From NCBI RefSeq assembly GCF_004216915.1, contig NZ_SGXD01000004.1, forward strand, positions 1 to 64,000: a DNA stretch of 64,000 bases, read 5' to 3'. Of this stretch, positions 1 through 64,000 are shown piece by piece. The DNA is from Motilibacter rhizosphaerae (GTDB lineage: Bacteria; Actinomycetota; Actinomycetes; Motilibacterales; Motilibacteraceae). How positions within the stretch are numbered: position 1 is the stretch's first letter; each line of letters starts with the position of its first letter. A program made the translations under genes and the position numbers. The notes beneath the pieces are model-generated. The model saw nothing but the letters and a program-made list of their open reading frames with translations. It was not told the origin of the DNA and made no database searches.

Positions 1-344
1 CCGGCGTCCCCCTCGCCCTCGGCCGCGAGACCCGCCTCGCCACCCGCGCCCAACTGAAAGCCCTCTGGGTACGCGACGGCGGCTGCATCGCCCCCAGCTG
101 CCGCAACCGCCGCGTCCAAGCCCACCACGTCATCCACTGGTCCGACGGAGGCCCCACCCACCTGAGCAACATGTGCCTGCTCTGCAGCAGACACCACCAC
201 CTCCTCCACCAAGGCGGCTGGCAGCTCGAACCCGACCCAGAAAGACCCGGACTCCTCCGCTGGCGACCACCCGACGGCAGAGAACCCGTCCCCGCCACCC
301 ACGCCACCGACCGCAACCCCGGCACCACCACGGGCTTGTGGTGA
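1..344 (+). CDS. DUF222/13E12-type HNH endonuclease, C-terminal part
   Basis: Last 114 codons (frame from base 3) of an HNH nuclease whose start lies left of the window. The HNH core is visible: the cysteines of GGCIAPSC, the double His of AHHVIHWSDGG, and the LCSRHHHLLH helix that supplies the final metal-binding His. It follows the C-terminus of the gene at 44701-45978 closely (same KAL..RDGGCI lead-in, same DR.PG.TT..W ending) and the gene at 29464-30948 less well. Family knowledge: DUF222-HNH proteins are multicopy in actinobacteria (the REP13E12 family of mycobacteria); their cellular substrate is not established. The promoter is outside the window, so SOS control, seen for the other two copies, cannot be tested here. 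Confidence 0.9.
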   Translation, partial: GVPLALGRETRLATRAQLKALWVRDGGCIAPSCRNRRVQAHHVIHWSDGGPTHLSNMCLLCSRHHHLLHQGGWQLEPDPERPGLLRWRPPDGREPVPATHATDRNPGTTTGLW

Positions 345-397
345 TGGCGACACGCCGCACCGCCACGCCTGCGGCGAGTCGGCCTGCCTCAGCGTGC

Positions 398-1996
398 CTA
401 CTGGCCGCGGCTCGCCGGGTCGACACCCGCGAAGGTGAGGAACTGCGCCATCGTGTAGTCCCCGCCGGTCGCGCCGAGCGTCGGCTGCCAGTCGGGCTGC
501 ACGTTGAGGTAGCTCGTGGGATCGGCCTCCAGCAGCCCGATGAGCACCTCGGCGACGATGCGACCGCCGACGGGGCCGAGGAACCTCCCACCGTTGACGA
601 CTTGCGCCTCGCGCAGGATGTAGAGCCACAGCGGCGTCGAGGTGTCGAGCCCGTGCCCGTACCCACCCACGTCCGCCAGGTCCCCGCGCGAGAGGACGGG
701 CACCTCGAAGCGCCGGGCGAGGCGCTGGCCCGACGGCAGGGACCAGGTGAGGTGGCGCAGCAGCGTGCGCTGCGGCAGGGCGAGCGGACCCACGTCCCCC
801 GGCAGGTGGGCGACCGCGGACGGCGGCAGCGTGAACAGCGGCGTCGAGAGGACGGTGTCGATGAGCTTGTTGGGGCGCACGGCGGCCGTGTACGCACCGC
901 CGAAGTCGAAGAACGTCTGCCACCCCACGAAGCGGCGCGGCGCACGGTACCCGCCGCGCAGGTCGTCCGGCTCGCTCGTCAGCTGCTCGCCGTCCGCGAC
1001 CTGGAGGCGCGGGTCGAAGATGAGCCCGAAGAACGGCTGACCGCCGTCGCCGGCGAGGTTCGCGCGGTACGACGGCCGCACCATGCTGTGGCCGAAGCGG
1101 AACGCCGCGCCCGACCACTCGACGGGCACGAAGGCCTGCACGTCGGGCCGGAAGCTGCGGCCGCAGCTGGCGCGCACCCCGTCGACCGTGGCCTGTCCGA
1201 CGACCAGCGGGAGGAACTGGTGCAGCACCAGCCACTGGTAGTGCCACGTCGTCAGGCGCCGCGCCTCGACGAAGGCGTCGATCGGCGGCGTACCCGGACC
1301 GGCGACGGTGTCGACGGCGTTGTTGTGGAACTTCGCGAACGCCGCGTGCAGACCGCTGATCATGAGGTTGGTGTCGTTGCGGAAGTCCGCGATGACCGGC
1401 GAGGAGTCGGCGCGGCGGGGCAGGTCCTCGAACAGGCCGCCGCTCTCGAGGAGGAGCTTGGCCGGGTGGGCCTTGTCGTACAGCTCCGCCTGCATCATCG
1501 GGCCGCCGCCGTAGACCGAGTCGAGGTCGAGCCGCGGCGTCCGGCCGTTGGGCGACACCGTCGGGTCCGCGGCGACGCCCAGCTTCGAGGTCGCGTCGAA
1601 GGTGAGGTCGTGGTCGATGAACTGCCCGAGGAACGTCACACCCGCGGTGTGCGTGGGGTTGTTCCTGTTCACGGCGCTGAGCGCGGGATCGGTGATGAGC
1701 TTGACCGGGCCGCCGTCCGGACCGAAGAGGTCGTCCTTCGCGTCGAGCATGCCGCCCGGCGCACCGATCTCCAGCAGCGCCTGGCGCAGGCTGGGGCTGT
1801 CGTCGGCGAACGCCGGCAGCCCGGGGAAGATCCGGCCGAACGTCGCCGACAGGGGCGGCTGCTTCGCGTGGTACGGGCACCCCGCCGCGGCGGCCGTGCC
1901 CACCATGCCGGGGACGCCGACCGTGCTCCCCGAGACGGCCCCTGCGGCTCCGAGCAGACCTGCCCTGGTGAGGAACTCTCGACGTGTGGTGGCCAT
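398..1996 (-). CDS. Tat-exported haem peroxidase (animal peroxidase family)
   Basis: 532 residues. The N-terminus carries a twin-arginine signal (TTRREFLTRAG, residues 3-13) followed by an Ala/Gly-rich hydrophobic stretch, so export in folded form through Tat is likely. Peroxidase signatures are present: GQFIDHDLTFD at 124-134 with distal His129, the FRND segment near 205-208 that should hold the catalytic Arg, and FRFGHSMVR at 299-307 with the proximal haem ligand His303. Family knowledge: bacterial members oxidise halides or phenolics with hydrogen peroxide; the physiological substrate is unknown. The ATG at 1996 is preceded by a GAGGAG Shine-Dalgarno. It stands alone, converging on the HNH gene to its left. 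Confidence 0.9.
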   Translation of the reverse strand: MATTRREFLTRAGLLGAAGAVSGSTVGVPGMVGTAAAAGCPYHAKQPPLSATFGRIFPGLPAFADDSPSLRQALLEIGAPGGMLDAKDDLFGPDGGPVKLITDPALSAVNRNNPTHTAGVTFLGQFIDHDLTFDATSKLGVAADPTVSPNGRTPRLDLDSVYGGGPMMQAELYDKAHPAKLLLESGGLFEDLPRRADSSPVIADFRNDTNLMISGLHAAFAKFHNNAVDTVAGPGTPPIDAFVEARRLTTWHYQWLVLHQFLPLVVGQATVDGVRASCGRSFRPDVQAFVPVEWSGAAFRFGHSMVRPSYRANLAGDGGQPFFGLIFDPRLQVADGEQLTSEPDDLRGGYRAPRRFVGWQTFFDFGGAYTAAVRPNKLIDTVLSTPLFTLPPSAVAHLPGDVGPLALPQRTLLRHLTWSLPSGQRLARRFEVPVLSRGDLADVGGYGHGLDTSTPLWLYILREAQVVNGGRFLGPVGGRIVAEVLIGLLEADPTSYLNVQPDWQPTLGATGGDYTMAQFLTFAGVDPASRGQ

Positions 1997-2084
1997 GACG
2001 CCTCTCCTCGGCTGCGGTGGAAGTCGCAGGGAGGAGCGTCGCCGCGGGTCGTGTGATACGCCGTGTGCCCGTCCGGTGCGCGGG

Positions 2085-2960
2085 TCAGGCGGCCGCCTCC
2101 CGCAGGGCCGCGAGCGCCGCCGCGACAGCAGGTACGCGCCGCGCCTCCGGCCGCACGAGCACCTCGACGACCCGCCCGTCGACGTCGGGGAGGTCCACGG
2201 CGCGGACGCCGGGCTGCGTACCCGCGTGCAGGGCCCAGGCCGGCAGCAGCGCCGCGCCGAGGCCGTGCCCCACGAGGCGCTGCACGACGACGTGGTCGTC
2301 GGTGGCGTGGCGGATGTCGGGGGTGAAGCCCGCCCGGCGTGCGCAGCGCAGCAGGTGCGCCCGGCAGCGGACGCACCCCGCGATCCACGGGTCGTTGGCG
2401 AGGTCGGCGAGCCCGCGCGGCGGCTCCCTGCCCTCCGGCACCACGGCCAGGACCCCGTGCCGCGACAGCGGTTCGCGCACGAGGTCGCCCGGCACGACGT
2501 CGTCGTCCTGCTCGTGGCGGAAGACGACCGCGAGGTCCGCGTCGCCGGCGCGGACGGCCGCCTCCGCCTCCGGCGGCTCGAGCTCGGTGAAGCGCACCTG
2601 CAGCGCCGGCGCGCGCTCGCGCAGCCCGACGAGGGCGGGCGGCAGCAGCACGGCGGCCGCGGTCGGGAAGGCGGCCACCCGCACCAGCCCGGTCGCGAGC
2701 CCGGTCAGCGCCCCGACCTCCTGCTCGGCCGCGGCGAGCCGGTCCGCCACCCCCTCGGCGTGGCGGAGCAGCACCAGCCCCGCCTCGGTGAGGGCGACAC
2801 CTCGCCCCTGCCGCACGACGAGCGGGGTCCCCGCCTCCTCCTCCAGCCGCTTCACCTGCTGGCTCACGGCGGGCTGCGTCCAGCCGAGGGCGCGGGCGGC
2901 CCCGGCCAGGGAGCCGGCGCGGCCGACCTCGCGGAAGACGAGCAGCCGGCGCGGGTCCAT
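2085..2960 (-). CDS. LysR-family transcriptional regulator
   Basis: 291 residues. An N-terminal winged helix-turn-helix (about 1-60, with SLAGAARALGWTQPAVSQQVKRL) precedes a periplasmic-binding-protein-like effector domain (about 90-285). The effector domain contains a CVRC...C cluster near residues 200-212; I recall similar cysteines in related actinobacterial LysR proteins. It is divergent from the racemase gene at 3042 with an 81-base shared gap that contains a perfect inverted repeat (2968-2984). The usual LysR arrangement would make the racemase its target and the repeat its site; that is inference. The start is the first ATG giving a normal LysR N-terminus (MDPRRLLVFREV). Confidence 0.9.
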   Translation of the reverse strand: MDPRRLLVFREVGRAGSLAGAARALGWTQPAVSQQVKRLEEEAGTPLVVRQGRGVALTEAGLVLLRHAEGVADRLAAAEQEVGALTGLATGLVRVAAFPTAAAVLLPPALVGLRERAPALQVRFTELEPPEAEAAVRAGDADLAVVFRHEQDDDVVPGDLVREPLSRHGVLAVVPEGREPPRGLADLANDPWIAGCVRCRAHLLRCARRAGFTPDIRHATDDHVVVQRLVGHGLGAALLPAWALHAGTQPGVRAVDLPDVDGRVVEVLVRPEARRVPAVAAALAALREAAA

Positions 2961-2967
2961 GTGGACA

Positions 2968-2984
2968 CCCAAGCAGGTCTTGGG
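2968..2984. promoter_or_regulatory. Probable LysR operator (CCCAAG-N5-CTTGGG)
   Basis: A perfect 6+6 inverted repeat with a 5-base spacer lies in the divergent gap, 8 bases before the LysR start codon and upstream of the racemase promoter. Position and symmetry fit a LysR recognition/autoregulation site. No binding data. Confidence 0.55.
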
Positions 2985-3006
2985 CCTCCCCGTCACCCTG
3001 CTGGTC

Positions 3007-3035
3007 TTGTCGCACCCTCGCGCAGCGGCCACCCT
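3007..3035 (+). promoter_or_regulatory. Possible racemase promoter (TTGTCG-N17-CACCCT)
   Basis: A -35-like TTGTCG (3007-3012) and a -10-like CACCCT (3030-3035) are separated by 17 bases, and the ATG at 3042 follows 6 bases later. That geometry would give a leaderless or nearly leaderless transcript. The -10 is imperfect. Confidence 0.35.
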
Positions 3036-3041
3036 CGAGGC

Positions 3042-3722
3042 ATGAGGACGATCGGGCTGCTGGGCGGGATGAGCTGGGAGTCGACCGCGCTGTACTACCG
3101 CGTGGCCAACGAGCTGGTGCGCGAGCGCGAGGGCGGGCTGGCCAGCGCGTCCCTGCTCGTGCGCAGCCTGGACTTCCGCGAGGTGCGCGTGCTGCAGCTG
3201 GAGGACCGCTGGGACGACGCCAGTGCCCTGCTGCTGCAGGAGGGGCGGGCGCTCGCGGCGGCAGGGGCTGAGCTCGTGCTGCTCTGCACGAACTACATGC
3301 ACAAGGCCGCGGCGCCGCTCGAGACCGGGCTGCCCGTGCCGTTCCTCCACATCGCCGACGCCGTCGCCGCGAGCGCGCCCTGCTCGACCATCGGGCTGCT
3401 GGGCACGGCCGCGACCATGGGCGAGGGGTTCTACCGCGAGCGCCTGGCGCAGCAGGGGCTCACGGTGCTGGTGCCGCCGGACGAGGACTGCGCACTGGTG
3501 GACCGGGCGATCTTCGACGAGCTCTGCCGGGGCGTGCTGTCGGAGGGGACGCGCGACCAGCTGCGCCGGGTCGTGGGCGACCTGGCGAGCCGCGGGGCAG
3601 GCGCCGTCGCGCTGTGCTGCACCGAGCTCGAGCTGCTCCTGCGGCCCGAGGACAGCCCGGTCCCCCTGCTGCCGTCCGCGCGGCTGCACGCGACCGCCGC
3701 CGTGGACGCGGCGCTCGGCTGA
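3042..3722 (+). CDS. Aspartate/glutamate racemase family protein
   Basis: 226 residues, normal for cofactor-independent Asp/Glu racemases. The two catalytic cysteines expected for the family are present as LCTNYMHK (Cys82) and CCTELELLL (Cys193). The opening IGLLGGMSWEST is typical of the YgeA/aspartate racemase branch. The predicted reaction is interconversion of L- and D-aspartate (or a related amino acid) in the cytoplasm. It is divergently paired with the LysR gene at 2085-2960, which probably regulates it. Substrate choice cannot be read from sequence. Confidence 0.87.
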   Translation: MRTIGLLGGMSWESTALYYRVANELVREREGGLASASLLVRSLDFREVRVLQLEDRWDDASALLLQEGRALAAAGAELVLLCTNYMHKAAAPLETGLPVPFLHIADAVAASAPCSTIGLLGTAATMGEGFYRERLAQQGLTVLVPPDEDCALVDRAIFDELCRGVLSEGTRDQLRRVVGDLASRGAGAVALCCTELELLLRPEDSPVPLLPSARLHATAAVDAALG

Positions 3723-3736
3723 GCGGCCCGTACGCG

Positions 3737-4504
3737 TCAGCCCGTCAGCCGCAGGACCTCCTCCCGACACGCCGCCCACGCCGCGTGCGCGGGGTCGATC
3801 AGCTCGAAGTGCCCCACCCCGGGCAGGAGCACGACCCTGGCCTCGTCGCCCGCGGCGGCGACGTAGCGCTCGCTGAGCTCGGCGGGGACCACGTCGTCGT
3901 CGCGGCCGTGGACGGCGGCGACCGGGACGCCGAGGGGCGCGAGGGCGACCGGGGAGGCCGCCGCGTACCGCTCCGGCACATCGGCCGGACTCCCGCCGAG
4001 CAGGCGGTCGACCGCCCCTCCCCCGAGCCCCAGCTCGTACGCCCGGGCCAGGTCGAGGACGCCCCCTTGCGACACCGCACCCGCCAGCGGGACCAGCGGC
4101 TGGGAGCCCGGCGCACCGGCGGGGAGCCGCCCGCGCGCCGCGGTCCAGGCCGCGAGCTGGCCGCCGGCGGAGTGCCCGACCGCGACGACCTTCGACAGGT
4201 CGAGCCGACCCTCCGCGGCGGCCTGGCCCTCGGTCGCGAGGAGGTCCACGGCGGCCGCCACGTCGAGCAGCGTCTCCGGCCAGCCACCGCCCGCTCCGAC
4301 CCGGCGGTACTCGACGTTCCACGCGGCCACGCCGTGCCGCACGAGGTCCTCGGCGAGCGGGGCGCCGAGCTCGCTGCCGTACGCCGCCTTCCAGAACCCG
4401 CCGTGCAGGACGACGACGACGGGCAGGCGCGTCGAGGGGCCGGTCGGGAGGCTGAGCTCGGCGTACTGGACCGGGTCGTCGCCGTAGCGCAGCACTCGGG
4501 GCAT
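3737..4504 (-). CDS. Alpha/beta hydrolase (esterase/kynurenine-formamidase-like)
   Basis: 255 residues with the complete serine-hydrolase apparatus: oxyanion-hole motif HGGFW at 34-38, nucleophile elbow GHSAGG at 109-114 (Ser111), acid in HGRDDDVVP (198-206) and base in GVGHFE (His231). HGG near the N-terminus places it with the hormone-sensitive-lipase/kynurenine-formamidase-like branch. No signal peptide, so cytoplasmic. It converges on the racemase gene with a 14-base gap and lies downstream of the secreted protein gene 4542-5735 in the same direction. Substrate unknown. Confidence 0.85.
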   Translation of the reverse strand: MPRVLRYGDDPVQYAELSLPTGPSTRLPVVVVLHGGFWKAAYGSELGAPLAEDLVRHGVAAWNVEYRRVGAGGGWPETLLDVAAAVDLLATEGQAAAEGRLDLSKVVAVGHSAGGQLAAWTAARGRLPAGAPGSQPLVPLAGAVSQGGVLDLARAYELGLGGGAVDRLLGGSPADVPERYAAASPVALAPLGVPVAAVHGRDDDVVPAELSERYVAAAGDEARVVLLPGVGHFELIDPAHAAWAACREEVLRLTG

Positions 4505-4541
4505 CCCCGGACACTACGGCCCCGTCACCGCCCCGTCCGGC

Positions 4542-5735
4542 TCAGCGTCCGGTGAGCCGGAAGGAGGGGCTGACCGCCGACCGCAACCCGGTCAGGGTCG
4601 CCAGCGCCGCGACCCGGTACGTCGAGGTGCCGCGCCGTGGCGTGGCGACGGTGCGGTAGCTGCACCCGGAGGTCGACGCCGTCGAGCTCAGCCGTGTCGT
4701 GGAGGTGTTCACGGTCCGCCACGACCGCCCCACGAGCCGCTGCAGCACGGGAGCTGCTTCGTAGCAGAGGGCGGACAGGCGACCGGTGACGACGACGTCG
4801 GTCCCGGCCCGGACCCGCGCGTGCGCGGGGACGGCCGTCATCGACGCGGTGTAGGGGAAGGTCTCGCTGCACAGCGACTCGCCCGGCGGGATCGTGCCGC
4901 GCACTCCCGAGCCGGCCAGCGGACGCCACACGATGATCGCGCTGCCCGGGCTGCGGCCGGACATGGTCCACGTCGCGGTGCCGTCCGCTCCCGTCCGCAC
5001 GTAGCTGGGGGGCTCGTAGTCCGTGCACTCCGCCTGGGCGGAGAACACGCCGAGCCGAACCCCCGCGACGGGCTCACCCGAGGTGCGCAGCCGGGCCGCG
5101 ACGCGGTAGCGGACGCTGGCCCCGGCGCGGACGGGCAGGTGCGTGACGGGCGTGACCGACAGGACCACCGGGTCGGTCCCGGTCACGCTCGCACTCGGCT
5201 GCCGTGCGCGGGCGAAGGGGAAGTCGACCGCCTGTCCCGCCCCGTCGAGGGTCACGCGGGTCAGCCGCCAGGTCCCAGCCGAGGACGCGGTCACGGGGGC
5301 CCGCGCCGTCCACACGCCGTCCTGCGCCGTGCCGGAGGTGAGGACCAGCGGCACCTGCAGCCACCCCCAGCTCTGCGGGTACGTCGCGGGCGCCGAGCGG
5401 ACCACCTGCACGCACGGGCAGGTCGACTGCGGGTAGCCGTCGACCATCGGCACCGGGTTCATCGGCGTCGTGCCGACCTGGATCCCGGTGGGCGAGCTGA
5501 GGTGCACGGTGGCGGTGAGGTAGCCGATCTCCGCGCCCACCAGGGCGTGGCCGGGGCCGGACAGGGTGGTCTCCCCGACGGCCGGGCCCGACGCGGCACG
5601 AGCAGGCGCGGCGAGGGTGAGCCCCATCAGGGCCAGTAGGACGGTCACGACGGGCAGGACGGTCGCGACGGGCGGGGCAGGGAGGGTGCGCAGTCTCACG
5701 ACACCAGGAGCCCCTGCGCCACCTGTCCGGTTCAT
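4542..5735 (-). CDS. Secreted protein with Ig-like repeats, function unknown
   Basis: 397 residues. A hydrophobic segment (about 22-44) ending in APARAAS looks like a Sec signal peptide. The rest is Thr/Ser/Val-rich beta-type sequence in about three blocks, with segments such as VRTGADGTATWT and RAGTDVVVTGRLS that resemble bacterial Ig-like domains, plus several scattered cysteines. I do not recognise a catalytic motif. Its ATG overlaps the stop of the upstream membrane protein gene by 4 bases (ATGA), so the two are probably translated together. A role at the cell surface is the most that can be inferred. Confidence 0.7.
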   Translation of the reverse strand: MNRTGGAGAPGVVRLRTLPAPPVATVLPVVTVLLALMGLTLAAPARAASGPAVGETTLSGPGHALVGAEIGYLTATVHLSSPTGIQVGTTPMNPVPMVDGYPQSTCPCVQVVRSAPATYPQSWGWLQVPLVLTSGTAQDGVWTARAPVTASSAGTWRLTRVTLDGAGQAVDFPFARARQPSASVTGTDPVVLSVTPVTHLPVRAGASVRYRVAARLRTSGEPVAGVRLGVFSAQAECTDYEPPSYVRTGADGTATWTMSGRSPGSAIIVWRPLAGSGVRGTIPPGESLCSETFPYTASMTAVPAHARVRAGTDVVVTGRLSALCYEAAPVLQRLVGRSWRTVNTSTTRLSSTASTSGCSYRTVATPRRGTSTYRVAALATLTGLRSAVSPSFRLTGR

Positions 5736-6355
5736 CCGGTCGCGACCCTCTCGGTCGCGAGGGCCGCCGGCAGCTCCACCACCCGCTCCACCGCCCCGCG
5801 CCGGACCAGCAGCACGGCGGCCAGCCCGAGGTTCGCCACCGCGAAGTACGACGGGTAGACGATCGCCACCTCACCCGCCCCCACCGCTCCCGCGGCGCAG
5901 GCGCCGGCGAGCCCCGCCACCGCGTACGACGACGGGGTCTCGGACCACGGGTCCGACCAGCTCTTCGGCAGCATGAGCACGCAGCCGGCGAGGTCGGCGG
6001 TCACGACGCCCAGCACGGCCCACACCGGGTCGGCGGCGAGCAACCAGGCGGCCACCCCGGCCCCGGCGACGCCCAGCAGCGCGAGCTCGCGGCGCGAGGC
6101 ACCCCCGACCCCGCAGCGCAGCGAGAGGACGAAGGTCGCCGTGATCGTCGCCGCCTGGACCACCAGCGTCGCGATGCTCCAGTCGAAGCGCTCGCCGGCC
6201 TGCGCCGCCACCGCGGTGACTCCGAGCACGGACCAGACCCCCCACGTCCCGCGGTGCGGGCGGGTGCGCCCGGCGAGGACGTCGCGGAGGTACGGGACGG
6301 GGTCGACGAGGCTGAGCAGCCCGCCGAGGGCGCCGAGCGCGGTGGTGGTCTCCAC
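5732..6355 (-). CDS. Multi-pass membrane protein, function unknown
   Basis: 207 residues from a GTG at 6355. That start is chosen because a GGGGAG Shine-Dalgarno lies 6 bases upstream; the frame is open further upstream but has no better start. Six or so hydrophobic segments fill the protein. The segment PYLRDVLAGRTRPHRGTW near the N-terminus resembles the loop of small SWEET/PQ-loop-like transporters, but the match is weak and I would not assign transport. The last codon overlaps the start of the secreted protein gene 4542-5735, so the pair forms an operon. Confidence 0.7.
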   Translation of the reverse strand: METTTALGALGGLLSLVDPVPYLRDVLAGRTRPHRGTWGVWSVLGVTAVAAQAGERFDWSIATLVVQAATITATFVLSLRCGVGGASRRELALLGVAGAGVAAWLLAADPVWAVLGVVTADLAGCVLMLPKSWSDPWSETPSSYAVAGLAGACAAGAVGAGEVAIVYPSYFAVANLGLAAVLLVRRGAVERVVELPAALATERVATG

Positions 6356-6459
6356 GTGCGTCTCCCCTGCCGTAGGAGCGGCTGCCCGTGCGGTGCACGT
6401 CGAGCAGGGGATGCGCGGCGACGCGCGGCTGATACCTCGGCTGGGACGGGAGCACGGCG

Positions 6460-6465
6460 TACCCT
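6460..6465 (+). promoter_or_regulatory. -10 hexamer TACCCT, leaderless geometry
   Basis: TACCCT ends 6 bases before the ATG at 6472, which has no Shine-Dalgarno. This is the same spacing as at several other starts in the window. Confidence 0.45.
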
Positions 6466-6471
6466 CCGCGG

Positions 6472-7416
6472 ATGGCTCCGCCCACGCCCCGTCGCCCTCG
6501 CCGCCGGTGGCGTCGGCGCGTCGGGGGCGCCGTGCTCGCCGTCGGCGTGCTGTGGGGCGCCGGCGGCTGGTACTACGCGGGGCAGATCGAGTCCGGCGCG
6601 TTCGCGGTGCCGCGGCAGCAGGCGAGCCGCCTCGTCCCGCCGGCACCCGCGCCCGGGGCGCGAACGGCGCAGGAGGTGGCGTACGCCTCGGAGCTCGGTC
6701 CCGAGCCCGCGTGGTCCTACCCCGGCACCAGCAGCACCTGGGCGATCGAGGTGCACGGCAAGGGCGCGGAGCGCGACGACGTGCGACGCACGGTCCGCCC
6801 GCTCACGGCGGCGGGCCTCCCCGTGCTCGCCATCGCGTACCGCAACGACCCGGGGTCGCCGCGCAGCGGCGGGTACGCGTACGGCCGGACCGAGCAGCGC
6901 GACCTGCGAGCGGCCGTGGCGTACGCGCAGCAGCACGGTGCGCGCGCCGTCGTGCTCGTCGGCGCGAGCATGGGTGGGGCGATCGTCGTGGCCGCCGCGC
7001 TGGGCGGGCTGCCGCTGCCCGTGGCCGGCATGGTGCTCGACGCGCCGGCCCTCGACCTCGAGGCGTGCGTCGAGCTCGGTGCGCAGCAGCGGAAGCTGCC
7101 GCTCGGGCTCTCCCTGCCCGGCGCGCTGACGGACACGGCGGAGGAGATCGCATCGCTGCGCTACGGGGTCGACTGGGCGGACTACGACTACCTGCGACGG
7201 GACCGCGAGCTGCGCGCGCCGGTCCTGCTCTTCCACGGCACCGCGGACGAGACCGTGCCCGTGTCGACGAGCGACCGGCTGGCGCGCGACCGCCCCGACC
7301 TCGTGACGTACGTCCGGGTGCCCGGCGCGGGCCACGTGAGGTCCTGGGACGTAGAACCCCAGCGGTACGAGGCGGATGTCGCCGCGTTCGTGCGGAAGGT
7401 CGCGCCCTCCGACTAG
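6472..7416 (+). CDS. Membrane-anchored alpha/beta hydrolase
   Basis: 314 residues. An Arg-rich N-terminus (PRRPRRRWRRR) followed by one hydrophobic segment (about 17-38) suggests a signal anchor with the catalytic domain outside. The catalytic Ser sits in GASMGG (164-169, Ser166), with the acid in HGTADETVP and the base in GAGHVRSW near the C-terminus. This resembles BEM46/YqkD-type hydrolases. It is a single gene; its end converges on the phosphoesterase gene and the shared gap holds a strong terminator (7443-7475). Substrate unknown. Confidence 0.82.
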   Translation: MAPPTPRRPRRRWRRRVGGAVLAVGVLWGAGGWYYAGQIESGAFAVPRQQASRLVPPAPAPGARTAQEVAYASELGPEPAWSYPGTSSTWAIEVHGKGAERDDVRRTVRPLTAAGLPVLAIAYRNDPGSPRSGGYAYGRTEQRDLRAAVAYAQQHGARAVVLVGASMGGAIVVAAALGGLPLPVAGMVLDAPALDLEACVELGAQQRKLPLGLSLPGALTDTAEEIASLRYGVDWADYDYLRRDRELRAPVLLFHGTADETVPVSTSDRLARDRPDLVTYVRVPGAGHVRSWDVEPQRYEADVAAFVRKVAPSD

Positions 7417-7442
7417 CAGTGCGAAGGACAGCCGGGGACGCG

Positions 7443-7475
7443 GACGGGCCGCCGGGGATCCCCCGGCGGCCCGTC
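7443..7475. terminator. Bidirectional terminator hairpin
   Basis: A perfect 15-bp stem with a 3-base loop (ATC), stem arm GACGGGCCGCCGGGG, between the convergent ends of the genes at 6472-7416 and 7495-10308. There is no T-run, as is usual in very GC-rich actinobacteria. Confidence 0.85.
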
Positions 7476-7494
7476 GCTGCTCCCTCAGGGAGCG

Positions 7495-10308
7495 TCAGTC
7501 ACCGTCGGCGGACGGGATGGTGCCGCCGGGGACCTGGGAGGGCGCGTACACCTTGCTGTCGCCGGGGTACGCGACCGTCCAGCCGTGCGTGGCGTACCAC
7601 GTGTAGCGGTTCATCAGCTCGGGAGCGGCGGAGTCGGCTCGCGCCCCGTTGCCGGTGAGCGTCTGCGCGGACTTCCACTTCTCCCACTGCGCCGCGAGGC
7701 TCGCCGCCGAGGCGGGGACGGCCGTGCGCGACGCGGACGCCTTGCTCACCTGCGTCGCCGCGGCGCCGGTCGTGCCGAGGGTGTCGTTGCCGCACGCCGG
7801 GGCGTCCTTCACGTCCTCCGTGAGCGGGATCTGGTTCGGCACCGCGTCGAACGGCGTGAGGTCGGGCTTCTTCTTCTTGAAGGCGTTGAACATCGGCGTC
7901 GCCGCGGCCAGCCGCTGGTTCAGCGGGGTGGCACCGAGGATCTGCTCGATGGTGCGCACCATCGTGATCTGGGAGTAGAAGGTGCTGTCGACGTAGCCCT
8001 TCTTGGCCCAGGGGCTGATGATCTGGATCGGCGCCCGGTGGCCGTCGACGTGGTCGGCGCCCGCCTGGCTGTCGTCCTCGACGACGAAGATCGCCGAGTC
8101 CTTCCAGTACTTCGAGTGCGAGATCTCGTCGACGACCTTGCCGACGGCGAGGTCGCCGTCCGCCACCATCGCGCGCGGGCTCGCCGGGCCACCGGTGTGG
8201 TCGCTCGAGAGCCACATCATGTTGAACGCGGCCGGACCGTTCTTCTCGAAGTCCTGCTTCCAGACCTCGTAGCGGTAGAGGTCCGGGATTGAGAGGTCGA
8301 ACGGCGGCGAGGTGTGGTTGGTGATCGCGTCGAGCGACGGGATGACCGAGTGGTAGTCGCCCGCGAGGTCGGGCGTGAACAGCTGGGAGGGGTCGCCGCC
8401 CTGGTCCACGCTCTTCGCGGCGCAGTAGTAGTTCTGCCACGTCGCGCCGGCGTCGGTCGGCCGGCCCTCGGTGTAGAGGAACTCGCCGTAGTTCTTGGCC
8501 GTGTTGCCGGCATCCTGGACGTTGGTCCAGAGGAAGCCGGAGCGCTGGTGGCCGAGGACGTCCTCCTCGGTGTCGTAGCTGCGGATGTACTCGCCCGCGC
8601 TCGTCTCGGTGTACTCCGGGTTGTCACCCTGCATCAGCCAGTTGTGGCCCTCGGCCGAGTTGGTGCCGATGTCGTAGGTGTTGTCGTACAGCCCGAACGC
8701 GTTGGCCAGCGCGTGCTGGTTCGGCGTCACCTGCTGGCCGAACTGCGCGAGGCTCGCGTCACCGTTGCCCTTGGCGATGTCGCCGTAGACCTGGTCGTAG
8801 GTGCGGTTCTCCTTGACCAGCAGGAAGACGTGCTTGATGGTCGAGGGGTCCCCGAGGCGGCGCGGGACCGGCTCGGCCTTGACGTCGCCGCCCTTCGAGC
8901 GCTCGACGTCGCGGTTCGCGCGCGCCCAGCCGTTCTGCGTGTAGACCGTGGCGGTCTCGCTGGCGATCGTGGCGTCGTCGGGCAGCGTGAAGCGCGTCAG
9001 CGAGGCCGTCGTGCTGTGCGTGCCGTGGCCGGTGACCGCAGGGGTGCGGGTGCCCTGCTTGAACGTCAGCTCGGGGCCGCGCGCGTCGATGCCGCGGGTG
9101 TTGGTGACGACGACCTTGCCGCCGACCTCCGTCACGTTGGACGGGTAGTAGTCGGTGGGCAGCAGACCGACGAAGTCCACCGGCGCCTGGGGAGTGCCGT
9201 TGTACTTGTAGACCGCGACCGCGTTCGCCCGGCCGAGGGTGACCAGGATGTGGCCGTCCTTGGTGAGCGAGATGCCGTTCGGCTGGTAGCCGACGGGCGA
9301 ACCCGCCCAGGGCTGCGCGTTGATGGTCTGCACGACGGTGTCCGTGGCCGTGTTGACCACGGAGACGGTGTCGTCGTTGGTGTTCGTCACGAACAGCGCG
9401 CCGCCCGAGACCGTGATCGCGGTCGGGTGGAGGCCGACCGCGATCGATCCCACGGCCGCAGAGGGCGCGCTGGTGTCGATGACGCTGAGCGCGCCGGTCG
9501 TCGAGGTGCCCTTGTATCCGTCCGCGGGGACCGGAGTGCCGTACGAGTCCATCGTCGTGTCGCCGGCGGTCGCCTGGCGGCCACCTTCGTCGCTGACGTA
9601 GAGCTTGCTGCCCACCAGGGCGATCTGCCGAGGCGCGATGCCGACGGGCCAGGACTGGCCCACCGTGCCGGCGGCGGCGTCGATCGCCACCACGCGGTTC
9701 TGCCCGTTGGCGGCGACGTAGAGGGTCTTGCCGTCGGCGGAGTAGACCGAGCCGGCGACGAGGGCGTTCTTGCCGTCCACGTCGGGGATCGCCACGGTCG
9801 TCGGGGTGCCGAGCGAGCCGTCCGCGTTCACCGGGAAGCGCGTCAGGCCGGTCGCGTTCGGCATCCAGAGGACGGAGCCGTCGGGCGAGAAGGTGGGAGC
9901 CTCCTGGCCGACCGTGTTGTCCTTCAGCTTCTGGTTCACGCCCGCGGCGGAGCCCGCGCGCCAGACCAGCTGGTAGGTCGAGAGGTCGAAGATCTGCAGC
10001 GACACCGAGCGGTCGGTGCTCGTGGCCGCGAGGAAGCGGCCGTCCGGGCTGACCGTCGAGGCCATGAACTTGCCGTAGGGCGTCACGAGGCGGTCGCCGT
10101 AGGGCTTGAGAACCTGGTCGGCCGAGACCTGCTCGCCGTTGGCGTACACGGTGCCGACCTGGTTGTGGTCGAAGATCGTGGTGGCGCCGTACGCCACACC
10201 GCTGCCCGCGACGGCGAGCGCCGCGGTGCTGGCGACCAGCAGGCGGACCCTGCGGGACTTGACGAAGCTGGGACGGACGACCGGGACGTGTCGTCGCGTT
10301 ACCTGCAT
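7495..10308 (-). CDS. Exported YncE-type beta-propeller / phosphoesterase fusion
   Basis: 937 residues. A signal-like hydrophobic segment (about 21-42) is followed by a beta-propeller with YVTN-like repeats (about 75-450; for example SVIDTS, VTNTNDDTVSVVN) and then an AcpA/phospholipase-C-like phosphoesterase domain (about 490-820). The latter shows KENRTYDQVYGD at 499-510 and VEDDSQAGADHVDGH further on, both typical metal/active-site segments. Family knowledge: such fusions are annotated bifunctional YncE/alkaline phosphatase; substrates are rarely known. It starts 25 bases after the ABC permease stop, so it is probably the third gene of the 12666-to-7495 operon, which would place a secreted phosphoesterase with an exporter. 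Confidence 0.88.
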   Translation of the reverse strand: MQVTRRHVPVVRPSFVKSRRVRLLVASTAALAVAGSGVAYGATTIFDHNQVGTVYANGEQVSADQVLKPYGDRLVTPYGKFMASTVSPDGRFLAATSTDRSVSLQIFDLSTYQLVWRAGSAAGVNQKLKDNTVGQEAPTFSPDGSVLWMPNATGLTRFPVNADGSLGTPTTVAIPDVDGKNALVAGSVYSADGKTLYVAANGQNRVVAIDAAAGTVGQSWPVGIAPRQIALVGSKLYVSDEGGRQATAGDTTMDSYGTPVPADGYKGTSTTGALSVIDTSAPSAAVGSIAVGLHPTAITVSGGALFVTNTNDDTVSVVNTATDTVVQTINAQPWAGSPVGYQPNGISLTKDGHILVTLGRANAVAVYKYNGTPQAPVDFVGLLPTDYYPSNVTEVGGKVVVTNTRGIDARGPELTFKQGTRTPAVTGHGTHSTTASLTRFTLPDDATIASETATVYTQNGWARANRDVERSKGGDVKAEPVPRRLGDPSTIKHVFLLVKENRTYDQVYGDIAKGNGDASLAQFGQQVTPNQHALANAFGLYDNTYDIGTNSAEGHNWLMQGDNPEYTETSAGEYIRSYDTEEDVLGHQRSGFLWTNVQDAGNTAKNYGEFLYTEGRPTDAGATWQNYYCAAKSVDQGGDPSQLFTPDLAGDYHSVIPSLDAITNHTSPPFDLSIPDLYRYEVWKQDFEKNGPAAFNMMWLSSDHTGGPASPRAMVADGDLAVGKVVDEISHSKYWKDSAIFVVEDDSQAGADHVDGHRAPIQIISPWAKKGYVDSTFYSQITMVRTIEQILGATPLNQRLAAATPMFNAFKKKKPDLTPFDAVPNQIPLTEDVKDAPACGNDTLGTTGAAATQVSKASASRTAVPASAASLAAQWEKWKSAQTLTGNGARADSAAPELMNRYTWYATHGWTVAYPGDSKVYAPSQVPGGTIPSADGD

Positions 10309-10333
10309 GGGGGGCTTCTCTCTCTTCGAACTG

Positions 10334-11692
10334 CTACGAACGGCTGAGCAGGTCGACGATCCCGTCGAACTGCCACAGGGGGTTCGGTGCGTCGCCTCTC
10401 GCGCTCCGCACCTGGAAGAACCCGTTCACCTCCTTGGGGCCGTCCCCGTCGGCGACGTACCGCCCGTCTGCGGTCGCGTCGAGCTGGTACGTGGCGCTGC
10501 CCACCGCCGTGGCCCCCGGCAGGTGCCAGGAGACGACGCAGCGCCAGTCGTTGCCGGGTCCGTGATCGTCGGGTCCGTGAGCCGCGACCCGGCTGCCCCC
10601 CTTGTCGCAGGACGCCGTGCTGGCGAGCTGCTCCTCGGTCACGGCGGGCCGGCCGAGCTCACGCGTCTGCAGCCGGTAGAGGTGGGCGAAGGACGTCGCG
10701 AGCGAGTGCTCGAGCTTGCCCTTCGTCACTCCGGTCGCGGACGTCGTGGCGGCGGTCACCGCGGTGGTGAGGGCGAGCAGCGCGGCGAGCGGCACGGCGA
10801 CGGTGAGGACAGCCCGGCGGCCGGCGCCGTCGTAGGCGAGGTCGGTGAAGTCGCGGCGCAGGAAGAGGAGGTAGGCGAGCCCCGTGCACACGGCGGCCCA
10901 GCCGAGGCTGACGGCGACGCCGACGACGAGGGGCCCGGTCTCGCCGGGGTCGGTGAACAGCCCGCGCCAGGCGAGGAAGGTCCCGCTCGGCAGGGCGAGC
11001 CGGACGGCGACCGGCACGGGCAGCACGAGGACGAGGTCCATCGCGAGCGCCACGACTGCGGGCAGCAGCAGGCCCATCGGCGAGCGGCCGAGCACGACCG
11101 AGCCGAGCAGGCCGACGGCCGCGAACGCCAGCGTCGGCGCGACCACGCAGAGCCAGGCGAGCAGCACCGTACGGGCGGCGTCGCCCGGCGCGAGGAGGTG
11201 CCCGTCCAACCCGGGCAGGGGATGGTCCCCGACGGCCACGAGACCGCCGACCATGCCGGAGGCGGCGAGGCCCACCAGTACCACGAGGACCACGGTGAGG
11301 CTGGCGAGCGCCTTCGCCACGAAGATGCGGCGCGGCGAGCGCACGGCGACGAGCAGGTGGCGCCAGGTCCCGAGCCGGTCCTCGGTGGCGAAGACGTCGC
11401 CGGCGACGAGCGAGGTGACCAGCGGCAGCACCCAGCTGCAGGCGAAGCCGAGCACCACGAGGGACCCCGCCCAGCCGGTGGTCCCCATCCAGCGGCCGAA
11501 CACCGTGTCCGCCGGGAGGGAGCTCTGCCGGCTCACCACCGCGACGAACGCCGCCGGCGCCATCCAGCAGGCGAGCAGGAGGATCCGGACACGCCACTGC
11601 GAGACCAGCTTGGCGAGCTCGAAGCGGTAGCCCGGCAGGAGCGGCGCGGGAGCGGCGACCTCGACCGGCCGGGGCGTCAGCGTGGCGCTCAT
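10334..11692 (-). CDS. ABC-2 permease fused to an extracytoplasmic domain
   Basis: 452 residues. Residues 1-290 form an ABC-2-type permease with about six membrane segments and the conserved block SLVAGDVFATEDRLGTW. One more membrane segment (about 300-320) leads to an outside domain (about 325-452) with cysteines at TASCDKGG and DWRCVVSW. The permease part is homologous to the gene at 42265-43131, and the outside domain to the separate protein at 43135-43587 (shared LE.SL..TF..LY, GP..DW.C and PNPL.F.FD segments). The same functional unit is therefore fused here and split there. The ATG overlaps the ATPase stop (ATGA). Exported substrate unknown. Confidence 0.85.
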   Translation of the reverse strand: MSATLTPRPVEVAAPAPLLPGYRFELAKLVSQWRVRILLLACWMAPAAFVAVVSRQSSLPADTVFGRWMGTTGWAGSLVVLGFACSWVLPLVTSLVAGDVFATEDRLGTWRHLLVAVRSPRRIFVAKALASLTVVLVVLVGLAASGMVGGLVAVGDHPLPGLDGHLLAPGDAARTVLLAWLCVVAPTLAFAAVGLLGSVVLGRSPMGLLLPAVVALAMDLVLVLPVPVAVRLALPSGTFLAWRGLFTDPGETGPLVVGVAVSLGWAAVCTGLAYLLFLRRDFTDLAYDGAGRRAVLTVAVPLAALLALTTAVTAATTSATGVTKGKLEHSLATSFAHLYRLQTRELGRPAVTEEQLASTASCDKGGSRVAAHGPDDHGPGNDWRCVVSWHLPGATAVGSATYQLDATADGRYVADGDGPKEVNGFFQVRSARGDAPNPLWQFDGIVDLLSRS

Positions 11693-12666
11693 GCGGACTC
11701 CTCCTCTGCGCCGTCGGGATCTCTCTCGTCGCCCGCCGTGAGGGCGAGGAAGGCGGCCTCCAGCGGCGGCACGACGGGCCCGAACTCGCGGACGACCACG
11801 CCGGCGGCGACGAGCCGCACGACGAGCTGGCCCAGCGCTTCCACCTCGCCGCGGACCACCAGGGCGTCCGACCCCGGGCGCCCCGACGCGGCCGGCAGCA
11901 CGCGGACGGCGGGGACGCCGGCCGCGACCGCGCGGGCCGCGACCGGGTCGGAGGTGAGCACCCGGTGGTCGAGCTGACCGCTCTCGGCGGCGAGCTTGTC
12001 GACGGGGCCGGTGAAGACGACCCGGCCGGTCGAGAGGATCGTCACCTCCGAGCAGAGCACCGCGAGGTCGTCCATGCGGTGGCTCGAGAGCACGACCGCC
12101 ACGCCCGCCTCCGCGAGCCCGGTGAGGACGCCGTGGACGTGGTGCTTCGCCGAGGGGTCGAGCCCGTTGGCCGGCTCGTCGAGGACGAGCAGCCGGGGCT
12201 GTGTCAGCAGCGCTGCGGCCAGGCCCAGCCGCTGCCGCATGCCGAGCGAGAAGCCGCGTACGCGGTCGTCGGCGACGCCCGTGAGCCCCACCTGCTCGAG
12301 CGCGTCCGCCGCCTGCCGGGACGCGTCGCCCCGGCGGGAGCCGCGCAGCGCGGCGAGCGCCAGGAGGTTCTGCCGAGCGGTCAGCGTCGGGTAGAGCCCG
12401 GGGGCGTCGACGAAGCCGGCGACGCCCGGCGGGACGGCGAGGGTGCGGCCGACGGGCGTACCGAGGATCTCGAGGGAGCCGGCGTCCGGGACGGCGAGGC
12501 CGAGCAGCAGCCCCAGCAGCGTCGTCTTCCCGGCGCCGTTGGGACCCACGAGGCCGTGGACGGCGCCGGCCGGGACGTCGAGGTCGACCCCGTCGAGGGC
12601 GCGCACGTCCCCGAACGACGTCGTGATCCCTCGTGCCCGTACTGCGGCACTCGTGTGCATCGGCAA
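11689..12666 (-). CDS. ABC transporter ATPase (ABC-2 exporter)
   Basis: 325 residues. Walker A GPNGAGKT near 40-47, signature FSLGMRQR instead of the textbook LSGGQ, Walker B LLVLDEPANGLDP, and a C-terminal accessory domain of about 100 residues. This layout is usual for ATPases of drug, lantibiotic or lipid exporters of the CcmA/NatA group. It is closely related to the ATPase at 41321-42268, which has the same signature variant. It is the first gene of a leftward operon with the fused permease and the phosphoesterase. An alternative ATG lies two codons inside. Its promoter must lie in 12667-12844. Confidence 0.9.
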   Translation of the reverse strand: MPMHTSAAVRARGITTSFGDVRALDGVDLDVPAGAVHGLVGPNGAGKTTLLGLLLGLAVPDAGSLEILGTPVGRTLAVPPGVAGFVDAPGLYPTLTARQNLLALAALRGSRRGDASRQAADALEQVGLTGVADDRVRGFSLGMRQRLGLAAALLTQPRLLVLDEPANGLDPSAKHHVHGVLTGLAEAGVAVVLSSHRMDDLAVLCSEVTILSTGRVVFTGPVDKLAAESGQLDHRVLTSDPVAARAVAAGVPAVRVLPAASGRPGSDALVVRGEVEALGQLVVRLVAAGVVVREFGPVVPPLEAAFLALTAGDERDPDGAEEESA

Positions 12667-12747
12667 CCCTTTGTCGTAGGTGACTCAGGCAACGTAGGCA
12701 CCGGCTGTGACCGGTCCGGGACCCGGAGGCGAACGCTGGGCGAACGG

Positions 12748-12760
12748 CGGTGGACCACCG
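12748..12760. promoter_or_regulatory. Palindrome CGGTGG-A-CCACCG in divergent gap
   Basis: Perfect 6+6 inverted repeat between the leftward exporter operon and the rightward VOC gene. It could be an operator; no regulator is assigned. I see nothing else clear in 12667-12844. Confidence 0.3.
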
Positions 12761-12844
12761 GGTGCGCGGGCGGGCGGACGGCGGGCAACGCGGCGGGAAC
12801 GCCCTCGACCCCGCTCCGACACCTCGAGGCGTCATCGTCGGCGG

Positions 12845-13282
12845 GTGCCGACCGATCCTCTGCCGACCGATCCTCTGCCGACGGACGCCTTGCTGAGCAG
12901 CGCCGTGCTCGACCACGTCGGCACCGAGGAGGCCGACATCGACGCCCGGGTGCGCTTCCTCACCCAGGTGCTCGGCCACCGCCTCCTGCGCTGGGGCACG
13001 CACGTCGTCACCGGCAGGAGGATCGCGATGCTCGCCGATCCCGCCGGGATGAAGCTCGAGCTGATGGAGGTCGACGCCGTACGCGGCGAGCTGGACCACG
13101 TCGCCTACCGCGTCCCCGACGTCGACGCCGCGCACGCCGCCCTGCTGGCCAGCGGCTGCACCGAGATCCGGGCGCCCTTCGACCTCCTCGCGGCCCGCGC
13201 GCGCAGCTCGCTGCTCGCCGAGCCGACGGGGTCGCGTCTGCAGCTCGTGGCGTACGCGCCCGACTCCCCCGACCTGACCTGA
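12845..13282 (+). CDS. VOC/glyoxalase-fold protein
   Basis: 145 residues from the GTG at 12845; the start is uncertain, with a TTG at 12889 and GTG at 12905 as alternatives, and no clear Shine-Dalgarno. The body has the paired beta-alpha-beta-beta-beta modules of the vicinal-oxygen-chelate fold, for example LDHVGTEEADIDARVRFL at the start and LDHVAYRVPDVDAAHAAL in the middle, with Glu in KLELMEVD and LQLVAY as likely metal-site strands. It sits 34 bases before the FAD oxidase gene and probably belongs to the same transcript, suggesting a role in the catabolic island. The extreme N-terminus is encoded by short tandem repeats. Confidence 0.75.
   Translation: MPTDPLPTDPLPTDALLSSAVLDHVGTEEADIDARVRFLTQVLGHRLLRWGTHVVTGRRIAMLADPAGMKLELMEVDAVRGELDHVAYRVPDVDAAHAALLASGCTEIRAPFDLLAARARSSLLAEPTGSRLQLVAYAPDSPDLT
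12846..12875 (+). repeat. 15-bp tandem repeat at VOC gene start
   Basis: Two perfect copies of TGCCGACCGATCCTC followed by a degenerate third, encoding Pro-Thr-Asp-Pro-Leu repeats at the predicted VOC N-terminus. It may mark a true start further inside. Confidence 0.8.
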
Positions 13283-13316
13283 CCGACCTGACACCCGACC
13301 AGCGAGGAGCCCCTCC

Positions 13317-14765
13317 GTGACGAGCACCGTCGAGCCGAGCACCGCCGAGACGAGCACCGTCGAGCCGAGCACCGCCGAGACGAGCACCGTCGAGCCGAGC
13401 ACCGCAGAGTCCTTCTCCGCCCTGCTCGGCGCCGAGCGCGTCCTCCCCGGTGGGCCGGAGGCGAGCGCGTACCTGCGCGACTTCTCGTGGTACTCGCCGA
13501 TCCTGGAGAACGCGCTCGCCGACACGACCGTCGACGCCGTCGTCCGCCCGCAGTCGGTCGAGGAGCTGACGGCCTGCGTCGCGGAGGCCGCGCGCCTGCG
13601 CGTCCCGCTCACGCTGCGCGGCGCCGGGACGGGGAACTACGGCCAGTCGCTGCCGCTGCGCAGCGGGGTCGTGGTCGACGTCCGCGGTGTCGCCGGCGTC
13701 CTCGACGTCACAGCGGGGCGCATCAGCGTGCTGCCCGGGACGGTGATGAAGGACGCCGAGGACGCCGCCCGCGCGACGGGCCAGGAGCTGGCGGTCATGC
13801 CCAGCACGTACCGGATCTCGACCGCGTCGGGCTTCATCAGCGGCGGGTCGGGCGGGATCGGGGCGGCCGCCAACGGCGACCTGTGGGGCGACAACGTGCT
13901 GGCCGTCGAGATGCTCAGCGTCGAGGAGGAGCCGCGGCTGGTGCGGCTCGAGGGCGACGACGTCCGGCCGGTGCTCCACACCTACGGCACGATCGGCGTG
14001 CTCACCCGCATCGAGCTGCGGCTCGTCCCCGCGCACGACTACACGCCCGTCGTCGTGGCGTTCCGGGACTTCGCGACGCTCACCGGCTTCGCGCACGACC
14101 TCGTCTCCGGCGACATCCACGTCCGCCTCTGCTCGGTGCACGAGGCCGTCGGCGCCGCCATGCTGGCGCCGATCTCGTCGCTGTACGAGCCCGGCGAGGA
14201 CGTCGCCCTCGTGCTGGTCGACAGCGGTCAGCTCGACGCGCTGCGCGCGGCCGTCGAGGCCGCCGGAGGGCGGACCGTCGAGTGGACCGTCAAGCCGCAC
14301 ATCAGCCAGTTCCCCTTCAGCCACACCATCCTCTGGGCACGCAAGGCGGTGCCGGACTCCTCCTGGCTGCAGTGCGAGTACGCCAGCGACCGCACGGAGT
14401 TCCTCGCCCAGGTCGCGGAAGTCCGCGAGCGGTACGCCGGGATCTTCCTGCAGCACGTGGAGTTCGCGCGCACCGGGGAGCGGACGCGCCCGCTCGGCAT
14501 CACCCCGCTCGTCGGGCTCGCCGACCACGAGGACGCGCTGGAGGAGCTGCTCGGCTTCTGCCGCGCGCTCGGGATGACCGTGCTCAACCCGCACAGCTAC
14601 GTGGTCGAGGAGGGCGGCTACGTCGGGGACACCTCGCAGGTCGTCGCGCTCAAGGAGACGTGCGACCCGTACGGCCTGCTGAACCCGGGCAAGCTCGGGG
14701 ACAGCTTCTTCACCTCCCGCGGGCTGACCCCGCCGAGCGCCCGGGCCGCGACCGCCCGCCGCTGA
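13317..14765 (+). CDS. FAD-binding oxidase (GlcD/VAO family), island copy 1
   Basis: 482 residues from a GTG with AGGAG upstream. A PCMH-type FAD domain is seen: LRGAGTGNYGQ about 100-110 binds the pyrophosphate, and SGFISGGSGGIGAAANGD continues the nucleotide site. The C-terminal substrate domain ends with YGLLNPGKL, the usual family ending. It is paralogous to the protein at 26119-27462, which has the same GTGNYGQ and GLLNPGKL motifs, so the island has two such oxidases. Predicted reaction: flavin-dependent oxidation of a hydroxyl or amine. The first 31 residues are three copies of a 10-residue Thr/Ser/Val/Glu/Pro repeat with no family counterpart. Confidence 0.88.
   Translation: MTSTVEPSTAETSTVEPSTAETSTVEPSTAESFSALLGAERVLPGGPEASAYLRDFSWYSPILENALADTTVDAVVRPQSVEELTACVAEAARLRVPLTLRGAGTGNYGQSLPLRSGVVVDVRGVAGVLDVTAGRISVLPGTVMKDAEDAARATGQELAVMPSTYRISTASGFISGGSGGIGAAANGDLWGDNVLAVEMLSVEEEPRLVRLEGDDVRPVLHTYGTIGVLTRIELRLVPAHDYTPVVVAFRDFATLTGFAHDLVSGDIHVRLCSVHEAVGAAMLAPISSLYEPGEDVALVLVDSGQLDALRAAVEAAGGRTVEWTVKPHISQFPFSHTILWARKAVPDSSWLQCEYASDRTEFLAQVAEVRERYAGIFLQHVEFARTGERTRPLGITPLVGLADHEDALEELLGFCRALGMTVLNPHSYVVEEGGYVGDTSQVVALKETCDPYGLLNPGKLGDSFFTSRGLTPPSARAATARR
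13320..13409 (+). repeat. Three 30-bp tandem repeats encoding TSTVEPSTAE
   Basis: Copies at 13320-13349, 13350-13379 and 13380-13409; the third differs by one base. They are in frame and lengthen the oxidase N-terminus by 10 residues per copy, so copy number could vary without breaking the gene. Confidence 0.95.
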
Positions 14766-14775
14766 CGCGACCTGC

Positions 14776-15552
14776 TCAGGGCGGCGTCGGGTCGAAGCGC
14801 GCGACCTCCGCGAACGCCTCGCCGAGGTACGCGACCATCGCCGCCGCGCGCTGGGCCCCGCGCTCGGCGGTGGCCTCGCGGGCATCTCCGACGACCCCGC
14901 TGGGGCCGAAGTCGGCGGAGGACCAGCCGAACGACACCGACCCGCCGAAGCGCACGTGGCGGTAGGAGTCCAGGTGCTCGGGCACCCACCGGTCGGCCTT
15001 CGTCATGTCGACGAGCTCGGGGCGCAGGTGCAGCATCAGCGAGGTCTCCTCCAGCCCGCCGTGCACGCCCATGCCGAGCTCGCCGGTGGGGCTCGCGCCG
15101 CCCTGGTCGGCGGGCACCGCCGGGTGCAGGGTGAACGTGCGGAGCCCGGTGGCCAGGCGGATGTCGCGGGCGGCGACCTGGAGGAGCGCGGAGTTCCCCC
15201 CGTGCCCGTTGAGGAACGCGAGCCGCCGCGACGGGGTCATCGCCGCGCAGCGGCCGATGTCGGTGAGGACCGCGGTCAACGTCGCCGCGGAGAGCCAGAA
15301 CGTCCCGCCGGACCAGGCGTGCTCGTTGGACTTCGTGTAGGCCAGCGGGGGCAGCAGCCACAGGTCGAGCTCCTCGCCGTGCTCGGCGACGACCCGCTCG
15401 GCCAGCGCCTGCGCCGTGAGCAGGTCGGTGGCGACCGGCAGGTGCGGGCCGTGCTGCTCGATCGCGCCGGTGGGGAGGACGAGGACGCTGTCGGGGCCGA
15501 GCCGGTCGGCGATGTCGGGTGCGGTGAGCTCGGTCAGCAGGCGGAGGGGCAC
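14776..15552 (-). CDS. Creatininase-family amidohydrolase
   Basis: 258 residues from the GTG at 15552. The metal-binding residues of the creatininase fold are all visible: Glu and His in TGAIEQHGPHLPVATD, Asp at its end, His in NGHGGN and Glu in HGGLEETSLML. Family members open cyclic or linear amides (creatinine, dehydro-inosose, formamidopyrimidines), so an amide of the island substrate is the likely target. The gene lies convergent to FAD oxidase copy 1 (10-base gap) and divergent from the amidohydrolase at 15646. A TAGCGT hexamer 8 bases before the GTG and the absence of a Shine-Dalgarno suggest a leaderless message; an in-frame ATG exists upstream but would cross that hexamer. Confidence 0.85.
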   Translation of the reverse strand: MPLRLLTELTAPDIADRLGPDSVLVLPTGAIEQHGPHLPVATDLLTAQALAERVVAEHGEELDLWLLPPLAYTKSNEHAWSGGTFWLSAATLTAVLTDIGRCAAMTPSRRLAFLNGHGGNSALLQVAARDIRLATGLRTFTLHPAVPADQGGASPTGELGMGVHGGLEETSLMLHLRPELVDMTKADRWVPEHLDSYRHVRFGGSVSFGWSSADFGPSGVVGDAREATAERGAQRAAAMVAYLGEAFAEVARFDPTPP

Positions 15553-15560
15553 GTTGCGCG

Positions 15561-15566
15561 ACGCTA
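15561..15566 (-). promoter_or_regulatory. -10 hexamer TAGCGT for the creatininase-like gene
   Basis: Reads TAGCGT on the minus strand, 8 bases before the GTG at 15552. The same hexamer precedes the starts at 41321 and 51338. Confidence 0.5.
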
Positions 15567-15597
15567 GGAGCCCGCCGTTGCGCGGTGATGTCAGCGG

Positions 15598-15624
15598 TGT
15601 TCCGGACGACATCGCGCCGGAACA
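15598..15624. promoter_or_regulatory. Inverted repeat TGTTCCGG-N11-CCGGAACA
   Basis: A perfect 8+8 inverted repeat in the 93-base gap between the divergent creatininase-like and amidohydrolase genes. It is a good candidate operator controlling both directions; no regulator gene lies inside the island. Confidence 0.6.
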
Positions 15625-15645
15625 ACCGGCTGCCAGAGTGCGGGC

Positions 15646-16971
15646 GTGCTGACCGTACGAGGCGCGTTGCGCGTCCTGACCTGCACCGGTGACTCTTCGC
15701 ATGACGGTCCTGCAGGGGAGGACGCGCCGGCGGACCTCGTCTGCGGCGACGACGGCAGGTTCGTCGACGCAGCAGCCGCTCCTGGCGGCGAGGTGCTGGA
15801 CGCGACCGGCTGCGTGGTGACGCCGGGGCTCGTCAACGCCCACCACCACCTGCTGCAGACGGCGTTCCGCACGCTGCCCGGGACCCGCGGGGTCCCCATG
15901 TCGCAGTGGCTGCCGACGATGGCCGCGGGGTACGCGGCGGTCGGTGTTGACCCCGAGCTCGTCCACGCGGCCGCCTCCGCAGGGCTCGCCGAGGCGCTGC
16001 TCTGCGGCGTGACCACCGTCGCCGACCACCACCTCACGTGGCCCGCGCACCTCCCCGACGACGGGCTGGGGATCGCGCGCGCGACGGTGGAGGCGGCGGC
16101 GCGTACGGGCGCGCGGCTCGTGTTCGTCCGCGGCACCGCGCGCGACGACCCGGAGGACGCGGCCTCCTCTGCTGCGGCGGTGGCGGGGCTCGTCCCGCAC
16201 GGCGGCACGAGCGACGACGGCATGCTCCAGGTCGCGGTCGGGCCGGCGGGCGTGCACAGCGACAGCGAGCAGACCTTCCGGCTGCTCGGCGAGGTCGCGC
16301 GGGCGCACGGGCTGCGCCGGCGCACGCAGGCCAACGAGCAGGTCGACGTAGCGGTCGCTGCGGCGAGGTACGGGCGCCGCCCGCTCGAGCTGCTCGAGGA
16401 GTGGGGCTGGCTCGCCCCCGACGTCACCCTCGCCCACCTCTGCGGCGTGACGCCGGACGAGATCGACCGCGTCGCCTCGGCCGGCGCGAGCGCGACGCAC
16501 GCGCCGGGCTGCGACCTGCCGATGGGCTGGGGCGTCGCGCCGATGGCCGCGCTCGCGGACGCGGGCGTCCCGGTCGGACTCGGCACCAGCGGCGGGGGCT
16601 CGAACGACGCCGGCCACCTGCTCGCCGACGCCCGGCTCGCGATGCAGGTGGCCCCGCTCGTGGGCCGCCCGGTCGCGGCGCGCGAGGTGCTGGCGTGGGC
16701 GACGCGCGGCTCCGCGGACGGGCTCGGCCGCCCGGACCTCGGGCGTCTCGAGCCAGGGGGGCGGGCCGACCTCGTCTGCTGGGACGTCACGGGTGTCGCC
16801 GACGTGGGTGTCGCGGACCCCGTCGCCGGGCTGCTCTGGGCTTCCCCCGGCCGCCGCCCCCGCCACGTCGTCGTCGGCGGCCGGGTCGTCGTGCGCGACG
16901 GGGTGCTGCAGACCCGCGACGAGCAGGAGGTGGTGCGTACCCTCACGGACCTGCTCGCGGAACGCCGCTGA
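15646..16971 (+). CDS. 8-oxoguanine-deaminase-like amidohydrolase with altered metal site
   Basis: 441 residues. The overall pattern follows 8-oxoguanine deaminase and the TRZ/ATZ family: VNAHHHLLQTAFRTLPG near 60-75, a RYGRRPLELLEEWGWL block and the retained His of LAHLCGV. Two usual metal or catalytic positions are changed: the HTHLAE strand reads RTQANE, so the metal His is Gln, and the GVDGSASND strand reads GTSGGGSND, so the metal Asp is Ser. Either the enzyme binds its metal differently or it has lost deaminase activity. It is first of a run with the Rieske oxygenase and the amidohydrolase at 18140. A CAGAGT six bases before the GTG may serve as -10. Confidence 0.8.
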   Translation: MLTVRGALRVLTCTGDSSHDGPAGEDAPADLVCGDDGRFVDAAAAPGGEVLDATGCVVTPGLVNAHHHLLQTAFRTLPGTRGVPMSQWLPTMAAGYAAVGVDPELVHAAASAGLAEALLCGVTTVADHHLTWPAHLPDDGLGIARATVEAAARTGARLVFVRGTARDDPEDAASSAAAVAGLVPHGGTSDDGMLQVAVGPAGVHSDSEQTFRLLGEVARAHGLRRRTQANEQVDVAVAAARYGRRPLELLEEWGWLAPDVTLAHLCGVTPDEIDRVASAGASATHAPGCDLPMGWGVAPMAALADAGVPVGLGTSGGGSNDAGHLLADARLAMQVAPLVGRPVAAREVLAWATRGSADGLGRPDLGRLEPGGRADLVCWDVTGVADVGVADPVAGLLWASPGRRPRHVVVGGRVVVRDGVLQTRDEQEVVRTLTDLLAERR

Positions 16972-17063
16972 AACCCGTGCGACACCGCGGCGGGGGACGC
17001 TGCCGCGGTGCCGAGGCCGCGCGGCGAGCGCGAGCGGCCGGCGCGAGCAGGAGGAGATCCACG

Positions 17064-18143
17064 ATGACCCTGACCGATCCCGAGCCGGACGTGGCACCAG
17101 CCGTCGCCAGGGAAACGACGCACCACGGCCCGGACCACCTCGTGCTCTCCGAGCACCCCGTCTTCCGCCGCTTCTGGTACGCCGTCTGCTTCACCGACGA
17201 CGTCGCTGACGGGCCGGTGGAGCGCACGGTCCTCGGGCAGGAGCTGGTGCTCTGGCGTCCCGAGCCCGGCTCCGCGGTCAGCGCGGCGTGGAACCGCTGT
17301 GCGCACCGCGACGCGCCGCTCTCCATGGGCTGGGTGAAGGACTGCCACCTCGTCTGCCCGTACCACGGCTGGGAGTGGGATGCCGAGGGCCGCACGCAGC
17401 GGATCCCGCAGTTCCCGACCGCGCCGCACCCGACGAAGAGCGGGCTCACCATGGTCCGGGCGCAGGAGCGCTACGGCATGGTGTGGGTCTGCCTCGCGGA
17501 CGACGCGGAGGGCGGGCCCGTCGCCGACATCCCCCCGGTGCCGCAGTACGCCGCGCCCGGCTGGCGCGTGGTGCCCGAGCGGCAGTGGGACTTCGCCTGC
17601 ACGGCCATGCACCTGGTCGAGAACAACGTCGACCCCGGGCACGTCGCGTTCGTCCACCGGGCGACCTTCGGCAACCCGGACAACGCCGAGCTGACCGAGG
17701 CCGACGTCGAGCGCACGGCGTACGGCTTCCTCACCCGCAACGAGGTCCCGGTCGAGTCGCGGCCGGGCGAGGTCGGCGCCACGGTCCGCTCCACGGTGGC
17801 CCAGGTGCACCTGCCGTTCTTCATGCACCTGCACATCACCTACCCCGACGGCCTGCAGCACGTCATGCTCAAGGCCATCACCCCGGTCGACGACGAGCAC
17901 TGCGTCATCCTGCAGACCGTGCTGCGGACGGACTCCGAGGCGGAGCGACCGGCCGCCGACATCCTGGCCTTCGACGACGTCGTCGAGCAGGAGGACGCCA
18001 CGCTGCTGGACCGGCTGCCCGCCGGGTTCCCGCTGGCGCCACGGCTCAACGCGCACGCGAAGGCCGACCGGGCGAGCCTGCTGCTGCGCCGCCTCTACGC
18101 CGAGCTCGTCACCGGGCGCTGGACGCCGGGGGTCGGCGCGTGA
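17064..18143 (+). CDS. Rieske non-haem iron oxygenase, terminal subunit
   Basis: 359 residues; the ATG has a strong GGAGGAG Shine-Dalgarno. The Rieske [2Fe-2S] ligands are CAHRDAPLSMGW and CPYHGW (about residues 76-101). The mononuclear iron site is ENNVDPGHVAFVH (about 190-202), where the Asp also bridges electron transfer between subunits. Its size and single-component look fit the phthalate/vanillate demethylase-type group, which uses a PDR-type reductase; one is encoded at 25053-26027. Predicted role: O- or N-dealkylation or hydroxylation of the island substrate. It overlaps the next gene by 4 bases (GTGA). Confidence 0.9.
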   Translation: MTLTDPEPDVAPAVARETTHHGPDHLVLSEHPVFRRFWYAVCFTDDVADGPVERTVLGQELVLWRPEPGSAVSAAWNRCAHRDAPLSMGWVKDCHLVCPYHGWEWDAEGRTQRIPQFPTAPHPTKSGLTMVRAQERYGMVWVCLADDAEGGPVADIPPVPQYAAPGWRVVPERQWDFACTAMHLVENNVDPGHVAFVHRATFGNPDNAELTEADVERTAYGFLTRNEVPVESRPGEVGATVRSTVAQVHLPFFMHLHITYPDGLQHVMLKAITPVDDEHCVILQTVLRTDSEAERPAADILAFDDVVEQEDATLLDRLPAGFPLAPRLNAHAKADRASLLLRRLYAELVTGRWTPGVGA

Positions 18144-19501
18144 CGCGGCTGCTGGTCCACGGTGCCGTCCTGCTGACGGTCGACCCATCTCGCCCTGACC
18201 CCTTCGTCGGCTGGTTCACCGTCGGGGACGACGGCCGGATCAGTGCCCTCGAGCCCGGAGAGCCCCCGGAGGGCCTCGTCGCCGAGCAGGTGCTCGACGC
18301 GAGCGGCACGATCATCGGCCCGGGCTTCGTCTCGTCGCACAGCCACCTGTTCACCTCGGGCTGCCGCGGGCTGGGCATGGACCAGTCGTTGTACGGCTGG
18401 ATCGAGGCGATGACGGCACCCCTCGCGGGCGCGGTCGACGAGGACATCTACTGGATGACCCGCCACGGTGCGCAGGACTTCCTGCGCAACGGCATCACCA
18501 CGGCCTTCGACTTCACCAGCGCGGGGCTGAGCTTCGAGAAGGAGTCCGACGGCGTCGCGCGGTACGCCGCGAGCCTCCCGGACGCCGTCTTCCAGCACGC
18601 GCAGCTGCGCGGCAAGGTCGACGCGGGGCTGCGCAGCGTCCACAGCGTCATGCTGGGACAGGGCGCGGTCGACCACGCCGCAGCCCTGGCCCACCTCGAT
18701 GACGTCGTCAGCCTCGCCACCGACGTGGACCGCTCGCTCCTCCTCGGAGTGGCCCTCAGCGGCACCGTGCAGTGGGCGGAGTCCCCCGACGCCGCGACGC
18801 TGGAGGTCGCGGCGATGCGGCGGCACGGACTGCTGAACCAGCCGCACTTCCTCGAGACGCCGCACGAGATCTCGCTGCAGCAGGCGAAGTTCGCGTGGTA
18901 CCGCGAGGCGGGTGCGCTCGGCCCGGACCTGGTCTTCGGCCACTTCATCCAGACCACCGACGAGATCCTCGTCGAGGCCGCGGCGGCGGGGTGCGGCATG
19001 AGCTGGCAGCCGATGAGCAACGGGCGGCTCGCGTCGGGGGTCGCCAGCATCCCGCGCATCCGCGAGCTGGGGATGCGCGTCGGCATCGGGCTCGACGACC
19101 AGTCCTGCACCGACGTCAGCGACCCGTTCGCCAACATGCGCACCGCGCTGTCCCTCGTCCGCGCGACCTACCACGACCCCGCTGCGCTGCCGGTGCGCGA
19201 CGTGCTCGAGCTGCACACGCGCGGGTCCGCCGAGGTCCTCGGCATCGACCGCGAGGTGGGCAGCCTGCGCGTGGGCCGCTTCGCCGACTTCCTCGTCGTG
19301 GACCCGCGCCGCCCGGACACCGGGCCCGTGTGGGACGCGTACGGCACGTACGTCCTGGCGTGCTCGCTGCGCAACCTGCGCCAGGTGTGGTCGGGCGGAC
19401 GGCTCGTCGCCGAGGGCGTGGCCCTCTGCGACCCGCAGGCCGACGAGGTCGAGAGCCAGCTGCACGAGCGCCTCGGCCGGCTGCAGGGGGTCCGTGCCTG
19501 A
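18140..19501 (+). CDS. Amidohydrolase (TRZ/ATZ-type deaminase/hydrolase)
   Basis: 453 residues from a GTG overlapping the Rieske stop. Unlike its neighbour at 15646 the metal site is complete: HSHLF near 60, the His of QPHFLE near 240, the GHFIQTTDE strand and the Asp in GIGLDDQS near 320. Predicted reaction: hydrolytic deamination or ring opening of a nitrogen heterocycle in the cytoplasm. It ends the rightward run 15646-19501 and is followed by a strong terminator. Exact substrate not predictable. Confidence 0.87.
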   Translation: MTRLLVHGAVLLTVDPSRPDPFVGWFTVGDDGRISALEPGEPPEGLVAEQVLDASGTIIGPGFVSSHSHLFTSGCRGLGMDQSLYGWIEAMTAPLAGAVDEDIYWMTRHGAQDFLRNGITTAFDFTSAGLSFEKESDGVARYAASLPDAVFQHAQLRGKVDAGLRSVHSVMLGQGAVDHAAALAHLDDVVSLATDVDRSLLLGVALSGTVQWAESPDAATLEVAAMRRHGLLNQPHFLETPHEISLQQAKFAWYREAGALGPDLVFGHFIQTTDEILVEAAAAGCGMSWQPMSNGRLASGVASIPRIRELGMRVGIGLDDQSCTDVSDPFANMRTALSLVRATYHDPAALPVRDVLELHTRGSAEVLGIDREVGSLRVGRFADFLVVDPRRPDTGPVWDAYGTYVLACSLRNLRQVWSGGRLVAEGVALCDPQADEVESQLHERLGRLQGVRA

Positions 19502-19523
19502 GCCGGCTCACCACGACAGCGGA

Positions 19524-19555
19524 CAGCGCCGGCCCCCCGGAGGGGGCCGGCGCTG
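19524..19555. terminator. Bidirectional terminator hairpin
   Basis: Perfect 14-bp stem (arm CAGCGCCGGCCCCC) with a 4-base loop, between the convergent ends of the amidohydrolase gene and the ABC binding-protein gene. Confidence 0.85.
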
Positions 19556-19570
19556 CTCGTCGTGCGGCGG

Positions 19571-20842
19571 TCAGCCCGCGGAGATCGAGGAGTCGATGAA
19601 CTCGTTGGTCTCGACGTCCGACGGCTTCAGCCCTGCCTTCGGCGCCGTCTTCTGCGCGGTGAAGACCGGCGTCACGAGGTCGATGAGCTTCTGCACGCGG
19701 GCGTCGTCGAAGTTCCCGTGGGTCGAGTCCGGGCCGTTGCCCACGAGCCCGAGCTGCTTCTGCGTCTGGACCGAGTAGTCAGCGACGCCCTTGGAGTAGA
19801 CCCAGCCGTTGTTGTACTTGCCCACGAGCTTGAGGACGAGGGCGTTGGTGCGCGACGGGTCCTTCAGGTAGTCGACGTCCGCCTGCTGCATGATCGGGAC
19901 GAGCACCTTGAGGCAACCCGACATCGACGAGACCTCGCTGCTGCGCACCGCGATCGCCGACGCGTAGGGCTGGTAGCCCACGTCGTAGGTCAGCTGGTAC
20001 TTGACCGGCTTGCCCCACGCGGAGACCTCGTGCTGGTAGATGTACGGCTCGGCGGAGGCGAAGCCCTGCTGCGCCTTCTTGCCACCGGCGGCGACGAACG
20101 CCGCGGGGGTGCCGTCGTACGACCCGTCCACGAGGTTGGACTTCAGCACGCCCTTGCCCTCGAGCGCGGACACCCAGGCCGAGCCGGAGAACACCCGCGT
20201 CGTCACGCCCTTCGCGGTCAGGTCCGGGATCCCCTTGACGTCGGGGTAGGTCTTCGGGTCCCACATCACCATCTGCGGGGAGATCTCCAGCGGCGCGAGG
20301 ACCGCGACGGTCGGGTGCTTGGCGGAGTTCTGGATCGCCTCGTCGGTGCCGACGTAGCCGAGGGTGATCGACTTGTCGGAGTACATCTGGGCGGTCACCT
20401 GCTGGAAGCCGATCGCCGGGCCGCCGGCGCGGATCTCCACCTTCACGCCGGTGTCGGCGCCGCTCGCGTCGACCAGCGGACCGGACACCGACTTCTTCCC
20501 CGAGTTGATCGAGTAGTCGCTGCCCAGCAGCTGGTAGGCGCCACCGTGCTCGGACTCGGGGTTCCAGTCGGTCTGGATGACGACGGTGGACGGGCAACCC
20601 GCCGCCTTGAGGTCCTTCGCCGCGGTGCTCGGACCGCTGGCGGCGGCACTGCCGGCCGCGGAGCCGTCGGCCGCCGGGGCTGCACTGCCGGCCGCACCGC
20701 TCGCGCCGCCGCTGGACGCGGCAGCCGGGGTGCTCACCGAGCTGGCGGTCGAGCTCGTGCTGCTCCCGCCGCAGCCGGCGAGGGTGAGCCCGACCGCTGC
20801 AAGAGCGGCGACCGGGCCGATGGTGCTGCGAGTCTTGCGCAC
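19571..20842 (-). CDS. ABC importer substrate-binding lipoprotein (NMT1/THI5-like)
   Basis: 423 residues from a GTG with GAAGGAG 5 bases upstream. A lipoprotein signal ends in LTLAGCGG, so the mature protein is lipid-anchored at Cys. A long Ser/Ala/Gly linker follows to about residue 75. The body resembles NMT1/nitrate-taurine-type binding proteins (QTDWNPESEHGGAYQLL, TDEAIQ). With the permease and ATPase upstream it forms an importer, probably for the substrate of the catabolic island. It is separated from the permease by 260 bases holding a structured leader, so it may be expressed or tuned separately from the other two. Confidence 0.87.
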   Translation of the reverse strand: MRKTRSTIGPVAALAAVGLTLAGCGGSSTSSTASSVSTPAAASSGGASGAAGSAAPAADGSAAGSAAASGPSTAAKDLKAAGCPSTVVIQTDWNPESEHGGAYQLLGSDYSINSGKKSVSGPLVDASGADTGVKVEIRAGGPAIGFQQVTAQMYSDKSITLGYVGTDEAIQNSAKHPTVAVLAPLEISPQMVMWDPKTYPDVKGIPDLTAKGVTTRVFSGSAWVSALEGKGVLKSNLVDGSYDGTPAAFVAAGGKKAQQGFASAEPYIYQHEVSAWGKPVKYQLTYDVGYQPYASAIAVRSSEVSSMSGCLKVLVPIMQQADVDYLKDPSRTNALVLKLVGKYNNGWVYSKGVADYSVQTQKQLGLVGNGPDSTHGNFDDARVQKLIDLVTPVFTAQKTAPKAGLKPSDVETNEFIDSSISAG

Positions 20843-20918
20843 GCTTTCTCCTTCGGGAGTCCAACGACGCCCCACGGACCGGGGCGACGCTCCCGGGCTC
20901 GCGACGGTGCAAGGCCCA

Positions 20919-20975
20919 GAAGGTGGTACGGGGCAACGAGTGCCGTGCGGCACTCGAGCCCGCGTGTCCACCTTC
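20919..20975 (-). promoter_or_regulatory. Structured leader RNA of the binding-protein gene (possible riboswitch)
   Basis: On the minus strand the untranslated region folds into an outer stem GAAGGTGG/CCACCTTC enclosing an inner perfect 9-bp stem CGAGTGCCG/CGGCACTCG with a 2-base loop. It lies about 77-133 bases before the GTG at 20842. I do not recognise a known riboswitch core. It could be an attenuator, a processing/stability element or a ligand-binding leader. Confidence 0.45.
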
Positions 20976-21102
20976 GGCCGGTCCTGTTTCCCCCGGGTCT
21001 CCCCGCGGTGAACGCCGTCGACCATCGGTCACGACTCGGACACAGGGGCCGAAAACCCCTCGCCCTCAAGACCTCGGACGTCCCGTGGTCGCGCCGGAGC
21101 GG

Positions 21103-21972
21103 TCAGACCACGTCGCGGGACTGGTCGTACCAGCGCCCCACGGCCAGCTTCGCGATCCACCCGAAGAGTGCGAAGACCGCGATGCCCAGCCCGGAAGCGA
21201 CGAGGATCGTCGCGAACAGCTGCGGGCCCTGCAGGCGGGAGCGGAAGTTGTCGAGCAGGATCCCCAGGCCCGGGTCCCCCTGCCGGAAGAAGAGGTCGCC
21301 GACGATGGCACCGACGACGGAGAGGCCGGCGGAGATGCGGAAGCCCGCGAAGATCGCCGGGAGGGCAGCGGGGAACTCCAGCTTGAGCAGGCGGGTCAGC
21401 CGGCTGGCGCCGTGCAGCGTGAACAGCTCGTGCATGCCGCGGTCGACCGACTGAAGGCCGAACAGCGTGTTGGAGACGATCGGGAACAGCGCGATCATCA
21501 CGCAGACGATGACGCGCGGCCAGAACCCGAAGCCGAACCAGAAGCCCAGCAGGGGGACGAGGGCGAGGATCGGGATGCACTGGAGCGCCACCGCGTACGG
21601 GAACAGCGTGCGCTCGACCCACCGCGCCTGGCTCATCGCGACCGCCCAGACCATGCCGACGACGATCGCGAGGGCGAGCCCGACGAAGGTCACCACGATG
21701 GTGCGCCAGAGCGACTGGCCGATCATGCTCATGGAACCGCTGTCCAGCAGCGCGTCCGTGACGATGACGTGCGGTGCCGGGAGCAGGAAGCGCTGGTCCT
21801 CGGCGAGGACGAGGTAGGTGACGGCGTACCACGCCCCGAGCAGCACCCCCAGGAACGCCAGCGGCAGCACGAGGTTCTGCGGCGAGCGGCGCCTCCGTGT
21901 GCCTGCGGGAGCGGCGACCACCACCGCAGGGTCGGCCAGCGGCGCGGTGGGCGCGGGGATCGTGGCGGTCAT
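21103..21972 (-). CDS. ABC importer permease (NMT1/nitrate-taurine type)
   Basis: 289 residues from the ATG at 21972, chosen for the GGAGGG Shine-Dalgarno directly upstream. A GTG at 22008 overlapping the ATPase stop (GTGA) is an equally coupled alternative that adds 12 residues. About six membrane segments are seen, with the EAA-type loop HGASRLTRLLKLEFPAALP that docks to the ATPase. It is the membrane component for the binding protein at 19571 and the ATPase at 22005. Confidence 0.88.
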   Translation of the reverse strand: MTATIPAPTAPLADPAVVVAAPAGTRRRRSPQNLVLPLAFLGVLLGAWYAVTYLVLAEDQRFLLPAPHVIVTDALLDSGSMSMIGQSLWRTIVVTFVGLALAIVVGMVWAVAMSQARWVERTLFPYAVALQCIPILALVPLLGFWFGFGFWPRVIVCVMIALFPIVSNTLFGLQSVDRGMHELFTLHGASRLTRLLKLEFPAALPAIFAGFRISAGLSVVGAIVGDLFFRQGDPGLGILLDNFRSRLQGPQLFATILVASGLGIAVFALFGWIAKLAVGRWYDQSRDVV

Positions 21973-22004
21973 GGTGCCCTCCTGTGCGACGTGCTCGACG
22001 GTGC

Positions 22005-22838
22005 TCACGAGTGCCCCTCACGCAGGGCGTGGGAGACCTTGCCGGCGAGCGCGCCGAACTCGGGGGTGAAGCGGATGTCCGGGGTGCGGTCGCGCCCGAA
22101 CGGCACGTCGAAGGAGTCGACGATCCGCCCGGGGCGCCCGGACATGACGAGCACGCGGGTGGAGAGGTAGACCGCCTCGCTGACCGAGTGGGTGATGAAC
22201 AGCGCCCCGAAGCCCTTGGCCTCGAACAGCCGCAGCAGCTCGTCGTTCAGCCGCTCGCGGGTGATCTCGTCCAGGGCACCGAACGGCTCGTCGAAGAGGA
22301 AGAGGTCCGGGTCCAGCGTGAGCGAGCGGGCGAGCGAGGCGCGCATCCGCATGCCGCCGGACAGCGCCCGCGGCAGCTTGCGCTCGTGGCCCGCGAGGCC
22401 GACGAGCTCGATGGCGTCGCGGGTCGCGGTCTCGATCTCCGCCTTCGGCATGCCGTGCAGCTCGGCGAGCAGCTGGACGTTCTTCGTGACGCTGCGCCAG
22501 GGCAGCAGCGTGGCGTCCTGGAAGACGTAGCCGATGCGCTCCGCCGCCACCTCGCTGACGCCCGAGCTGGCAGGCGAGAGGCCGGAGGCGATGCGCAGCA
22601 GGGTGCTCTTGCCGCACCCCGACGGGCCGACGACCGTGACGAAGTCGCCGCGGCGCACCTCCAGGTCGACGCCCTCCAGGGCGACGGTCCCGTCGGGGAA
22701 GGTCTTGGCGACGTCCTGGAAGCGCAGCACCTGCTTGCCCACCGCGGTCCCGGGGGCAGGGGAGGCGAGGACGGTCATCGGCAGCTCCGGTCTGGTCGCG
22801 ACCGCGGGTGCCGCGGCCGTAGGGGCACTTGCCACCAT
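22005..22838 (-). CDS. ABC importer ATPase (NMT1/nitrate-taurine type)
   Basis: 277 residues from the ATG at 22838, which has AGGAGGG upstream and avoids overlap with the deaminase-like gene. Walker A GPSGCGKST, Q-loop VFQDATLLPW, signature LSGGMRMR and Walker B LFLFDEPFGALDE are all intact, as in SsuB/TauB-type proteins. It drives import of the island substrate together with the adjacent permease. Confidence 0.9.
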   Translation of the reverse strand: MVASAPTAAAPAVATRPELPMTVLASPAPGTAVGKQVLRFQDVAKTFPDGTVALEGVDLEVRRGDFVTVVGPSGCGKSTLLRIASGLSPASSGVSEVAAERIGYVFQDATLLPWRSVTKNVQLLAELHGMPKAEIETATRDAIELVGLAGHERKLPRALSGGMRMRASLARSLTLDPDLFLFDEPFGALDEITRERLNDELLRLFEAKGFGALFITHSVSEAVYLSTRVLVMSGRPGRIVDSFDVPFGRDRTPDIRFTPEFGALAGKVSHALREGHS

Positions 22839-22852
22839 CGGTCCCTCCTGTT

Positions 22853-24097
22853 TCAGGGGCGTGAGCGAGCGGTGAACGCGGGCGCTCCCCACCTGACGAC
22901 GCGTCGGGTGCTGGCGGCGACGCGCTCCCCCACGACCGCGACGCGCGCGCTCCCGGCTCCCGCCACCGCCGCGTCGAGGCTCTCGGCCTCGACCGCGAGG
23001 AACCGCGCCACCGACCCCTCGCGCACCGCCGGCACCGGCAGCCCCATGACCGCACGGGCGCCAGCGCTCACGGCCAGCCAGGCCTCGCGGGTCGAGCAGT
23101 GCCCCGCAGTCACGAGCAGGGACGCGGCCTCGCAGGCGTCTGCGCGTCCCATGGGGTTGAACGGGTCGCGCAGGTTGTCGCCCCCCGCGCCCACGACCAC
23201 CCCCGCGTCCAGGAGAGCGCGGACGGCGGTCAGCCCGCGCGGCGCCCCGACCGGCACCTCACGGCCCTGGAGGTAGAGGTTGGTCTGCGGCAGCGTCACG
23301 ACGCCCACCCCCGCCCGTGCGACTGCGGCGGCCGTCGCCCGCGCCACGTCGAGGCCGTGGATGCCGAGGCTCACGCAGTGGCTCGCGGTGGCGCCGTGGG
23401 CGAACCCCGTGGCGAGCACGCGCTCCGCCAGCTCGCGCAGCCCCTGGGCCGTCGGGTCCAGCGTCTCGTCGGTGTGCAGGTCGAGCGGGAAACCGGCGCG
23501 CGCGGCCGCGGCGAAGGAGAGCTCGAGCCCGGCGCTGCGGTCGCCCCAGATGTGCGGCACTCCCCCGACGACGTCCACGCCGAGCTCGACCGCCTCGGCC
23601 AGCGCTCGGGTCGTGGCCGCCGCCTCCTCGGGCGTCCAGGGCGCGGACACGAGGGCCACCACCTGGAGGTCGACCACGCCGGCGAGGGTGTCGCGGACCT
23701 CCAGCAGGGCGCGGACGTGCCGCAGCCCCGTGTGCGCGCCGAGGTCGGCGTGCGTGCGGATCGCCGTCGTGCCGTTGGCGAGGTACTCGTACGCCGCCCT
23801 CGTCGCGCGCTCGACGAGGTCGTCGTGCGTGAAGCCCGGGGCGATGGCCCTGATGGCCTCGATCGCCCCCGCGAGGTCGCCGGTGCGGTTCGGTGCGCGG
23901 TGGCTCGTGAGCGCCTTGTCCAGGTGGGCGTGGGGCTCGGCGGGTGCCGGGAGAAGCAGGTGCCCGCCCAGGTCGAGCACCTCGTCGCCCGGCGCCTCGG
24001 GCAGCAGCGGCGCGACGGCCTCGACCACGTCCCCGGTGATGCGGACGTCGACGGTCGCGCCGTCGATGTCGGTCGCGGACCTCAGCAGCAGGCTCAT
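22853..24097 (-). CDS. Cytosine-deaminase-like amidohydrolase
   Basis: 414 residues. The metal and catalytic motifs follow CodA-type deaminases: EPHAHLDKAL near 56-65, DLHTDE near 209-214, ASHC near 238-241 and GGDNLRDPFNP near 309-319. This is the third amidohydrolase of the island and has a complete site. Predicted reaction: deamination or ring hydrolysis of a pyrimidine- or triazine-like ring. Its ATG overlaps the stop of the MTHFR-like gene (ATGA), so it is in the leftward operon 26027 to 21103. Confidence 0.87.
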   Translation of the reverse strand: MSLLLRSATDIDGATVDVRITGDVVEAVAPLLPEAPGDEVLDLGGHLLLPAPAEPHAHLDKALTSHRAPNRTGDLAGAIEAIRAIAPGFTHDDLVERATRAAYEYLANGTTAIRTHADLGAHTGLRHVRALLEVRDTLAGVVDLQVVALVSAPWTPEEAAATTRALAEAVELGVDVVGGVPHIWGDRSAGLELSFAAAARAGFPLDLHTDETLDPTAQGLRELAERVLATGFAHGATASHCVSLGIHGLDVARATAAAVARAGVGVVTLPQTNLYLQGREVPVGAPRGLTAVRALLDAGVVVGAGGDNLRDPFNPMGRADACEAASLLVTAGHCSTREAWLAVSAGARAVMGLPVPAVREGSVARFLAVEAESLDAAVAGAGSARVAVVGERVAASTRRVVRWGAPAFTARSRP

Positions 24098-25056
24098 CGC
24101 AGCGCCCTCCCGATCTCGGCCAGCGCACCGGCCGTCTCCAGCTCACGACCCGGCGCCGGGACCGCGGTCAGGTCGACGCCGCGGACCCCCGGCACGTCGA
24201 GGTACGCCTCGGCGAGCCGCACCGCCTCCGCCACGCCGTACGCCGGCCGCACGGACCCGGGGAACCGCTGCAGCGCAGCGGCTGAGCCCGCGTCGAACGC
24301 GACGGCGAGGCAGGCGACGAACGGCACGTGCGCGCCGGCGTCGGTGGCGGCGGCCACGAACTCGCCGACGGCGGCCGGCCCGTCGCAGAGGTTGACGAAG
24401 CAGACTGCGGCACCGGCGCGTACCTTCTCCGCGAGGCGCTCCGCCCGCTGCTCGCGGGGAGGTGCGGCGGCCGACTCGGCCACCGAGACCAGCAGCCCCG
24501 TCTGCGCGGCGACGGCGGCGAGCCGGGTCGAGTCGAGGTCGAAGACCGGAGCAGCGTCCGGGCGGTCGCCGGTACGCGTGTGGTCGCCCGTCACGCAGTG
24601 CACGGCGGCGGCGCCCACGTCCGCGAGAGCGGCGAGCTCGCCCTCGAGCGCCACGCGGTTGCGGTCGCGGCAGGTGAGCCCCGCCCAGGCGGCGACGCCG
24701 CGCGACTGCACCACCGCCGCCCGGTGCGCGGGCGGCAGCTGGACGCGGGCGGTGGGCGCGTCCCCGAGCAGAACGGCGTCGACGGCGCCGGCGAGCGCGT
24801 CGGCGCTGCGCTCCAGCCCGCTGCGCGAGAGCGGCGGCGCGGGGAGGTCGGCGATGACGACGGGGCGCTGGCGCAGCAGGGCGAGCAGCGGGGGCTCGGA
24901 GGTGTGCGGCGTGGGAGGCCCGGACCAGGGGACGACCGCGCGACCGACGAAGGGGCAGGGGAAGGGGCCGATCTCGCACGTACCGTCACCGGCGACGCCG
25001 CCGCACGGACCGTGGACCATGCGCTTGGGGCACTCGGAGACCGTGGTGGCACTCAC
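24094..25056 (-). CDS. Methylenetetrahydrofolate-reductase-like protein with N-terminal Cys-rich motif
   Basis: 320 residues from a GTG overlapping the reductase stop (GTGA). Residues 8-28 contain CPKRMVHGPCGG and a following CE, the zinc-type motif of the MTHFR_C domain, here at the N-terminus. The rest follows the MetF TIM barrel (for example AVHCVTGDHTRTGDRPD). A one-carbon role would fit: formaldehyde released by Rieske-type demethylation could be captured on tetrahydrofolate. That link is inference. It is in the middle of the leftward catabolic operon. Confidence 0.75.
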   Translation of the reverse strand: MSATTVSECPKRMVHGPCGGVAGDGTCEIGPFPCPFVGRAVVPWSGPPTPHTSEPPLLALLRQRPVVIADLPAPPLSRSGLERSADALAGAVDAVLLGDAPTARVQLPPAHRAAVVQSRGVAAWAGLTCRDRNRVALEGELAALADVGAAAVHCVTGDHTRTGDRPDAAPVFDLDSTRLAAVAAQTGLLVSVAESAAAPPREQRAERLAEKVRAGAAVCFVNLCDGPAAVGEFVAAATDAGAHVPFVACLAVAFDAGSAAALQRFPGSVRPAYGVAEAVRLAEAYLDVPGVRGVDLTAVPAPGRELETAGALAEIGRALR

Positions 25057-26027
25057 AGGTCCAGCACCAGCCGCGGCCCGGCGGAGCGGGAGACGCAGAC
25101 CATCATCACGGCGCTGTCGGCCTGCTCGGCAAGGGTGAGCACGGAGTCGCGGTGCTCGACGTCGCCCTCCAGCACGGGGGTCTCGCACGTACCGCAGGTC
25201 CCGACGCGGCAGGAGGACAGCACGACGGCGCCGGCGGCGAGCGCGGCCTCGAGCACGGACTCACCGGGCTCGACCGTGACCGTCGCACCGGTCAGCGCCA
25301 GCTCCACCTCGAACGGTCCCGGCCAGACCGGCTCGCCGAACTCCTTGGCAGTGAAGCGCTCCACGTGCAGCGCCGTCGCGGGCCAGCCGGCCATCCGCTG
25401 CTCGACGGCGTCCACGAGCCGGGCAGGGCCGCACGCGTACACCTCGGTGCCGGGCTGCGGCTCGCCGAGCAGCGCGTCGAGGTCGAGCCGTCGGCCCTCG
25501 TCGGCGGGGTGCAGCCGCACCCGCTCCGGGTACGCGGTGGCGAGCTCCCCGGCGAACGCCATCGTGGCCCGCGAGCGCCCGGCGTAGTCGAGGGTCCACT
25601 CGGCGCCCGCCGCGTGGGCGCGGAGGACCATCGCGCGCAGCGGGGTGATGCCGATGCCGCCGGCGACGAAGCGGTACGCCGTCCCTGCCGCCGCGGTGAA
25701 GCCGAAGTGGTTGCGCGGCCCGCGGACGCGCAGCCGCTGGCCGACGCGGACATCGTCGTGCAGGGCGAGGGAGCCGCCACGTCCCGCGTCCTCGCGCAGG
25801 ACGGCGATGCGCCACCGCGAGCGGTCGTCCTCGTTGCCGCACAGTGAGTACTGCCGCTCGGTGCCCGGCGCGAGGACGACGTCGACGTGCGAGCCGGGCG
25901 TCCAGGCCGGCAGGTCGCGCCCGTTGTGGGCCACCAGGTCCAGCGCCACGACGCCCTGCGCGAGCTCGGTGCGCGCGTCGACCACGAGATCGCGCTCGAC
26001 GTCGGAGAAGAAGCTCATCACCGCCAT
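25053..26027 (-). CDS. PDR/VanB-type ferredoxin reductase (FMN, NAD(P)H, [2Fe-2S])
   Basis: 324 residues. Three domains in order: FMN-binding barrel with RQYSLCG (about 58-64), NAD(P)-binding domain with GGIGITP (about 122-128), and a C-terminal plant-type [2Fe-2S] ferredoxin with CRVGTCGTC and a distant fourth Cys in MMVC. This is the standard one-protein electron supply for phthalate/vanillate-type Rieske oxygenases, so it most likely serves the oxygenase at 17064, about 8 kb away. The ATG has GGAGG upstream. It is first gene of the leftward operon 26027-21103. Confidence 0.92.
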   Translation of the reverse strand: MAVMSFFSDVERDLVVDARTELAQGVVALDLVAHNGRDLPAWTPGSHVDVVLAPGTERQYSLCGNEDDRSRWRIAVLREDAGRGGSLALHDDVRVGQRLRVRGPRNHFGFTAAAGTAYRFVAGGIGITPLRAMVLRAHAAGAEWTLDYAGRSRATMAFAGELATAYPERVRLHPADEGRRLDLDALLGEPQPGTEVYACGPARLVDAVEQRMAGWPATALHVERFTAKEFGEPVWPGPFEVELALTGATVTVEPGESVLEAALAAGAVVLSSCRVGTCGTCETPVLEGDVEHRDSVLTLAEQADSAVMMVCVSRSAGPRLVLDL

Positions 26028-26106
26028 GCTGCCTCCGCGAGGGCCGCGACACTGCCGTGGACACAGCGGTTTAACGAGCCGTCACACGACCGGAACGTGC
26101 GGCGGA

Positions 26107-26112
26107 TAGCAA
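26107..26112 (+). promoter_or_regulatory. Weak -10-like TAGCAA before FAD oxidase copy 2
   Basis: TAGCAA lies 6 bases before the GTG at 26119 in the 91-base divergent gap with the reductase gene. It departs from TANNNT at the last base. Confidence 0.3.
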
Positions 26113-26118
26113 GGCAGG

Positions 26119-27462
26119 GTGACCCTCGACCTCACCTCCGCGCCCCCCACCGCGATCGCCGCGCTCGAGGCGGAGCTCGTGGAGCTGCTCGGCCCGCGGG
26201 GCGTGACCAGCGAGCTGCGCGCCCGGGAGCGGGCCTCCGTCGACGGGTCGCTGATGAGCCCGATCATCGTGGAGCAGCTGCCCCTCGGCCTCGCGGACCT
26301 CGTGGCCTTCCCGGCGACGGCGGAGCAGATCGGCGACGTCGTGGCCGCGGCCGTCCGGCACGGCGTGCCGGTCACCCCGCGCGGCAAGGGCACGGGCAAC
26401 TACGGCCAGGGGATCCCGCTGGCCGGCGGCCTCGTGCTCGACACCTCCCGCGCGCGTGCGGTCGTCGAGGTCGGCGACGGCTGGATCACGGCCGAGGCCG
26501 GGGCTCCGATGGTCGCGCTGGAGCGAGCCGCGGCCGAGCAGGGCCAGCAGCTCTGGATGTACCCCTCGACGGCGCAGTCGTGCCTGGGCGGCTTCCTCTC
26601 CGGGGGGTCGGGCGGGACGGGCACGATCGCGCACGGCAGCAACGACATGGGCTTCGTCGTCGCGCTCGACGTCGTGCACGGGGACGGCTCGCCCGAGCTG
26701 CACCACGTCGAGGGCGCGGAGGCGCAGCGCTACGTCCACAACTACGGCACCGCCGGCATCATCGCCCGCGCGACGGTGCGGCTCGAGCCGCTGCAGGACT
26801 GGCGGGGCGTGTTCGCGAGCTTCCCCGACCTGCCGAGCGCGCTGCGGGCGCTGCGGATCCTGGGCCGCCTCGATCCGCTGCCGCGCCTGGTCTCCGCCGA
26901 CGGGCCGGAGGTGATCGCGGCCCTGCCGCCCGATCCGGCGTTCCCCGCCGGGCGCGCCAGCCTGCGGATGATCGCGGACGTGGCGACGGTGGGCGCGGCG
27001 CGCGTGGTCATCGAGGGCGCCGGCGGCCAGGTCGAGGACGTCCGCGAGGGGCCGCAGGTCGTGCTCGCGATCAGCATGCTCAGCTACAACCATCCCGTCG
27101 AGTGGCTGCAGAAGTCCGCACCCGGCACGTACTTCCACGTCGAGGTCGCCGGCGAGGCGCTGGTCGACCGGCCCGCGGACGTGGCCGCCGTCTACGAGGG
27201 CGGGCTGCTCCACGTCGAGGCCGGGCACTCCGTGCCGATCGGCATGCTGGCCGGGGTCTACCAGAGCCCGGAGCAGGTACGCGCCGGCATCGCCGCGCTG
27301 AACGCCCTCGGCGTCGGCGTGCACGACCCGCACCAGTGGAACGTGGACTTCGAACTGCAGCGGACGGTCGAGACCGCGCGGAGGACCGACCCCGGTGGGC
27401 TGCTGAACCCCGGCAAGCTCAACCCGGAGTACGCCGGTCCCACCAAGGGGTCCATCCGGTGA
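26119..27462 (+). CDS. FAD-binding oxidase (GlcD/VAO family), island copy 2
   Basis: 447 residues. FAD domain with TPRGKGTGNYGQGIPLAGG (about 89-107) and FLSGGSGGTGTIAHGS; C-terminus GGLLNPGKL. It is a paralogue of the oxidase at 13317-14765 but lacks the N-terminal repeat. It is divergent from the reductase operon and overlaps the PNPOx-like gene by 4 bases (GTGA). Two such oxidases suggest two successive oxidations in the pathway or a heteromeric enzyme; sequence alone cannot decide. Confidence 0.88.
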   Translation: MTLDLTSAPPTAIAALEAELVELLGPRGVTSELRARERASVDGSLMSPIIVEQLPLGLADLVAFPATAEQIGDVVAAAVRHGVPVTPRGKGTGNYGQGIPLAGGLVLDTSRARAVVEVGDGWITAEAGAPMVALERAAAEQGQQLWMYPSTAQSCLGGFLSGGSGGTGTIAHGSNDMGFVVALDVVHGDGSPELHHVEGAEAQRYVHNYGTAGIIARATVRLEPLQDWRGVFASFPDLPSALRALRILGRLDPLPRLVSADGPEVIAALPPDPAFPAGRASLRMIADVATVGAARVVIEGAGGQVEDVREGPQVVLAISMLSYNHPVEWLQKSAPGTYFHVEVAGEALVDRPADVAAVYEGGLLHVEAGHSVPIGMLAGVYQSPEQVRAGIAALNALGVGVHDPHQWNVDFELQRTVETARRTDPGGLLNPGKLNPEYAGPTKGSIR

Positions 27463-28061
27463 GCAGCGGGCTCTCCGGCTACGACCTGCACGACGACGGC
27501 GCGCCACCGGTGGACCCGCTCGAGCTGGCCCGCGAGTGGCTGCCACCGGACGACAGCCCGGAGCGCCCGCGCGTGACGCTCGCGACGGTCGGGGACGACG
27601 GCTGCCCGGACGCGCGTACGGTCCTGCTGAGCGCGTTCGACGAGTCCGGCTTCGCGTTCCACACCTCCGCCTCGAGCCGCAAGGTGGCGCAGCTGGCCGC
27701 GGTCCCCCACGCCGCGATGGTCGTGCTGTGGCCGGACTTCCGCCGCCAGCTGGTCGTCCGCGGGCCGGTCGTGCCGGATGGGGTGGCGTCCGCCGCGCGG
27801 GCCTGGGCCGCGCGTCCGGACTACCTGCGCCGGCTCGCGTGGCTCAACGACGACGCCCTGGCGGTGCAGCCTTCTCAGGAGCGGCGCCGGCGGTGGGCGG
27901 AGTTCGTGCCGGAGCACAGCGACCCGGCCGAGTCGTGGACCGGCTTCCGGCTCACCCCGGTCGAGCTGACGTACTGGTCGGCAGCGGAGGACACGGCCAG
28001 CAGGCGGTTGCGCTACCGCTGCGGGACGTCGGGCTGGACGTGGAGCCACCTGCCGGGGTGA
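27459..28061 (+). CDS. Pyridoxamine-5'-phosphate-oxidase-like flavoprotein
   Basis: 200 residues from a GTG overlapping the upstream stop. The split-barrel fold is recognisable from PDARTVLLSAFDESGFAFHT, SSRKVAQL, a central VVLWPDFRRQLVVRGPV strand and a C-terminal FRLTPVELTYW. This is the classical PdxH order and length. It could be a true PdxH (FMN-dependent PNP/PMP oxidation) or an FMN oxidase recruited to the island; tight coupling to FAD oxidase copy 2 favours the latter. Confidence 0.82.
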   Translation: MSSGLSGYDLHDDGAPPVDPLELAREWLPPDDSPERPRVTLATVGDDGCPDARTVLLSAFDESGFAFHTSASSRKVAQLAAVPHAAMVVLWPDFRRQLVVRGPVVPDGVASAARAWAARPDYLRRLAWLNDDALAVQPSQERRRRWAEFVPEHSDPAESWTGFRLTPVELTYWSAAEDTASRRLRYRCGTSGWTWSHLPG

Positions 28062-28106
28062 GGGGCACTCCCCGGCAGCCGTGACGGCTGCCCGGCCCGA
28101 GGTCTA

Positions 28107-28112
28107 TACGCT
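28107..28112 (+). promoter_or_regulatory. -10 hexamer TACGCT, leaderless geometry
   Basis: TACGCT (overlapping TATACG) ends 8 bases before the ATG at 28121, which lacks a Shine-Dalgarno. This favours ATG 28121 over GTG 28115. Confidence 0.5.
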
Positions 28113-28120
28113 CCGTGCCC

Positions 28121-28978
28121 ATGGTCACTCGGCTCGCCTGGACGACGGCAGGTGCCGCTCGCGGCCTCGATCCGGACGAGCCGCTCGCCCTCGAGGAGCT
28201 GCGCCGGCGCGGGATCGTGGTCGACGTCGTCGACTGGGACGACGCGACGGTCGCGTGGGAGGCGTACGACCGGGCCGTGCTGCGCTCGACCTGGGACTAC
28301 CAGGACCGGCTGGCGGAGTTCCTGGGCTGGGCCGAGCGCACGGCCGCGCGCACTGACCTGCGCAACCCGCTCCCCCTCGTGCGGTGGAGCACCGACAAGC
28401 ACTACCTCGTCGAGCTCGCGGCGGCGGGGGTTCCTGTGCCGCGCAGCACGTTCGTCGAGCCTGGCGAGGACGTCGAGCTGCCTGACGGCCCCCTCGTCGT
28501 CAAGCCGGCCGTCGGCGCGGGCAGCCGGGGGCTCGCGGCGTACGACGCCGGGCAGGCCGACCTCGCCCGCGCCCACGTCGAGCGCCTCCACGCGATCGGC
28601 AGGTCCGTGCTGGTGCAGCCGCGCCTCGCCTCGGTCGCGCGCGAGGGCGAGCGGGCGCTGGTGTTCTTCGACGGGACCTTCAGCCACGCGGCGACCAAGC
28701 GCGTCACCCTGCCGGTCGCCGGCTCGGTCGACGAGCTGTTCGCCGCGGAGGAGACGGGCCCGCACGAGGCCGCGCCTGACGAGCTCGCAGTGGCGCGTGC
28801 AGCGCTGGAGGTCGCGCAGCGGGGGTGCGGGATCTCCACGTACGCGCGGGTGGACCTCGTGCGCGACGACGACGGGACGCCCTGCGTCCTCGAGCTCGAG
28901 CTGGTCGAGCCCTCCCTGTTCCTGGCCGAGGGCGGGCCGGGGTCGACCGAGCGGCTGGTGGACGCGCTGCTGCGGTAG
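28121..28978 (+). CDS. ATP-grasp ligase-like protein (RimK/glutathione-synthetase fold)
   Basis: 285 residues. ATP-grasp features: STDKHYLVELAAAGVPVP (about 90-107), LVVKPAVGAGSRGLAAYD (about 128-145) with the ATP-binding Lys and Gly-rich loop, a LVQPRL strand, and a metal-binding end LELELVEPSLFL. The N-terminal part contains VLRSTWDYQDR, often seen in uncharacterised actinobacterial members. Predicted activity: ATP-dependent ligation of an amine to a carboxylate; substrates unknown. A single gene, followed by the repeat-rich gap. Confidence 0.8.
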   Translation: MVTRLAWTTAGAARGLDPDEPLALEELRRRGIVVDVVDWDDATVAWEAYDRAVLRSTWDYQDRLAEFLGWAERTAARTDLRNPLPLVRWSTDKHYLVELAAAGVPVPRSTFVEPGEDVELPDGPLVVKPAVGAGSRGLAAYDAGQADLARAHVERLHAIGRSVLVQPRLASVAREGERALVFFDGTFSHAATKRVTLPVAGSVDELFAAEETGPHEAAPDELAVARAALEVAQRGCGISTYARVDLVRDDDGTPCVLELELVEPSLFLAEGGPGSTERLVDALLR

Positions 28979-29051
28979 CGGGCGGTCCTGTGCGAGGGGG
29001 GCCCTCTGCGCGCGCCGCACCCCTTCCGTGCGCCGCACCCCCCCTTTGCCC

Positions 29052-29354
29052 GTGATCATGCACGTCTTGGGCGAGTCAGGGCGAGAGGCGGGGCCGAGGG
29101 CGCGGCAGCGCGCGAGCGCGGTCCCGCGCCCCCTCCCCCGTGATCATGCACATCGTGGGCGGGGCGGCTCCGAGGTCGCCCCAGCGCGCGAGCGCGGCCC
29201 CGCGCCCCGTCTCCGTGATCATGCACATCGTGGGCGGGGCAGCTCCGAGGTCGCCCTAGCGCGCGAGCGCGGTCCCGCACCCCCTCCCCGTGATCATGCA
29301 CATCGTGGGCGGGGCGGCGCCGAGGTCTCCTCACCATGCCCCGCGATCATGCAC
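29052..29354. repeat. 75-bp tandem repeat array with GTGATCATGCAC core
   Basis: The 485-base gap 28979-29463 has no gene. It holds five copies of GTGATCATGCAC (fifth GCGATCATGCAC) at 29052, 29140, 29215, 29290 and 29343. The middle copies are spaced exactly 75 bases and share nearly all the sequence between them, including an AGCGCGCGAGCGCGG stretch; the outer ones are partial. The units are repeats without unique spacers. Function unknown; the array ends about 75 bases before the promoter of the HNH gene. Confidence 0.92.
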
Positions 29355-29428
29355 TTCCTGTTGGTGGAGCGGAGGAACTTGCCCGCTGCGCACAAGGGGC
29401 GCCGAGCAGAATCGCCGCCTCGGGGCCC

Positions 29429-29457
29429 TTGCCAGGGGCACCGAGGTGGCATACAAT
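29429..29457 (+). promoter_or_regulatory. Promoter TTGCCA-N17-TACAAT of the HNH gene
   Basis: -35 TTGCCA (29429-29434), 17-base spacer, -10 TACAAT (29452-29457), then 6 bases to the ATG at 29464. This is the clearest sigma-70-type promoter in the window. The short distance implies a leaderless transcript. Confidence 0.75.
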
Positions 29458-29473
29458 TCGAACATGCGTTCGA
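29458..29473. promoter_or_regulatory. LexA/SOS box overlapping the HNH start codon
   Basis: TCGAAC-ATGC-GTTCGA matches the mycobacterial-type SOS box TCGAAC-N4-GTTCGA exactly. It directly follows the -10 and contains the start codon, so bound LexA should block both transcription and the leaderless start. Confidence 0.85.
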
Positions 29474-30948
29474 ACAGTGGTCCTGAGCGGGGCGACGGGC
29501 TGCCCGTCCGCCCAGTGCCCGGGGTCGTCGCGCTGCCGGGGCCGGGGCTGCCGTTCGCGAGGGCGTTGGAGCAAGTGGCTGTGGGGCCGATGCTGCTGTC
29601 GCTGGTGCAGCAGCTGAGCGCGGACGAGGGCCTGCTGCGGTCTTGGGCGCTCGCGAGTGAACCGACCAATGGAGCTGCCGGGCAGAAGGAGGGCCGCCCG
29701 GAGTCCTTGGTCCTCGCCGACGCGCAGCTCGCTGTCGCGCAGGCCTGTGCGCGACTGGAGAGCGCGGTCGCTGCGCTCAAGGCGACCGCGGTGGCGGCGG
29801 CCTACGCGCAGATCAGCGCTGCGACCGCGGAGACGGTGCCGGGCGCGGCTCGGGGCGGTGGTGCGGAGGCGTCCGCGCAGGCGGAGATGGCGCTCGCGCT
29901 GCGGATGACCGAGCGCGGGACGGCGGCGATGGTCGACGGTGCGCTGCTGCTGACGACCCGTCACCCGGGTACGCGGTGGCTGCTCGCTGAGGGCCACCTG
30001 TCACCTGCCCACGCCCGCGTCGTGGTCGACGAAGCCTCAGTGCTGGGCGACGCGTACGTCCCCGCGCTCGAGGCGGCGGTGCTGCGCCGCGCGCCGGAGC
30101 GGACGGTCAGCGAGCTGCGCCGCGACCTGCGCCGCGCCGTCGCGAAGCTCGACCCGCGCGGGGCGGCGGAGCGCCACGCCGACGCCGTCCGACAGCGCAG
30201 CGTGCGGGTCACGCCCCTGCCGGACGGGATGGCGGAGATCCGCGCGCTGCTCACCGCCGACGAAGCCCAGGTCGTGAGCGGCGCGCTCGACCGGATCGCC
30301 CGAGACCTGCCCACCGCTGACCGCGGGTTCGCAGGGAGGGCCGGGTCACGCGCCGACGCGCTCGTCGCGGTCTGCTCCGTGCTGCTCGACCCCGCCGCGG
30401 ACGGCGACTTCCTCCCCGCGCTGACGAGGACGAGCAGCCCCGTGGCGGTGCAGGTGCAGATCTCCGCCGCCACCCTCCTCGGCCTCAACGAGGACCCCGC
30501 CCACCTGGCCGGCCACGGCCCGATCCCCGCCGACCTCGGCCGCCTCCTCGCCTCCGACGGGACCTGGCAGCTCGCCATCACCGACCCCGACGGCAAGCTC
30601 CTCGACCTCCACAAGCTGCGCTACCAGCCCACCGCCGCGCAGCGCGCGCACGTGACAGCGCTGTGGCTGCACTGCGGACACCCCACCTGCTCCGTACCCG
30701 CCACCCGCTGCGACCTCGACCACACCGTGCCCTTCAACCACGAAGCACCAGGCACTGGCGATCCCGACTACCCGGGAGGCGGGCACACCACCTGCCGCAA
30801 CCTCTGCCCCAGATGCAGGCTCCACCACAACCTCAAGACCTGGTGGGGCTGGACCACCACACCACTCCCCGACGGCACCATCGCCCACCGCACCCCACTC
30901 GGCCGGGTCTACGAAGCACGACCAGAAGCCCAACCCTGCGCCGCCTGA
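29464..30948 (+). CDS. DUF222/13E12-type HNH endonuclease, SOS-controlled
   Basis: 494 residues. A helical DUF222 region (about 70-330) is followed by an HNH nuclease domain near the C-terminus: CGHPTCSVPATRCDLDHTVPF, then CRNLCPRCRLHHNLKTWWGW. The zinc cysteines and HNH histidines are all present. Its subfamily differs from the copies at 1-344 and 44701-45978. Control is unusually readable: strong promoter, LexA box on the start codon, leaderless start. Family knowledge: mycobacterial 13E12 genes include LexA-regulated members, so induction by DNA damage is likely. Target DNA is unknown. A terminator-like hairpin follows. Confidence 0.9.
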   Translation: MRSNSGPERGDGLPVRPVPGVVALPGPGLPFARALEQVAVGPMLLSLVQQLSADEGLLRSWALASEPTNGAAGQKEGRPESLVLADAQLAVAQACARLESAVAALKATAVAAAYAQISAATAETVPGAARGGGAEASAQAEMALALRMTERGTAAMVDGALLLTTRHPGTRWLLAEGHLSPAHARVVVDEASVLGDAYVPALEAAVLRRAPERTVSELRRDLRRAVAKLDPRGAAERHADAVRQRSVRVTPLPDGMAEIRALLTADEAQVVSGALDRIARDLPTADRGFAGRAGSRADALVAVCSVLLDPAADGDFLPALTRTSSPVAVQVQISAATLLGLNEDPAHLAGHGPIPADLGRLLASDGTWQLAITDPDGKLLDLHKLRYQPTAAQRAHVTALWLHCGHPTCSVPATRCDLDHTVPFNHEAPGTGDPDYPGGGHTTCRNLCPRCRLHHNLKTWWGWTTTPLPDGTIAHRTPLGRVYEARPEAQPCAA

Positions 30949-30965
30949 CCCACGAGCGGACGCCC

Positions 30966-30994
30966 AGCCCCGCCGGCACCAGCCGGACGGGGCT
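30966..30994 (+). terminator. Probable terminator after the HNH gene
   Basis: Stem AGCCCCG/CGGGGCT extended by CCGG pairs with one bulge, loop about 6 bases. The rest of 30949-31128 is C-rich with several short CGACCACTCGCC-like repeats and no gene. Confidence 0.6.
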
Positions 30995-31128
30995 ACGGGC
31001 GCGCCGCTTCCCGGGCCGGCCCGCGCGGGCGCCGAGCCGCGGTCCGCACGAGCACTCGCCCCGCACGACCACTCGCCCGCCCGACTCCCCGCCCACCCGA
31101 CTCCCCACCCTGCGAGAGGCTGACGTCC

Positions 31129-32706
31129 GTGCCCGAGGAGCTGGTGGTCGCGCTGCCGGGCCGACCCGTACCCGTCCTCGGTCGCGGTGAGCGGCTCGTC
31201 ACCTGGTCGGCGGAGGACCTGGCGAGCACGCACGACGTGCGGCGCGTCTGGGACCTCGCCGCCGTCGGCCGGCTGCTCGACGGCCTCCGGAGGACCGACC
31301 CGGCCGCCGTGTGGGCCGCCGCGCACGGGCTGCCGGCTCCGCCGCGCGTCCAGGACCAGCCCGACCTCCTCGCCGCAGCGGAGGACCCCTCCCACCCCAC
31401 GAGCGACGACGGCCAGCTCAACCCGGCGTGGCTGCGCGAACGCTCAGCCGACGAGCCCGACCGGTCGGCCAGCCTCGCGCTGGAGGTGCAGCGCCTCCAG
31501 GAGGAGCGGCTGCGAGGGCTCCCCGACCTGCGGACGGACCCGGTCGTCGCGCCGCTCCCCGTCCTCACGGCCTGGTCGGAGTCGGCGGCTGCGCTGCTCG
31601 CGGTCGAGCTGGGGGCGACGGGCCTGCCGCTCGACCGGGCCGTGGCCGCGGCGTACCTCGAGGAGCACGTCGGTCCCCGGCCCCGCGACGAGGCGGAGGC
31701 GCGGCGGCAGCGCGAGGAGCGCGACGCCCCGGTGCACGCCCGCTTCCCTGGACCGGCCGTCGACCTGCGCAGCCCGGCGCAGGTCAAGGAGCTGCTCGGA
31801 CGCGTCGGGCTGGACCTGCCGGACACGCGGTCGTGGCGCCTCGAGGCGCACGCCGGAGCCGTGCCCGCGGTCGCCGCGCTGCTCGCATGGCGCAAGGCCG
31901 AGCGGCTGTCCACGACCAACGGGTGGGCCTGGCTCGACGGGCAGGTGACGCCCGCAGGCCGCCTGCACGGGTCCTGGGGAGCAGCCGATGCAGCCGCGGG
32001 CCGGATGACCGTCTCGGCGGGGCTGCACAGCCTGCCCGCCGAGCTGCGGCACGCCGTCCGCGCCGAGCCTGGGCACCTGCTCGTCCGGGCCGACCTCGGC
32101 CAGGTCGAGCCGCGCGTGCTCGCGGCGGTCTCGCACGACCCCGGGCTCGTCGCCGCGACGCGCCAGCCCGACCTGTACGCGCCGGTCGCCGCCGCCCTCG
32201 GCTGTGACCGGCCGACCGCGAAGGTCGCGGTCCTCGCCGCCATGTACGGCCAGACCTCGGGCACCGCGGGCGCCGCGCTGCGCAGGATGGAGCGGGCCTA
32301 CCCGCGCGCCATGGCGTACCTCCGCACCGCGGAGGAGGCGGGCCGGACCGGCCAGCCGCTGCGCACCTGCGGCGGCCGGCTCGTCCACGCGGTGCCGCCG
32401 GTCGGGCAGGAGGCGGCGTACGGCCGCTTCACCCGCAACGCCGCGGTGCAGGGCGCGGCGGCGGAGCTCTTCAAGGCGTGGGCCGTCACCGTGCGGGACC
32501 GCCTGCTCGGCACGGGCGCGGAGATCGTGCTCTGCCTCCACGACGAGCTCCTGCTACACGTGCCGGAGGACAGTGCGCCCGACGCGGTCCAGCTGCTCCA
32601 CGACGCGCTCGCCTCTGTCGGATCGTGGTGGGCAGCGGGCAGCGGGGTCGGGTTCCGCACCGAGGTGGGCGTGGGCGCGTCCTGGGCCGACGCGAGGACG
32701 GGCTGA
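31129..32706 (+). CDS. Family-A DNA polymerase (exonuclease/polymerase type)
   Basis: 525 residues from a GTG. PolA-type polymerase motifs are clear: motif A RADLGQVEPRVLA (about 322-334), motif B TAKVAVLAAMYGQTSGTAG (about 363-381) and motif C LCLHDELLLHVP (about 466-477). Motif A has Gly where Ser is usual in DYSQIE. The N-terminal third matches the short actinobacterial class annotated bifunctional 3'-5' exonuclease/DNA polymerase, but I cannot see a convincing DEDD exonuclease set. It is cytoplasmic, probably for repair synthesis. It lies 180 bases after the SOS-controlled HNH gene; a terminator between them argues for separate transcription. Confidence 0.85.
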   Translation: MPEELVVALPGRPVPVLGRGERLVTWSAEDLASTHDVRRVWDLAAVGRLLDGLRRTDPAAVWAAAHGLPAPPRVQDQPDLLAAAEDPSHPTSDDGQLNPAWLRERSADEPDRSASLALEVQRLQEERLRGLPDLRTDPVVAPLPVLTAWSESAAALLAVELGATGLPLDRAVAAAYLEEHVGPRPRDEAEARRQREERDAPVHARFPGPAVDLRSPAQVKELLGRVGLDLPDTRSWRLEAHAGAVPAVAALLAWRKAERLSTTNGWAWLDGQVTPAGRLHGSWGAADAAAGRMTVSAGLHSLPAELRHAVRAEPGHLLVRADLGQVEPRVLAAVSHDPGLVAATRQPDLYAPVAAALGCDRPTAKVAVLAAMYGQTSGTAGAALRRMERAYPRAMAYLRTAEEAGRTGQPLRTCGGRLVHAVPPVGQEAAYGRFTRNAAVQGAAAELFKAWAVTVRDRLLGTGAEIVLCLHDELLLHVPEDSAPDAVQLLHDALASVGSWWAAGSGVGFRTEVGVGASWADARTG

Positions 32707-32713
32707 CCCGGCA

Positions 32714-33040
32714 CTACCGCCGCCAGCGCCGGCGACGACCAGCAGCACGCAGTCCGAGCGCTGCCGCGAACGCGTCGGCGTCCGCCAGCGCCCCCTCCGG
32801 CGGACGCGGACGGGTCGCCGCGTACTCCGCGAACGCCCGGGCGAACCCGTCCCCGCACGCCCGCACCAGGTCCGGCCGCAGCGCCGCGACGACCATCCGC
32901 CGCTTCCCCACCAGGGCGTCCGCCTGCGCCCGCACCTGCCGAGCGTCGAAGCCGTCGGGCGGCGGTCCGCCGGCGACGAGCGCCGCCATGAGCTCGGCCT
33001 GCGCCTCCGCGAGCGCGGCCCGAGCGGCCGGGGAGCTCAC
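32714..33040 (-). CDS. Small DUF2063-like partner of the MNIO enzyme
   Basis: 108 residues from a GTG overlapping the MNIO stop (GTGA). The sequence is a compact helical protein; [18 protein letters not shown], then [14 protein letters not shown] and [18 protein letters not shown], resembles the N-terminal domain of DUF2063 (HvfC/BufC-type) proteins that accompany DUF692 enzymes, but it is much shorter. Family knowledge: MNIO enzymes generally need a partner that presents the precursor peptide. I infer that role here. The Arg-rich tail (GRRRRWRR) is unusual. Its end lies 7 bases from the polymerase stop (convergent). Confidence 0.65.
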
Positions 33041-33864
33041 GCGGCCGCCTCGAAGCCCGCCGCCGCCCGGATCGCCGCGAGCTCACCTCGCAGCTCGGCG
33101 TCGCTCGGGTAGTCGCCATCGCGCTCGAGCATCACCGCCGGGAGCGGCCCCCGCTCGCGCGCCGCCACCAGCAGCTCCAGCACTGCCGCGGGCACCGGGT
33201 GCCGGTGCGTGTCGTGCCACATCCCGTCGCGCAGGATCCCGCCGGCGACGTGCACGTACGCCACGGCCTCCATCGGGACGCAGTCGAGCTCGCGCAGCGG
33301 GTCGAGGCCCAGGTTGACCGCGTTCGTCCAGAGGTTGGCGACGTCGAGGACCAGCCGTACGCCCGTACGCGCCACCAGCTCGGCGAGGAACTCGCCCTCG
33401 GAGAGCTCCGCGCCCGGCCACTCGAGCAGGGCGGCGACGTTCTCCACCGCCAGCGGCACGGGGAGGGCGGCCTGCGCCTGGCGGACGTTGTCGACGAGGA
33501 CCTCCAGGCACTCGCGGGTACGCGGCACGGGCAGCAGGTGCCCGGCCTCCAGACCACCGGCCCGGACGAAGGCCACGTGGTCGCTGACGAGCGGCGAGCC
33601 GAACGCCTCCGCGCAGGCCCCCAGGTGCGCCACCCGCGCCTCGTCGAGCGGCTCGGCCCCGCCGAGGGAGAGGGTGACGGCGTGCGGGAGGACGGGGATC
33701 CCGCGCGCGAGCAGGGCCTCGAGCGAGGCCGGGAGGTGGGCCAGGTGGATGCCCTCCGCGACCACCTCGACGAAGTCCAGCCCGGGCATCCGCTCGACGG
33801 TGAGATCGATCTCGGGCCGCCAGCCGATCCCGAGGCCGCGGACGGGTGCCGGTTCAGCTGCCAC
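33037..33864 (-). CDS. DUF692-family multinuclear non-haem iron oxidase (MNIO)
   Basis: 275 residues from the GTG at 33864 (GGGGAGG about 8 bases upstream; a GTG at 33873 is the alternative). TIM-barrel metal motifs: HAVTLSLGG (His61), SDHVAF (Asp95, His96), ENVAAL (Glu141), LDVANL (Asp174), VAYVHVAGG (His205), HDTH (Asp218, His220) and LERD (Glu247). Known members (MbnB, TglH, BufB) oxidise peptide cysteines using two or three irons. One usual residue differs: the NHG segment reads NLG at 184-186. The gene overlaps the TIGR04222 gene by 11 bases and the partner gene by 4, so all three are co-translated. Predicted substrate: the Cys-rich tail of the TIGR04222 protein. Confidence 0.88.
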
Positions 33865-34516
33865 CGCAGCCACCTCCCCCGCAGCCGCTGCTGCCGCAAC
33901 CGCTGCTGCCGCAGCTGCTCGCGCCCCCGCAGCCGGAGTGGCCACCGCACGAGGACCCGCCGTCCGACCCGCCGCCCCAGCTGACGAACCCGGCCGCCCA
34001 CCCGTCGCTCGAGCTGCTCCTCGCCCGCTGCCGGCGCCCGCACCACGCCTCGCCCCCGAACAGCGCCTCGCGCAGCTCGACGTCGTCGAGCCCCGCTGGC
34101 CCCACCAGGGCGACAGTCCGCACCGCGTCACCACCCGCGCCCACGCGGCGCTCCCGGTCGAGCACCCGGCGCCCCTCCGCCGACCGGGAGGACGGCACCT
34201 GCGCCGACGTCGAGAACCACCACAGCAGCGAGCGGCGCAGCCAGCCGCGGCGTACCAGGTCCGCGTGCAGCGCCGACAGCCTCGCGTCCGCGACCGCCCG
34301 TGCCCGCGGGCTCGGCGACTCCTCGGCCAGCGCGTCCAGCACCGCCGCCTCCACCGGGTCGACCGCACGGTGCTCCACCACCGTCATCGGACCGCTGCGC
34401 GTGGCGCGCACGCGGCCGTCGAGCACCAGGGCCACGAGCGCCGCGTCGACGCAGCGTCCGGCACCGCCGGCGAGCATCGCCAGCGCGTACGGCGAGACCT
34501 GCTCCACGTCCTCCAC
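33854..34516 (-). CDS. TIGR04222 protein with Cys/Gly-rich tail, probable MNIO substrate
   Basis: 220 residues from a GTG with GGAGG upstream. Residues 7-150 match the actinobacterial TIGR04222 domain ([20 protein letters not shown] is its usual opening). From about 167 the chain becomes Ser/Gly-rich and ends in a tail with cysteines at 190, 196, 202, 207, 212 and 217, spaced 6, 6, 5, 5, 5, interleaved with Gly, Ser and one His. Such a tail resembles the core of a ribosomally made, modified peptide. The gene is the first of the operon with the MNIO and partner, and divergent from the XRE gene at 34634. No clear membrane segment is seen in this copy. Confidence 0.85.
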
Positions 34517-34593
34517 CTGCCACCTCCTCTGGTCCTCGAGCGGTCGGACGACCGCTCAGCCGGACTGTTGCCCACTGGTGAGGTGGAGGGAAG

Positions 34594-34616
34594 TATGCTT
34601 GCAATATTGCATGCAA
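34594..34616. promoter_or_regulatory. Promoter with TTGCAA-type overlapping palindromes
   Basis: TATGCT (34594-34599) could be the -10 of the XRE gene. It runs into the perfect palindrome TGCAATATTGCA (34600-34611), which overlaps the perfect palindrome TTGCATGCAA (34607-34616). The A/T-rich block stands out from its surroundings. Probably the operator of the adjacent XRE regulator, acting on both directions. Confidence 0.6.
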
Positions 34617-34633
34617 CTCCGAAGGAGGTACTC

Positions 34634-35509
34634 GTGCACGACTCCCCCTCCGCCCGCGAGCGCCAGCTCGCCCGCGAGCTCCGCGACCTCCGTGTCGACG
34701 CGCAGCTGCAGGGCAAGGAGGTCGCGCGCCTGCTCGGCTGGTCCGCCTCCAAGGTGTCGCGCATCGAGACCGGCGCCATCGGAATCCGGCCGGAGGACCT
34801 CGAGCTGCTGCTCGACGTCTACGCCGTCCCCGCACCCCGCGCGGAGCGGCTGCGGCTGCTCGCGCCGAACGCCCGCCCCAAGGGGTGGTGGGACGCCTAC
34901 GCCGACCGGACCAGCGCCGGCTACGCCAACCTCATCCGCCTCGAGGCCAGCTCGCGCGCCGTCCAGTGCTACAGCGCGGTGATCCCGCACCCGCTGCTGC
35001 AGACCGAGGCCTGGACCCGCCGCGTCATCCTCGCGACCGCGCTCGACCCCTCCCCCGCGGAGGTCGACCTGCGCATGGCCATCTGCCGGCGCCGCCAGCA
35101 GCTCCTCCAGCCGGCACCCGACCGCGAGCCCCTCCGGCTCGCTGCGGTGGTCGACCAGGCCGTGCTGCACCGCAGCGTCGACCCGGACCCCGAGGTCGAC
35201 CGCGCCCTGCGCCTCGAGCTGCTGCGCCACCTGCTGCGGCTCGGGCGCCGCCCCAACATCACCGTCCAGGTGCTGCCCTTCAGTGCCGGCATCCCGCCCG
35301 TGACAGCCGGGTCGTTCTCGCTGCTGGAGCCGCGCGGGCTCGACGCTCCGGATGTCGTCTACATGGACAACAAGACGCGCATCTTCTTCCTCGACTCCCC
35401 GACCGAAGTGCACGCCTACGACCGCGAGATGGCGCTGCTGCGCACGATGGCGCTGACCCCCGCCAGGTCGGCGACCTGGCTCAGGGACGCCGTCCGCTCG
35501 ACCGCCTAG
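34634..35509 (+). CDS. XRE-family regulator with DUF5753 domain
   Basis: 291 residues from a GTG with AAGGAGG five bases upstream. Residues about 10-65 form a helix-turn-helix (LGWSASKVSRIETGAIGIRPEDL); the rest is the DUF5753 effector domain with a typical VQVLPFSAG and FSLLE block. Family knowledge: such genes are usually paired with a small DUF397 gene, which is absent here; instead the divergent neighbour is the TIGR04222-MNIO operon, a likely target. Its stop codon is shared as CTAG with the convergent gene 35506-35811. Confidence 0.88.
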   Translation: MHDSPSARERQLARELRDLRVDAQLQGKEVARLLGWSASKVSRIETGAIGIRPEDLELLLDVYAVPAPRAERLRLLAPNARPKGWWDAYADRTSAGYANLIRLEASSRAVQCYSAVIPHPLLQTEAWTRRVILATALDPSPAEVDLRMAICRRRQQLLQPAPDREPLRLAAVVDQAVLHRSVDPDPEVDRALRLELLRHLLRLGRRPNITVQVLPFSAGIPPVTAGSFSLLEPRGLDAPDVVYMDNKTRIFFLDSPTEVHAYDREMALLRTMALTPARSATWLRDAVRSTA

Positions 35510-35811
35510 GGCCGCTCGAGGAAGGCCCGCCAGCGCGTACGCCGCTCGTCCTCGGTCTGCTCCCACCACGGCGTCCCCCGCTCGCCGAGCGCGACCTTCG
35601 CCGCCTGCACCCGGTCGCGCGCCGCGCGCTCGGCCGCCGGGTCCTCGGCCCGTAGTGCCTGTCCGACAGCGCGTCTCGCGCTCATCAGCTCCGAGCGGAG
35701 GAGCTGCGCCACGTCCTCGGGCAGCAGCGGGTCGGTCGCCCGCCACCGGCGCCCGTCGATGAGGACCCAGTGTCCGTCGTCGGTCCGCTCGACCTGCCGG
35801 CGCGTCGTCAT
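35506..35811 (-). CDS. Conserved actinobacterial protein of unknown function
   Basis: 101 residues. DGHWVLIDGRRWRATDPLLPE at the start and LGERGTPWWEQTEDERRTRW near the end are recognisable conserved blocks of a small family sometimes mislabelled biopolymer transporter Tol. It is charged and helical, without signal or membrane segment. The sequence suggests no enzyme. The stop codon lies in a CTAG shared with the XRE gene on the other strand. Confidence 0.75.
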   Translation of the reverse strand: MTTRRQVERTDDGHWVLIDGRRWRATDPLLPEDVAQLLRSELMSARRAVGQALRAEDPAAERAARDRVQAAKVALGERGTPWWEQTEDERRTRWRAFLERP

Positions 35812-35862
35812 GGCACCGTCGTACCCGCTGGCGCGAGGATGTCCACGAGGAAGGGCGGCACG

Positions 35863-36420
35863 ATGCTGATCTACTCGGCAGGCGTCTCCGCGGACGGCTT
35901 CGTCGCCGACCGCGACGGGCGGTTCGACTGGTCCGCGCCCTCCGAGGAGCTGTTCGCCGTCCACCTGGAGCGCGTGAGCGGGCTGGGCGCGTACCTGCTG
36001 GGGCGGCGGCTCTACGAGACCATGCTCGTCTGGGAGACGGACCCCTCGCTGCGCGCCACGGAGGCGGGAGCGGCCTTCGCCCGGGCGTGGACCGCCCTGC
36101 CCAAGGTCGTCTTCAGCCGTCGCGGCACCGCGCTGCAGGGCAACGCCCGTGCAGCGACCGGCTCCCTGGCCGACGAGGTCGCAGCCGCTGTCGGGCCGGG
36201 CGACCGCGACGTCGAGATCGGCGGCGCCACGCTCGCCGCCACCGCCGTCGAGCTCGGCCTGGTCGACGAGTTCCGCGTCTTCCGCTACCCCGTCATCGTC
36301 GGAGGCGGTACGCCGCACCTCCCCGCCGTCGACGCCGACGTCCGCCTGGACCTGCTGGAGCTGGGCAGGTTCGACGACGTCGTCTACGAGCGCTACCGGA
36401 GGGTCAGCCCGGGACGCTGA
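35863..36420 (+). CDS. RibD C-terminal/dihydrofolate-reductase-like protein
   Basis: 185 residues from the ATG at 35863. The reductase fold is shown by IYSAGVSADGFVADRDGRFDW, GAYLLGRRLYETM, LPKVVFSR and EIGGATLAATAVELGLVDEFRVFRYP with the NADPH-loop Gly residues. Predicted to be a cytoplasmic NADPH-dependent reductase of a pterin-like or other small molecule; these proteins often lack known substrates. Its end overlaps the carboxypeptidase gene by 17 bases on the other strand. Confidence 0.82.
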   Translation: MLIYSAGVSADGFVADRDGRFDWSAPSEELFAVHLERVSGLGAYLLGRRLYETMLVWETDPSLRATEAGAAFARAWTALPKVVFSRRGTALQGNARAATGSLADEVAAAVGPGDRDVEIGGATLAATAVELGLVDEFRVFRYPVIVGGGTPHLPAVDADVRLDLLELGRFDDVVYERYRRVSPGR

Positions 36421-37345
36421 GCACGAGCCGCCGCGCCGCGTCCTGCCCGGCCTGCACGAGCGACTTCCCCTGCTGGCCGAGCACGACGCCCAGCACGAGC
36501 ACCCGTCGGCCGGACACCGACCGCCAGGCCGCGAAGGCGAAGCAGCCGCCGGCCGCGCGGTCCGAGCCCGTCTTCACGCCCACGAACCCGTCGCGGCCCA
36601 GCAGGACGTCGGTGTTGCGCACGGTGCCGGCGCCGGGGATGACCGCCGTCGGCTGCCGCACGAGCTCGGCGAAGGCGGGCACGGCCATCGCGGCGCGGAC
36701 GAGGCGCAGCTGGTCGGCGGCCGTGCTCACGGTGCTCGGGTCGTAGCCGCTCGGGTCGGTGTAGGTCGTGTGCCGCATCCCCAGTCGCCGCGCCTCGGCG
36801 TTCATCCGCGCCACGAAGGCGTCCGTGCTGCCGGCCGTCGACCGGGCCAGCGCGACGGCGACGTTGTTGGCCGAGGGCAGCAGGACCGCGAGGAGCGCCT
36901 GGCGCTCCGTGAGCCGCTGGCCCTCGCGCAGCTGGAGCACCGACTCGCCACGGGCGCGGCGGCGCACGGTGTCGGCCACGTCCGCGCGCGTGATGACCAC
37001 CGCCGGCGCCCGGCTGCCGAGGGGGTGCTCGCGCAGCACGACGTACGCGGTCATCACCTTCGCGACGCTCGCGACCGGCACGGCGCGCTGGTCCCCGCTC
37101 GTCCCGGCGGACCTGCCGCCCACGACCATCGCCGCCTGGCCGTCCTGCGGCCAGGCGAAGCCGGAGACGGGACCACCGGTCCCGGCGTGCCCCAGCCGGA
37201 CCAGCCCCAGCCCCACGAGCAGGGCCGCGACGAGGCTGATGACGAGCAGCCGACCGCCCGCGCGGCGGCGGCGGGGCTGGGCGACGGTGCGGCCGGGCGA
37301 GTACGGGCGGGGCGGGGTGTGGACCGACGTGGCGGGCGGAGTCAT
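36404..37345 (-). CDS. D-alanyl-D-alanine carboxypeptidase (PBP5-like)
   Basis: 313 residues from the ATG at 37345; the frame is open further upstream, but the longer form has no better start. Pro/Arg-rich cytoplasmic tail, one membrane segment (about 32-52), then a serine peptidase domain with SVAK (SxxK), SAN (SxN) and KTGS (KTG) in the right order. Predicted role: trimming D-Ala from peptidoglycan stem peptides at the outer face of the membrane. The C-terminal PBP5 beta-domain is missing, so this is a short form. It is divergent from the two-component systems. Confidence 0.88.
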   Translation of the reverse strand: MTPPATSVHTPPRPYSPGRTVAQPRRRRAGGRLLVISLVAALLVGLGLVRLGHAGTGGPVSGFAWPQDGQAAMVVGGRSAGTSGDQRAVPVASVAKVMTAYVVLREHPLGSRAPAVVITRADVADTVRRRARGESVLQLREGQRLTERQALLAVLLPSANNVAVALARSTAGSTDAFVARMNAEARRLGMRHTTYTDPSGYDPSTVSTAADQLRLVRAAMAVPAFAELVRQPTAVIPGAGTVRNTDVLLGRDGFVGVKTGSDRAAGGCFAFAAWRSVSGRRVLVLGVVLGQQGKSLVQAGQDAARRLVLSVPG

Positions 37346-37449
37346 GGCCCGAGCGTCGGCGGCGGGGCGTAGGAGCAGCGTCAGCGCGCCGCTTATCCCG
37401 CGCTTATGCCGGGCGCGCGACAATGGCGCGGACAGGGAGCGAGGCGGGC

Positions 37450-38109
37450 GTGCGGATCCTGGTGGCGGACGACGAGCGGCTGCTCGCGGACACGGTGGCC
37501 GAGGGCCTCCGTCGGCTCGCGATGGCCGTCGACGTCGCGTACGACGGCGACGGCGCGCTCGAGCGCGCGCTCGTCCACCGCTACGACGTGGCGGTCCTCG
37601 ACCGCGACATGCCGGGGCGTACGGGCGACGACGTCTGCCGCTCGCTGCTCGAGTCCGGATCGGGGACGCGGGTGCTGCTGCTGACCGCCGCCGCGGGGAT
37701 CCGCGACCGGGTCGAGGGCCTGGGGCTCGGCGCGGACGACTACCTCACCAAGCCCTTCGCCTTCGCCGAGCTCGCCGCGCGCGTGCAGGCGCTGGCCCGC
37801 CGGTCGGCCCCGGCGCTGCAGCCCGTGCTCGAGCAGGCCGGCGTCGTGCTCGACGTCGCCCGGCACTCCGCCTGGCGCGACGGGCGGCTGCTCGACCTGA
37901 CACCCAAGGAGTTCGCCGTGCTGCACGTGCTCCTGCGCGCCGAGGGCCGCGTGGTCAGCGCCGAGGAGCTGCTGGAGCAGGGCTGGGACGAGCACGCCGA
38001 CCCGTTCACCAACGCCGTCCGCGTCGCGGTGATGACCCTGCGGCGCAAGCTCGGCGACCCGCCGGTCATCGAGACCGTGGCCCGCGCGGGATACCGGCTC
38101 GGCTCGTGA
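37450..38109 (+). CDS. OmpR-type response regulator (first of two)
   Basis: 219 residues from the GTG at 37450 (MRILVADDE-type start preceded by GGGAGCGAGG); an ATG at 37423 would add 9 residues. The receiver domain has ADDE acid pair, phosphoacceptor Asp in VLDRDMPG and Lys in TKPF. The C-terminal winged helix (about 125-217) ends in ETVARAGYRLGS. The stop overlaps the kinase GTG by 4 bases. Targets could include the carboxypeptidase gene or the downstream system. Confidence 0.9.
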   Translation: MRILVADDERLLADTVAEGLRRLAMAVDVAYDGDGALERALVHRYDVAVLDRDMPGRTGDDVCRSLLESGSGTRVLLLTAAAGIRDRVEGLGLGADDYLTKPFAFAELAARVQALARRSAPALQPVLEQAGVVLDVARHSAWRDGRLLDLTPKEFAVLHVLLRAEGRVVSAEELLEQGWDEHADPFTNAVRVAVMTLRRKLGDPPVIETVARAGYRLGS

Positions 38110-39182
38110 GGTCGCGGCAGCTGACCCCGCGCGAGCGGGTCCTCCTGGTCGCGACCTCGGCGCTGCTCGTCGGGCTCGTGGTCCCGGCGCTCGCCCTGTC
38201 GCTCACGGACCGCGCCCGCAGCATCGTCAGCGTCTGCGGCTCAGGAGTGCCTGGTGCCAGCACCGTCTGCACGCTCGCCGGCCACTCGACGCTGCGCGCG
38301 ACGATCGCCCTGGTCGTCGTGCTGCTCGTGGGCGTGCTCGTGCTGCGCGGGTGCGCGCGGTGGGCCCTGCGCCCGGTCGCGGAGCTCGCGGACCAGCTCG
38401 ACCGCGTCGGGCCGCAGAACCTCGGCTACCGGCTGCGGGCCGACGGCGAGGACGAGCTCGCGCTGCTCTCCCATGCGGTCGACGACATGATGGACCGCGT
38501 CGCGGTGAGCTTCGAGGGCCAGAAGCGCTTCGCCGCCAACGCTTCCCACGAGCTGCGTACGCCGTTGGCCGTGCAGCGCACGCTCATCGAGGTCGGCCTG
38601 GCACAGCCGCTCACCCCGGACCAGCTCGCCCTGCTCACGCGGCAGCTGCTGGAGACCAACGAGCGCAACGAGCGCCTCATCGAGGGCCTGCTCGTCCTCA
38701 GCGAGAGCGACCAGGGGCTGCGGTCGCGCAGCCCGCAGCGGCTGGACGAGATCGCGCGGGCCGTCGCGGCGGCGTACGAGGAGCGGGCGGCCGAGGCCGG
38801 CGTCGCGGTCCGCCTCGACCTGCAGCCGCGCGTCGTCCTTGGCGAGCAGGTCCTGCTCGAGCGGCTCGTCACCAACCTCGTGCAGAACGCCGTCAAGTAC
38901 AACCGCCCCGGCGGCTGCCTCGAGGTGGCCGTCGCGGACGACCCGGCGCTCACCGTCGCGAGCACCGGGCCGGCCGTGCCGAACGAGGCGGTGGCGAGCC
39001 TGTTCGAGCCGTTCCGCCGGCTCGCCTCGGACCGTACGGACCACAGCGGCGGTGCCGGGCTGGGGCTCACCATCGCCCGCTCCATCACGCAGGCGCACGA
39101 CGGCACGATCTCCGCGGAGCCCCGCGGCACCGACGGGCTGCGGGTCGACGTACGGCTGCCGCGCGCCGAGGGGGCACGATGA
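38106..39182 (+). CDS. Sensor histidine kinase (first of two), short Cys-containing sensor
   Basis: 358 residues from a GTG overlapping the regulator stop. Two membrane segments (about 14-34 and 60-82) enclose a short outside loop of about 25 residues with two cysteines (VSVCGSG and STVCTLAG). A HAMP region, H-box ASHELRTPL, N-box NLVQNAVKY and G-box GGAGLGLTI follow. Such a tiny loop suggests sensing inside or next to the membrane, possibly by disulfide state; that is inference. The next response regulator begins 4 bases after its stop. Confidence 0.9.
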   Translation: MRSRQLTPRERVLLVATSALLVGLVVPALALSLTDRARSIVSVCGSGVPGASTVCTLAGHSTLRATIALVVVLLVGVLVLRGCARWALRPVAELADQLDRVGPQNLGYRLRADGEDELALLSHAVDDMMDRVAVSFEGQKRFAANASHELRTPLAVQRTLIEVGLAQPLTPDQLALLTRQLLETNERNERLIEGLLVLSESDQGLRSRSPQRLDEIARAVAAAYEERAAEAGVAVRLDLQPRVVLGEQVLLERLVTNLVQNAVKYNRPGGCLEVAVADDPALTVASTGPAVPNEAVASLFEPFRRLASDRTDHSGGAGLGLTIARSITQAHDGTISAEPRGTDGLRVDVRLPRAEGAR

Positions 39183-39186
39183 CGGG

Positions 39187-39864
39187 GTGCGCGTGCTGGT
39201 GGTGGAGGACGAGCGCCGGCTCGCGGACCTGCTGGAGCAGGTGCTGAGCGAGGCCGGTCACACGGCGACCGTCGTGCACGACGGCGCTGAGGGGCTGGCG
39301 GTCGCGCGCCGCGGCGGCTTCGACGTGCTGCTGGTCGACTGGATGCTGCCGGGCCTCCACGGCCCCGACCTCGTGCGCGCGCTGCGCGACGACGGGTACG
39401 CGACCCCCGCCCTCCTGCTCACGGCGCGCGGGGCGCTGGGCGACCGGGTGGACGGCCTCGACGCGGGCGCCGACGACTACCTCGCCAAGCCCTTCGAGCT
39501 CGATGAGCTGCTCGCCCGGCTGCGCGCGCTGCACCGGCGCGGCTCGGGCGGCGGGAGCGACGTCCTGCGCGCCGGAGACCTCGTGCTGGACCGCGGGACG
39601 CGCCGGGTGAGCCGCGGCGCGGTACCGCTCCCGCTGTCGGCGCGGGAGTTCGACATCCTCGCGCTGCTGCTCGAGCGAGCCGGGAGGGTCGTCTCGCGCT
39701 ACACGATCCTCGACGAGGTGTGGGACGGCGACACGGACCTGCGCAGCAACAGCATCGACGTCCACGTCGCCGCCGTGCGCGCGAAGATCGACAAGCCGTT
39801 CGGCCGGCGGACGATCGAGACCGTCCGCGGCGTCGGCTACCGCCTCGACCCGGCCGGCGGATGA
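39187..39864 (+). CDS. OmpR-type response regulator (second of two)
   Basis: 225 residues from a GTG (MRVLVVEDE-type). Receiver with VEDE acid pair, phosphoacceptor Asp in LVDWMLPG and Lys in AKPF; C-terminal winged helix ending ETVRGVGYRLDP. The stop overlaps the second kinase ATG (ATGA). Its position before the ABC module 41321-43587 makes that module a likely target. Confidence 0.92.
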   Translation: MRVLVVEDERRLADLLEQVLSEAGHTATVVHDGAEGLAVARRGGFDVLLVDWMLPGLHGPDLVRALRDDGYATPALLLTARGALGDRVDGLDAGADDYLAKPFELDELLARLRALHRRGSGGGSDVLRAGDLVLDRGTRRVSRGAVPLPLSAREFDILALLLERAGRVVSRYTILDEVWDGDTDLRSNSIDVHVAAVRAKIDKPFGRRTIETVRGVGYRLDPAGG

Positions 39865-41255
39865 GCGAGCGGCTGCCGCTGCGGGCCCGGCTCGTCGCCG
39901 GCTTCGTCGTGGCCATCACGGTGGTGCTGACGGCGGCGGGCGCCTTCGTCTACTGGCGCGTCGCGTACGCGCTCGACGCCCGCCTCGACAGCGACCTGCG
40001 GGCCGAGACCGCGGCGCTGGCCCCGCTCGTCGGGCCCAGCGGGACGCTCGCCGTCGACCCGGTGCTCCCGCGCGTGCCGGGCGCCCACGCGTACCAGGTC
40101 CTCGACGCGGGCGGCCGCGTGCTCAGCGCGGGCAGCGACGTTCCGTCCACGCCGCTGCTCTCGCTCCGGCAGGTGCGCGCCGCCCAGCAGCACGAGGTCC
40201 TGGCCGACGTCGGCGCCCTGCTGCCGGCCAGCCGCCGTCCGCTGCGCCTGCTCGCCGTCCCGCTGCCGGGCAGCGGGACCGCGCGGGTGCTCGTCGTCGC
40301 CGAGCGCCGCGACCAGCGCGACGAGGCGCTGCGCGAGCTGCTCGGCCAGCTCGCCCTCGCCGGGCTGTTCGCCCTGCTCGTGACGGCGGTCGTCGGCGAG
40401 CGGCTCGCGAAGGCGGCGCTCGCCCCTGTCGAGCGCTACCGCTCGCGCGCCGAGCAGATCGCCGGCGGCGCGCGCGGCATCCGGCTCGACGTGCCGCCGC
40501 TGCGCCACGACGAGGTGACCCGGCTCGGCCAGACCCTCAACACGATGCTGGACGCGCTGGAGTCGGCCCTGGACCGGGAGCGGCGGTTCACGCAGGACGC
40601 CTCGCACGAGCTGCGTACGCCGCTGACCCTGCTCTCGACCCGCGTGCAGCTGGCCCTGCGCCGGCCCCGGACGGCAGCCGAGCACGAGGCCGTGCTCCGC
40701 GAGCTCGGGGAGGACGTCGCCGCGCTGTCCGCGCTCGCGGACGCGCTGCTCGAGGTCAGCACGACCGATGCCACCGGTGCCGCTGAGGGGACGGCTGACC
40801 TGCAGGCGACCGTGGAAGCCGTCGTCCGCGAGCACCCGGGCGTCTCCACGACTGGGGGCGCGCCGGCGGCACGCGTGCGCATGCCCGAGCACCAGCTCCG
40901 CCAGGTCGTGGCGAACCTCCTCGCGAACTCCCTCGCCCACGGCGCCCCGCCCGTGCGCGTGTCGGCAGCGGTCCACGGCGGCATCGCCGTGCTCGCGGTC
41001 GGCGATGCGGGTGACGGCGTGGACCCGGAGTTCCTGCCGCAGGCGGTGGAGCGCTTCGCGCGCGCGGACGTCGCGCGGGCGCGCGTCGGCGCGGGGCTCG
41101 GGCTCGCGCTCGTCGACGGTCTCGTGCAGCGCGCCGGCGGCGACCTGCGGCTCTGCTCCCGCGGTACGCACCACCGCTACTCCGACCGCTTCGACCTCCC
41201 CTGCGACCACCCGGAGGACGGCACGACGGCGACGGTGCTGCTGCCCCTCGCCTGA
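39861..41255 (+). CDS. Sensor histidine kinase (second of two) with Cys/His insert in ATPase domain
   Basis: 464 residues. Two membrane segments (about 12-34 and 155-177) enclose an outside sensor of about 120 residues. HAMP, H-box ASHELRTPL, N-box NLLANSLAHG and G-box GAGLGLAL are present. After the last G-box the usual short loop is replaced by a longer segment, LCSRGTHHRYSD then LPCDHPEDGTT, with two Cys and three His that could bind a metal. Predicted to control the exporter genes downstream. Confidence 0.9.
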   Translation: MSERLPLRARLVAGFVVAITVVLTAAGAFVYWRVAYALDARLDSDLRAETAALAPLVGPSGTLAVDPVLPRVPGAHAYQVLDAGGRVLSAGSDVPSTPLLSLRQVRAAQQHEVLADVGALLPASRRPLRLLAVPLPGSGTARVLVVAERRDQRDEALRELLGQLALAGLFALLVTAVVGERLAKAALAPVERYRSRAEQIAGGARGIRLDVPPLRHDEVTRLGQTLNTMLDALESALDRERRFTQDASHELRTPLTLLSTRVQLALRRPRTAAEHEAVLRELGEDVAALSALADALLEVSTTDATGAAEGTADLQATVEAVVREHPGVSTTGGAPAARVRMPEHQLRQVVANLLANSLAHGAPPVRVSAAVHGGIAVLAVGDAGDGVDPEFLPQAVERFARADVARARVGAGLGLALVDGLVQRAGGDLRLCSRGTHHRYSDRFDLPCDHPEDGTTATVLLPLA

Positions 41256-41307
41256 CCGGAGTCGTTCCACGGGTGCGCCTCTTCACGGACGCTTCATGGA
41301 GGCTCCC

Positions 41308-41313
41308 TAGCGT
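41308..41313 (+). promoter_or_regulatory. -10 hexamer TAGCGT of exporter module 2
   Basis: TAGCGT ends 7 bases before the ATG at 41321 with no Shine-Dalgarno, suggesting a separate leaderless promoter after the kinase gene. Confidence 0.5.
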
Positions 41314-41320
41314 CGTCGAC

Positions 41321-42268
41321 ATGGAGACCGCCGCCGTCAACGCCTCCCGCCTCACGAAGCGGTACGGCGAGCTCACCGCCGTCGACGCGATCTCGCTCAT
41401 GGTCCGGCAGGGCGAGGTCTACGGCATCCTCGGCCCCAACGGGGCCGGCAAGACCACGTTCCTGCGCATGCTGTTCGGGCTCATCCGCCCGGACGCCGGG
41501 CGCCTCGAGGTCTTCGGCCGGAGCTGGGAGCGCGACGGCACGGCGACCCTCGACGGCGTCGCGGGGTTCATCGAGAGCCCGAAGTTCTACCCGTACCTCT
41601 CCGGCCGGGCGAACCTCGAGCTGCTCGCCAGGCTCGACGGCGGCGTCCCCGTCGGACGCATCGAGCAGGTGCTGCAGACCGTCGACCTCGTCGGCCGCGA
41701 CGGCGACAAGGTGTCGGGCTACTCGTTCGGCATGCGGCAGCGCCTCGGGGTCGCCGCCGCGCTGCTGCGCGACCCGCAGCTGCTCGTGCTCGACGAGCCG
41801 GCGAACGGCCTCGACCCCGCGGGCATCCGCGACATGCGCGCCCTCGTGAAGCGCCTTGCCGCCAGCGGACTCACCGTCCTGCTCTCCAGCCACGACATGG
41901 CCGAGGTCGAGGAGATCTGCGATGGGGTGACCATCATGCGCAGGGGCACGGTCGTCTACCACGGCACCATCGCCGCGCTCCGGGAGCAGGCGCCCCAGCC
42001 CGCGCACCGGCTGACCACGAGCGACGACGGCGCCGCCCTGCGCGAGGGCGCGCGCCGTCAGCCGCTCGCCGTCACCCGCCACGACGACGGGGGCATCGCC
42101 GTCCGCGGTCCCGAGGAGCACCTCGACGCGTACGTCGCCGCCCTCGTCGCCCGCGGCATCGCGATCCGCAGCCTCACCCTGGAGGAGACCCCGTTGGAGA
42201 CGCTGTTCTTCATGCTCACCGAGACGTCCCCCGACGCGTTCCCCCACGCGCTGGCAGCGTCGGCATGA
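41321..42268 (+). CDS. ABC transporter ATPase (ABC-2 exporter, module 2)
   Basis: 315 residues. Walker A GPNGAGKT, signature YSFGMRQR, Walker B LLVLDEPANGLDP and a C-terminal accessory domain ending with an ETPLETLFFMLT block. It is the paralogue of the ATPase at 11689-12666, with the same signature variant. It overlaps the permease start by 4 bases (ATGA). Resembles BcrA-type resistance or peptide exporters; substrate not predictable. Confidence 0.92.
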   Translation: METAAVNASRLTKRYGELTAVDAISLMVRQGEVYGILGPNGAGKTTFLRMLFGLIRPDAGRLEVFGRSWERDGTATLDGVAGFIESPKFYPYLSGRANLELLARLDGGVPVGRIEQVLQTVDLVGRDGDKVSGYSFGMRQRLGVAAALLRDPQLLVLDEPANGLDPAGIRDMRALVKRLAASGLTVLLSSHDMAEVEEICDGVTIMRRGTVVYHGTIAALREQAPQPAHRLTTSDDGAALREGARRQPLAVTRHDDGGIAVRGPEEHLDAYVAALVARGIAIRSLTLEETPLETLFFMLTETSPDAFPHALAASA

Positions 42269-43131
42269 GCACGACGACGCTCGCCCCGGCGACATCCCGG
42301 GTCCAGCAGTCGCGGCGCACCGGCACGGGTGCCGTGCTCGCGGTCGAGGTGCGCAAGCTCACCGCGCAGCTGCGGACGCGGGTCACCCTCCTGCTCGCGC
42401 TCATCGCGCCGGCCGTCGTCGTCGTGGTGCTCGACGGCCAGCAGAACCCGCCCAAGGACACGCTGTACGGCCGCTACATCCACCAGAGCGGCTACGCGAT
42501 GCCCCTGCTGGTGCTGGGATTCGCGGCGCAGTGGCTCTTCCCCCTGCTCACGAGCATCGTCGCGGGCGACATCTTCGCGAGCGAGGACCAGCACGGGACC
42601 TGGAAGACCGTGCTGACTCGCTCGGTGAGTCGGTCGGCCGTGTTCTGCGGGAAGACGCTGGCAGCAGCAGGCTTTGCGACTCTGACCCTCGCGGTGCTCG
42701 CCGCCAGCACCATCGTGTCGAGCCTGGTCGTCGTCGGGACCCAGCCCCTCGAAGGGTTGACCGGGCAGCTGATCCCGCCGCACACGGCACTCTGGCTCGT
42801 GGTGGCCAGCTGGGCGCTGATGCTGGCACCGCTGCTCGGCTTCACGGCCCTCGCGATCCTGCTGTCCGTGAAGACACGGAACCCCGCGATCGGAGTCGCC
42901 GCGCCCCTGGTCCTCGGGTTCTGCTCCCAGCTCGTCGGGTCGCTCGGCAACGTGGACCTGCTGCGCCGGGTGCTGCTGACGACGTCCTTCGAGTCGTGGC
43001 ACGGTCTGCTCGTGCAGCACCGCTTCTACGACCTCGCCGTCGAGGGCGTGCTCGTCTCGGCGGCGTGGACCGTCGTCTGCCTGACCGCGGCGTACGTGTC
43101 GCTGCGCCACCGCGACATCACCGGAGGCTGA
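42265..43131 (+). CDS. ABC-2 permease (module 2)
   Basis: 288 residues with about six membrane segments and the conserved block SIVAGDIFASEDQHGTW, matching the permease half of 10334-11692 over its whole length. It ends after the last membrane segment (YVSLRHRDITGG), exactly where the module-1 protein continues into its outside domain. GGAGG in its last codons serves as Shine-Dalgarno for the next gene. Confidence 0.9.
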   Translation: MSTTTLAPATSRVQQSRRTGTGAVLAVEVRKLTAQLRTRVTLLLALIAPAVVVVVLDGQQNPPKDTLYGRYIHQSGYAMPLLVLGFAAQWLFPLLTSIVAGDIFASEDQHGTWKTVLTRSVSRSAVFCGKTLAAAGFATLTLAVLAASTIVSSLVVVGTQPLEGLTGQLIPPHTALWLVVASWALMLAPLLGFTALAILLSVKTRNPAIGVAAPLVLGFCSQLVGSLGNVDLLRRVLLTTSFESWHGLLVQHRFYDLAVEGVLVSAAWTVVCLTAAYVSLRHRDITGG

Positions 43132-43134
43132 CCC

Positions 43135-43587
43135 GTGAACCCCCTCATCCCCCGAGTCGGCACTGCGGCCGCCGCGGTCATCGGCGCCGCGGCGCTCGTC
43201 GCCGCCGGACCGCACGACGTCACCCGCCCGCGGCTGGAGAAGAGCCTCGACGCGACGTTCGTCAACCTCTACCTCGAGCAGCAGCACCGCATCCTCGGCC
43301 ACGCGGCGGTGACGGCGGCGAGCACCGGCGCCAGCACCACCTGCCACCGCACGGCCAGCAGCACGGACGTGGGGGCCGGCCCCGACTGGGTCTGCCACGT
43401 GCTGTGGCGGGACGACAAGGGCGCCAAGCAGGACGGCAAGTTCGAGGTCGCCGCGAAGGCGAACTACTGCTACGTCGCCAGCGGTCCGTCGAAGATCGTG
43501 GGTCTGCAGACCATCGCCGACACCACAGGGCGGCAGGTCCCGAACCCGCTGTTCGAGTTCGACGCCTGCTACGACCCCGCGTCCTGA
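43135..43587 (+). CDS. Secreted or anchored partner of ABC module 2
   Basis: 150 residues from a GTG with GGAGG 8 bases upstream. One N-terminal hydrophobic segment (about 8-24) puts the rest outside the membrane. The outside part has four cysteines (TTCHRT, DWVCHVLW, NYCYVAS, FDACYD) and is homologous to the C-terminal domain of the fused permease at 10334-11692. Being fused in one operon and separate in another is good evidence that it works directly with the permease, for instance in substrate release or sensing. No named family is recognised. Confidence 0.8.
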   Translation: MNPLIPRVGTAAAAVIGAAALVAAGPHDVTRPRLEKSLDATFVNLYLEQQHRILGHAAVTAASTGASTTCHRTASSTDVGAGPDWVCHVLWRDDKGAKQDGKFEVAAKANYCYVASGPSKIVGLQTIADTTGRQVPNPLFEFDACYDPAS

Positions 43588-43730
43588 AATGCCGGTGCGC
43601 CGATGGTGCACGGAGGCGCACGATGGAGTGGTGCGCACCTGCGTCGAGCTGATGATGAGCCCCTCCCCGGGGCCCCTCGGCGTGCGATAGACCCTCACAC
43701 CAGGCCCTGCACGCCAGGGCTGCTCCGCGT

Positions 43731-43748
43731 CGCCCTGCCGGCAGGGCG
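43731..43748. promoter_or_regulatory. Perfect 18-bp palindrome before the metG remnant
   Basis: CGCCCTGCC-GGCAGGGCG, 12 bases before the remnant start codon. Either a leftover leader element or a terminator for the upstream operon. The rest of 43588-43760 shows only short GC-rich repeats and no gene. Confidence 0.45.
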
Positions 43749-43760
43749 GATTGGAGCACC

Positions 43761-44211
43761 ATGGGCACGACGTACATCACGACCGCGATCCCCTACGTGA
43801 ACGCAGCGCCCCACCTGGGGCACGCGCTCGAGCTCGTGCAGGAACCGTCGACGCCGGTGGCCTCGCCGCCGCGGCCGCACTCCTGCCCACGCAGGTCGAC
43901 GACGCCCTGCACTCCTTCGACCTGCGCGCGACCGCCGACACGGTCGCGGCGTCGTGGACTCCGCCAACCGTCTCGTCTCGGCCGAGCGACCCTGGGAGCT
44001 CGTGCGCGAGGGCGGCGACGCACGCCGCTTCGACGACGTGCTCAGCAGCATCGTCGTCGCCCGCCGCGCCGTCGCTCGGGAGGTGGAGCTGTTCCTCCCC
44101 CACGGAGGTACGCGGTTGCTGGCCCAGCTGGGCGACGGCTCGACGCTCCCTCCGCCGAGCCCGGTGTTCCCGAGGCTGGACAGGCGCTTCCCCTCGGCCG
44201 CTCAGGGGTAG
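43761..44211 (+). pseudogene. metG: Methionyl-tRNA synthetase remnant
   Basis: The ATG at 43761 begins a perfect MetRS N-terminus (TYITTAIPYVNAAPHLGHALE) including the HIGH-type motif HLGH, and this breaks off after about 27 codons. The rest of the catalytic core, including KMSKS, is missing. Downstream, pieces of the MetRS anticodon-binding domain appear in two other frames: LLPTQVDDALHSFDLRATAD first, then after a frameshift VVDSANRLVSAERPWELVRE to the stop at 44211. One large internal deletion plus frameshifts explain this. A functional metG is presumably elsewhere. Confidence 0.85.
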
Positions 44212-44250
44212 GGACGGCTCGTCCGGCCGTGTCGGGGAAGGGGGGCGTCG

Positions 44251-44688
44251 GTGCTGCACGCCGCGGTGCGAGGGGTCAGCGGTCGCCAGGGGATCTACCT
44301 GACGGGGAAGCCCCAGCAGATGCTCGTGTTCGACGACGGGCTCGTGCTCGTCCAAGCCTCGGGCGCGCTCGCCGTCGCTCCCGGCGGCGGCGCCACCGCC
44401 GGCGCCCGGCTGCAGGCCAGCACACGGCGCGGCGGGGACAAGGGCACGGACGACGGCCAGGAGTACGCCGCGGTGACGAAGCGCTCGACCTTCCTGCCGT
44501 ACGACAGCATCGCCTCGGCCGTCCTCGAGCGCGGCAGGATCGGCGCCCAGCGACTGCGCATCCTGACGGACGACGGGCGCGAGCTCTCGCACGCGTACCA
44601 GCCCCTTCACGGTCCGGACGAGGAGCTGCTGCCGCTGCTCACTGGCAAGCTCGGCGAGCGGTTCACGGACGAGCGCGCCACGACCTGA
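44251..44688 (+). CDS. Conserved protein, possibly PH-like, function unknown
   Basis: 145 residues from a GTG preceded by a purine-rich GGGAAGGGGGG. No signal or membrane segment. QQMLVFDDGLVLVQ and RSTFLPYDSIASAVLERG look like the strand pattern of small bacterial PH/GRAM-type domains, but the evidence is weak. It stands between the metG remnant and the HNH gene and has no obvious operon partner. Confidence 0.6.
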   Translation: MLHAAVRGVSGRQGIYLTGKPQQMLVFDDGLVLVQASGALAVAPGGGATAGARLQASTRRGGDKGTDDGQEYAAVTKRSTFLPYDSIASAVLERGRIGAQRLRILTDDGRELSHAYQPLHGPDEELLPLLTGKLGERFTDERATT

Positions 44689-44700
44689 GGCACGAGGACG

Positions 44701-45978
44701 TCACCAGATGGGGGTGGTGCTGCCGGGGTCGCGGTCGATGGTGTGCCGGGCTCTGATGGGTGGCCGGTCGTCGGGTGGTCTGAGCTGGAAGAGGCCGGGT
44801 CTGTCGGGGTCGGGTTCGACGGTCCAGCCGTCCTCGTGGGCGATGTGGTGATGTCTCTTGCAGAACAGCACGTAGCTGCTGATGTCGGAGAGCCCGCCCT
44901 TCGACCACGGGATGACGTGGTGGGCTTCGAGGCGGACCCGGTCGCAGCCGGGGACGATGCACCCGCCGTCCCGCGCTTTGAGCGCTTTCAGTTGAGCGCT
45001 GGTCACGAACCGCTTGGCGCGGCCTTCGGCGAGGGGGACGCCCAGCCCGGTGGTGAGCAGCGGGGTGATCACCGCGTCGCAGGTGAGCAGCTCCAGCGCG
45101 GCCGGGCCGAGCGAGCGGGTCAGGACCGAGGCGAGCGGGGAGCGGGCGGCCCACGCGGGGTCGTCTACCCGGATCGTCGCGACGTCGGCGACGAGGGTGA
45201 GCCGGGGGCGGGAGCCGTTCACCTCGGGCACGGTGTCGAGGTCGACGACCAGGCCGATCGCGTCAGCGAGCGCGTCGTGCCGGCGCTGCGCCGCCGTCCG
45301 GTCATCGGGGGCGCCGTCGATGCCCGGCACCGGGGTGGCGAGGCCGGTGAGGACCTGCTCGAGCAGGTCGCCGAGCTCCGGGGCGAGCAGGCCGGTGACG
45401 TGCCGCCACCCGTCCAGGCTCTTCGTGGTCGTGAAGGAGCGCTGCGCGAGGCGGCGCTGCTCCCGCTCCGCCGCGGACTCCCCCACACCTGCCGCCTCCG
45501 CCGCGGCCTGCACCAACCGCGTCAGGTCGTCCGGGGTGTTGTCGCGGGCGAAGTCCACCAGCGTCTTCTCCAGGCGGGGCAGCTCGTCCGGAGTGTCCTG
45601 CAGGTAGCCGACCACCGGGGCGATCCGGCGGACGTGCTGCCACGACACCTCGCCCTCGGCCAGGGCGTCCGCGGCGAGCGGCAGGGAGCGGAGGGCCCGC
45701 GCGACGCGTACCCGCGCTCGGGCATCGGCCTCCGAGACCCGGGTGTGGTGCCGCAGCCACGACGCGGCCGTCACCGCGAAGTCCGCCCGGTACGCCTGCC
45801 GCGAGTCGAACGCCTCCACCACCTTCGCGTCCACCGCGTCGAGCACCGCGCGGGTCGCGTGCAGGTCCTTCAGCAGTGGCCCCAGCTCCGCCAGATCGAC
45901 CCCGGACAGGTCGAGCACGGCGAGCTCGGCGAGACAGGCACGAGCCCGCTCCACCAGCTCGCGATTGCTCGAACGCAT
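44701..45978 (-). CDS. DUF222/13E12-type HNH endonuclease, SOS-controlled
   Basis: 425 residues. DUF222 helical region (about 20-300) followed by an HNH domain: GGCIVPGCD, EAHHVIPWSKGG and LFCKRHHHIAHEDGW. It is the same subfamily as the partial gene at 1-344. The start codon lies inside a perfect LexA box (45969-45984) directly after a TAGACT -10, the same architecture as the gene at 29464 although the proteins are of different subfamilies. DNA-damage induction is therefore likely; function unknown. Confidence 0.92.
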   Translation of the reverse strand: MRSSNRELVERARACLAELAVLDLSGVDLAELGPLLKDLHATRAVLDAVDAKVVEAFDSRQAYRADFAVTAASWLRHHTRVSEADARARVRVARALRSLPLAADALAEGEVSWQHVRRIAPVVGYLQDTPDELPRLEKTLVDFARDNTPDDLTRLVQAAAEAAGVGESAAEREQRRLAQRSFTTTKSLDGWRHVTGLLAPELGDLLEQVLTGLATPVPGIDGAPDDRTAAQRRHDALADAIGLVVDLDTVPEVNGSRPRLTLVADVATIRVDDPAWAARSPLASVLTRSLGPAALELLTCDAVITPLLTTGLGVPLAEGRAKRFVTSAQLKALKARDGGCIVPGCDRVRLEAHHVIPWSKGGLSDISSYVLFCKRHHHIAHEDGWTVEPDPDRPGLFQLRPPDDRPPIRARHTIDRDPGSTTPIW

Positions 45979-45984
45979 GTTCGA
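45969..45984. promoter_or_regulatory. LexA/SOS box overlapping the HNH start codon
   Basis: TCGAAC-GCAT-GTTCGA on the plus strand, a perfect TCGAAC-N4-GTTCGA site. The start codon of the leftward HNH gene is inside it. Confidence 0.85.
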
Positions 45985-46013
45985 AGTCTACCCAACCCGA
46001 CGTGTCCCGGGAA
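45985..46013 (-). promoter_or_regulatory. Promoter of the SOS-controlled HNH gene
   Basis: On the minus strand -10 TAGACT (45990-45985) is 6 bases before the ATG at 45978. A weak TTCCCG -35 lies 17 bases upstream (46013-46008). Spacing is identical to the promoter at 29429-29457. Confidence 0.5.
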
Positions 46014-46055
46014 GGGGAAAGCCCTATTGCGCAGCAGGAATCTCGACCGGCACTG

Positions 46056-46784
46056 TCACGAGCGAGCGCCCGCGAACACCTCCTCCAGCAGTCCCAGCAC
46101 CCTCCCCCACGCGTCGTCGCGCGCAGCTCGGTCGTACGCCGGCGCGTCCGGCCAGAAGAACGCGTGACCCACCCCGGCGTACGTCACGACCTCGTGGCTG
46201 ACCGCGGCCTGTCGCAGCGCTCCAGCGACCACCTCGCGGTCCTCCCGGGGCACGACGGGATCCGCGTCGCCGACGAGCAGGAGCACGCGCCCGCGGATGC
46301 CGGGCGTCAGCGCGACCGTCGGCTCGGGGCGGCTCATGGGGATGCCCGTGGACGTGAGCCAGCCCGGGTAGAGCGCGACGACCGCGGGCACGTCGAGCGC
46401 TGTCGCTGCGAGGTACGCGGCGTGGCCGCCCGCCGAGAACCCCAGCAGCACCGGGTCTCCTGCCTCCGCGCGCAGGTGGCTGAGAGCGGCAGCCACACTC
46501 GCGACGGCCTGCTCACGACCGAGCTGGTGCAGGTGCGCGAAGCCCGTCGTGCGCCCCGCGTCGTCCTTCGCGAGGACCGTGCCGGGCGCCGCGCTCCGGT
46601 GGTAGAGCTCGGGGGCGGCGGCGACGTAGCCTTCAGCAGCCAGGTCGTCCAGCACGCCCTGCACGCCCGCATTGACGCCGAACAGCTCGTGCAGCACCAC
46701 GACGCCACCGCGCGGCGCCCTGGACGGGTACGCGACATGGAGCCGCATGGTCGAACCCTCGACGGGCACGTCGACGACGGGCAT
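46056..46784 (-). CDS. Dienelactone-hydrolase-family protein with Ser nucleophile
   Basis: 242 residues from the ATG at 46784, chosen for the GGAGAAG Shine-Dalgarno. DLH fold with HELFGVNAGVQ near 32-42, nucleophile elbow GFSAGG, acid in VGDADPVVP and base in GVGHAFF. Classical dienelactone hydrolases use Cys at the elbow; here it is Ser, so a general esterase or lipase activity is more likely. Cytoplasmic. It is divergent from the XRE gene at 46891, which may control it. Confidence 0.85.
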   Translation of the reverse strand: MPVVDVPVEGSTMRLHVAYPSRAPRGGVVVLHELFGVNAGVQGVLDDLAAEGYVAAAPELYHRSAAPGTVLAKDDAGRTTGFAHLHQLGREQAVASVAAALSHLRAEAGDPVLLGFSAGGHAAYLAATALDVPAVVALYPGWLTSTGIPMSRPEPTVALTPGIRGRVLLLVGDADPVVPREDREVVAGALRQAAVSHEVVTYAGVGHAFFWPDAPAYDRAARDDAWGRVLGLLEEVFAGARS

Positions 46785-46877
46785 CAGCTTCTCCTGGACA
46801 GCAGGGGGAGGACGGGTCAAGGCTGGACCGGGCCGAACGCAGGACCAAGACGCTGTCGTTCGTGGTAATCGCGCTAC

Positions 46878-46883
46878 TACCCT
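46878..46883 (+). promoter_or_regulatory. -10 hexamer TACCCT, leaderless geometry
   Basis: TACCCT ends 7 bases before the GTG at 46891, which has no Shine-Dalgarno. Confidence 0.5.
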
Positions 46884-46890
46884 CGTCCAG

Positions 46891-47706
46891 GTGGACGGCA
46901 GGAGCGGACCGCTCGGCGAGCTGCTGCGCTCGCGGCGGCAGGCTGCCGACCCCCGCGCGGCGGGGCTTCCCGCGTCCGGCCGACGGCGTACGCCCGGGCT
47001 GCGCCGTGAGGAGGTCGCAGCCCTCGCCGACGTCTCCGTGTCGTACTACACCTACCTCGAGCAGGGCCGTCAGCAGCGCCCCTCGGCGCAGGTGGTCGAC
47101 GCCCTGGCGCGCGTGCTGCACCTGACGCCGGCCGAGCGCGCCTACGCGCACGAGCTCGCCCGGGGGACGCCGGAAACCCCGGTGCACGAGGAGGTCCTGG
47201 CTCCTGGACTGCAGGAGCTGGTCGACCGCCTGTACCCGGACCCGGCGTACGTGAAGGGCCGGTGGTGGGACGTGCTCGCCGCGAATGCCGCCGCCCGCGT
47301 GCTCTTCACGGACTGGTGCGCCCGGCCGCCCAGCGAGCGCAACCTGCTGCGCTGGATGTTCCTCGACCCGGAGGCGAAGCAGGTCTACGTCGACTGGGAG
47401 CGCGAGGCGACCGCGATGCTCGGCCGGTTCCGCGCGTCGGCCGGGGCGGCGGACGACCCGCGGACGCGCCAGCTCGTCGCAGACCTGCTGCAGGGCAGCG
47501 CGACCGCAGCCCGCGCTTGGGACGAGGTACGCGTCGCGCCGATCGGCGGAGGGCAGAAGCTGCTGCGTCACAGCCACATCGGCGAGGTCCCCGTCACCCA
47601 CGTCGTCCTGCACGCCGCCGAGGACCTCCACCAGAAGCTCGTGGTCTTCACCTGCTCACCGGAACAGCGCCGACGACTCGCCGAGCTCGCTGAGGGACTC
47701 GGCTGA
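46891..47706 (+). CDS. XRE-family regulator with MmyB-like ligand domain
   Basis: 271 residues from a GTG. The helix-turn-helix region (about 8-80) contains RRTPGLRREEVAALADVSVSYYTYLEQGR, the standard opening of this group. The rest is the MmyB-like ligand-binding domain (WWDVLAANAAARVLF, RNLLRWMFLDP), thought to bind fatty-acid-like ligands. It is divergent from the esterase-like gene at 46056, a likely target. Confidence 0.9.
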   Translation: MDGRSGPLGELLRSRRQAADPRAAGLPASGRRRTPGLRREEVAALADVSVSYYTYLEQGRQQRPSAQVVDALARVLHLTPAERAYAHELARGTPETPVHEEVLAPGLQELVDRLYPDPAYVKGRWWDVLAANAAARVLFTDWCARPPSERNLLRWMFLDPEAKQVYVDWEREATAMLGRFRASAGAADDPRTRQLVADLLQGSATAARAWDEVRVAPIGGGQKLLRHSHIGEVPVTHVVLHAAEDLHQKLVVFTCSPEQRRRLAELAEGLG

Positions 47707-47719
47707 CGCCGCCGTCCCG

Positions 47720-48226
47720 CTAGGCGCCGACTCCCATCCGCTCCGCCACCAGCTCCGCCGCCTGCTCCGCACCGACGACCGCGGTGTCGATGCGCAGCAC
47801 CTCCCGGTCCCACGGCTGGTAGTCGATCTGCTCGATGTGCGACCAGGTCATCCGCGGGAGGCCGGCGATGTCGATGGTCCGCTCCTCCGCACGGCGCTGG
47901 TGCGCGACCGGGTCGGAGCAGCGCACCTCGACCTCGAGCACCGGGACACCGGCGCTCTCGGCGACGCTCCGCCAGTGGTCACGGATGCCGGGGTGCGCGT
48001 TGACCGCGTCGGCGATGACGGAGAAGCCCTGGCGCAGCAGGTCGTCCGCAAGGGCGTACAGCACGTAGTAGCCCACCGGCCCGACCGGGTGCTGCTCGGA
48101 GCCGCTGGCGACGACCGCCTGCTCCACGAGGTCGAGGCGCAGTGGGACCGCGCGGGTACGCGCGACCACCGCCCGCGCAACGGTGCTCTTGCCGCTGGCC
48201 GGCAAGCCGCTGAGGACGATGAGCAT
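47720..48226 (-). CDS. P-loop kinase-like ATP-binding protein
   Basis: 168 residues from the ATG at 48226 with GGGAGG upstream. The Walker A motif GLPASGKST is near residue 7, and a second acidic strand appears in VIADAVNAHPGIRDHW, as in gluconate/chloramphenicol/polynucleotide kinase-like enzymes. Later RAEERTIDIAGLP looks like the lid. Predicted to phosphorylate a small molecule; substrate unknown. Convergent with the XRE gene. Confidence 0.78.
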   Translation of the reverse strand: MLIVLSGLPASGKSTVARAVVARTRAVPLRLDLVEQAVVASGSEQHPVGPVGYYVLYALADDLLRQGFSVIADAVNAHPGIRDHWRSVAESAGVPVLEVEVRCSDPVAHQRRAEERTIDIAGLPRMTWSHIEQIDYQPWDREVLRIDTAVVGAEQAAELVAERMGVGA

Positions 48227-48257
48227 GGGGGTTCCTCCCGCTACCAGAAGTGGCACT

Positions 48258-49583
48258 TCAGCCGTACAGGTGCAGCAGGACCGCGAGCCCGTGCTTGCAG
48301 GGCCCGCGGCTGCCGTGGTGCCGGTCCTCCCACGGGCAGGAGCACTGCAGCCGACTCGGAGCCACGAGCACCTCGTAGTCGCTTCCGCCGCTGCTCACCC
48401 GCCAGCGACCCTTCCCCGTGGCCTGGACGGCGCCGCCGTCGAGCAGCGCCTGCGCGGAGACGAGCCGGGGGTTGCGGCGCAGCACGGCTCCGGCGTCGAC
48501 GGGGAGCCCGCGGTGGAACCACGCCTGCTCGACGAGGTCGTAGCCGAGGCGGCCGGAGGCGGCCAACCACGCCAGCCCGGCCGCCGTACGCGCCGGTCCC
48601 ATTCCCGTCGCCGCGGCGAGCGCTGCCGGGTCGACCGCCGGCTCCCAGCCGAGCTCCCCGAGCAGGCGCTCACCGTCGGCGGCCGCCTCCGGCCGCGCCA
48701 GCAGCTGGAGCAGCTGTCCCTCACCGGAGAACCCGCGCCACGCGTCCGCCGTCAGCGCGAGCGTGAGCCGGCCTCCCGGCACCTCGAGCACCCAGGCGGT
48801 GCTGCCGCCCGGCTCGGCATGGACGAGCAGGCGGGTCGCGTGGCGGGCGAGCCGGTCGAAGCCCCTCAGCCGCGAGGCTCCGGGGAGGGGGAACGTCCCT
48901 GGCACCGGGCTGCCGAGCGCGCGCCAGCCTGCCGGGCGCGGCACCACGTGCAGGTCGGGACCGGGCGGCGCGACCCGCGGGAGCGCGGCGAGGAAGGCCG
49001 GGACGGCGGGCCCGCGCAGCTCTCCCGCCAGCTGCATGCGCGCCAGCAGGGACGGGACCTCCGCGAGGCCGCGCACCCACCGGTCGGGGAGGTCGACCGG
49101 CCGCTCGACGTGCGTCGCGTCGGGTGTCGCGGCGCGCAGCCCCCCGCTCCCGACGCTGAGGTGCAGCGGCACGGCCCGGTCCACGCGGGCCAGCGCCGTG
49201 CGGAGCGGGTGGTTCACGTCGACGTTGGTCGTCCCGAAGCCGACCCGGCTGCTGCCGAGCCCCTCGGGGAGCAGGTCGAAGCGCGCGTGGACGCCGCTGC
49301 ACGCGGACATCGACTCGAAGCGCAGGCGGTCACCGCTCGCCGTGACGACGGGGTCGAGGTTGATGAGGCGCGCCGCCTGCCCGTGGTCGACGTACCGGCT
49401 GCCCGCGACGTCGGCCACTGCGAGGATCCCCGCCGCGACGACATCCGGGCGCGTGACGAACCCGCTGCAGAACTCGGGCCCCTCGACGCGCCCGAGCGGC
49501 GTCACCCCGAGCGCCGTCGCGAGGTCGAGCCTCGCTCCCTCCGCCCCGTGCTCGAGCACCGACGCCGTCCGGTAACCGGTCAT
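48258..49583 (-). CDS. SWIM zinc-finger protein
   Basis: 441 residues. The C-terminal SWIM motif is clear: CSCPWEDRHHGSRGPCKH (CxC...CxH, about 415-432). The upstream 400 residues are of the type that accompanies SWIM domains in actinobacteria, with no enzyme motif that I recognise. The ATG overlaps the stop of the upstream gene (ATGA), so the two form an operon. Family knowledge: SWIM proteins bind nucleic acid or protein partners and often sit with large helical proteins, MoxR ATPases and VWA proteins; only the helical one is present here. Confidence 0.82.
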   Translation of the reverse strand: MTGYRTASVLEHGAEGARLDLATALGVTPLGRVEGPEFCSGFVTRPDVVAAGILAVADVAGSRYVDHGQAARLINLDPVVTASGDRLRFESMSACSGVHARFDLLPEGLGSSRVGFGTTNVDVNHPLRTALARVDRAVPLHLSVGSGGLRAATPDATHVERPVDLPDRWVRGLAEVPSLLARMQLAGELRGPAVPAFLAALPRVAPPGPDLHVVPRPAGWRALGSPVPGTFPLPGASRLRGFDRLARHATRLLVHAEPGGSTAWVLEVPGGRLTLALTADAWRGFSGEGQLLQLLARPEAAADGERLLGELGWEPAVDPAALAAATGMGPARTAAGLAWLAASGRLGYDLVEQAWFHRGLPVDAGAVLRRNPRLVSAQALLDGGAVQATGKGRWRVSSGGSDYEVLVAPSRLQCSCPWEDRHHGSRGPCKHGLAVLLHLYG

Positions 49584-51283
49584 GCCCGCTCCTCCTGCAG
49601 CGCCGGTGGTGCGAGCCGCTCGAGCAGCACCCGGGCCTCGCTCTGCGCCTTCGTCTGACCCCGCCTCGCCGCCAGCGCCGCCACGTGGGGCGGCGCGGGG
49701 CGCGGCTCCGGGACCTCGACGGCGTACGTCGCCAGCATCCGCAGCAGGACCTCGAGCCCGGCCGGACGCTTCGAGGTCGCGCAGGCGAGGTCGGCGAGCT
49801 CGAGAGCGACCGGCCACAGCTGCCGGAGCGCGCCGCCGAGGAAGACGTCCTCGAGGACGCCGGCGAGGGCCGGCAGCGAGCACTCGCCCTGCTCGACCAG
49901 CGCGACCGCCGTCGCGCGCAGCCCGTTGCCGTCGCCGCCCGCGGCGAACGACACCAGGCCCTGGTGCACCAGCAGCGGCCGCCAGAACCGGCGGTACTCC
50001 GCCGGCCCGCTCAGCGCGTGCTCCCAGGACCGCCAGAGACGGGCGAGCGCCTCGTCGGGGCGCTCGGCGAGGTGCCGGGGGACGGGCGGCCCGTCACCGG
50101 GGGCGGGCGCGAGGGTCCAGAGCCCGACCGCCACCGGCCGCTCCTCGTCGCCCCCGACAGCCCCTCCGAGGGTGGTCCTGAGGGCCACGACCCGCCGTCC
50201 GAAGGCCGCATCGTCGGTGGCACCGAGCACGTCCAGCGACGCGAGGACGGCGGGCGTGCCCGCCGCCCGCTGGAGGTCCTGCTGGCCCAGCGCCTTCAGC
50301 AGCGTGTCCCGCGCACCCTGCTCCGGGCGGGCGGCCACGGTGACGGCCAGCTCCTCGAGGGCGGCTCCGTCGCGCACGAGGTCGAGCGCCATGTCGAGCA
50401 GCGCTGGGACCAGCTGGCGGTCCACGGTCGCGAGCAGGCCCAGGAGGTACGTCAGCCCGCCCGGCACCTCATCGGCCCGCAGCTCGAGCGCGGTCGCGAC
50501 CGCCAGGAGCTCGCGCTGCGCCTTCGGGCGCTGCCCGGCGGTCAGCGACTCGAGGACCTGCTCGAGGACCGACCCCCGGTCCAGCTGGCCCCGTCCGCAG
50601 ACCTCCGCCACCGCCGCGGGGAGGCCCTCCAGCCCGCCGGCGTGCCCCGACCCGAGGTAGCGCAGCAGCACGTCGGGCATCAGCGGATCGCCCACGAGCA
50701 GGTCGGCGAGCGTCGCGTACGGGCCGGCACCGGCCCACCACGTGGCGAGGAAGGTGGCGCCGCTCGGGCACGGCAGGTCGTGGTGGACGGCGACCGCGCG
50801 GAGCACGCGGGAGAGGGTCCTGCCGCTGCGGGGCACGCGACCGCCGAGGCTGACACCGCTCGCGGCCTCGACGAACGACGCCGCCCACTCCCGGTCCTGC
50901 TCCCGGAGCAGCTGCACGAGCGCCGCTTCCCCTGCAGCGTCGGGCACCCAGTCCCAGTAGTCCGCCCAGGGCACGCGAGCCGCCGCCGTGACCGGGCCGC
51001 ACAGCCGGACGGCGCACATGCCGACGGTCCACGCCGCCCGCCAGCGGACCCGGGTGCCTCCGCCGACGTCGGCGGAGGGGGGATGGAGGTGCTCGGACAG
51101 GCTCGACACCCACCGCTTGCTGCCGGCGAACCACTCCTTCGCCGCGCGCAGCTCGTCGCCCTCGAGGCCGTCCAGCAGCTGCCGGGCTGCCGCCAGGTCC
51201 CCGGCCTGGAGCACCGGCACGAGCCGCGCGGCGAAGGTCTCGGCGTCGGTCGCGGGGGACGGCACGGCGCCAGTCAACCGCAT
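49580..51283 (-). CDS. Large helical protein of SWIM operon (DUF6493-like?)
   Basis: 567 residues from the ATG at 51283; an in-frame GTG 27 bases upstream is an alternative and neither has a Shine-Dalgarno. The sequence is helical, Leu/Ala-rich and repeat-like (LLDGLEGDELRAAKEWFAG near the start), similar in look to DUF6493 proteins found beside SWIM genes. I see no catalytic motif, signal or membrane span. Probably a scaffold for the SWIM protein. Confidence 0.7.
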   Translation of the reverse strand: MRLTGAVPSPATDAETFAARLVPVLQAGDLAAARQLLDGLEGDELRAAKEWFAGSKRWVSSLSEHLHPPSADVGGGTRVRWRAAWTVGMCAVRLCGPVTAAARVPWADYWDWVPDAAGEAALVQLLREQDREWAASFVEAASGVSLGGRVPRSGRTLSRVLRAVAVHHDLPCPSGATFLATWWAGAGPYATLADLLVGDPLMPDVLLRYLGSGHAGGLEGLPAAVAEVCGRGQLDRGSVLEQVLESLTAGQRPKAQRELLAVATALELRADEVPGGLTYLLGLLATVDRQLVPALLDMALDLVRDGAALEELAVTVAARPEQGARDTLLKALGQQDLQRAAGTPAVLASLDVLGATDDAAFGRRVVALRTTLGGAVGGDEERPVAVGLWTLAPAPGDGPPVPRHLAERPDEALARLWRSWEHALSGPAEYRRFWRPLLVHQGLVSFAAGGDGNGLRATAVALVEQGECSLPALAGVLEDVFLGGALRQLWPVALELADLACATSKRPAGLEVLLRMLATYAVEVPEPRPAPPHVAALAARRGQTKAQSEARVLLERLAPPALQEERA

Positions 51284-51298
51284 GGGACTGACGCCCCC

Positions 51299-51304
51299 TA
51301 GCGT
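51299..51304 (+). promoter_or_regulatory. -10 hexamer TAGCGT of the B3/B4 gene
   Basis: TAGCGT 33 bases before the ATG at 51338, which has its own CAGGAG Shine-Dalgarno, so this message would have a short leader rather than none. Confidence 0.45.
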
Positions 51305-51337
51305 GAGCACCTCCCGCCACCCCTCAGGAGCCCCGCG

Positions 51338-52063
51338 ATGCCCGACCTCGAGGACCTCCTCGCCGCCGCGTCCGTCGACGACGAGGTGCTCGCGCTGCGT
51401 CCGGACTACCGGGCGCTGCTCGTCGCCGTCGACGGCGTCGTACCCGGCCCGGCGGGTCCCGCCGAGGACGCGCTGGTGGCGCGGGCCGAGCAGTCCGCGG
51501 CGCAGGCGCTGCGGGACGGCCCCGTCGAGGAGCTCCCGCACATCGCGGCGTGGCGGGAGGCGTACCGCGCGTTCGGCGCCAAGCCGCAGCGCACCCGCAA
51601 CAGCGCCGAGGCCCTGCTGCGGCGGGCACCGACCGGGCTGCCGCGGCTGGGCCGGCTCACCGACGTCTACAACGCCGTCTCGGTGCTCCACCGCATCCCG
51701 CTCGGGGGCGAGGACCTCGACCGGTACGCCGGCGCACCGCGCCTCGTCCGTGCCCGCGGCGACGAGCCGTTCGACACCGTCGAGGGCGGCGAGCCGGTCG
51801 TCGAGCACCCCGAGCCCGGCGAGGTCGTCTGGCGCGACGACGCGGGTGTGACCTGCCGGCGGTGGAACTGGCGCCAGGGACGGCGTACGGCGCTCCACGA
51901 GGGCACGACCAGCGCGCTGTTCATCCTCGACGCCCTCGCCCCGCTGACCGACGAGGCGCTGGCCGCGGCCGCGGACGAGCTCGTCGTGCACGTCCAGCGG
52001 CTGGGCCCCTCCGTCCGGGTGGCCCGGCGCGTGCTGGGCTCCGGGGGGACGCCCGCCCGGTAG
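51338..52063 (+). CDS. B3/B4 domain protein (PheRS-beta-like)
   Basis: 241 residues. The B3/B4 fold of phenylalanyl-tRNA synthetase beta is recognisable: WREAYRAFGAKPQRTRNSAEALLRR, LTDVYNAVSVLHRIPLGGEDLD, and CRRWNWRQGRRTAL. Stand-alone members are common and may edit or bind mischarged tRNA, but this is not proven. ATG with CAGGAG upstream. Its stop TAG is part of the -10 hexamer for the next gene. Confidence 0.85.
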   Translation: MPDLEDLLAAASVDDEVLALRPDYRALLVAVDGVVPGPAGPAEDALVARAEQSAAQALRDGPVEELPHIAAWREAYRAFGAKPQRTRNSAEALLRRAPTGLPRLGRLTDVYNAVSVLHRIPLGGEDLDRYAGAPRLVRARGDEPFDTVEGGEPVVEHPEPGEVVWRDDAGVTCRRWNWRQGRRTALHEGTTSALFILDALAPLTDEALAAAADELVVHVQRLGPSVRVARRVLGSGGTPAR

Positions 52064-52066
52064 CCT
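52061..52066 (+). promoter_or_regulatory. -10 hexamer TAGCCT built on a stop codon
   Basis: TAGCCT begins with the TAG stop of the B3/B4 gene and ends 8 bases before the GTG at 52075. Confidence 0.45.
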
Positions 52067-52074
52067 CGGCGCCC

Positions 52075-53652
52075 GTGACGGGGACGGGCGGCGTACCACT
52101 GGACCGCCGCCGCGTCCTCGGTCTCGGCGCGGCGCTCGGCGCCGGCCTCGTCACCGGCGCCTGCACGTCGGACCCTGCTCCCCCGCCGCGGCCCGTGCCG
52201 ACGCCCACCCCGGCCCTCGTCCGGCGGGCCAGGCGCCGGCCGTTCGAACCGGCCGAGGTTCCCACGCGCTTCTGGGACGCGCAGGCCCGCGCCCCGCGCG
52301 AGCGCGAGGTGGAGGGGTTCGCCGACCGCGTCAGCGTGCTCCCGGGCGAGCCGGTCCGGCTCTTCCTCTCCAGCACGGCACCCGAGGTGCGGGTGACCGC
52401 GTACCGCGTCGGCTGGTACGCCGGGGCCGGCGCCGCCCGCGTGTGGGCGTCGGGCACGGTCCCCGCGCGGCTGCAGCCGCCGGGCGTCACCACAGGTCCG
52501 CTCCGCACGGTGGTCGCGCCGTGGGAGCCCACCCTGACGGTGCCGACCGCGGGCTGGCGGCCGGGGGCCTACCTGCTGCGGCTCGACGCCTCCAGCGGCG
52601 GCAGCTCGATGGTCCCGCTCGTCGTCCGGAGCACCTCGACCGCGGGCGCGCTCGTCCTGAGCTCCGCGGTCGCGACGTGGCAGGCGTACAACGCCTGGGG
52701 CGGGCGCAGCCTCTACCACGGCACCGGCGGGCTCGGCGACGACGCGGGCCGCTCGCTCGCCGTCAGCTTCGACCGGCCCTACGACAAGGGCGGTGACGAC
52801 ATCTTCCGCAACTACGAGCTGCCGGTCGTGCAGCTCGCCGAGCGGCTCGGCCTTCCCGTCGCGTACACCACCAGCGTGCAGCTCGACAGCGACCCGTCCC
52901 TGCTCAGCGGGGCCAAGGCGCTGGTGTCGCTGGGGCACGACGAGTACTGGTCCGTGGCGATGCGCCAGCACGCGACGGCCGCCCGCGACGCCGGCACCAA
53001 CATCGCCTTCCTCGGCGCGAACGCGTGCTACCGCCGCATCCGCTTCGGCGAAACCGAGCTCGGCTCAGGCCGGCTCGTCACCTGCTACAAGGGCGCGTGG
53101 CACGAGGACCCGTACGTCCACACCGACCCCGCGCAGGTGACGACGGACTGGCGGGCAGACCCGCACCCAGAGCCGGAGGCCACGCTCGTCGGGCCGCAGT
53201 ACGAGGGCTTCCCCGTGCGCGGCGACTACACCGTCACCAACGCCGGCAGCTGGGTCTTCGCCGGCACGGGGCTGCGCGACGGCGACACGCTCCCCCGCCT
53301 CGCCGGCCCCGAGTACGACCGGGTCATGCCGCAGCCAGGACTGCCTGCAGGACTGGAGCTCCTCGCTCACAGCAAGGTCGTCTGCCGCGGCGTGCGCACC
53401 TTCCAGGACTCGGCGTACTACACCACCGCGAGCGGTGCGGGCGTCCTCAGCACGGGCACCATGCGGTGGGTGGGCAGCGTCGGCGGCAACTGCGGCACGC
53501 GCGTGAAGGACGTGACGACGAGGGCGACGGCCAACGTGCTGGAGGCGTTCGCCGCAGGACCCGCGGGGCTGCAGCACCCCGCCGAGGGTGGTGCGACGGA
53601 GGTCGACACGTACCCGGGTGACGCGGTCGCGGCACGCCGCGACCTGTGGTGA
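52075..53652 (+). CDS. Tat-type lipoprotein with N,N-dimethylformamidase-beta-like domain
   Basis: 525 residues from a GTG. The N-terminus has an arginine motif (LDRRRVLGLGAAL) and a lipobox-like VTGACTS, so a Tat-exported lipoprotein is likely. A beta-sandwich region (about 60-190) precedes a domain matching the C-terminal part of the dimethylformamidase beta subunit (AYNAWGGRSLYH, SFDRPYDKGG, LGHDEYWS, FLGANACYRRIRF). Family knowledge: the true amidase needs a small alpha subunit, not seen here, so dimethylformamide hydrolysis should not be assumed. Confidence 0.82.
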   Translation: MTGTGGVPLDRRRVLGLGAALGAGLVTGACTSDPAPPPRPVPTPTPALVRRARRRPFEPAEVPTRFWDAQARAPREREVEGFADRVSVLPGEPVRLFLSSTAPEVRVTAYRVGWYAGAGAARVWASGTVPARLQPPGVTTGPLRTVVAPWEPTLTVPTAGWRPGAYLLRLDASSGGSSMVPLVVRSTSTAGALVLSSAVATWQAYNAWGGRSLYHGTGGLGDDAGRSLAVSFDRPYDKGGDDIFRNYELPVVQLAERLGLPVAYTTSVQLDSDPSLLSGAKALVSLGHDEYWSVAMRQHATAARDAGTNIAFLGANACYRRIRFGETELGSGRLVTCYKGAWHEDPYVHTDPAQVTTDWRADPHPEPEATLVGPQYEGFPVRGDYTVTNAGSWVFAGTGLRDGDTLPRLAGPEYDRVMPQPGLPAGLELLAHSKVVCRGVRTFQDSAYYTTASGAGVLSTGTMRWVGSVGGNCGTRVKDVTTRATANVLEAFAAGPAGLQHPAEGGATEVDTYPGDAVAARRDLW

Positions 53653-53656
53653 GCGG

Positions 53657-54211
53657 CTAGCTGCCCGGCCTTGCCCGGACGTGCAGCTGCTCGCCCTGCG
53701 GGCCGAAGAGGTTGAGCAGCTCAGCGGTCTCCGGACCCGGGTTGCCCACGTAGTGCGGCACCCGGGTGTCGAACTCCGCCACCTCGCCGGCCTCGAGGAG
53801 CAGGTCCTGCTCCCCGAGCAGCAGCCGCACGCGACCGCTCAGGACGTAGAGCCACTCGTAGCCCTCGTGCCGCTTGAGCACGGGCGACTTCGGCCAGCGC
53901 GGCGGCAGGATCTGCTTGTAGGCCTGGAGTCCTCCCGGCCGACGCGTCAGCGGGAGGTACGTCGCGCCGTGCCGCCGCACGGGCCGCAGGTGCACGCGCG
54001 GGTCACCGGTCGGCGGCGCGTCGACGAGCTCGTCGAGCGTCACGCCGTACGCCCTGGCGAGCGGGAGCAGCAGCTCCAGCGTCGCGCGCCGCCCTCCGGA
54101 CTCCAGCCGCGACAGGGTGCTCACCGAGATGCCCGTCTGCGCGGACACCTCCGCGAGGGTGGCTCCGGCCTGCGTCCGCAGCTCCCGCAGGCGTGCCCCG
54201 AGTCCGTCCAC
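53657..54211 (-). CDS. XRE-family regulator with cupin domain
   Basis: 184 residues from a GTG. Helix-turn-helix at about 5-58 (LRTQAGATLAEVSAQTGISVSTLSRLESG), cupin beta-barrel at about 105-178 (HEGYEWLYVLSGRVRLLLGEQDLLLEAGEVAEF). The cupin probably senses a small ligand or metal. The divergent gap with the methyltransferase gene holds a perfect palindrome (54221-54235), a likely autoregulatory site. Confidence 0.88.
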   Translation of the reverse strand: MDGLGARLRELRTQAGATLAEVSAQTGISVSTLSRLESGGRRATLELLLPLARAYGVTLDELVDAPPTGDPRVHLRPVRRHGATYLPLTRRPGGLQAYKQILPPRWPKSPVLKRHEGYEWLYVLSGRVRLLLGEQDLLLEAGEVAEFDTRVPHYVGNPGPETAELLNLFGPQGEQLHVRARPGS

Positions 54212-54220
54212 GTCCCCATC

Positions 54221-54235
54221 TTGCCGGACCGGCAA
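54221..54235. promoter_or_regulatory. Operator palindrome TTGCCGG-A-CCGGCAA
   Basis: A perfect 7+7 inverted repeat 10 bases before the XRE-cupin start, with an extra TTGCC half-site at 54242. Probably bound by the XRE-cupin protein and acting on the divergent methyltransferase gene too. Confidence 0.6.
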
Positions 54236-54277
54236 CTCTGCTTGCCAGCGCGGGCGGGCGGAGCGCAGAGTCACCTC

Positions 54278-54922
54278 ATGACGACGAACGACCAGGACGA
54301 GCTCGCCCGCCTGCTCAGCGAGGAGGCGTGGGACGAGCGCTACAGCGAGCACTCCGGGGCCATGTGGAGCGGTGAGCCGAACCCTGCGCTCGTCGCGGAG
54401 GTCCGCGGCCTCCCTCCGGGCAAGGCTCTCGACGCCGGCTGCGGCGAGGGCGGCGACGCGATCTGGCTGGCGCAGCGCGGGTGGGAGGTCACCGGCGTCG
54501 ACCTCTCGTCGGTGGCCCTCGACAAGGCCGCAGCAGCAGCGGCTCCTCGCGGAGTGCAGGTCACCTGGCAGCACCTCGACCCGGTCGCCTCACCGCTGCC
54601 GGCCGCGACGTACGACCTGGTGACGAGCTCCTACGTGCACCTCCCCGAGGAGCAGCGCAGGGCACTGCACGCCAACCTCGCCCAGGCCGTCGTCCCCGGT
54701 GGCACACTGCTCCTCGTCCAGCACCATCCCTCGTTCGCGCACGGCAACGACCACCCGCTCGCGCAGTACGGGCTGCTGCTCACCCCGGAGCAGCTGGCGG
54801 ACGACCTCGACCCGGAGCAGTGGGAGGTCGTCGTCTGCGCCGTGCGCGAGCGCGCGCACGTCCACGCGGGTGACCACCCGGTCCTCGACAGCGTCCTGCG
54901 GGCCCGCAAGCGCGTCGGCTAG
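54278..54922 (+). CDS. Class I SAM-dependent methyltransferase
   Basis: 214 residues. Motif I ALDAGCGEGGDAIWLA (about 50-65), an acidic strand in VTGVDLSSVAL and a later PGGTLLLVQHHP are typical. The opening DERYSEHSGAMWSGEPNPALV resembles TehB-like or SAM-dependent detoxification methyltransferases. Substrate unknown; divergent pairing with the XRE-cupin gene suggests a small-molecule-induced detoxification role (inference). Its stop is in a CTAG shared with the convergent DeoR-like gene. Confidence 0.85.
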   Translation: MTTNDQDELARLLSEEAWDERYSEHSGAMWSGEPNPALVAEVRGLPPGKALDAGCGEGGDAIWLAQRGWEVTGVDLSSVALDKAAAAAAPRGVQVTWQHLDPVASPLPAATYDLVTSSYVHLPEEQRRALHANLAQAVVPGGTLLLVQHHPSFAHGNDHPLAQYGLLLTPEQLADDLDPEQWEVVVCAVRERAHVHAGDHPVLDSVLRARKRVG

Positions 54923-55146
54923 GGACGGTCGGGTGCGAGCGGCGCGAGCCGCAGGGAGAGCGCCCCTCCGTGCACGCGGCACAGCGCGCCCTCGCGGTCG
55001 AGCAGCTCGAGGTCGCGCCGGATCGTGAGGTCGGAGACGCCGAGGTGGACCGCGAGGGCGCGCGTGGTGACCGCGTCCTCGCGCTCCAGCCACCGCACGA
55101 TCTGGCGGCGGCGGAGCTCGGGCAGGAGCGGATCGTCAGCAGGCAC
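54919..55146 (-). CDS. DeoR-type helix-turn-helix protein, HTH only
   Basis: 75 residues from a GTG at 55146. Nearly the whole protein is the DeoR N-terminal domain: LRRRQIVRWLERED, LAVHLGVSDLTIRRDLELLDREG and the family hallmark RVHGGA. The sugar-phosphate sensor domain (about 180 residues) is missing, and the stop follows soon after. Either a free-standing DNA-binding protein or the 5' remnant of a decayed regulator. It lies downstream of the LacI gene in the same direction, next to sugar-use genes. Confidence 0.7.
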   Translation of the reverse strand: MPADDPLLPELRRRQIVRWLEREDAVTTRALAVHLGVSDLTIRRDLELLDREGALCRVHGGALSLRLAPLAPDRP

Positions 55147-55170
55147 GACCCTCGCCCCCTCGGACCCCGA

Positions 55171-55210
55171 CCGGGCATGACCAGGCACGACCAGGCATGA
55201 CCAGGCATGC
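55171..55210. repeat. 10-bp tandem repeat CCAGGCATGA
   Basis: Four near-identical 10-base units in the gap between the DeoR-like gene and the LacI gene. Confidence 0.85.
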
Positions 55211-55217
55211 AACGTTG
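55210..55217. promoter_or_regulatory. LacI-type site CAACGTTG
   Basis: Same 8-base palindrome core as the two sites before the sugar operon (56358-56379), here between the LacI and DeoR-like genes. Confidence 0.45.
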
Positions 55218-55267
55218 GAAAGCGCAGCCAGCCAAGCATGCGCACGATGCCGAGGTCAAGCAGCCCC

Positions 55268-56281
55268 TCAGCTGCTCTCGCGCACCTGGACCGAGTGGTC
55301 GACGAAGACCGCGCGGGGCGGGATGTCCCCGCCGCCGGCGATCCGCTCGGCGAGCAGGCTGAGCGCCGTACGCGCCAGCGACGCCTTGTCCGGCGACACG
55401 GTGGACAGCGAGGGCGAGCTGTAGCGCGTCTCCTCGATGTCGTCGAAGCCCACGACGGCCACGTCCTCGGGGACGCGCAACCCCGCCTCCTGCAGCCCGC
55501 GGAGCGCACCGAGGGCCAGCAGGTCGTTGAGGCAGAAGATCGCGTCGACCTTCTTGCGGCGGCTGAGCAGCCGGCGCACGGCCGCGGCGCCGTCGGCGCG
55601 GTGCCACTCCTCCGCCGGCACCACGAGCTTGGGGTCCGGGGAGAGTCCGCGAGCGGCCAGGGCCTCCTCGAAGCCCTGCAGGCGCAGCTCCGCCGTCCGG
55701 CCGCGCTCGCCGCGCTGCGACCCGATGACGGCGATCCGCTTGCGGCCGCGGTCGAGCAGGTGCTCCACCGCTTCCCGTGCCGCCGCCGTGTTGTCGATCG
55801 CCACGTGGTCCGCCAGGCCGGGGCTCACCCGCTCCCCGAGCAGCACGAGCGGCGTCCGCGCCGCGTGCACGCTGATCTCCTCGTCGGAGAGCGCCAGCGG
55901 GCTCAGCAGCAGACCGTCGATGAGGTTCGCGGAGATGCCGAGCGCAGCCTCGCGCTCCCGCTCGGCGAAGCCGCCCGTCTCGTCGACGAGCACCGTCCAG
56001 CCCCGCTCCGCTGCGGCCTGCACCACGTGGTGCGCCAGCTCGGCGAAGTAGGGGATGCTCAGCTCGGGCACGGCGAGCGCGATGAGGTCCGACTTCCCGC
56101 GCCGCAGCTGGCGGGCGGCCGCGTTGGGCTGGTAGCCGAGCTCGGCGATCGCCTCCTGCACGCGCTGCCGCGTCCTGTCGGAGACGTAGGGGTAGTCGTT
56201 GACGACGTTGGAGACCGTCTTGATCGACACGCCCGCGCGCGCAGCGACGTCCTTCAACCGTGCGTCCGGCTGCTTGGGCAC
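55268..56281 (-). CDS. LacI-family repressor of the sugar operon
   Basis: 337 residues from the GTG at 56281; a longer form from ATG 56332 would add 17 residues that are unusual for LacI proteins. HTH RLKDVAARAGVSIKTVSNVVND at about 7-28, hinge helix NAAARQLRRGKSD, then the sugar-binding domain (IPYFAELAHHVVQAA, CLNDLLALGALRGL, VGFDDIEETRYSSP). A TACCGT hexamer 6 bases upstream suggests a leaderless start. It is divergent from the sugar ABC operon and almost certainly its repressor, through the AACGTT sites in the gap. Confidence 0.92.
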   Translation of the reverse strand: MPKQPDARLKDVAARAGVSIKTVSNVVNDYPYVSDRTRQRVQEAIAELGYQPNAAARQLRRGKSDLIALAVPELSIPYFAELAHHVVQAAAERGWTVLVDETGGFAEREREAALGISANLIDGLLLSPLALSDEEISVHAARTPLVLLGERVSPGLADHVAIDNTAAAREAVEHLLDRGRKRIAVIGSQRGERGRTAELRLQGFEEALAARGLSPDPKLVVPAEEWHRADGAAAVRRLLSRRKKVDAIFCLNDLLALGALRGLQEAGLRVPEDVAVVGFDDIEETRYSSPSLSTVSPDKASLARTALSLLAERIAGGGDIPPRAVFVDHSVQVRESS

Positions 56282-56287
56282 GCTGGG

Positions 56288-56293
56288 ACGGTA
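56288..56293 (-). promoter_or_regulatory. -10 hexamer TACCGT of the LacI gene
   Basis: Reads TACCGT on the minus strand, 6 bases before the GTG at 56281; no Shine-Dalgarno. Confidence 0.45.
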
Positions 56294-56354
56294 GCAGTCC
56301 TGCGGCCCGGCTGAGGGGTGGAAGCCCGACATGTCTCAATTGCGTAACACCCCC

Positions 56355-56384
56355 TTCACAACGTTGTCTCCAACGTTGTAAGAC
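56355..56384 (+). promoter_or_regulatory. Sugar-operon promoter with two LacI operators
   Basis: TTCACA (56355-56360), 18-base spacer, TAAGAC (56379-56384). Two operators overlap it: ACAACGTTGT (56358-56367, perfect palindrome) and CCAACGTTGT (56370-56379, core CAACGTTG). Bound LacI protein would cover the whole promoter. Confidence 0.7.
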
Positions 56385-56427
56385 TGACGGGACACCTTCC
56401 CCAGCGCTGCCCAGAAGGAGCTCGTCG

Positions 56428-57780
56428 ATGATCGACACGCCCACGTCCCCGCTGTCCCGCCGCCGGTTCCTCAGCCTGACCGGAGGAGTGGGAGCCGCGG
56501 CCGCGCTGGCCGCCTGCGGCGGGACCAGCAGCCCGGGCGGGTCCGCGGCGAGCGCCCCCCAGGCGAGCGACACCGGCAGCGGGGGGCAGGAGTACAGCGG
56601 GCCGGCCGTGACCCTGGCGTTCTGGAACGGCCTCACCGGCGGCGACGGTGACGTCATCAAGAAGATGGTCAACGAGTTCAACGCCCAGGCGAAGAACGTC
56701 AAGGTGACCATGAACATCTACCAGTGGGCGGACCTGTTCCAGAAGCTGCCCGCAGCGGTGAAGACGGGTCGTGGCCCCGACGTCGGCATCCTCCACATCG
56801 ACGACATCCCCACCAACGCCGCCCGCGGGATCATCGTCCCCATCGACAAGGTCGTCACGGCCCTCGGACTGCAGGAGAGCGACTTCTCCCCCGCCGTGTG
56901 GCAGGGCGGCGTCTACAAGGGGCTGCGCTACGGCATCCCGCTCGACATCCACCCGCTGTGCATGTACTGGAACAAGGGCGTCCTGCAGAAGGCCGGGCTC
57001 GACCCCGAGAAGCCGCCGACGACCAAGGACGAGTTCATGTCCGCCCTCGACCAGCTCAAGGGCAAGGGCATCCAGGGCCACTGGGTCACCCCGTTCCAGT
57101 TCACCGGTGGCTTCGAGTTCCAGTCACTGCTCTGGCAGTACGGCGGCGACACCTTCGACTCCGGCCTGACCAAGGCGACCTTCGACTCCGACGCCGGCGT
57201 CCAGGCGCTGACCTGGATGGTCGACCTCGTCAAGAACGGCTACAGCCCGAAGAACGTCGGCCAGGACGCCGACTACGTCGCCTTCAAGAACAACAAGAAC
57301 GCGTTCAACTTCAACGGCATCTGGCAGATCAACGACCTCAAGACCACGAGCCTGCAGTGGGGCTGCGGTCCCGTCCCGCAGATCGGCTCCAAGAAGGCCG
57401 TCTGGGGCAACTCGCACCAGTTCGTGCAGCTGCACCAGAACAGCCCCGACCAGCACAAGGTCGACGCCACGCGCTACTTCATCAACTGGATGAGCCAGCG
57501 CTCGGCGGAGTGGGCGACGAGCGGCAAGATCCCGGCGCGCAAGAGCGTCGCGGAGAGCGCGGACTTCAAGAACCTCTCCCCCGAGAACGCCCTCGCGGAG
57601 GAGGCGACCTACGTGCACTTCCCCCAGGCCGCGCCCGGCATCGGCGACGCGCTCGCCGAGATGTACACCGCGGTCAACAAGGCGGTGCTCATGAAGTCCT
57701 CGCCGCAGCAGGCGCTCTCCGACGGTGCGAAGAAGGCGACGCAGGTCCTGCAGGACAACAAGAAGAAGTACGGCGCCTGA
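56428..57780 (+). CDS. Sugar ABC importer binding protein (Tat-type lipoprotein)
   Basis: 450 residues. The N-terminus has a twin-arginine motif (SRRRFLSLTGG) and a lipobox (LAACGG), so the protein is exported, probably by Tat, and lipid-anchored. The body is a CUT1/MalE-type binding protein (VTLAFWNGLTGGDGDVIKKMV, FNGIWQINDL). First gene of the operon, under the LacI-controlled promoter; AGAAGGAG upstream. The sugar is probably an oligosaccharide or beta-glycoside, judging from the GH2 gene downstream. Confidence 0.92.
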   Translation: MIDTPTSPLSRRRFLSLTGGVGAAAALAACGGTSSPGGSAASAPQASDTGSGGQEYSGPAVTLAFWNGLTGGDGDVIKKMVNEFNAQAKNVKVTMNIYQWADLFQKLPAAVKTGRGPDVGILHIDDIPTNAARGIIVPIDKVVTALGLQESDFSPAVWQGGVYKGLRYGIPLDIHPLCMYWNKGVLQKAGLDPEKPPTTKDEFMSALDQLKGKGIQGHWVTPFQFTGGFEFQSLLWQYGGDTFDSGLTKATFDSDAGVQALTWMVDLVKNGYSPKNVGQDADYVAFKNNKNAFNFNGIWQINDLKTTSLQWGCGPVPQIGSKKAVWGNSHQFVQLHQNSPDQHKVDATRYFINWMSQRSAEWATSGKIPARKSVAESADFKNLSPENALAEEATYVHFPQAAPGIGDALAEMYTAVNKAVLMKSSPQQALSDGAKKATQVLQDNKKKYGA

Positions 57781-58718
57781 TGGCGACGACCCTCTCCCCC
57801 CGCCGCGCCACGCGCAGCACCCCGGCCGCGCGCAGGCGCGGCGGGGGCTGGGTCGCGTACCTCTTCATGCTGCCGTACCTCGTCATCTTCGGCGGCTTCA
57901 TCGTCCTGCCGGCGGTCTACGGCATCTGGATCAGCCTGCACGACTACGACTTCGCCCTGCCGGTCAAGCCGTGGGTCGGGCTGCAGAACTACCAGGACCT
58001 GTTCTCCCCAGGCTCGCGGGTCTACTCCGAGTTCTGGGAGAGCATGCGCGCGACGGGGATCTTCACCGTCCTCAGCGTGCCGTGCCTCGTGGTCATCCCC
58101 CTGGGACTGGCCCTCCTGCTCAACCGCAAGTTCCCAGGCCGCACGTTCTTCCGCGCGATCTTCTTCCTGCCGTACGTCCTCGGCGTCGCCGTCATCGGCC
58201 TGCTCGCGCGCTACATCCTCGACCCCAACATCGGCGTCGTGAACTACTACCTCGGCAAGGTGGGCCTCAGCCACACCATCCCGTGGACGACCGACCTGCC
58301 GTGGGTCTGGGTCACCCTCGTCGGCGTCACGGTCTGGTGGACGCTGGGCTTCAACGCCGTCATCTACCTCGCCGGCCTGCAGGACATCCCGCCGGAGCTC
58401 TACGAGGCGGCGCGCATGGACGGCGCCGGGAAGGTGCAGCAGTTCCGCCACGTCACCCTGCCCGGACTCCGCCCCGTCCTCGTCTTCGTCGTGACGACCA
58501 CGCTGCTCGCGTCGGCGAACATGTTCGGCCAGTCCTTCCTCATCACCAAGGGGGCTCCCGGCAACGCGACGCGAACGGCGATCGCGTACATCGCCGACGA
58601 GGGTCTCGTGAGCTTCCGCATGGGCTCGGCGGCCGCGATGAGCTACGTCCTCGCGCTGTTCCTGCTGGTCGTGAGCCTCGTCGTCTTCCGGCTGTTCCGT
58701 GAGAAGGAGGCGGCATGA
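57780..58718 (+). CDS. Sugar ABC importer permease 1 (CUT1, MalF-like)
   Basis: 312 residues, start overlapping the binding-protein stop by one base (TGATG). About six membrane segments, with EAA loop YEAARMDGAGKVQQFRHVTLP that contacts the ATPase. It forms the channel with the permease at 58715. No ATPase gene is present in the operon, so a shared MsiK-type ATPase elsewhere is expected (family knowledge). Confidence 0.93.
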   Translation: MATTLSPRRATRSTPAARRRGGGWVAYLFMLPYLVIFGGFIVLPAVYGIWISLHDYDFALPVKPWVGLQNYQDLFSPGSRVYSEFWESMRATGIFTVLSVPCLVVIPLGLALLLNRKFPGRTFFRAIFFLPYVLGVAVIGLLARYILDPNIGVVNYYLGKVGLSHTIPWTTDLPWVWVTLVGVTVWWTLGFNAVIYLAGLQDIPPELYEAARMDGAGKVQQFRHVTLPGLRPVLVFVVTTTLLASANMFGQSFLITKGAPGNATRTAIAYIADEGLVSFRMGSAAAMSYVLALFLLVVSLVVFRLFREKEAA

Positions 58719-59614
58719 CCACCGTGCAGGAGACCCGCACCAGCAGGAGCACCTCTCCCACCGGCCAGTCCGGCTCACCCGCCCGCGGCCCCTGGCTGTC
58801 GCGTACGGCGTTCGCCCTCACGCTCGGGGTGCTCACCCTCGTCTTCCTCGGGCCGCTGGCGTGGATGTTCCTCACGTCGTTCAAGACGCAGAACGGCGCG
58901 ACACAGCTGCCTCCGACGCTGCTGCCGCACCCGGCGACGACGTCCGGGTACCACCCGCTGCTCAACACCACGAGCCAGACGCCGGTGATCCACTGGTTCC
59001 TCAACAGCCTGCTCGCCGGGGCGGCGAACGCCGTGCTCGTGACGGTGACCGCCTCCCTCGCGGCGTACGCCGTGGCACGGATGGAGTTCCCCGGGCGCAG
59101 GCTGCTCTGGGGGATGGTCGTCGGGACGCTGTTCATCCCGCCGTTCCTCTTCCTCATCCCCAACTACATCATCGTGAGCAAGCTCGCCTGGCTCGACAGC
59201 CTCTGGGCGGTCATCGTGCCGAGCGCGGGCGGCGCGTTCGGCGTGTTCTTCCTGCGCCAGTTCTTCTCCTCGCTCCCCCACGAGCTGGAGGAGGCGGCGA
59301 TGATCGACGGCGCCAACCGCTGGCAGATCTTCACCCGCGTCGTGCTGCCGCTCTCGCGGCCCGCGCTCTCGACCCTGCTCGTCCTGCAGTTCCTCACGAA
59401 CTACAACGACTTCCTCTGGCCGATCTTCGTGCTCTTCAGCCCGGCGCACCTGACGCTGCCGGCGGGCCTGTCGATCCTGCAGGGGGCCTTCACCATCAAC
59501 TACCCGGTGATCATGGCCGGGGCCGCGATCGCCAGCATCCCCGCGATCGTCCTCTTCGTCATCGCGCAGCGCTCCCTCGTCGAGAGCGTCTCGCGCAGCG
59601 GGCTCAAGGGCTGA
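58715..59614 (+). CDS. Sugar ABC importer permease 2 (CUT1, MalG-like)
   Basis: 299 residues, overlapping the previous gene by 4 bases (ATGA). About six membrane segments and EAA loop EEAAMIDGANRWQIFTRVVLP. Pairs with permease 1. Confidence 0.93.
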   Translation: MTTVQETRTSRSTSPTGQSGSPARGPWLSRTAFALTLGVLTLVFLGPLAWMFLTSFKTQNGATQLPPTLLPHPATTSGYHPLLNTTSQTPVIHWFLNSLLAGAANAVLVTVTASLAAYAVARMEFPGRRLLWGMVVGTLFIPPFLFLIPNYIIVSKLAWLDSLWAVIVPSAGGAFGVFFLRQFFSSLPHELEEAAMIDGANRWQIFTRVVLPLSRPALSTLLVLQFLTNYNDFLWPIFVLFSPAHLTLPAGLSILQGAFTINYPVIMAGAAIASIPAIVLFVIAQRSLVESVSRSGLKG

Positions 59615-59650
59615 GCCCTGCAGCCCCTCCTCCCCCACCCGGAGATCCGC

Positions 59651-61477
59651 ATGCCCGACAGCCATCCCGACAGCCAGCCCGTCCCCCGTCCCGAGCACCC
59701 CCGCCCCCAGTTCGTCCGCCAGGAGTGGCGCAGCCTCAACGGCGAGTGGCAGTTCGAGGTCGACCAGGGCGACTCCGGCCTGGAGCGCGGCCTGCTCGAG
59801 GTGCCGCTCACCGGGACCATCACCGTGCCGTTCGTCCCCGAGTCCGCGCTCTCCGGGGTCGGGGAGACCGACTTCCTGGAGGCCGTGTGGTACCGCCGGG
59901 AGATCGACATCCCCGAGCAGTGGCGGGGGCAGCGCGTGCTGCTGCACTTCGGCGCCGTCGACCACGACACGACGGTCTGGGTCGACGGGCAGGAGGTCTG
60001 CCGCCACCGCGGGGGTTTCACCTCCTTCACCGCCGACGTCACCGACGCCGTCACCGCGGGGAGCACGAGCACGGTCGTCGTCCGCGCCCGCGACACGCGC
60101 CACGGCGTACAGGCCCGCGGGAAGCAGGCGACGTGGTTCGCCAACACCCACTGCAACTACACGCGCTCCACGGGCATCTGGCAGACGGTCTGGCTCGAGC
60201 CGGTGCCGCAGGTCCACCTGCGGCGGCCCCGCATCACGCCCGACGTCGCAGGGTCGGCCTTCCACCTCGAGCTGCCGGTGTCGGCGAACCGCCGCGGGTG
60301 GCGCATCCGGGCCACGCTCGCTGACCAGCAGGGCACGGTCGTCAGCGGGGAGGTCCGGGCCGACCTCGACCTCGCCCCGCGGCTCACGCTCGAGGTGCCG
60401 GAGGACCGGGTGCGGCTCTGGGCGCCCGGGCAGCCGCACCTCTACGACCTGCTGCTCGAGCTGCTCGACGAGGGCGGCGCGGTCGTCGACTCCGCCACGT
60501 CGTACGCCGGGCTGCGCTCCGTCGCGATCGACGGGCAGGCGCTGCTCCTCAACGGCGAGCGCGTCTTCCAGCGCCTCGTGCTCGACCAGGGCTACTGGCC
60601 GGAGTCGCTGATGACCGCGCCCAGCGACGAGGCACTGGTCCGGGACATCCAGCTCGGCCTCGACGCCGGCTTCAACGGCGCGCGGCTGCACCAGAAGGTG
60701 TTCGAGGAGCGCTACCTCTTCCACGCCGACCGCATGGGCTACCTCGTGTGGGGCGAGTTCGGCGACTGGGGCAGCTCGGGCGCCGGCCCCGAGGGGCACA
60801 ACCAGCAGCCGACGGCGTCCTACGTCGCGCAGTGGGTCGAGGCGGTCGCCCGTGACTACAACCACCCCTCGATCGTCGGGTGGTGCCCGCTGAACGAGAC
60901 CCACCAGCTGCTCCACGACCGGATGACCGTGCTCGACGACGTGACCGCGGCGATGTTCGCGGCGACGAAGCTCGCCGACCCGACCCGCCCCGTCATCGAC
61001 GCCTCCGGCTACGCGCACCGGGTGCGCGAGACCGACGTCTACGACTCGCACTCCTACGAGCAGGACCCCGAGCGCTTCGCCGAGCTCATGGACGGTCTGG
61101 CCGAGGGCCGGCCCTTCGTCAACGCGCTGCCGGACGGCCGCGCCTACTCCTACCCGTACGCCGGGCAGCCCTACTTCTGCAGCGAGTTCGGCGGCATCTG
61201 GTGGAACCCGGAGGCCGCGGCGGCCGCGTCCGGCAACGACCAGGCCAGCTCGTGGGGCTACGGCCAGCGGCCCGCCAGCGAGGCCGAGGTCCTCGCCCGC
61301 TTCGAGGGGCTCGTGGGCGTGCTGCTCGACGACTCGCGGATGTTCGGCTACTGCTACACGCAGCTGACCGACACCTTCCAGGAGGAGAACGGCATCTACC
61401 GCTTCGACCGCAGCCCCAAGCTCGACCTGGAGCGCGTGCGCAAGGCGCAGACCCGGCGGGCGGCGTACGAGGGCTGA
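59651..61477 (+). CDS. Glycoside hydrolase family 2 (beta-galactosidase/glucuronidase-like)
   Basis: 608 residues. Sugar-binding jelly roll (about 20-185), Ig-like domain (about 190-290), TIM barrel (about 295-600). The acid/base is Glu416 in PLNET and the nucleophile is Glu512 in CSEFGG, both in the expected places. No signal peptide, so it probably hydrolyses imported beta-glycosides inside the cell. Last gene of the LacI-controlled operon, 36 bases after permease 2. Specific sugar not predictable. Confidence 0.9.
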   Translation: MPDSHPDSQPVPRPEHPRPQFVRQEWRSLNGEWQFEVDQGDSGLERGLLEVPLTGTITVPFVPESALSGVGETDFLEAVWYRREIDIPEQWRGQRVLLHFGAVDHDTTVWVDGQEVCRHRGGFTSFTADVTDAVTAGSTSTVVVRARDTRHGVQARGKQATWFANTHCNYTRSTGIWQTVWLEPVPQVHLRRPRITPDVAGSAFHLELPVSANRRGWRIRATLADQQGTVVSGEVRADLDLAPRLTLEVPEDRVRLWAPGQPHLYDLLLELLDEGGAVVDSATSYAGLRSVAIDGQALLLNGERVFQRLVLDQGYWPESLMTAPSDEALVRDIQLGLDAGFNGARLHQKVFEERYLFHADRMGYLVWGEFGDWGSSGAGPEGHNQQPTASYVAQWVEAVARDYNHPSIVGWCPLNETHQLLHDRMTVLDDVTAAMFAATKLADPTRPVIDASGYAHRVRETDVYDSHSYEQDPERFAELMDGLAEGRPFVNALPDGRAYSYPYAGQPYFCSEFGGIWWNPEAAAAASGNDQASSWGYGQRPASEAEVLARFEGLVGVLLDDSRMFGYCYTQLTDTFQEENGIYRFDRSPKLDLERVRKAQTRRAAYEG

Positions 61478-61565
61478 CCCCTCATGCCGACGCTCCCGCT
61501 GCCGATCGGGTCGGCGGGGGGCGATCGGAGGCCGCGTGCGGCCGTGAGGGTGGAGGCAGCACAGC

Positions 61566-63809
61566 ATGGAGTCGGAGCTTCAGCAGATCCTGGCGAGCGG
61601 GCTCGTGCGCAGCGTGCTCCAGCCCATCGTCGACCTGGAGCAGGGCGCCGTCGTCGCGTACGAGGCGCTGGCCCGCGGCCCGGAGGGCTCGGCGCTCGAG
61701 CGTCCCGACCTGCTGTTCGCCGCCGCCCGCGAGGGCGGCCTGCTGCGCGAGCTCGACGAGCTGTGCCGCAGGACCGCGCTGCGCGCCGGGATCGCCGCGG
61801 GGCTCCGCCCGCCGACCGCGCTGTTCGTCAACGTCGAGCCCGAGGTCCTCGACACCGCGGCCCTCGACGAGCTGCTGGCCATCGCGGCCGAGGCACCCGA
61901 CGGCCTGCAGGTCGTGCTCGAGATCACCGAGCGCGCGATCGCGGCGCGGCCGGCCGAGCTGCTCGCCACCGTCACCGAGCTGCGCGCGGCCGGCTGGCAC
62001 ATCGCGCTGGACGACGTGGGCGCCGACGACCTCTCGCTGGCCTTCATGCCGCTGCTGCGCCCGGACATCGTCAAGCTCGACCTGCGCCTCGTCCAGGAGA
62101 GGCCGGGCCCGGCCGTCGCGGGCATCATGAACGCCGTCAACGCGTACGCCGAGCGGACCGGTGCCGTCCTGCTCGCCGAGGGCATCGAGCACGAGGGGCA
62201 CGTCGCGGTCGCGCGCGCCCTGGGCGCCCGGCTGGGCCAGGGGTGGCTGTTCGGACGGCCCTCCCCCGCGCTCTCGCCCGTGCTGCCGGTCGGTGACCTG
62301 GCGCTGCCCCGGGTACCCGCCGCGCGCGCCGACGGCGCCTCGCCGTTCCGCTGCCTCCCGGCCGGCACCGTGCTGCGGCGCTCCTCCAAGCCGCTGCTGG
62401 TCGAGGTGAGCAAGCACCTCGAGCGCGAGGCGCTGCGCCTCGGCGGGACGGCGGTCGTCGTCTCGACGTTCCAGGAGGCCAAGCACGTCACCCCGCACAC
62501 GGCGCACCGCTACCGCGAGCTGGCCGAGCGGGTCGGCTTCGTCGCCGCCATCGGGCAGGGGCTGCCGCGCGAGCCCGTCGCCGGCGTACGCGGCGCCGAC
62601 CTGCTCGCCGAGGACCCGGTCCGCGACGAGTGGGACATCGCCGTGCTGGCGCCGCACTTCGCCGGCGCGCTGCTCGCCCGCGACCTCGGTGACACCGGGC
62701 CCGACCGGGAGCGGCAGTTCGAGTTCGCGCTCACCTACGACCGCGACGTCGTCGCCGACGCCGCCGGTGCGCTGCTCTCCCGCGTGCTGCCCGAGGAGGC
62801 CGTGCGCAGCGCCGTCGCCGCCACGCTGGCCGCGGAGCAGGGCGTGCAGCAGGAGGAGCAGCCGCAGGTCCGCAGCACCGCGGAGCCGCAGGACATGGAG
62901 CGCACGCTGCGCCGCGCGCTCGCGGCCACCGGCAACGGCGTCACCATCGCCGACATGACCCGCGCGGACCAGCCGCTGGTCTACGTCAACACCGCCTTCG
63001 AGCGGCTCACCGGGACGCGCGCCGAGGACGTCGTCGGCCGCAACTGCCGCTTCCTCCAGGGGGAGGGCACCGACCGCGAGGCGGTCGGCCGCCTGCGCGC
63101 GGCCGTGGCCGAGGGGCGCGAGGCGCGGGAGACCCTGCTCAACTACCGCGGCGACGACCGGTCGCCCTGGTGGAACGAGATCTACCTCGCCCCGGTGTTC
63201 GCCGACGACGGCCGCCTGGTGCAGTACATCGGCATCCAGAGCGACGTCACCGCGCGGGTGGAGGCGGAGGCGCGGCTGCGCGCCGAGCGGGAGCGGGCCG
63301 AGGCGTACGCCGCGGAGATCGAGTCGCTCGCCTACCGCGACCCGCTGACCGGCGCCCTCAACCGGCGCAAGCTGCCGGAGGTGCTGGAGAGCACGCTGCT
63401 GCACGCGCAGGTCTCGGGCACCGGCGTGGCCGTGCTGTACCTCGACCTCGACGGCTTCAAGCAGGTCAACGACGCCCATGGGCACCTCACCGGCGACGAC
63501 CTGCTCAAGGCCACGGCCCACCGGCTGCAGACCCGCCTGCGCCGCGGTGACGTCGTCGCCCGGCTCGGCGGCGACGAGTTCCTCGTCGTGCTCGCCGGGC
63601 TGGACCGCGACGGCGCGTGGGACGAGGGCGAGCGCGTCGCCGGCGAGCTGGCGACCCTGCTGGCGCTGCCGGTGCAGACCCGGCGCGGTCAGATCGCGGT
63701 GCGGGCGAGCATCGGGGTCGGCGCGTACCCCCACGACGGCGCGGACTTCGACGCGCTGCTGCACGCCGCCGACCAGCGCATGTACGCCGTCAAGCACACC
63801 GCGCGCTAG
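61566..63809 (+). CDS. EAL-DICT-LOV-GGDEF protein, probable light-responsive cyclic-di-GMP enzyme
   Basis: 747 residues, no signal or membrane segments. EAL domain (1-240) with EAL at 33-35, Asn89, Glu119, Asp149/Asp150, Lys170 and Glu205, apparently a complete phosphodiesterase site. A DICT-type sensory domain follows (about 265-410). A LOV domain (about 445-562) has the photoactive Cys494 in GRNCRFLQG plus the flavin residues NYRGD, WWNEI and GIQSD. The GGDEF domain (585-747) has GGDEF at 668-672 and an RxxD inhibition site at 659-662. It should both make and break cyclic-di-GMP, with blue light and a second signal setting the balance. Confidence 0.92.
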   Translation: MESELQQILASGLVRSVLQPIVDLEQGAVVAYEALARGPEGSALERPDLLFAAAREGGLLRELDELCRRTALRAGIAAGLRPPTALFVNVEPEVLDTAALDELLAIAAEAPDGLQVVLEITERAIAARPAELLATVTELRAAGWHIALDDVGADDLSLAFMPLLRPDIVKLDLRLVQERPGPAVAGIMNAVNAYAERTGAVLLAEGIEHEGHVAVARALGARLGQGWLFGRPSPALSPVLPVGDLALPRVPAARADGASPFRCLPAGTVLRRSSKPLLVEVSKHLEREALRLGGTAVVVSTFQEAKHVTPHTAHRYRELAERVGFVAAIGQGLPREPVAGVRGADLLAEDPVRDEWDIAVLAPHFAGALLARDLGDTGPDRERQFEFALTYDRDVVADAAGALLSRVLPEEAVRSAVAATLAAEQGVQQEEQPQVRSTAEPQDMERTLRRALAATGNGVTIADMTRADQPLVYVNTAFERLTGTRAEDVVGRNCRFLQGEGTDREAVGRLRAAVAEGREARETLLNYRGDDRSPWWNEIYLAPVFADDGRLVQYIGIQSDVTARVEAEARLRAERERAEAYAAEIESLAYRDPLTGALNRRKLPEVLESTLLHAQVSGTGVAVLYLDLDGFKQVNDAHGHLTGDDLLKATAHRLQTRLRRGDVVARLGGDEFLVVLAGLDRDGAWDEGERVAGELATLLALPVQTRRGQIAVRASIGVGAYPHDGADFDALLHAADQRMYAVKHTAR

Positions 63810-63822
63810 CGCTGCCCGACGC

Positions 63823-64000
63823 CTACTCGACGACGACGTAGACCGGCTGGGGGCGCAGGGCCAGGACCTCGGCGGGGCGCATCACGCGGCCGCCGCGGTC
63901 ACGGTCCTCGTCGCGGAACAGCTTGAACCCCGCGCGCACGAACGCCGGCCGCGTCGCGATGACCTGGTGGTAGGTGCCGGTCTTCGCGCCCGGGGTGCCG
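63823..64000 (-). CDS. C-terminal fragment of an unidentified protein
   Basis: The last 59 codons of a leftward gene whose start is outside the window. The visible part includes YHQVIATRPAFVRAGFKLF and ends LRPQPVYVVVE before the TAG at 63823-63825. No family recognised. It converges on the EAL/GGDEF gene with a 13-base gap. Confidence 0.6.
   Translation of the reverse strand, partial: GTPGAKTGTYHQVIATRPAFVRAGFKLFRDEDRDRGGRVMRPAEVLALRPQPVYVVVE

Follow-up and report, generated by a model that had tools for sequence, protein, structure and literature searches.

Among enzymes of solved structure, the one closest to the protein considered in this study is TrzN, the atrazine chlorohydrolase or triazine hydrolase of Paenarthrobacter aurescens TC1 (PDB 3ls9), which is 35.5% identical to it. 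In the part of PMC4356373 available to us, TrzN is described as an active zinc enzyme with one zinc in each active site; it has Thr325 in place of the metal-binding Asp of the family, and was called unique and the first member of a ninth metal-site subgroup. Its His-zinc distances are short, His274 forms a hydrogen bond with the zinc-bound water, and Glu241 donates a proton. The same source notes that the metal varies within the superfamily, with iron in AtzA and zinc in TrzN. In AtzA, AtzB, NdmH and other subtype III enzymes of the guanine-deaminase type, an Asp-His-Glu plus Gln machinery was reported; according to the available sections of PMC12828455 and PMC13054789, the Gln binds an oxygen of the substrate, and the His and Glu shuttle a proton.

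The gene examined here lies at positions 15646..16971 of the forward strand of the window, the whole 64,000-nucleotide stretch of Motilibacter rhizosphaerae DNA that was analysed. It is an intact open reading frame of 441 aa with a GTG start and no internal stops, and its product belongs to the amidohydrolase superfamily, as indicated by the Amidohydro_1 model of Pfam (PF01979, 114.8 bits against a cut-off of 25) and by a predicted (beta/alpha)8 barrel. A first AlphaFold2 model, built with 20 orthologues, had a pLDDT of 82 and a pTM of 0.88, and a second, built with 50 sequences, reached a pLDDT of 92.8 and a pTM of 0.93; in the better model the block 311-320, which contains Ser315, has a mean pLDDT of 75, the lowest besides the N-terminal loop. 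The motifs to which an earlier note, made from the letters of this DNA, had pointed are all located in this frame: NAHHHL at residues 64-69, RTQANEQ at 226-232, LAHLCG at 262-267 and GTSGGGSND at 313-321. Its statements that the gene is otherwise intact, and that HTHLAE reads RTQANE and GVDGSASND reads GTSGGGSND with the loss of a metal-binding His and a metal-binding Asp, hold as well; its family name, 8-oxoguanine-deaminase-like, is not supported. The NCBIfam model of 8-oxoguanine deaminase (NF006055) is the best family match, but the score of 266.2 bits is half the cut-off of 532, which rules out simple membership in that family.

The best match in a sequence search of the PDB is TrzN (225.8 bits), followed by the 8-oxoguanine deaminase / isocytosine deaminase Vcz (7ww2, 190 bits). 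TrzN was ranked first by Foldseek with the first model and headed the structural alignment of that model (Z 46.7, 2.3 A over 420); for the second model, whose top matches were amidohydrolases only, TrzN was again first (Z 52.7; 1.7 A over 425 residues), in a tie with 3hpa (52.1). Trees were computed from chosen subsets of 129 aligned rows, with 58 and then 54 rows, the long rows L003, L004, L020 and L108 being removed before the latter; in the first quick tree, two long rows attracted each other and the position of TrzN was unsettled. With the motif columns left out, our protein and its orthologues form one side of a branch with support 100/100, and a joint clade with TrzN is neither supported nor rejected (AU p 0.422, log-likelihood difference 1.43).

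The active site was compared among 43 clade members and 63 canonical relatives in the 129-row alignment, which includes relatives down to ~26% identity; rows spanning fewer than 300 query residues (including L074 and L075) and the query duplicates L001 and L082 are excluded from these counts. All codons given below are on the forward strand. The outer histidines of the beta1 HxH metal ligands (His66-x-His68, 15841..15849) never change (43/43), and the middle residue varies between His and Ala (Ala in 2/43). Gln71 (15856..15858), the catalytic acid/base Glu231 (16336..16338) and His264 of beta6 (16435..16437) are likewise retained in 43/43; from its place in the alignment, Gln71 appears to be the equivalent of the substrate-oxygen-binding Gln of the guanine-deaminase-type enzymes. 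The beta5 metal-binding His, present in 63/63 canonical relatives, is replaced by Gln228 (16327..16329; Gln in 43/43, with the codon CAG in 42 and CAA in one), and the beta8 metal-binding Asp, also present in 63/63, by Ser315 (16588..16590; Ser in 43/43, with AGC in 36, AGT in 3, TCC in 2 and TCG in 2). Two further changes go beyond the earlier note: the first His of HTHLAE (63/63 canonical) is Arg226 (16321..16323; Arg in 43/43), and Asp290 (16513..16515), invariant in the clade, takes the place of the Asn in the "SSN" motif after beta7. In addition, His204 after beta4 (16255..16257) is invariant and clade-specific, its column holding Phe in 60/63 canonical relatives, and may be regarded as a candidate extra ligand or substrate contact. 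Thus, of the features of subtype III (deaminase-type mononuclear), the beta1 HxH, the beta6 His and the Glu after beta5 are present, and the beta5 metal His and beta8 metal Asp are absent.

This arrangement resembles that of TrzN in part. Residues 236, 238, 241, 274, 300 and 325 of TrzN align with Arg226, Gln228, Glu231, His264, Asp290 and Ser315, respectively, and the two proteins have in common the MGWG motif, the HxH, the equivalents of Glu241 and His274, a hydroxyl residue at the beta8 Asp position and the change from Asn to Asp after beta7 (Asp300 in TrzN). In contrast, TrzN retains His238 and His236 where our protein has Gln228 and Arg226, has Glu in place of Gln71, and its hydroxyl residue is Thr rather than Ser. 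His204 aligns with Pro214 of TrzN; PDB entries 5hme and 5hmf are TrzN variants altered at 214/215. 8-oxoguanine deaminase and Vcz share with our protein the fold, the HxH, the equivalents of Gln71, Glu231 and His264 and the layout of the motifs, as seen in the canonical rows, whereas the canonical relatives differ from it in having the beta5 His and beta8 Asp. AtzA, AtzB, NdmH and the guanine-deaminase-type enzymes, as covered by the available sections of PMC12828455 and PMC13054789, belong to the same superfamily and share the His, Glu and Gln of their machinery with it, but its Asp and the beta5 His are both missing here. Among the sequences examined, the change of the beta5 His to Gln together with Arg226 was found in this clade only.

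When public genomes were searched with the protein as the query, 44 loci were obtained, of which 42 are orthologues and two (L076 and L078) are distant relatives. The orthologues are 57-82% identical to the query over the best segment, with one broken copy (L075) at 54%, and they belong, nearly all within Actinomycetota, to Actinomycetes (39 loci, including Geodermatophilaceae, Pseudonocardia, many Microbacteriaceae, Dietzia and Quadrisphaera), Acidimicrobiia (one locus) and MAGs without an assigned phylum (two). At 11 scored positions, in a count that covers all 42 scan loci matching above 50% identity, the residues are identical in 40 of the 42; since this is so, the altered site is confirmed, at the level of sequence, as a fixed feature of the clade, attributable neither to chance nor to an assembly error. 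Broken or split copies occur in three loci (L071, L074 and L075); L071 and L075, both broken or frameshifted, still have Ser315, His264 and Asp290, and L071 also Gln228.

In the 129-row alignment, the nine-column pattern HHQRQEHDS was found in 43 rows, comprising the query, 39 scan loci and three further loci (L083-L085 are among the further loci of the alignment and may repeat species of the 44-locus scan). The other patterns are HHQHHEHND in 63 rows, HHTQHEHND in 17, which is the type of the second amidohydrolase of the locus described below, and HHEHHEHDT in the two rows of TrzN; the remaining four rows fit none of these, one of them being a gapped row of the clade, and L071 is classed there as "other". 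Neither the 17 rows nor these four were counted as canonical. The beta5 His and beta8 Asp are both present in every row of this alignment outside the clade and TrzN, and rows with a single replacement are absent from it save the two TrzN rows, with Thr for Asp.

The claim of the earlier note that the gene looks selected rather than decayed is borne out by the invariance of the site in the clade and by the pattern of substitution. The dN/dS ratio is 0.14-0.28 in nine close pairs (NG86), the altered codons vary only synonymously, and the serine at 315 is kept across the AGY (39) and TCN (4) codon families. Since as many as 117 of the 441 columns show no variation among clade members, a single invariant position means little, and it is the whole set of kept residues that matters.

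The clade is uncommon, its profile matching 4/393 genomes of the class sample at E <= 1e-90, the query's own genome included. The other genome of this genus (G001) gave no match at E <= 1e-40, so the locus is patchy even within the genus. The query's own genome also has a canonical relative (locus L002, G000:C1:1011013-1012323; 38% identical, with HTHLAED and GCDG), and our protein is therefore not a replacement of the ordinary one. In the phylum sample, the clade profile matched 80/396 genomes at E <= 1e-55, of which 30 loci were fetched and 29 read besides that of the query; in the class sample, TrzN as a query matched 146/393 genomes at E <= 1e-50, and 30/30 fetched loci were canonical. No TrzN orthologue was seen among the class-sample matches listed, the best being 38-39% identical. 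Intermediates between the canonical, TrzN and present sites were sought in the 129-row alignment and among the loci read from the class and phylum samples, and none was found there.

The gene stands among candidate catabolic genes, whose occurrence near the orthologues was counted by tblastn; the counts are lower bounds where the flanking sequence ends, and include weak matches such as an ATPase at 36% in L047. Its commonest companion, present in 32/42 orthologous loci, is a creatininase-family hydrolase (14776..15552, minus strand, PF02633 219 bits, start codon uncertain), and the convergent creatininase and amidohydrolase pair (14776-16971) recurs across loci. Next to it lies an FAD-linked oxidase with a Pfam match to FAD_binding_4, similar to glycolate oxidase (13317..14765, plus strand). 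Downstream on the same strand as our gene are a Rieske-type oxygenase with the Rieske Cys/His motif (17064..18143; 5/42 loci) and the second amidohydrolase (18140..19501; 15/42), which has a canonical metal site with HSH, PHFLET, GHF and GLDD. An ABC importer follows on the minus strand (19571..22778; components in 26-28 of 42 loci), consisting of a substrate-binding protein (19571-20842; 28/42), a permease (21103-22008) and an ATPase (22005-22778); the substrate-binding protein has a sub-threshold match to DUF1806 and none that exceeds the cut-off of a family in Pfam or NCBIfam. Also on this strand are a cytosine-deaminase/AtzC-like amidohydrolase (22853..24097; 27/42), also with a canonical site, a methylenetetrahydrofolate-reductase-like protein with the DUF5981 Cys motif (24094..25056; 5/42) and a ferredoxin-type reductase (25053..26027; 16/42), the likely partner of the Rieske oxygenase. 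A second FAD-linked oxidase (26119..27462, plus strand; 22/42) completes the set.

The composition of the locus varies among its carriers. Some loci of Klenkia add an AtzH-like/amidase fusion, a RutB/BiuH-like isochorismatase, a formamidase-like protein and another amidase, and some loci of Microbacteriaceae add xanthine-dehydrogenase-type genes and XdhC. In the divergent MAG loci L067, L068 and L069, creatininase is the sole reference gene recognised in the flanks, and these loci have a luciferase-like gene nearby in common. A fixed pairing of our gene with the second amidohydrolase was considered and rejected, the latter occurring in 15 of the 42 loci. TrzN, in contrast, was found in this analysis on plasmids without these catabolic neighbours; a near copy of it on plasmid pAD51 of Arthrobacter sp. 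D5-1 (99% over aligned columns) lies near a gene for an ABC substrate-binding protein and the IS21-like istB.

From this gene content we infer an importer-linked catabolic pathway for an N-heterocycle, with import, oxidation, removal of substituents, ring opening and hydrolysis of the fragments. Creatininase and our protein may act on successive intermediates. The methylenetetrahydrofolate-reductase-like gene directly adjoins the gene for the Rieske-type reductase, and this pairing may reflect the release of one-carbon units in the pathway. In the lumichrome (riboflavin) cluster of Nocardioides simplex, as described in the available part of PMC12746152, xanthine-oxidase-like and Rieske oxidases together with several amide hydrolases likewise dismantle an N-heterocycle; the likeness is only an analogy in the logic of the locus. 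A search of open-licence papers retrieved none on the present gene cluster.

Taken together, and judging from the residues that it keeps, the protein probably functions as an enzyme, although its metal site is unusual. A more specific proposal, that it is a catalytically active hydrolase from the subtype III/TrzN branch whose mononuclear metal site has been re-made, we hold with even confidence. Two replacements are fixed across the clade, and His66, His68, Gln71, Glu231 and His264 are untouched. A divalent metal, probably zinc, would be held by His66, His68 and the side-chain oxygen of Gln228; Gln serves as a zinc ligand in other folds, as in phosphomannose isomerase and human glyoxalase I. 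Ser315 would not ligate the metal but position the water bound to it through a hydrogen bond, as is proposed by analogy with Thr325 of TrzN, and Asp290, newly acidic as in TrzN, would help to activate the water and possibly stand in for the lost Asp as acid/base. His264 and Glu231 would shuttle a proton to a ring nitrogen and to the leaving group, and Gln71 would bind an oxygen of the substrate. In the reaction, a substituent on a nitrogen heterocycle, such as an amine or some other leaving group, would be replaced by hydrolysis; this would be one step of a pathway that also employs a ring opener of the creatininase type, a cytosine-deaminase-like enzyme and flavin, Rieske or molybdenum oxidoreductases. 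The substrate is possibly anionic, because of the patch formed by Arg224-226.

Part of this proposal has a working precedent, as TrzN is active with Thr325 and has thus dispensed with the beta8 Asp. The earlier note had allowed for another metal arrangement, which is supported as possible, and had named homologues of proven activity with the same Gln and Ser as evidence that would tell against its reading. On the Ser side TrzN comes close, working with Thr for Asp, whereas no proven enzyme with a beta5 Gln was found, and a search of open-licence papers returned nothing on a beta5 Gln in amidohydrolases.

The other suggestion of the earlier note, a pseudoenzyme partner, fares less well. The protein could serve as a subunit or sensor without catalytic activity, binding a compound of the pathway and regulating or scaffolding another enzyme; the two metal-site positions were lost together with no intermediates seen, canonical amidohydrolases are co-located, and the lost beta8 Asp also has a catalytic role. 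A pseudoenzyme, however, is expected to have lost catalytic residues and not just ligands, and Gln71, Glu231 and His264 are present in 43/43 members together with the HxH; this makes the pseudoenzyme less likely. Nor is there an amidohydrolase partner in all loci, the second amidohydrolase and the cytosine-deaminase-like protein being found in 15 and 27 of the 42, and the flanks of the divergent loci L067-L069 showed creatininase alone of the reference genes. We therefore consider this explanation unlikely.

Somewhat less probable again is catalysis without a metal: the zinc would be lost, Arg226 (with Arg224/225) would supply the positive charge formerly given by it, and Ser315, His264, Glu231 and Asp290 would activate water or a serine nucleophile. 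Arg226, which precedes Gln228 by two residues in the same strand, is expected to point into the barrel, where, judging from its position, it would disfavour a cation and would fit a site without metal or a substrate that is anionic. A metal His has been lost along with the metal Asp, the Arg is invariant (43/43) two residues before the lost His, Ser315 lies within GTSGG, and Asp290, Glu231 and His264 are invariant. On the other hand, both outer histidines of the HxH are kept in 43/43 members while the middle residue drifts to Ala in two, a pattern to be expected of residues that continue to bind something, and TrzN, with Thr at the position of Ser315, contains zinc in every active site, as stated in the available part of PMC4356373. 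The narrower form of the idea, a hydrolysing clade whose zinc site was dismantled and whose invariant Arg226 fills the electrostatic role of zinc, is a shade more doubtful still.

A different metal (Fe, Mn or Co), or replacement of the lost ligands by His204 or Asp290, appears improbable. His204 is both invariant and clade-specific, Asp290 is invariant, and the Fe of AtzA as opposed to the Zn of TrzN gives an example of a change of metal in the superfamily (PMC4356373, in the part available); in the model, however, His204 would lie several residues past the beta4 strand. Finally, a decaying gene or a sequencing error, to which two catalytic positions off the canonical state and the broken or split copies in 3/42 loci might point, is hardly conceivable and is ruled out by the conservation of the clade, with the same residues in 40/42 loci, frames intact in nearly all of them and dN/dS far below 1.

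The clade combines the kind of metal-Asp loss known from TrzN with the loss of the metal His, in proteins that are natural and under selection. Natural proteins, instead of mutants, can thus serve to test how far the metal site of amidohydrolases tolerates replacement with catalysis surviving. Automatic annotation as 8-oxoguanine deaminase would mislead throughout the clade. The conserved locus, for its part, points to a pathway for the catabolism of an N-heterocycle in soil actinobacteria that was matched to no described one.

Follow-up and report, generated by a model that had tools for sequence, protein, structure and literature searches.

A cysteine-tailed TIGR04222 protein, predicted to lack a membrane anchor, in a putative MNIO modification unit of Motilibacter rhizosphaerae

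Few sources of new post-translational chemistry are as productive as MNIO enzymes. TIGR04222 proteins represent the largest putative MNIO protein substrate for which no product is known. In Motilibacter rhizosphaerae, genes for both overlap at one locus, which raises the question of what such an enzyme modifies: might its target be the tail of a protein, and on which side of the membrane would tail and enzyme meet? The locus was analysed within a window of 64,000 nt, the whole stretch of DNA considered here (contig NZ_SGXD01000004.1, positions 1 to 64,000, forward strand; Table 1).

The locus and its published relatives

A first-pass annotation described three minus-strand genes, encoding a TIGR04222 protein with six regularly spaced tail cysteines, a DUF692/MNIO iron oxidase and a DUF2063-like protein, and it called the system undescribed. 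The reading frames overlap by 11 bases (TIGR04222 and MNIO) and 4 bases (MNIO and partner) as it stated, and its assignments of the first two genes hold at the profile level. Its interpretation of the locus as a modification operon, composed of a precursor-like tail, an MNIO and a partner, is still the best reading. The claim of novelty does not survive, as the TIGR04222-MNIO-partner cluster type is already known bioinformatically.

Table 1. Features of the three-gene unit, in window coordinates
Feature	Position	Strand	Evidence
TIGR04222-domain protein, 220 aa, soluble, putative modified protein	33854..34516	-	64.2 bits vs cut-off 43; no plausible TM segment
Disordered Gly/Ser/Cys tail, residues 186-220, putative MNIO substrate	33857..33961	-	Cys positions, low pLDDT, C212-G213 invariance
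MNIO (DUF692, PF05114) enzyme, 275 aa	33037..33864	-	PF05114 E 1.7e-75
Small partner, 108 aa, four-helix, DUF2063-like (PME-type 2)	32714..33040	-	Profile A1, AlphaFold, sub-threshold DUF2063 in family
Ribosome-binding site AGGAGG, first gene	34523..34528	-	Sequence; GTG start at 34516 six bases on

Antoine et al. 2025 (PMC12452194) reported TIGR04222-MNIO gene clusters and named their partners PME-type 2. Among the proteins without a signal peptide that are encoded ahead of MNIO genes in their survey, TIGR04222 proteins are the most numerous group (40%). They are integral membrane proteins with a tail predicted to be periplasmic, and this Cys-rich tail is proposed as the modified substrate. 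PME-type 2 partners were found in at least 10% of TIGR04222-MNIO clusters, and many clusters were said to lack a partner. The Motilibacter locus shares with these clusters both protein families, the TIGR04222-MNIO-partner order and a Ser/Gly tail with cysteines. One published partner (PME-type 2 example A, from Saccharothrix sp. NRRL B-16314) has 115 residues, as does the partner at our locus L188 from the same strain, a correspondence by strain and length. The published proteins, however, are multi-TM with a tail predicted to be external, whereas the window protein has no TM segment and its tail is predicted to be internal. Consequently, the locus represents a variant, and not a plain member, of the published cluster. 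What is new here, as far as sequence comparison can tell, is this anchorless variant, the internal topology predicted for the tail, and the distribution of the partner across a known cluster type.

Just upstream of a divergent XRE/DUF5753-type regulator gene (34634-35509, + strand) lie two overlapping perfect palindromes, TGCAATATTGCA and TTGCATGCAA (34599-34616). They could form an operator located between regulator and three-gene operon. TTGCAATATTGCA occurs once in the genome.

Association of tail, enzyme and partner

The window TIGR04222 protein carries cysteines at residues 22, 159, 190, 196, 202, 207, 212 and 217, the last six at the positions first claimed for the tail. These six fall in the final 31 residues (hypergeometric p 1.1e-4), and each is followed by Gly. 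AlphaFold assigns a pLDDT below 50 across residues 168-198, and a Foldseek search with the TIGR04222 domain model returned no significant PDB relative. Among 29 relatives C212-G213 is invariant, and across the tails of related loci Gly directly follows 278 of 358 cysteines.

The association between Cys-tailed TIGR04222 genes and DUF692 genes, which the first-pass annotation had put forward for a genome survey, is borne out in 297 genomes of the class. MNIO genes occur in 66 of these genomes and TIGR04222 matches (threshold E 0.001) in 99. The two co-occur in 54, giving an odds ratio of 37 and a p of 4e-28, which ignores kinship among genomes. Further counts were made on the best-scoring 101 TIGR04222 matches, from 79 genomes. 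On this basis, 46 of 75 MNIO genes have a same-strand TIGR04222 gene no more than 6 kb away, and at least three cysteines are present in the last 70 residues of 36/53 MNIO-adjacent TIGR04222 genes versus 8/47 others (p 3e-7). Where the TIGR04222 gene precedes the MNIO gene, a Cys tail is found in 27 of 29.

Scanning genome contigs with the window MNIO yielded 78 related loci, mostly from Lentzea, Saccharothrix, Actinoplanes and relatives, and Nocardia, with one planctomycete. In 76 of them the contig extends over the stretch upstream of the MNIO, and all 76 encode a Cys/Gly/Ser tail there; 73 were recognised by a filter and three (L196, L228 and L261) by reading frames. Two of these, the orphan loci L196 and L261, had been candidates for tail-less loci, and were rejected when their frames were read and showed tails. 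The planctomycete locus (L228, Singulisphaera acidiphila) has the same three-gene order, and its MNIO is 59% identical to that of the window, an arrangement that suggests horizontal transfer. One record titled Rhodococcus sp. (L239) was given a cyanobacterial family label in the tree output, which looks like an error in the taxonomy.

Might the tail be nothing but low-complexity drift at a G+C-rich gene end, its clustering with MNIO genes coincidental? The tail DNA is a repeat of GGC/AGC/TGC, and its final Gly codons (GGA GGT) double as the MNIO ribosome-binding site, as such drift might produce. Against this, the tail is conserved over dozens of genera and in Singulisphaera, Cys-Gly near its end does not vary, and Cys tails concentrate beside MNIO genes. 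We regard drift as extremely improbable.

The window MNIO aligns with TglH (8hci) at E 2.2e-24, and also with 3bww. Eight residues that are invariant among 141 MNIOs (H61, H96, E141, D174, H205, D218, H220 and E247) are all intact in it. We take these conserved His/Asp/Glu residues to be metal ligands, from the alignment and general knowledge of the family. Its best NCBIfam model is MNIO_BufB (E 2.9e-52), with 177.6 bits against an equivalog cut-off of 310, and the MbnB model gives 35 bits only. The locus shares with TglH/TglI and MbnB/MbnC an MNIO-partner pair, the MNIO fold and the His/Asp/Glu set, but the substrates of those systems are short peptides (TglA, MbnA).

The description of the third protein as DUF2063-like stands in part. 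Of the 39 members of its family, 8 match DUF2063 below threshold (best E 0.0022), but for the window partner no Pfam or NCBIfam match was significant. Its AlphaFold model has four helices (pLDDT 91), and P28, G30, D32, K46, R47 and P56 are invariant in the alignment of the 39 sequences (A1). Foldseek found no significant PDB relative and did not confirm a fold match to NGO1945/TglI, and the partner profile matched no PDB sequence. A comparison by hhalign with true DUF2063 proteins was not significant, with just two sequences on that side. True DUF2063 genes occur in 4 of the 297 class genomes, three of them (G232, G291 and G252) beside other, bufferin-type MNIOs.

Profile A1 detects the window partner in its own genome at E 3.3e-31. 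Across the 297 genomes it has 62 matches, each immediately downstream of an MNIO. It is present in 46/46 TIGR04222-linked MNIO loci, and a partner occurs in at least 74 of the 76 loci related to the window MNIO that cover the upstream stretch. Further, MNIO and partner share one uninterrupted frame in 33 of the 62 (L102, L105, L116 and 30 others, mostly from one Streptomyces-rich clade and family f18), connected by variable low-complexity linkers. We read these as natural fusions, although internal start codons could make some of them distinct genes in the same frame. Such fusions argue for enzyme and partner working as a complex, and together with the profile distribution they are strong evidence, at the level of gene content, that the small partner acts with the MNIO. 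Presence in all linked loci and a shared frame in about half of the matches make the partner standard, not occasional, in contrast to the minimum of 10% in the published survey. That survey examined genes after the MNIO, and one-frame fusions may explain why partners were a minority in it. The main text of Antoine 2025 (PMC12452194) does not mention MNIO-partner one-frame fusions.

Other carriers of the tail and the side of the membrane

Most TIGR04222 proteins have one N-terminal membrane segment (TM1) and a C-terminal hairpin. Over the 20 residues that flank the hairpin on each side, the net charge is positive in 84 versus 2 MNIO-adjacent proteins with TM1 and in 17 versus 0 without it, and the short N-terminus and the hairpin loop are nearly free of positive charge. 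The charge bias thus places the tail inside in 101 of the 103 scored MNIO-adjacent proteins. By the positive-inside rule, these flanking charges predict that domain and tail are cytoplasmic.

Loss of membrane segments points the same way. Lentzea and Saccharothrix forms lack TM1 across the whole open frame, leaving two TM segments, and have no signal peptide. Membrane segments are absent altogether from the TIGR04222 proteins of the window, G003 and G070. In the window protein, the highest 19-residue Kyte-Doolittle value is 1.68, at residue 14, where the modelled domain has its first helix, which holds R21 and D23; the hydropathy peak of the G070 protein falls in the C-terminal part of the domain. 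Judged by hydropathy, the membrane anchor is gone from the window protein. A quick MNIO tree places the two-TM and zero-TM forms together in a single supported group of 31 rows (SH-aLRT 96), which suggests that anchor loss is a trend in that lineage.

From charge bias and anchor loss, we consider the tail very probably cytoplasmic, the opposite of the published periplasmic placement. A cytoplasmic tail would also be within reach of a cytoplasmic enzyme, with no further explanation required. Bufferins are modified in the cytoplasm and exported afterwards; together with the published topology prediction (PMC12452194), this gives some substance to a tail that is modified inside and then displayed outside the membrane as a periplasmic or extracellular metal trap. 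However, this would run counter to the charge bias and to the two-TM relatives that have neither the first segment nor a signal peptide, and for the three proteins without TM segments an outside tail would need an unknown export route. We judge an external tail very unlikely.

The tail is also found on proteins of other kinds. Proteins of 88-119 aa (L115, L119, L130, L132, L133, L137 and L138) have one N-terminal helix followed by arginines, which again imply a tail inside the cell, and a Cys/Gly/His tail. They adjoin the same MNIO-partner pair, without TIGR04222. In G284, a soluble 447-aa protein with a Cys/Gly tail (L124:2058-3399) is encoded directly upstream of an MNIO-partner fusion frame, and no TIGR04222 domain, membrane segment or Pfam match was found in it. 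Comparison across loci shows that tail, enzyme and partner are inherited together, that enzyme and partner are often fused, and that carriers vary while the tail stays. Constancy of the tail under a changing anchor and domain argues for the tail as substrate, and we think it probable that the MNIO acts on its cysteines.

A different reading is that the tail binds metal or serves in redox reactions unmodified, as a metallothionein-like segment, with the MNIO target encoded elsewhere. About 15 loci, mostly from one Streptomyces-rich MNIO clade, would fit it: they retain the MNIO-partner pair, in most cases together with a Cys-less TIGR04222 protein, and within 3.5 kb there is no Cys tail. The pair can thus be maintained in the absence of a tail substrate in cis. 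Conversely, L127, L136, L151 and L153 are Cys-tailed TIGR04222 genes with no MNIO beside them, but all four genomes hold an MNIO elsewhere. Translational coupling of tail, MNIO and partner, and the tail that still adjoins the pair where the TIGR04222 domain is absent, also speak against an unmodified tail, which we hold to be fairly unlikely. Four genomes of the Streptomyces-type loci (G074, G100, G122 and G132) encode, elsewhere, an orphan TIGR04222 protein that has no TM segment and ends in a Gly-rich tail with one Cys (L156, L106, L172 and L110), a possible substrate in trans.

Two apparent losses were set aside. The G003 contig breaks off within the MNIO gene, whose start directly follows the tail, and this genome is not a case of MNIO absence. 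The tail-less TIGR04222 gene of G002 (L159), a relative without MNIO, does not count as independent co-loss, its sequence stopping before the tail. A single deletion may have removed tail, MNIO and partner together, leaving this gene as an operon remnant.

Putative product and significance

We propose that the three genes form a unit in which a protein, and not a short peptide, is the target of post-translational modification. The MNIO iron enzyme, in complex with its small DUF2063-like partner, would oxidise cysteines of the disordered Cys/Gly/Ser tail, and tail, enzyme and partner would meet in the cytoplasm, as charge bias and anchor loss indicate. On balance we favour this proposal as a whole.

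Its later steps are drawn purely by analogy. The product could be a Cys-derived heterocycle, such as the bufferin-type thiooxazole, that binds copper or another soft metal, and the modified protein could be a cytoplasmic metal buffer or sensor, usually membrane-bound and here free. Bufferins carry copper-binding thiooxazoles, and an EGKCG motif is found in bufferin relatives (PMC12452194). Thiooxazole is the leading analogy because BufB is the nearest curated model, albeit under its cut-off, and Cys-Gly is common to both motifs. The bufferin system (BufA, the MNIO BufB and the DUF2063-RRE partner BufC) likewise combines an MNIO, a DUF2063-type partner and a Cys-rich substrate. It differs in several respects. 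The window substrate lacks a Sec signal peptide, its N-terminus ahead of the domain is not hydrophobic, and it matches no bufferin model; the window partner has no RRE-length region and no DUF2063 match over the cut-off, which separates it from PME-type 1. Thiooxazole-type chemistry on the tail is a tentative suggestion, somewhat doubtful in our view.

Metal handling, suggested by the same bufferin analogy, has in our estimate not quite an even chance of being the purpose. Within 5 kb of the 78 related loci, no other gene is conserved across families, and no conserved metal transporter, metal sensor, protease or exporter was found. The neighbourhood consequently gives a metal function no support. 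It also sets the unit apart from RiPP systems with a cleaved leader, as does the substrate, a folded protein of 220 aa in place of a short leader-bearing precursor. With neither protease nor exporter in the conserved unit, the product is probably the modified protein and not a released peptide.

We speculate, with slightly less than even confidence, that the Cys/Gly tail is a portable tag, and that one often-fused MNIO-partner pair modifies any carrier facing the cytoplasm. Carriers would range from TIGR04222 proteins with three, two or zero TM segments to one-helix anchors and unrelated soluble proteins. Modified tails would then stay in the cytoplasm on full-length proteins, as opposed to exported peptides.

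With a soluble 220-aa protein, a 275-aa enzyme and a 108-aa partner, expression and mass spectrometry should be far easier than for the membrane forms, making the fate of the tail directly testable. The MNIO-partner fusions mark the partner as a general part of the TIGR04222-MNIO system. A cytoplasmic tail, if confirmed, would call for revising the published picture of a periplasmic, bufferin-like trap.
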